10,261 bases of DNA from an uncultured Alphaproteobacteria bacterium (GTDB lineage: Bacteria; Pseudomonadota; Alphaproteobacteria; RF32; CAG-239). The translations under genes and the position numbers were made by a program. The stretch is taken from the NCBI GenBank assembly GCA_946618745.1, contig CAMOLN010000015.1, positions 1-10,261 of the forward strand, in the 5' to 3' direction. This document shows, piece by piece, positions 1 to 10,261 of the stretch. Numbering within the stretch: position 1 is the stretch's first letter; every line of letters starts with the position of its first letter. The notes below the pieces were generated by a model that saw nothing but the letters and a program-made list of their open reading frames with translations, was not told the DNA's origin and did no database searches.

Positions 1-1272
1 ATTCACCGCATTAACACTTCCCGAAGTAACGACTTTTCCGCCAAACGCAACAGTATCAAACTTACTTATTGTCAAAACTCCGTTATTTAATTTAGTATTG
101 GCAATTATATCCATCAATACCATATCATCTGCCAAAATTAATTTACCTATTTTAACATTGAAAACACCATTAACCATATTCAAATATTCATAAGGTATTT
201 TTTCATCAGGCACCGTTTCCAAAGCTGCCGCCTCTCTAATCAAACTCGGCACATACCACGATAACATTGAATTTTTGCTCAAAGAATTAACATCAAAAAC
301 ATCACTGCGTAAATCAGCATTTATTACCGGTTTTGCTTTGCTCCAATCCGCTTTCACCGCACCGGTAATCAAATTAGTAGCCACATTTAAACTTCTAACA
401 TTAATATCTGCTTTATTGACATCTCCATCCACTCTGGCCAGCAGACTTGTTTCAGGAGCACTAAAATTACCTGCCGGATTATGAATGTCAACCTCTGCAC
501 GATAAGTTATATTTCCGGTCAGATTTATCGCCTCTCCGTTCAAACTTGTTTTTACACCGAAAGCTTTAATTACCCCCTCAAAATCAGTTTTATTATCCTG
601 CAAAATTGTTTGAATATCCGATAAAGATACTTTAGCTTCAATCAATTGCTTATCATATTCAACAACCGCATTCAGCTTCATCGGTTGCTCTCTTTCTGCC
701 TCAAACTCAATCTCTTTTATATTCAAGGCAATAGTTTTGTTATTCTTAGCCTCATAATAAATGACCTTACCATCATCTAGCCTGACCTCTTTGGCAATTA
801 ATCCGATAGCTGCCGCGGCGGTTGCATCTTTAACTTTAGGAGCTGCGCCGCCATTTTGCTTTACACTTGCACTCTTATTGGCAAATTCCCAACTTTTTCT
901 GCCGTCTTTTGCAACTTCTAAATAAACTTCCGGATTTACCAAGATAAATTTCTTGATGTCAATCTGACGATGTAGCAATGCATTCAAAGAAAACTGCACT
1001 TCCAACTTTTGTAACTTAGCCATATAAGGATTTTGCGCCCAATCCGGATTAGCAAACGTTACATCATTAATTACTATTGTCGGAATTAATGACAAACCTA
1101 ATTTAGCTTCACCGTTTAATGATAATTTACGTCCTGTTTGTTGAAATACTAAATTTTCAATCTCACTTTTATAACGATTTAAATCAAAATTACGTACAAA
1201 AAAGAAACCGCCTAAAGCCAGTATAATAATTAATGTTGCTACTATTGATGCTGTTTTCTTAACTATTTTCAT
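1..1272 (-). CDS. AsmA-family envelope protein, N-terminal part (runs off window edge)
   Basis: The frame is open from ATG at 1272 to base 1 with no stop, so 424 codons are visible and the C-terminus lies outside the window. Residues 1-6 are positively charged and 7-26 form one hydrophobic segment, giving an inner-membrane anchor with the remainder exported. After it comes the AsmA N-terminal pattern: a QQTGRKLSLNGE stretch near residue 45, then a FANPDWAQNP motif near 70, then alternating short beta-strand-like segments. The AsmA/TamB-like group is linked to outer-membrane assembly and lipid transport between membranes; which paralogue this is cannot be told. A GGGAG Shine-Dalgarno about 7 nt upstream supports the start. 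It is the last visible gene of the operon, 16 nt after rluC. A low-complexity Ala/Lys patch near residues 135-150 is the only oddity. Confidence 0.85.
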   Translation of the reverse strand, partial: MKIVKKTASIVATLIIILALGGFFFVRNFDLNRYKSEIENLVFQQTGRKLSLNGEAKLGLSLIPTIVINDVTFANPDWAQNPYMAKLQKLEVQFSLNALLHRQIDIKKFILVNPEVYLEVAKDGRKSWEFANKSASVKQNGGAAPKVKDATAAAAIGLIAKEVRLDDGKVIYYEAKNNKTIALNIKEIEFEAEREQPMKLNAVVEYDKQLIEAKVSLSDIQTILQDNKTDFEGVIKAFGVKTSLNGEAINLTGNITYRAEVDIHNPAGNFSAPETSLLARVDGDVNKADINVRSLNVATNLITGAVKADWSKAKPVINADLRSDVFDVNSLSKNSMLSWYVPSLIREAAALETVPDEKIPYEYLNMVNGVFNVKIGKLILADDMVLMDIIANTKLNNGVLTISKFDTVAFGGKVVTSGSVNAVN

Positions 1273-1288
1273 AATATTACTCCCTTTT

Positions 1289-2212
1289 CTATTTTAATTT
1301 CCACCCGAAACTATCCATTACTTGTCTGAAATATTCCGGAATCGCCGCCGTGATAACCAACTTTTTATATATATTCGACAAATCCATTTTGTATGCGTGC
1401 AAATATAATTTATCTGCCATATCATTAATTCTGACTTTTTTATCAATAAAATATCTGTCATCGCCGACAATCGGATTACCGATGTATTTCATATGTGCCC
1501 GCAATTGATGTGTCCTCCCTGTTTTAGGGCTTAACTCCACCAATGCAAATTTACCACCGGCACTATCCAATAATTTCATTTTACTTAAAGCTTTTTGACC
1601 TTCTGCAGCTATTACCATATTTTCACCCTGCTTTAACAGCGGAGCATCAATCAACATCTCATTTTTTTTCGGACATCCATACACAACTGCTATATAAGTT
1701 TTTTCAATATTTTTATCCTTAAATGCTTTAGTCAACAATTCGGCATATTGACGATTTCTTGCCAACAATAAAATTCCTGAAGTATCTTTATCTATCCGAT
1801 GAACCAACTTAGGAGCTTCTTCATTTTCAAAACACAACGCCTGCAACATACCGTCAATATGTCTTTTGATGTTGGTTCCACCTTGCACCGCTAAACCAGA
1901 TGGTTTATTCAATACAATAATATTCTCATCTTTATATATCACTAATGAACGTATAAACTCGACGTCTTTCTCATTAACCACCGCTTTACTGACCGACTTG
2001 ATATCGTCTTGTAAAGGAGGAATTCTCACCTCCTGACCGCTCACCAAGCGAGTTGAAGCTTCGCATTTTTTTCCATCAACCTTAATTTGTTTAGTACGCA
2101 ACAATTTTTGCAATCTGCCCAGTGGTAAATCGGGATAATATTTTAAAAACCACCGATTCAATCGTATGCCGTTATCACATTCCCTAACCTTCACAAAATC
2201 AACTTGCCCCAT
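1289..2212 (-). CDS. rluC: 23S rRNA pseudouridine synthase, RluC/RluD (RluA) family
   Basis: This 307-residue protein is the usual length for the family. Residues 17-65 form an S4 RNA-binding domain (RLNRWFLKYYPDL, then LQKLLRTKQIKVDG). The catalytic domain follows, with the HRIDKDTSG motif whose Asp141 is the expected catalytic aspartate that isomerises uridine to pseudouridine. The NKPSGLAVQGG segment near 102-112 and the KTGRTHQLRAHM segment near 230 are further family motifs. RluC acts on 23S rRNA during 50S assembly. The S4 region resembles alphaproteobacterial RluC, but RluC and RluD share this architecture, so substrate positions are inferred only. The gene starts 7 nt after the acidic-protein gene. 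The nearest GGAG lies about 12 nt before the ATG, rather far, so translational coupling is possible. Confidence 0.9.
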   Translation of the reverse strand: MGQVDFVKVRECDNGIRLNRWFLKYYPDLPLGRLQKLLRTKQIKVDGKKCEASTRLVSGQEVRIPPLQDDIKSVSKAVVNEKDVEFIRSLVIYKDENIIVLNKPSGLAVQGGTNIKRHIDGMLQALCFENEEAPKLVHRIDKDTSGILLLARNRQYAELLTKAFKDKNIEKTYIAVVYGCPKKNEMLIDAPLLKQGENMVIAAEGQKALSKMKLLDSAGGKFALVELSPKTGRTHQLRAHMKYIGNPIVGDDRYFIDKKVRINDMADKLYLHAYKMDLSNIYKKLVITAAIPEYFRQVMDSFGWKLK

Positions 2213-2219
2213 CTTTTAT

Positions 2220-3287
2220 TTAGGCTCCATAGGAAAAATATTTAACACTTTCATAAACCACAATTCTTTTTATATCTCTAAAACGCAGAACTTTATTTCC
2301 ATACCGTATGGTTCCGGAATTAAAAGGCATACATCCTTGTCTTTTTTGATATTCTTTTACATCTCGCAAACTCATCATTACACTGTTAGCAAATTCAACA
2401 TTCCAACCGTAAGTATCATATCCAACATTTACATGTATTGTATTACAATTCTCATTACCGTTAAAATCAGCACTTTCAAAACCCTTACTGATACTATACA
2501 CATTATCGCTTAGTCCGCCGTCATATTCTCGCAAAAACCCGATATCGGGAACTTCATCTAAACCGCTCAACGGCGAAAAATTATCTTCAACCGCAATATA
2601 TTCATCATCATTTTTAGCTGCTTGCGACATTAACCCGTTTTCATTCAAAACAGTCTCTTGAGTAGAATAGTCATCTTCCGGTGCCTCACTTATCTGGTTA
2701 TCATATTGTTCTTTCGCAGTATCACCAAATTCTGCAGCATTATCTTCATTTAGCGGATAACCGCTTCCGTTTCCTTCAACCCAAACATCATCATTAACCG
2801 CTTTTTCTTCTTCCGGCATAATATCAGCAACATTATTATCCCAAATATTTGCATCCGCATTTGTGCTGTCTTCGCCAACTTCTTCATTTTTAATGCTATC
2901 AGTATCCGTAAATTTACCGGAATCCTCCTCATTATTCAAAATATCATTTTCAACCGATAACATCTCATTATCTTGTTCAACACCGCCAACATTCCCCTCA
3001 ATATTATCACCGTTTTCTTCCATCACAAAACTTTGCCCGTTTTCATTAACATCTTCAGTTTTATCAAAAACTTCATCGACATTATTAACTGAATAATCAT
3101 TACCGGGAATTGCCGGTCGCTCATCTTCACTTTCCGTATTACCAATGGTATTATTTTCAGGATTTTCTAAAATATCATCAAAGTTAAAATCCTTCATAAT
3201 ATCTTCATCATCTGGCGACGCTAAAATATCGTCAATATTACTCAATTCCTCATCTTTTATATCTTCTTGCATAACCTCATCAACCAT
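2220..3287 (-). CDS. Highly acidic protein of unknown function with a small C-terminal domain
   Basis: I do not recognise this 355-residue protein. Residues 1 to about 260 are dominated by Asp, Glu and Asn, with few aromatic or basic residues, and look intrinsically disordered. There is no signal peptide or membrane segment. Near the N-terminus a short motif occurs twice: IDDILASP at 18-25 and FDDILENP at 36-43. Residues about 282-355 change character: mixed hydrophobic, aromatic and basic (TYGWNVEF, RYGNKVLRFRDIKRIVVYES), with the look of a small folded domain. A GGAG lies about 11 nt before the ATG and overlaps the end of the kinase gene. It sits between the two-component genes and rluC with 16- and 7-nt gaps, so it is co-transcribed with them. 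An adaptor or scaffold role is possible, but only position suggests it. The reading frame is secure; the function is unknown. Confidence 0.8.
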   Translation of the reverse strand: MVDEVMQEDIKDEELSNIDDILASPDDEDIMKDFNFDDILENPENNTIGNTESEDERPAIPGNDYSVNNVDEVFDKTEDVNENGQSFVMEENGDNIEGNVGGVEQDNEMLSVENDILNNEEDSGKFTDTDSIKNEEVGEDSTNADANIWDNNVADIMPEEEKAVNDDVWVEGNGSGYPLNEDNAAEFGDTAKEQYDNQISEAPEDDYSTQETVLNENGLMSQAAKNDDEYIAVEDNFSPLSGLDEVPDIGFLREYDGGLSDNVYSISKGFESADFNGNENCNTIHVNVGYDTYGWNVEFANSVMMSLRDVKEYQKRQGCMPFNSGTIRYGNKVLRFRDIKRIVVYESVKYFSYGA

Positions 3288-3303
3288 TTTAATCTATTCT
3301 CCG

Positions 3304-4662
3304 TTAAATTGGTAACTCTATTGTAAATTTCAATCCGCCTAACTTACTGTCACCCAACATAATTTTTCCGCCGTGAGCAACAACAATATCTTTAGTTATA
3401 GCCAATCCCAAACCTATTCCGCCGGTTTCCTTATTGCGCGAATTCTCCAAGCGGTAAAATGCCTTAAATACATCCTCCCTCTTATCCTCGGGAATTCCCG
3501 GACCGTTATCTTCGACTATAATTGTCAGCTTACGCTCACCGCAACCTAATCTTACTGCAACCTTTTTACCATAACGACAAGCATTTGCAATAACATTTGT
3601 TATTGCGCTCTTAATTGCTTGTTCTTTTACAATTATCATTATATTCTGATTTTCTGTAAAACATTTAATTTTTTTAAGTTCAACTCTAAATCTATCGCAA
3701 ATTCCTTTAACCAAACCGACTATATCTATCTTTTTAGCTTCCTCATTTCCTTCACCTCGCACAAAGGCCAGATAACCGTTAAGCATTTCTTCCATCTCTT
3801 TAATATCTGCTAAAAAATCTTTTTTATCCGCACCTTCCGGCATCATTGCCGCTACCAACCGCATTCTGGTCAAAGGTGTGCGCAAGTCGTGCGATATTCT
3901 CGCCAACATTTGTGTTCTTTCCGCTATTTGTTTAACAATTCGCTCTTTCATCTTAATAAAAGCCAAACCTGCTTTGCGCACTTCGGATGATCCGTAAGGC
4001 TTAAACCCGTCATCATATATTCCTTTACCGAAATTCTCCGAAGTTCGCGCCAAATCAGCTATTGCACGCACTTGAATACGCAAAAACAACATCGAAACTC
4101 CCAATAGCAACACCGATGTAACAACCATCCAAACCACAAACATAAATATCGATGATGAAAAAACTTTTTTACGAGGACAAGCAAAACGATAAACTTCCAT
4201 CCCATCATCAATTATAATCGCTAAATCATTTTTAATCGCTGCTTTATCATAAAAAATTTTCCAATAAGCATCTTTAATATCTCTTCTTAAAGCATCACGT
4301 AAATATTCAATCACCAATTTATTGGTCTCTGGCTCATAACTGTCTTTCAGTTCTTTACCTCTTTCCACAACTTCAAAATCCATCTGCATATTTTTGTCTG
4401 CCATCAATGCCAAACCTTCCGTCGGCAATCCGGCTCTATGCAAATCAAGTATAACTCTTATATTTTCAACCACCCCGTCAGCCATACGTCTGCCCATTCG
4501 GCTCCAACTGCTGTCAAAAAACACCACCACCGAAACTATTTGCACTCCGATCAATGGTAAAAAAATCAACAACATTGTGCGAAAGAACAATGTTCTGGGC
4601 AACAATTTATATCGCCAGTAGTCCAATTTTTCTTCCCATTTCAACGGTAATTTTAAGTGCAT
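3304..4662 (-). CDS. EnvZ-type sensor histidine kinase
   Basis: This 452-residue inner-membrane kinase has membrane segments at about 29-50 and 171-194 enclosing a periplasmic region of about 120 residues. A HAMP-like linker follows at about 195-245. The H-box ARISHDLRTPLTRMRL places the phosphorylated His at 258 and is close to the EnvZ signature. The ATP-binding domain shows an N-box (NVIANACRY, 356-364), G1 (EDNGPGIP, about 384-391), F-box (FKAFYRLE) and G2 (GGIGLGL, 414-420). All key residues are present, so it should autophosphorylate and pass phosphate to the regulator encoded 11 nt upstream. A strong GAGAGGA Shine-Dalgarno lies just before the ATG. The signal sensed cannot be read from the sequence. 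Linkage to pgsA and asmA hints at an envelope or osmotic signal, which is inference. Confidence 0.93.
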   Translation of the reverse strand: MHLKLPLKWEEKLDYWRYKLLPRTLFFRTMLLIFLPLIGVQIVSVVVFFDSSWSRMGRRMADGVVENIRVILDLHRAGLPTEGLALMADKNMQMDFEVVERGKELKDSYEPETNKLVIEYLRDALRRDIKDAYWKIFYDKAAIKNDLAIIIDDGMEVYRFACPRKKVFSSSIFMFVVWMVVTSVLLLGVSMLFLRIQVRAIADLARTSENFGKGIYDDGFKPYGSSEVRKAGLAFIKMKERIVKQIAERTQMLARISHDLRTPLTRMRLVAAMMPEGADKKDFLADIKEMEEMLNGYLAFVRGEGNEEAKKIDIVGLVKGICDRFRVELKKIKCFTENQNIMIIVKEQAIKSAITNVIANACRYGKKVAVRLGCGERKLTIIVEDNGPGIPEDKREDVFKAFYRLENSRNKETGGIGLGLAITKDIVVAHGGKIMLGDSKLGGLKFTIELPI

Positions 4663-4673
4663 ATTTTCCTCTC

Positions 4674-5360
4674 TCAGTCAGATAGCAACATATACCCTTT
4701 ACCGCGCACCGTCTGTAAATAACGCGGATTCTTTGAATCACGTTCAATTTTTTTACGCACTCTGGTTATCTGCACATCAATTGAACGTGGCGATTGCCCT
4801 GCTCCCAATAATTCAGAAAGTCTCTCTCGAGTAAACACCTGACCGCTTTTTTCACCCAAAATCATCAAAACATTTTGTTCAACCGCAGTCAAATGAATTG
4901 TCCCGCCTTGTTTCCATTGCAATTCTTTTGTCTGCATATCAAACAGGCACAATCCCAAACTGAGCTTTTCTTTCTTTTCTTTATCTTTCTCCATCCGCCT
5001 TAAAATATTGGCAATACGCAACAACAATTCTTTGGTATCAAAAGGCTTGGCAATATAATCATCAGCTCCGTTTTCCAAACCGACAATTCTATCCTCTACT
5101 CCTCCCATTGCCGTCAGCATAATTACCGGAACCAAACTTTCTTTACGTAATTTTGCTAAAAATTCAAAACCGCTTTCCCGCGGCATCATTACATCAACAA
5201 TCAGCAAATCAAAGCGATAATGTTTCAACAATTCACGGGCATCATCAGCATCTTTTGCCGCCGAAACCATATAACCGTTCTCGCGCAAAAAACGCTGCAA
5301 CAATTCCCGTAAACGAGTATCATCATCAACTACTAAAATATGCTTTTCTTGTAGTGCCAT
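4674..5360 (-). CDS. OmpR-type two-component response regulator
   Basis: This 228-residue regulator has a receiver domain at about 7-120 with acidic residues D12-D14, phosphoacceptor Asp56 (IVDVMMP), Thr83 (MLTA) and Lys105 (IAKPFD). A short Lys/Glu-rich linker at 123-133 leads to an OmpR/PhoB winged helix at about 135-227, with the family's conserved R-S-I-D-V-Q-I-T-R-V-R-K-K-I and VRGKGYML ends. It should bind DNA as a phosphorylated dimer and control transcription. Its partner is the EnvZ-type kinase encoded immediately downstream. The gene begins 3 nt after the pgsA stop in an AATTAATAAATG context with only a weak GGA, so translational coupling to pgsA is likely. Target genes are not visible in the window. 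Confidence 0.94.
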   Translation of the reverse strand: MALQEKHILVVDDDTRLRELLQRFLRENGYMVSAAKDADDARELLKHYRFDLLIVDVMMPRESGFEFLAKLRKESLVPVIMLTAMGGVEDRIVGLENGADDYIAKPFDTKELLLRIANILRRMEKDKEKKEKLSLGLCLFDMQTKELQWKQGGTIHLTAVEQNVLMILGEKSGQVFTRERLSELLGAGQSPRSIDVQITRVRKKIERDSKNPRYLQTVRGKGYMLLSD

Positions 5361-5363
5361 TTA

Positions 5364-6131
5364 TTAATTTTTCCGGCGTTGTTTACCTTTAACAGACTTT
5401 TTGCTTTGAACAGTCTTTTTAGGCAGTTTATTTTTAGACTTTTGAACCGAAACAACTGCCTTTTTAACCTTTTCTTCAACTTTATCTTTAGCTGTATCAG
5501 CCACCGCTTTGACTTTTTTAACCGGCTCGCTCACCGTCAAATCCTGAATAATTTTAGGCATTGGCGGAACTTTAGCACATTTCTCTGTTTCGCTGATATA
5601 ATCCAAACTTTTTTGAAAATATTGATATCCGGTCATAAATGTTAACACACCGGCAATCCATAACAAAAACTCGCCAATCTCGCCCCAATACCAAAATCCT
5701 TTTAATAACATCATTGACAAAGCGGTCATCTGAAAACCGGTTTTCCACTTTGCCAAGCGTGTAACCGGCAACCCGACATTTACCTCACGCAAAAATTCTC
5801 TCAATCCCGAAACCAACAATTCCCGACACAAAATTACAATTACCGGTATAAAACTCAAGCGCGTATAAACCATATCCGGCTTAGCTAACAGCACAACCAA
5901 AGCCGAAGTAACCAAAAGCTTATCAGCTATCGGATCCATCAAACGCCCCAAAGCTGAAGTCTCACCCCTTGCCCTGGCCAAATAACCGTCAAAATAATCG
6001 GTTATTGAAGCGATAATAAACAAAACCGCCGCCAAGAACGCCCAAAATGCGCCCTGAAAATACAAAGATAAAAATATCACCGGAATTACTACAATTCGCG
6101 ATAACGTTAATAAATTAGGAAGATTATACAT
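5364..6131 (-). CDS. pgsA: CDP-diacylglycerol--glycerol-3-phosphate 3-phosphatidyltransferase with lysine-rich tail
   Basis: PgsA makes phosphatidylglycerol phosphate from CDP-diacylglycerol and glycerol-3-phosphate in the inner membrane, the committed step to phosphatidylglycerol and cardiolipin. Residues 1-180 are the enzyme: multiple hydrophobic helices and an intact CDP-alcohol phosphotransferase motif running from Asp45 (DYFDGYLAR) through Gly62 to Asp66 and Asp70 (MDPIAD). The start at 6131 is chosen over an upstream in-frame ATG at 6155 because MYNLPNLLTLSR is the normal PgsA N-terminus and a perfect AAGGTGA lies 5 nt before it. The product is 255 residues, longer than the usual 180-200. 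Residues about 185-255 form a Lys/Val/Ala-rich tail ending in RRKN, outside the catalytic fold and unusual for the family. It lies downstream of uvrC, a pairing also known in other proteobacteria, and 3 nt upstream of the regulator gene. Confidence 0.93.
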   Translation of the reverse strand: MYNLPNLLTLSRIVVIPVIFLSLYFQGAFWAFLAAVLFIIASITDYFDGYLARARGETSALGRLMDPIADKLLVTSALVVLLAKPDMVYTRLSFIPVIVILCRELLVSGLREFLREVNVGLPVTRLAKWKTGFQMTALSMMLLKGFWYWGEIGEFLLWIAGVLTFMTGYQYFQKSLDYISETEKCAKVPPMPKIIQDLTVSEPVKKVKAVADTAKDKVEEKVKKAVVSVQKSKNKLPKKTVQSKKSVKGKQRRKN

Positions 6132-6136
6132 TTCAC

Positions 6137-6143
6137 TCACCTT
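6137..6143 (-). promoter_or_regulatory. Ribosome binding site that fixes the pgsA start
   Basis: The minus strand reads AAGGTGA here, a strong Shine-Dalgarno, with 5 nt between it and the ATG at 6131. The alternative in-frame ATG at 6155 has no comparable motif. Confidence 0.75.
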
Positions 6144-6183
6144 ATAAATAAACAACTATGGCACATATATTAAAACATAATTC

Positions 6184-7992
6184 TCAATTATGGAAGTAAT
6201 TATATATCTTTTCCGCCGTTTTTTTGCTCACTCCCTCTATTTTTTGTAAATCAGCAATTGATGCCTGAGCCACATCTTTAACCGAACCGAAATATCGAAG
6301 CAGTTCTTTTTTACGTTTTCCGCCGATTCCCTCAATCTCATCAAGGCTCGATTTACTCATTGATTTAGCCCGTTTCTTACGATGCGTACCTATGGCAAAT
6401 CTATGTGCCTCATCCCGCAGATTCTGCATATAAAACGCCAATGGCGAACGATATTCCAAATCAAAACTTTCCCTATCCTTGATATGATAAAACTCTCTGC
6501 CGGCATTTCTATCTTCGCCTTTAGATATTCCCACTATCAATATTTTGCTCAAATCATAATCTTTTAAGGCCTCATGCACTGCATTTAATTGACCTCTGCC
6601 CCCGTCCAATAAAATAACATCGGGACGATTTTCTTCACTCATCCGGTCAAATCTGCGTTTCAAAACTTCTTTCATCATCGCAAAATCATCTCGCGTTTCT
6701 GCGGTATATTTAATATCAAACGTGCGATAACTTTTTTTATCAAACCCCTCCGGAGTTGCCACAATCATCGCCCCGATAGCATAACTTCCCTGATTGTGCG
6801 AATTATCATACACTTCAATCCGCTTAGGAATTTCTTTCAATCCGAATTTTTCTCTCATTGCCTCCAAATTAGCCTTAACCGAAGCCTCCATAGCCAACTT
6901 ACGCCTTATGGCATCAACTGCATTATTATAAGCAAACTCCGCCAATTTACGTTTATTTCCTGCTTTAGGCAATAAAACTTTTGTTCCCAATGCCGCATTC
7001 CACCATTCATCATCGATTTCATCAAAACAAATTATCTCTTTCGGCACCGCATGTTCGGCATAAAACTCTCCCATAAAAGCCTCAGCCACTTCTACTGCAC
7101 TCGCTCCTTCGGCCTGATCGGGAAAATAAACCGCATTACCGCAATTCTGTCCTGCGCGAATAAAAAATATTTCCACCGCCGTCAAATCACCCATCTGCGC
7201 CACCGCAATCACATCGGCCGACTTTATCGCTGAATATTCCACATTCTGCCGCGATTGAATATTGCTCAAAGCTCTTATTCTGTCTCTTAACACCAACGCT
7301 TTTTCAAAATCCAGCGCTTCACTTGCTTTTTCCATCTGTTCATACAGATTCTTTTGCAAACTGTCATCATCACCTTCCAAAAAAGCTATCGCCTTATCCA
7401 CCAATTGCCGATATTCTTCTTTACTTATCAATCCCACACAAGGTGCCGAACACCGTTTTATCTGATACATCAGGCAAGGCCTTTGCCGATTGGCAAACAC
7501 TGCATCACGACATGAGCGCAACAAAAATCCCTTCTGCACTACACTCACCACTTCATTAACCGCCAAAACCGACGCAAACGGACCGAAATATTTATTTTTG
7601 CCTTTTCTTCCGCCGCGATATTTTGATAACTTAGGAAAATCAGCCCCCGTATCAATCGTCAAATAAGGAAAAGTCTTGTCATCTTTCAGCAAAATATTAT
7701 AACGCGGCTTAAATTTTTTAATCAGCTCATTTTCCACCAACAAGGCCCGCGCCTCATCTTCCACCACAATAAATTCCATCTTGGCGATTTGTGCCACCAT
7801 TTGTTGCAACCTGACCGGCAATTTATTGATATGCGAATAAGCAGTTATGCGTTTTTTGATACTCTTGGCTTTGCCCACATAAAGCACCTCCCCCTTATCA
7901 TCAATCATCCGATAAACTCCCGGATTCGCCGGAGCCACTTTGATATGTGCCTGTAAATTAGCCAAACCTTTTTGAATATCAAACAATTTCAT
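6184..7992 (-). CDS. uvrC: UvrABC excinuclease subunit C
   Basis: UvrC makes both incisions around bulky DNA lesions after UvrA/UvrB recognition. All expected parts are present (numbered from GTG 8001; subtract 3 from ATG 7992). The GIY-YIG nuclease is at about 27-100 (NPGVYRMIDDKGEVLYVGKAK). Four cysteines, 164, 176, 184 and 188, have the 12-8-4 spacing of the E. coli iron-sulfur ligands. A UVR domain lies at about 208-235. The RNase H-like 5' nuclease has Asp399 in VYDNSHNQGS, Asp438, Asp466 in LLDGGRGQLN, and His533. Two C-terminal helix-hairpin-helix motifs lie at 562-603. Total length is about 600 residues, normal for the family. The start is ambiguous: GTG 8001, ATG 7992 and TTG 7986 are all in frame. 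A GAGGAG at 7994-7999 is 1 nt from the ATG but 7 nt from the TTG. It is the first gene of the operon. Confidence 0.96.
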   Translation of the reverse strand: MKLFDIQKGLANLQAHIKVAPANPGVYRMIDDKGEVLYVGKAKSIKKRITAYSHINKLPVRLQQMVAQIAKMEFIVVEDEARALLVENELIKKFKPRYNILLKDDKTFPYLTIDTGADFPKLSKYRGGRKGKNKYFGPFASVLAVNEVVSVVQKGFLLRSCRDAVFANRQRPCLMYQIKRCSAPCVGLISKEEYRQLVDKAIAFLEGDDDSLQKNLYEQMEKASEALDFEKALVLRDRIRALSNIQSRQNVEYSAIKSADVIAVAQMGDLTAVEIFFIRAGQNCGNAVYFPDQAEGASAVEVAEAFMGEFYAEHAVPKEIICFDEIDDEWWNAALGTKVLLPKAGNKRKLAEFAYNNAVDAIRRKLAMEASVKANLEAMREKFGLKEIPKRIEVYDNSHNQGSYAIGAMIVATPEGFDKKSYRTFDIKYTAETRDDFAMMKEVLKRRFDRMSEENRPDVILLDGGRGQLNAVHEALKDYDLSKILIVGISKGEDRNAGREFYHIKDRESFDLEYRSPLAFYMQNLRDEAHRFAIGTHRKKRAKSMSKSSLDEIEGIGGKRKKELLRYFGSVKDVAQASIADLQKIEGVSKKTAEKIYNYFHN

Positions 7993-8008
7993 TCTCCTCA
8001 CGCTCTAA

Positions 8009-8036
8009 ATATTAGCCTTTACCCTTCAAAAATCAA
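8009..8036 (-). promoter_or_regulatory. Candidate sigma70 promoter of the uvrC operon
   Basis: On the minus strand, TTGATT (8036-8031) and TAATAT (8014-8009) are separated by 16 nt. Each hexamer matches 4 of 6 consensus positions. Transcription would begin near 8003, giving almost no 5' leader before the GTG/ATG/TTG start cluster of uvrC. The site lies between the terminator at 8042-8074 and uvrC, where a promoter is needed. Confidence 0.4.
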
Positions 8037-8041
8037 GCACA

Positions 8042-8074
8042 AAAAAAGGTCCTGCCTCAAGCAAGACCTTTTTT
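8042..8074 (-). terminator. Rho-independent terminator of the micro-gene operon
   Basis: Two 14-nt arms, 8042-8055 and 8061-8074, enclose a 5-nt loop. They have one non-Watson-Crick position, which is a G-U pair in minus-strand RNA but a C-A mismatch in plus-strand RNA, so the terminator works best on the minus strand. The A/T arms supply a U-run on either strand. It begins 3 nt after the stop of the 8078-8239 gene and insulates uvrC. Confidence 0.85.
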
Positions 8075-8077
8075 CTT

Positions 8078-8239
8078 TTAGTGCCCCGGATAATTGGCCT
8101 CGGGGTTTTGCTCACTGATCTGTTTTTTCAGGCGATCGATTTCATCGCTTTGCCGAGCGATGATCTTCGCCATTGCCCCCATCCATATCATCATGCCGAC
8201 AATAACCAGGAGCAAAATCAAAATTCCAAATGTCTTCAT
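8078..8239 (-). CDS. Micro-protein, one membrane helix plus charged tail (53 aa)
   Basis: This gene starts at ATG 8239, runs 53 codons and stops with TAA at 8080-8078. Residues 4-24 are a continuous hydrophobic helix (FGILILLLVIVGMMIWMGAM). Residues 25-45 are charged and helix-forming (AKIIARQSDEIDRLKKQ) with a heptad-like spacing of I and L that could form a short coiled coil, and the protein ends NYPGH. It looks like a small bitopic membrane protein with a cytoplasmic coiled-coil stub. Family and function are not recognised. It is the last of three tandem micro-genes, 31 nt after the one before, and is followed at once by a terminator. No Shine-Dalgarno is visible; the 25 nt before the ATG are nearly all A and T. 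Support comes from organisation and protein character. Confidence 0.7.
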   Translation of the reverse strand: MKTFGILILLLVIVGMMIWMGAMAKIIARQSDEIDRLKKQISEQNPEANYPGH

Positions 8240-8270
8240 AATACTTATTTTTTAATTTTTTAAGGTTTAA

Positions 8271-8396
8271 CTAATCGAAATCTCCCATCATGAGATATCT
8301 GTCGCGTTTTCTGCCCCGCCGTTCCTTTTTCAGCAAAACGGCTAAAACGATATTCAGCAATACCGATACAATCAAAGATACAATTAAAATCTTCAT
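8271..8396 (-). CDS. Micro-protein, one membrane helix plus basic tail (41 aa)
   Basis: ATG 8396 opens 41 codons ending in TAG at 8273-8271. Residues 1-22 (MKILIVSLIVSVLLNIVLAV) are a membrane helix, and 23-33 are strongly basic (KKERRGRKRDR), which predicts an N-out/C-in orientation. The first 19 residues match the neighbouring 8421-8582 product at 15 positions, and the first 57 bases match at 44, so the two genes are duplicates that diverged in the tail. A basic tail on a short helix also occurs in type I toxins and in small membrane-complex subunits; nothing here decides between these. It lies 24 nt after the previous micro-gene and 31 nt before the next. No Shine-Dalgarno is seen. Confidence 0.68.
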   Translation of the reverse strand: MKILIVSLIVSVLLNIVLAVLLKKERRGRKRDRYLMMGDFD

Positions 8397-8420
8397 AACA
8401 ACTAATTTTTAGATTTTACA

Positions 8421-8582
8421 CTAATCATTAGCTAAAGTATCCCCATGTATCTCCCATTGCCTCTGATTGAGCCTGCGCTCATACTCCAGTTGGCATATTT
8501 GTCGACGATACCTTAATATTCCGATGGCAAGAAAGATATTAAACGCCACCGATACAATCAGTAAAACAATTAAAATTTTCAT
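8421..8582 (-). CDS. Micro-protein, one membrane helix plus charged tail (53 aa), paralogue of neighbour
   Basis: ATG 8582 opens 53 codons ending in TAG at 8423-8421. Residues 1-22 (MKILIVLLIVSVAFNIFLAI) form a membrane helix. Residues 24-53 are hydrophilic (LRYRRQICQLEYERRLNQRQ, ending in DTLAND) and could be helical. It is the first gene of the three-gene micro-operon and shares its N-terminal helix with the 41-codon gene downstream. The tails differ entirely, as if the helix is the conserved working part or an anchor for variable tails. There is no Shine-Dalgarno; the start lies in an A/T-only context. Function unknown. Confidence 0.68.
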   Translation of the reverse strand: MKILIVLLIVSVAFNIFLAIGILRYRRQICQLEYERRLNQRQWEIHGDTLAND

Positions 8583-8681
8583 AAAATAATATTTAAGTTA
8601 ATAATCCAAATTGAGCTTTGATACTATATCTATAATTTTCGCTTGTCCAGCAAAAAAATCTCTTATTTTTAACGAAAACTG
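8583..8681. other. Divergent intergenic region between the micro-operon and the plus-strand unit
   Basis: This is an A/T-rich spacer with no gene. On the minus strand TTGCTG near 8653 could serve as a -35 for the micro-operon, with TATAGT 19 nt downstream, but the spacing is poor and I do not call a promoter there. Confidence 0.5.
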
Positions 8682-8710
8682 TTGCAAAAATGACAAAATT
8701 ATGGTATAAT
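8682..8710 (+). promoter_or_regulatory. Strong extended -10 sigma70 promoter
   Basis: TTGCAA (8682-8687) and a perfect TATAAT (8705-8710) are separated by exactly 17 nt. A TG at 8702-8703 adds the extended -10 element. Predicted transcription start is near 8717. It drives the structured leader and the 117-aa gene, divergent from the micro-operon. Confidence 0.75.
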
Positions 8711-8778
8711 TAAATTATAAAATATAATTAACATTTATTATTAACCAATTACCACAAAGACTGAAAGAAGAAAAAAGT

Positions 8779-8919
8779 TTGGTTATCCAAATTGTCGGAG
8801 GCATTATCCGTGAGGATAGTGATAAGTGCAATCAATCAGCACGAGGCTTCAGCAAGGCCCGCCCAAGTTTTCGCAAGGTTGCGACGGGAGAAAAATTACG
8901 ACTTTTTCAACTAAACCAA
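8779..8919 (+). ncRNA. Candidate structured leader or small RNA (family not recognised)
   Basis: Several hairpins occur in order: CATTATCC/GGATAGTG closed by a GTGA (GNRA) tetraloop at 8802-8821; GTGC/GCAC at 8826-8842; GGCTT/AAGGCC with a bulge at 8845-8859; TCGCA/TGCGA with loop AGGT at 8871-8884, which CCCG 8858-8861 and CGGG 8885-8888 could extend by borrowing from the third hairpin; and GAAAAA/TTTTTC at 8890-8908. TTGGTT (8779-8784) can pair with AACCAA (8914-8919) to close the domain. It lies between a strong promoter and the ATG at 8961 with no terminator between, so it is more likely a 5' leader of the 117-aa gene than a separate RNA. I could not match it to tmRNA, SRP, RNase P, 6S or a known riboswitch. 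An open frame without an ATG overlaps it, so coding cannot be fully excluded. Confidence 0.35.
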
Positions 8920-8960
8920 GTATTCTCTAGGAATTTGCGGCAATATTAAAAAACAAAAAT

Positions 8961-9314
8961 ATGGCACAAGTATTTAGTTTTGCTGTAAACCATTGGTGGA
9001 TTATCCTCGCCGGCATCGCCCTCCTTCCCACCTTGTTTTGGGCACTTTGGCCCTTTGTATTGGCCATTTTCGAACCAAAGGGGCTGACTATCCTTCCATA
9101 TAAAGAATATTGGGAGGAAGTAATATTAGCGGGACGTGACACAAAGAAAAGACATTGGTGGGAGTGGATACTCTGCACCAAATGGGTGCGGCTGATGAAC
9201 CGCATAACCTTCTTATGGATCTGGGGCTACCTCCTATTCCTGGTGGGTTATGCCATCGGTGTAGCCATCCACTGGATCGGCCGCGGCGTTGCTGCCGTAT
9301 ATAGGGCAATCTAA
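8961..9314 (+). CDS. Tryptophan-rich small membrane protein (117 aa), unknown function
   Basis: I do not recognise this protein. It has two membrane helices at about 13-37 and 83-105 and a hydrophilic loop at about 38-82 with mixed charges (EPKGLTILPYKEYWEEVI, RDTKKRHWWEWI). Twelve of 117 residues are tryptophan, clustered as HWW, FWALW, HWWEW and LWIWG near the predicted membrane borders, which suggests an interfacial membrane protein. ATG 8961 follows the A-rich stretch AAAAAACAAAAAT with no Shine-Dalgarno. Hand-counted GC of the gene is 174 of 354 (49%), clearly above the sampled stretches of the minus-strand operon (20 of 60 in asmA, 26 of 60 in uvrC). It is transcribed from the promoter at 8682-8710 through a long structured leader and ends before a strong terminator. 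Confidence 0.75.
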   Translation: MAQVFSFAVNHWWIILAGIALLPTLFWALWPFVLAIFEPKGLTILPYKEYWEEVILAGRDTKKRHWWEWILCTKWVRLMNRITFLWIWGYLLFLVGYAIGVAIHWIGRGVAAVYRAI

Positions 9315-9329
9315 ATAAAGCCCTACCTG

Positions 9330-9370
9330 CCCCGTTCCTGTTGTGAAACACGAACGGGGTTACCTTTTTT
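9330..9370 (+). terminator. Rho-independent terminator of the 117-aa gene
   Basis: The 8-bp arms CCCCGTTC (9330-9337) and GAACGGGG (9352-9359) extend, past one C/C mismatch, into TGTT/AACA closed by a GTGA tetraloop. Six T's follow at 9365-9370 after a short TTACC spacer. It starts 15 nt after the stop codon. Confidence 0.88.
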
Positions 9371-9403
9371 AAACCTAAAAAATTTTTCCCCTGCAAAATT
9401 ATC

Positions 9404-9431
9404 TTGAAAAATACAGAATAACTTCTATACT
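9404..9431 (+). promoter_or_regulatory. Sigma70-like promoter of the 87-aa gene
   Basis: TTGAAA (9404-9409, 5 of 6) and TATACT (9426-9431, 5 of 6) are separated by 16 nt. Transcription would start near 9438, leaving a 28-nt A/T-rich leader with no Shine-Dalgarno. The preceding terminator makes a separate promoter necessary. Confidence 0.65.
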
Positions 9432-9465
9432 GCACGTAATTATAATTTTTAATCTATTTATTATT

Positions 9466-9729
9466 ATGAAAACAAAATTTATAAAAAGAAATGAATTAAA
9501 GCCCTTTCTCCTTGGTGTCGGCGCTTGGATTGTAATTATGGTAATATTGCAATTCTTTGTCGGTTGGGAAAGCGCTTTGCTGTTGAGCCTGGCGGCAATG
9601 CTTTTGATAGGAGCCGTTGTTTTCATATACGACACTTTCAAAAAAGGTCGAAACGGTGTCTTATTGGCCTATGCTATCTGGGCTATACTCCTAGCCGTGG
9701 TTTTGGCAATTGAAGCTCTTAAGCCTTAA
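9466..9729 (+). CDS. Small three-helix membrane protein (87 aa), unknown function
   Basis: After a basic N-terminus (MKTKFIKRNELK) there are three predicted membrane helices at about 13-32, 36-55 and 64-83, with the short turn FVGWES and the basic loop DTFKKGRNG between them. By the positive-inside rule the N-terminus and the second loop are cytoplasmic. No catalytic motif is visible and I do not recognise the family; small multi-helix proteins of this kind include holins, immunity proteins and transporter accessories. The start ATG 9466 lies in TTTATTATT with no Shine-Dalgarno, as for the other small genes of this block. It has its own promoter and terminator. Confidence 0.75.
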   Translation: MKTKFIKRNELKPFLLGVGAWIVIMVILQFFVGWESALLLSLAAMLLIGAVVFIYDTFKKGRNGVLLAYAIWAILLAVVLAIEALKP

Positions 9730-9764
9730 AAAAAGTTTCTCTCACTCCCGAGAGAAACTTTTTT
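9729..9764 (+). terminator. Strong rho-independent terminator after the 87-aa gene
   Basis: There are perfect 15-nt arms at 9729-9743 and 9750-9764 with a 6-nt loop ACTCCC. The A-run and T-run in the arms make it usable from both strands. The stop codon TAA (9727-9729) touches its first base. Confidence 0.9.
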
Positions 9765-9772
9765 ATTTAACC

Positions 9773-9940
9773 AACCTACAAACATTTTCTCAAACAACTT
9801 TTATATAATAAAACTTGGGATAGTGCGTAAATAATAAAAACTCTCTTAAAAGCGACAAAAATCGCCTCAACATCATCAAAACTGCGAAGAATGGTACAGA
9901 TAAAGTCAAAATAAGAAGAGAGAAAATTCCAGTGTAGATA
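9773..9940. repeat. Tandem repeat unit 1 (168 bp)
   Basis: It begins AACCTACAAACATTTT and is nearly identical to the next unit, with only a few substitutions and one A-run indel. It contains the 18-bp arm at 9836-9853, a GCGA/TCGC hairpin at 9852-9865, and CTCTCTT (9841-9847) that can pair with AAGAGAG (9916-9922) across about 80 nt. A TATAAT lies upstream of the arm, without a good -35. No ORF is present. Confidence 0.85.
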
Positions 9941-10110
9941 AACCTACAAACATTTTTTCAAACTATTTTTATATAATAAAACTTGGGATAGTGCGTAAAT
10001 AATAAAAAACTCTCTTAAAAGCGACAAAAATCGCCTCAACATCCTCAAAACTGCGAAGAATGGTACAGATAAAGTCAAAATAAGAAGAGAGAAAATTCTA
10101 ATGTAGTAAA
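9941..10110. repeat. Tandem repeat unit 2 (170 bp)
   Basis: It directly follows unit 1 and matches it over its full length. Differences include C to T in the ATTTTCTC stretch, AA to TA in CAAACAAC, ATCATC to ATCCTC, and TTCCAGTG to TTCTAATG. The 18-bp arm recurs at 10005-10022. Its end can form a small inverted repeat with the next unit (ATGTAG/CTACAT). Confidence 0.85.
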
Positions 10111-10180
10111 AGCCTACATGGCCTTGTATAGTAAAACTCGGATAGCGTGCGTAAATAATAAAAAACCCTCTTAAAAGCGA
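10111..10180. repeat. Diverged third repeat unit, left part only
   Basis: AGCCTACA at its start and the stretch from about GTAAAACTCGGATAG through GTAAATAATAAAAAAC to AAAAGCGACA match units 1 and 2 with small indels. After 10182 the sequence is unrelated to those units. The homology stops inside the loop of the palindrome described separately. Confidence 0.75.
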
Positions 10181-10255
10181 CAGGAGTGTACTTGGGGTAC
10201 ATGACTTAGCTTTTAAGAGAGTTTTTGTATTAGTTACCAGCTAGACGAGTTTTAC
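10131..10255. repeat. Nested palindromic element, possible MITE-like unit or bidirectional terminator
   Basis: The outer inverted repeat is GTAAAACTCG (10131-10140) with CGAGTTTTAC (10246-10255). The inner arms at 10161-10178 and 10209-10226 pair at 17 of 18 positions, with a G-U pair at the exception in minus-strand RNA. The centre holds TGTAC/GTACA around TTGGG (10188-10202). T-runs border the inner arms on both strands, so it could also terminate transcription both ways. The element is 125 bp and carries no gene. Mobility is inferred from shape only. Confidence 0.6.
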
Positions 10256-10261
10256 ACTGCC

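Follow-up and report, generated by a model that had tools for sequence, protein, structure and literature searches.

Do three very short reading frames, lined up in tandem upstream of uvrC in an uncultured gut alphaproteobacterium, encode a set of membrane proteins, and what might such a set do? The frames lie in a stretch of 10,261 bases, here called the window, that makes up the entire contig G000:C15 of a host genome of 1.12 Mb (197 contigs, 85% complete). A sequence-only reading of this DNA had described them as an operon of single-helix micro-genes and offered three possible roles: type I toxin-like peptides, small subunits of a membrane complex, or part of a small mobile module. Judged by uvrC, the nearest named relatives are uncultured bacteria of gut and rumen, most of whose records bear the title Alphaproteobacteria; the loci L005 (87% identity) and L052 (86%) both stand in records titled "uncultured proteobacterium."

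The micro-gene locus

The features of the locus, all on the minus strand, are as follows.

8621..8649, minus: TGGACA-N17-TAGTAT, the operon's promoter-like element, from a promoter scan and alignment
8583..8606, minus: AT-rich leader ATTATTAACTTAA before ORF3, with no Shine-Dalgarno site
8421..8582, minus: ORF3, 53 aa, with one helix at the N-terminus; its tandem paralogue is ORF2, from which it has diverged
8271..8396, minus: ORF2, 41 aa, single helix and strongly basic tail, ending GDFD
8078..8239, minus: ORF1, 53 aa, long helix running through the membrane into a coil that would lie on the cytoplasmic side, ending NYPGH
8042..8074, minus: terminator-like hairpin and T-run between ORF1 and uvrC, found as an inverted repeat
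6184..7989, minus: uvrC, the conserved downstream neighbor, with Pfam UvrC domains and its own Shine-Dalgarno site (leader GAGGAGAATG)

The order toward uvrC is ORF3, ORF2, ORF1, and the minus-strand frames of 53, 41 and 53 codons, with intergenic gaps of 24 and 31 nt, are as first described. The shared design that had been pointed out is also seen in all three frames: each begins MK, continues into one hydrophobic helix (N-terminal 17-residue hydropathy 2.85-2.98) and carries a charged tail. The statement that the frames are in register holds for ORF3 and ORF2, which have a common frame, but not for ORF1, which lies in another. A terminator-like structure follows the last frame: two arms of 14 nt (8042-8055 and 8061-8074) that are 93% complementary make an inverted repeat with a T-run. 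The list from a simple terminator scan does not include it, perhaps because the T-run pairs with an A-run. Two relatives of the host, G010 and G006, have a different hairpin and T-run at the same place after ORF1, as read by eye.

The frames as genes

The chance expectation was estimated from 3 Mb of random sequence, read on both strands and drawn from an order-3 model of window positions 7991-10261, the genes themselves included. With frames defined by at least 40 codons and an N-terminal hydrophobic stretch of at least 2.2, and pairs by a distance within 40 nt, this sequence gave 80 single frames of the micro-gene kind, no adjacent pair and no triple. The original argument that one such frame could be accidental while three could hardly be is borne out, and both conservation and an excess of synonymous change in relatives agree with it. 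Because ORF2 and ORF3 are paralogous (78% identity over 59 nt and 63% identity over the first 27 residues), the trio does not represent three independent inventions; it amounts to one tandem duplication plus ORF1.

Nei-Gojobori estimates of dN/dS between the window and G009 are 0.06 for ORF1 and 0.21 for ORF2, with uvrC at 0.048; between G010 and G011 they are 0.37 and 0.20, with uvrC at 0.025. These four gene pairs differ by 62 changes, stop codons excluded. Of these, 32 are synonymous, where a transition weight of 2 predicts 15.9 (P 1e-5) and a weight of 4 predicts 17.8 (P 1e-4). Pair by pair at weight 2, the excess is significant for ORF1 in window/G009 (P 9e-4) and for ORF2 in G010/G011 (P 0.004), and not significant for ORF2 in window/G009 (P 0.11) or ORF1 in G010/G011 (P 0.24). 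These counts cover the ORF1 and ORF2 pairs, so the dN/dS below 1 that had been put forward as a check is found for those two genes, while ORF3 is judged by its relatives at the protein level. Two of these, P0002 (83% identity) and P0003 (84%), retain the ORF3 tail WxIHGDTLAND, and the length change in P0003 is an in-frame insert of four residues. A further match, P0001 (98%), is not counted as independent, being marked like the window's own protein. On this evidence ORF1 and ORF2 are almost certainly genuine genes, and ORF3 is very probably one as well.

Family libraries assign no name to any of the three. A Pfam scan took in uvrC, five proteins encoded in the window island and two from the locus L002, eight in all. 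Neither in Pfam nor in NCBIfam does anything reach a cut-off for the trio, which looks like a new, unnamed family.

Distribution across the genus, the family and protein databases

Profiles of ORF2/3 and of ORF1 were run over 35 genomes of the genus, the window included. Sequences from the window, L005 and L052 seeded the ORF2/3 profile, and L009 was added for ORF1; the contigs of L005, L052 and L009 are those of G010, G011 and G006, which leaves G009 as the sole new find. ORF2-like frames at E < 1e-13 occur in 4 of the 35 genomes (window, G009, G010 and G011), and ORF1-like frames at E < 1e-18 in five (the same four and G006). Every match below 1e-13 sits upstream of uvrC. The full trio is present in one genome of the 35, and the profile search placed ORF3 in none of the other 34. 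The conserved, syntenic trio that had been anticipated therefore holds for ORF1 and ORF2, but not for the set of three. A clear ORF1 is missing by profile from 30 of the 35 genomes, as would be expected if its function is dispensable or if the family evolves too fast for detection.

The arrangement in G009 is that of the window minus ORF3: a rplO-like gene, frames of 87 and 135 aa on the other strand, ORF2, ORF1 and uvrC (rplO-like and other ribosomal genes were named by eye; the window contig stops short of rplO). In G010 and G011, a 47-aa ORF2-like frame and a 73-aa ORF1-like frame are flanked by rplO and uvrC. In G006, a 90-aa ORF1-like frame stands immediately before uvrC and is preceded by a gene for a 319-aa membrane protein.

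Across 152 genomes of the family, the search gave, beyond the genomes named, only weak matches that were taken as chance. Five weak ORF1 matches (E 0.001-0.009; one in G008, the other four outside the genus) and the weak matches within the genus (E 0.004-0.08; four to the ORF2/3 profile, five to that of ORF1) were dropped as likely chance, since they covered the profile partially, lay inside longer frames or contained stops.

Protein databases add further sequences. From a database of 5.8 billion proteins, 12 of 135 candidates belong to the ORF1 family, among them the G011 protein (P0006) and a longer-start version of that of G009 (P0008). All 12 carry the GH end, past which P0007 continues. 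Three ORF2-like proteins were found, one identical to that of G010. P0002 and P0017 come from contigs of equal length (3928, jgi), as do P0003 and P0010 (2246, lgn), which suggests but does not prove that ORF3 and ORF2, and ORF3 and ORF1, occur together elsewhere too.

As a separate observation, the 138-aa P0007 consists of ORF2-like and ORF1-like frames fused, with W at the stop positions, and is probably a gene call in which TGA was read as Trp. It shows ORF2/ORF1 adjacency on one more contig.

Origin and fate of ORF3

The synonymous divergence of ORF2 and ORF3 (dS 1.3, a rough value from 41 codons) exceeds that of uvrC between the window and G009 (dS 0.32), so the duplication appears to predate the split of these two lineages. 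ORF3 is probably old and would since have been lost in G009. There, the sequence ahead of the lone ORF2 matches that upstream of ORF3 in the window, and the second codon of the G009 ORF2 is that of ORF3, while the subsequent codons are those of ORF2, a rough pointer that comes down to one codon. Loss in G009 may thus have come about when the two 5' repeats recombined with each other.

The same facts bear on a rival account of the locus, in which only ORF1 and ORF2 count as genes: ORF3 would be a duplicate in decay, devoid of function, and the operon as a whole a recent lineage-specific orphan of little effect. The operon is missing from most genomes of the genus, and ORF3 was not found in G009, G010 or G011, as this account would have it. 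The WxIHGDTLAND tail is nevertheless preserved in two independent metagenomic relatives, in which the sole length change is in frame, and the dS comparison makes ORF3 probably old. Decay of ORF3 in an operon of little consequence appears rather unlikely.

Protein form and a candidate role

AlphaFold2 models ORF1 as one helix over residues 2-44 with a loose tail (mean pLDDT 80.0, pTM 0.37). Proteins of the ORF1 family range from 53 to 90 aa, the length varying by the coil, and a G-H end is present in 14 of 14 aligned sequences; in P0010 and P0011 the tail is conserved while the helix residues drift. Each protein has a conserved end of its own: [YF][PQ]GH in ORF1, FD in ORF2 and DTLAND in ORF3. 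The tail of ORF2 contains KKERRGRKR, compared with a single K before the helix, which by the positive-inside rule predicts a cytoplasmic tail. The charge of ORF3 and ORF1 leans toward a tail inside as well, less strongly than in ORF2.

A mechanism can be proposed on this basis. The three genes would be carried on one transcript and translated in the gut alphaproteobacterium as bitopic inner-membrane micro-proteins, with a short N-terminus outside and a charged tail in the cytoplasm, an orientation predicted from charge. The helix of ORF1 would continue as a cytoplasmic coil up to the conserved [YF][PQ]GH end, and ORF2 and its paralogue ORF3 would present tails that are basic next to the membrane and end in the conserved residues particular to each. 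Most likely the three proteins would act jointly, as small subunits with an accessory or regulatory part that bind to a larger enzyme or complex of the membrane. That the proteins are lineage-specific bitopic accessory or regulatory subunits with cytoplasmic tails, kept by selection, is the favored interpretation, and one about as apt to hold as to fail. Among the three roles proposed at the outset, small subunits of a membrane complex would be the best fit.

Small proteins such as AcrZ, CydX, MgrB and PspB associate in this way with larger membrane partners, and AcrZ, CydX, MgrB and SafA, found in other clades, bind known partners. Like AcrZ, CydX, MgrB and SafA, the micro-proteins have fewer than 60 residues, one membrane helix and a short gene of their own; unlike them, the trio matches nothing in Pfam or NCBIfam over a cut-off, a difference that stands for the library scan as a whole and not for family-by-family comparison. 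As short frames from uncultured microbes, the trio also resembles entries in a catalogue of small proteins of the global microbiome (PMC11364881). The locus adds a conserved, unnamed membrane micro-protein family from an uncultured gut clade, with its frames, promoter-like element and tails defined, and suggests that reading raw sequence can reveal micro-genes that the family libraries used here leave unnamed.

Alternative identities

Another possibility is that ORF1 is a diverged PspB or other envelope-stress sensor, whose N-terminal helix and cytoplasmic coil would sense membrane damage. The ORF1 of G011 weakly matches two NCBIfam PspB models (22.4 and 22.0 bits), and the ORF1-family member P0014 has a precomputed label PF06667, which we take to be PspB. 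The scores lie below half of the respective cut-offs (51.7 and 90 bits), the window ORF1 has no PspB match in Pfam or NCBIfam, and an FtsL model scores equally well on the G011 protein (24.2 bits), so that the match looks like one of helix-plus-coil composition. The partners PspA and PspC were each found in 0 of 35 genomes of the genus, while control genomes were positive in 9 of 14 and 7 of 14 cases. PspB consists of a TM helix followed by a helical cytoplasmic domain (PMC11237479), a plan that ORF1, with its predicted helix over residues 2-44 and an orientation assigned by charge only, may resemble. Given the scores and the missing partners, descent from PspB or a similar sensor is quite improbable.

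Other helix-plus-coil families were tried and rejected. FtsL scores stay below the cut-off for both the G011 ORF1 (24.2 of 42.45 bits) and the window ORF1 (15.9 of 50 bits, another FtsL model), as does LapA for the window ORF1 (19.2 of 28 bits); the relative P0011 carries a precomputed PF06305 label (LapA). The likeness to FtsL and LapA consists of a helix plus coil and weak matches, but the neighbor of the micro-genes is uvrC and not a cell-division or LPS gene. Searching PDB sequences with the ORF1 profile returned 20 weak matches, the best at E 0.01; coiled coils account for several, and none is a nameable relative. The anti-phage defense models of PADLOC-DB matched none of five proteins at E 0.1.

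The trio could instead be type I toxin-like membrane peptides held under repression by an antisense RNA, the first of the roles originally suggested. In size, in the lone hydrophobic helix and in the basic tail they conform to this type, and the tandem duplication of ORF2 and ORF3 agrees with it too. The soluble tails, however, are conserved between species up to their C-terminal ends, and one locus was found in the 85%-complete genome. No Rfam family exceeds its gathering score: the four weak matches reach up to E 1, and one of them (E 0.019, 20 of 440 bits) covers ORF1 and the terminator. Plus-strand promoter-like sites within the operon number three, each with 9/12 matches. No known antisense RNA family stands over its threshold at the locus, though an antisense RNA of a new kind may exist; the toxin proposal is unsupported and very improbable.

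Least probable of all is that the frames are remnant lysis genes, an Rz-like i-spanin and a holin, of a lost phage. ORF1 weakly matches PHROG models of Rz-like spanins (739, 214 and 89; 20.5 bits, E 8.5e-4), which share its plan of helix and coil, and a phage-lysozyme-domain protein encoded on contig G000:C75 has a leader and first codons like those of ORF1. The coil of an i-spanin, however, lies outside the inner membrane, opposite to the inside position that charge predicts for the tails here, and by eye no phage gene is found among the window frames, so that the trio stands without recognized phage context. DNA searches with the interval 8000-10261 found nothing among 50,697 phage records and 72,556 plasmid records, tblastn gave no match for the G011 ORF1 in phages or for ORF3 in plasmids, and neither ORF3 nor ORF1 nor the divergent gene's 117-aa protein has a confirmed relative on viral contigs: pattern searches hit viral contigs 92 times for ORF3 and 56 times for ORF1, and in no case is a relative encoded. 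The suggestion of a small mobile module finds no support, given the same absence of phage and plasmid DNA matches and of confirmed viral-contig relatives of ORF3 and ORF1, and given the position of all matches below 1e-13 upstream of uvrC; no integrase or transposase is seen by eye among the window frames.

Leaders and expression

The element TGGACA-N17-TAGTAT (8649..8621) has 9/12 promoter matches. A promoter scan of the stretch gave 10 sites against 7.5 expected, so a promoter-like site alone proves little. In an alignment of the window, G009, G010 and G011, which amount to two close species pairs, CTGGACAA, an AAAA run and TATA are invariant, and the leader letters ATTATTAA(C/T)TTAA, with the bracketed letter varying, precede the first gene in each of the four.

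The leaders themselves are of an unusual kind. Of 16 leaders of island genes from five genomes, 0 match the Shine-Dalgarno sequence over four bases between -17 and -5; the leader of a 139-aa gene in G011 has AAGG starting at -18. Four of the five host genes scored in the window have a Shine-Dalgarno match, as do 125 of 196 frames of at least 250 aa on two contigs of G011 at their first ATG, and 80% of the same frames in a laxer count that takes any start within 40 codons; by contrast, when every ATG on a single strand of one contig is counted, 8% have the match. The A+T content of the leaders is 87% in the island versus 70% in comparison. Initiation without a Shine-Dalgarno site and with A at -3 is reported for Bacteroidetes (PMC6847099). 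An A at -3 occurs in 9 of 16 island leaders, a parallel to Shine-Dalgarno-free initiation in Bacteroidetes that is suggestive only. The operon might then belong to a genus-wide class of orphan genes whose AT-rich, Shine-Dalgarno-free leaders often end ATT-ATG and which, in a bacterium whose core genes mostly rely on Shine-Dalgarno sites, would be initiated separately and controlled together, with the structured leader RNA of the divergent gene (described below) involved; this is offered as a tentative idea that is rather unlikely. If such a leader does mark a class, it would give a handle on the expression of orphan genes in these bacteria.

Similar leaders were noticed before other short genes of G011, at L147 (G011:C2:86700-88272), L131 and L142; labeled by eye, these genes comprise an acyl-carrier-like protein cluster and proteins with repeated FDLPxxER motifs. 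On G000:C75 (L117/L002), two divergent genes, each with an AT-rich leader, lie beside a gene end that is presumably der-like. One encodes a lipoprotein-like protein that has a phage-lysozyme domain, the other a membrane protein of 333 aa. A stretch of 44 nt over the leader and first codons of the lysozyme-domain gene is 85% like that of ORF1.

The divergent gene and its structured leader RNA

A divergent gene (8961-9314, plus strand) encodes a 117-aa membrane protein, and part of its leader, 8777-8919, folds into seven helices. Three copies of this leader RNA were compared, in the window (8777-8919, plus strand), at L119 (1562-1704) and at L126 (517-659); the two besides the window's lie on contigs C17 and C22 of G009, that on C22 being 74% identical over 233 nt. 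Paired changes fall in two hairpins, and the second G009 copy precedes a different small membrane protein. Across three sequences the model has 38 pairs, 98.2% of cells paired and five pairs changed on both sides. Two of 500 shuffles attain these values, and slid versions are 33-48% paired; the number of further pair types does not exceed the shuffles, and the single-sequence fold has a z-score of -1.94. Rfam gives no match over 8777-8919, a search of 152 family genomes with the model, under filters that miss weaker matches, finds only the three copies, and an exact 31-base pattern occurs in none of the viral contigs.

The 117-aa gene and its G009 counterpart (L109 3815-4222) differ at dS 1.3, while the leader is 96% identical and the next gene has dS 0.09. 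Divergence of the gene between nearly unchanged flanks suggests that it underwent allele replacement.

The region upstream of uvrC

Other small single-helix proteins (36-112 aa, AT-rich leaders) are encoded upstream of uvrC at L008, L009 and L012. In a scan of this region, from which L046 was excluded beforehand as it starts inside uvrC, a frame was found in 10 of 48 loci versus 21 of 663 control stretches. Judged by eye, the frames at L020, L022, L023, L036 and L083 and the 71-aa frame of L009 either belong to other genes or arose by chance, which leaves 5 of 48. The region upstream of uvrC may be a hot spot for small single-helix genes. The L083 record (JAISVX010000005.1) is titled Lactobacillaceae, probably wrongly; its uvrC is 62% identical to that of the window.

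At the far end of the window, 9773-10261 contains direct repeats of 68 and 107 nt, pieces of which recur on contigs C43, C130, C144 and C172 and after rplO in G009. These repeats are a dispersed element.
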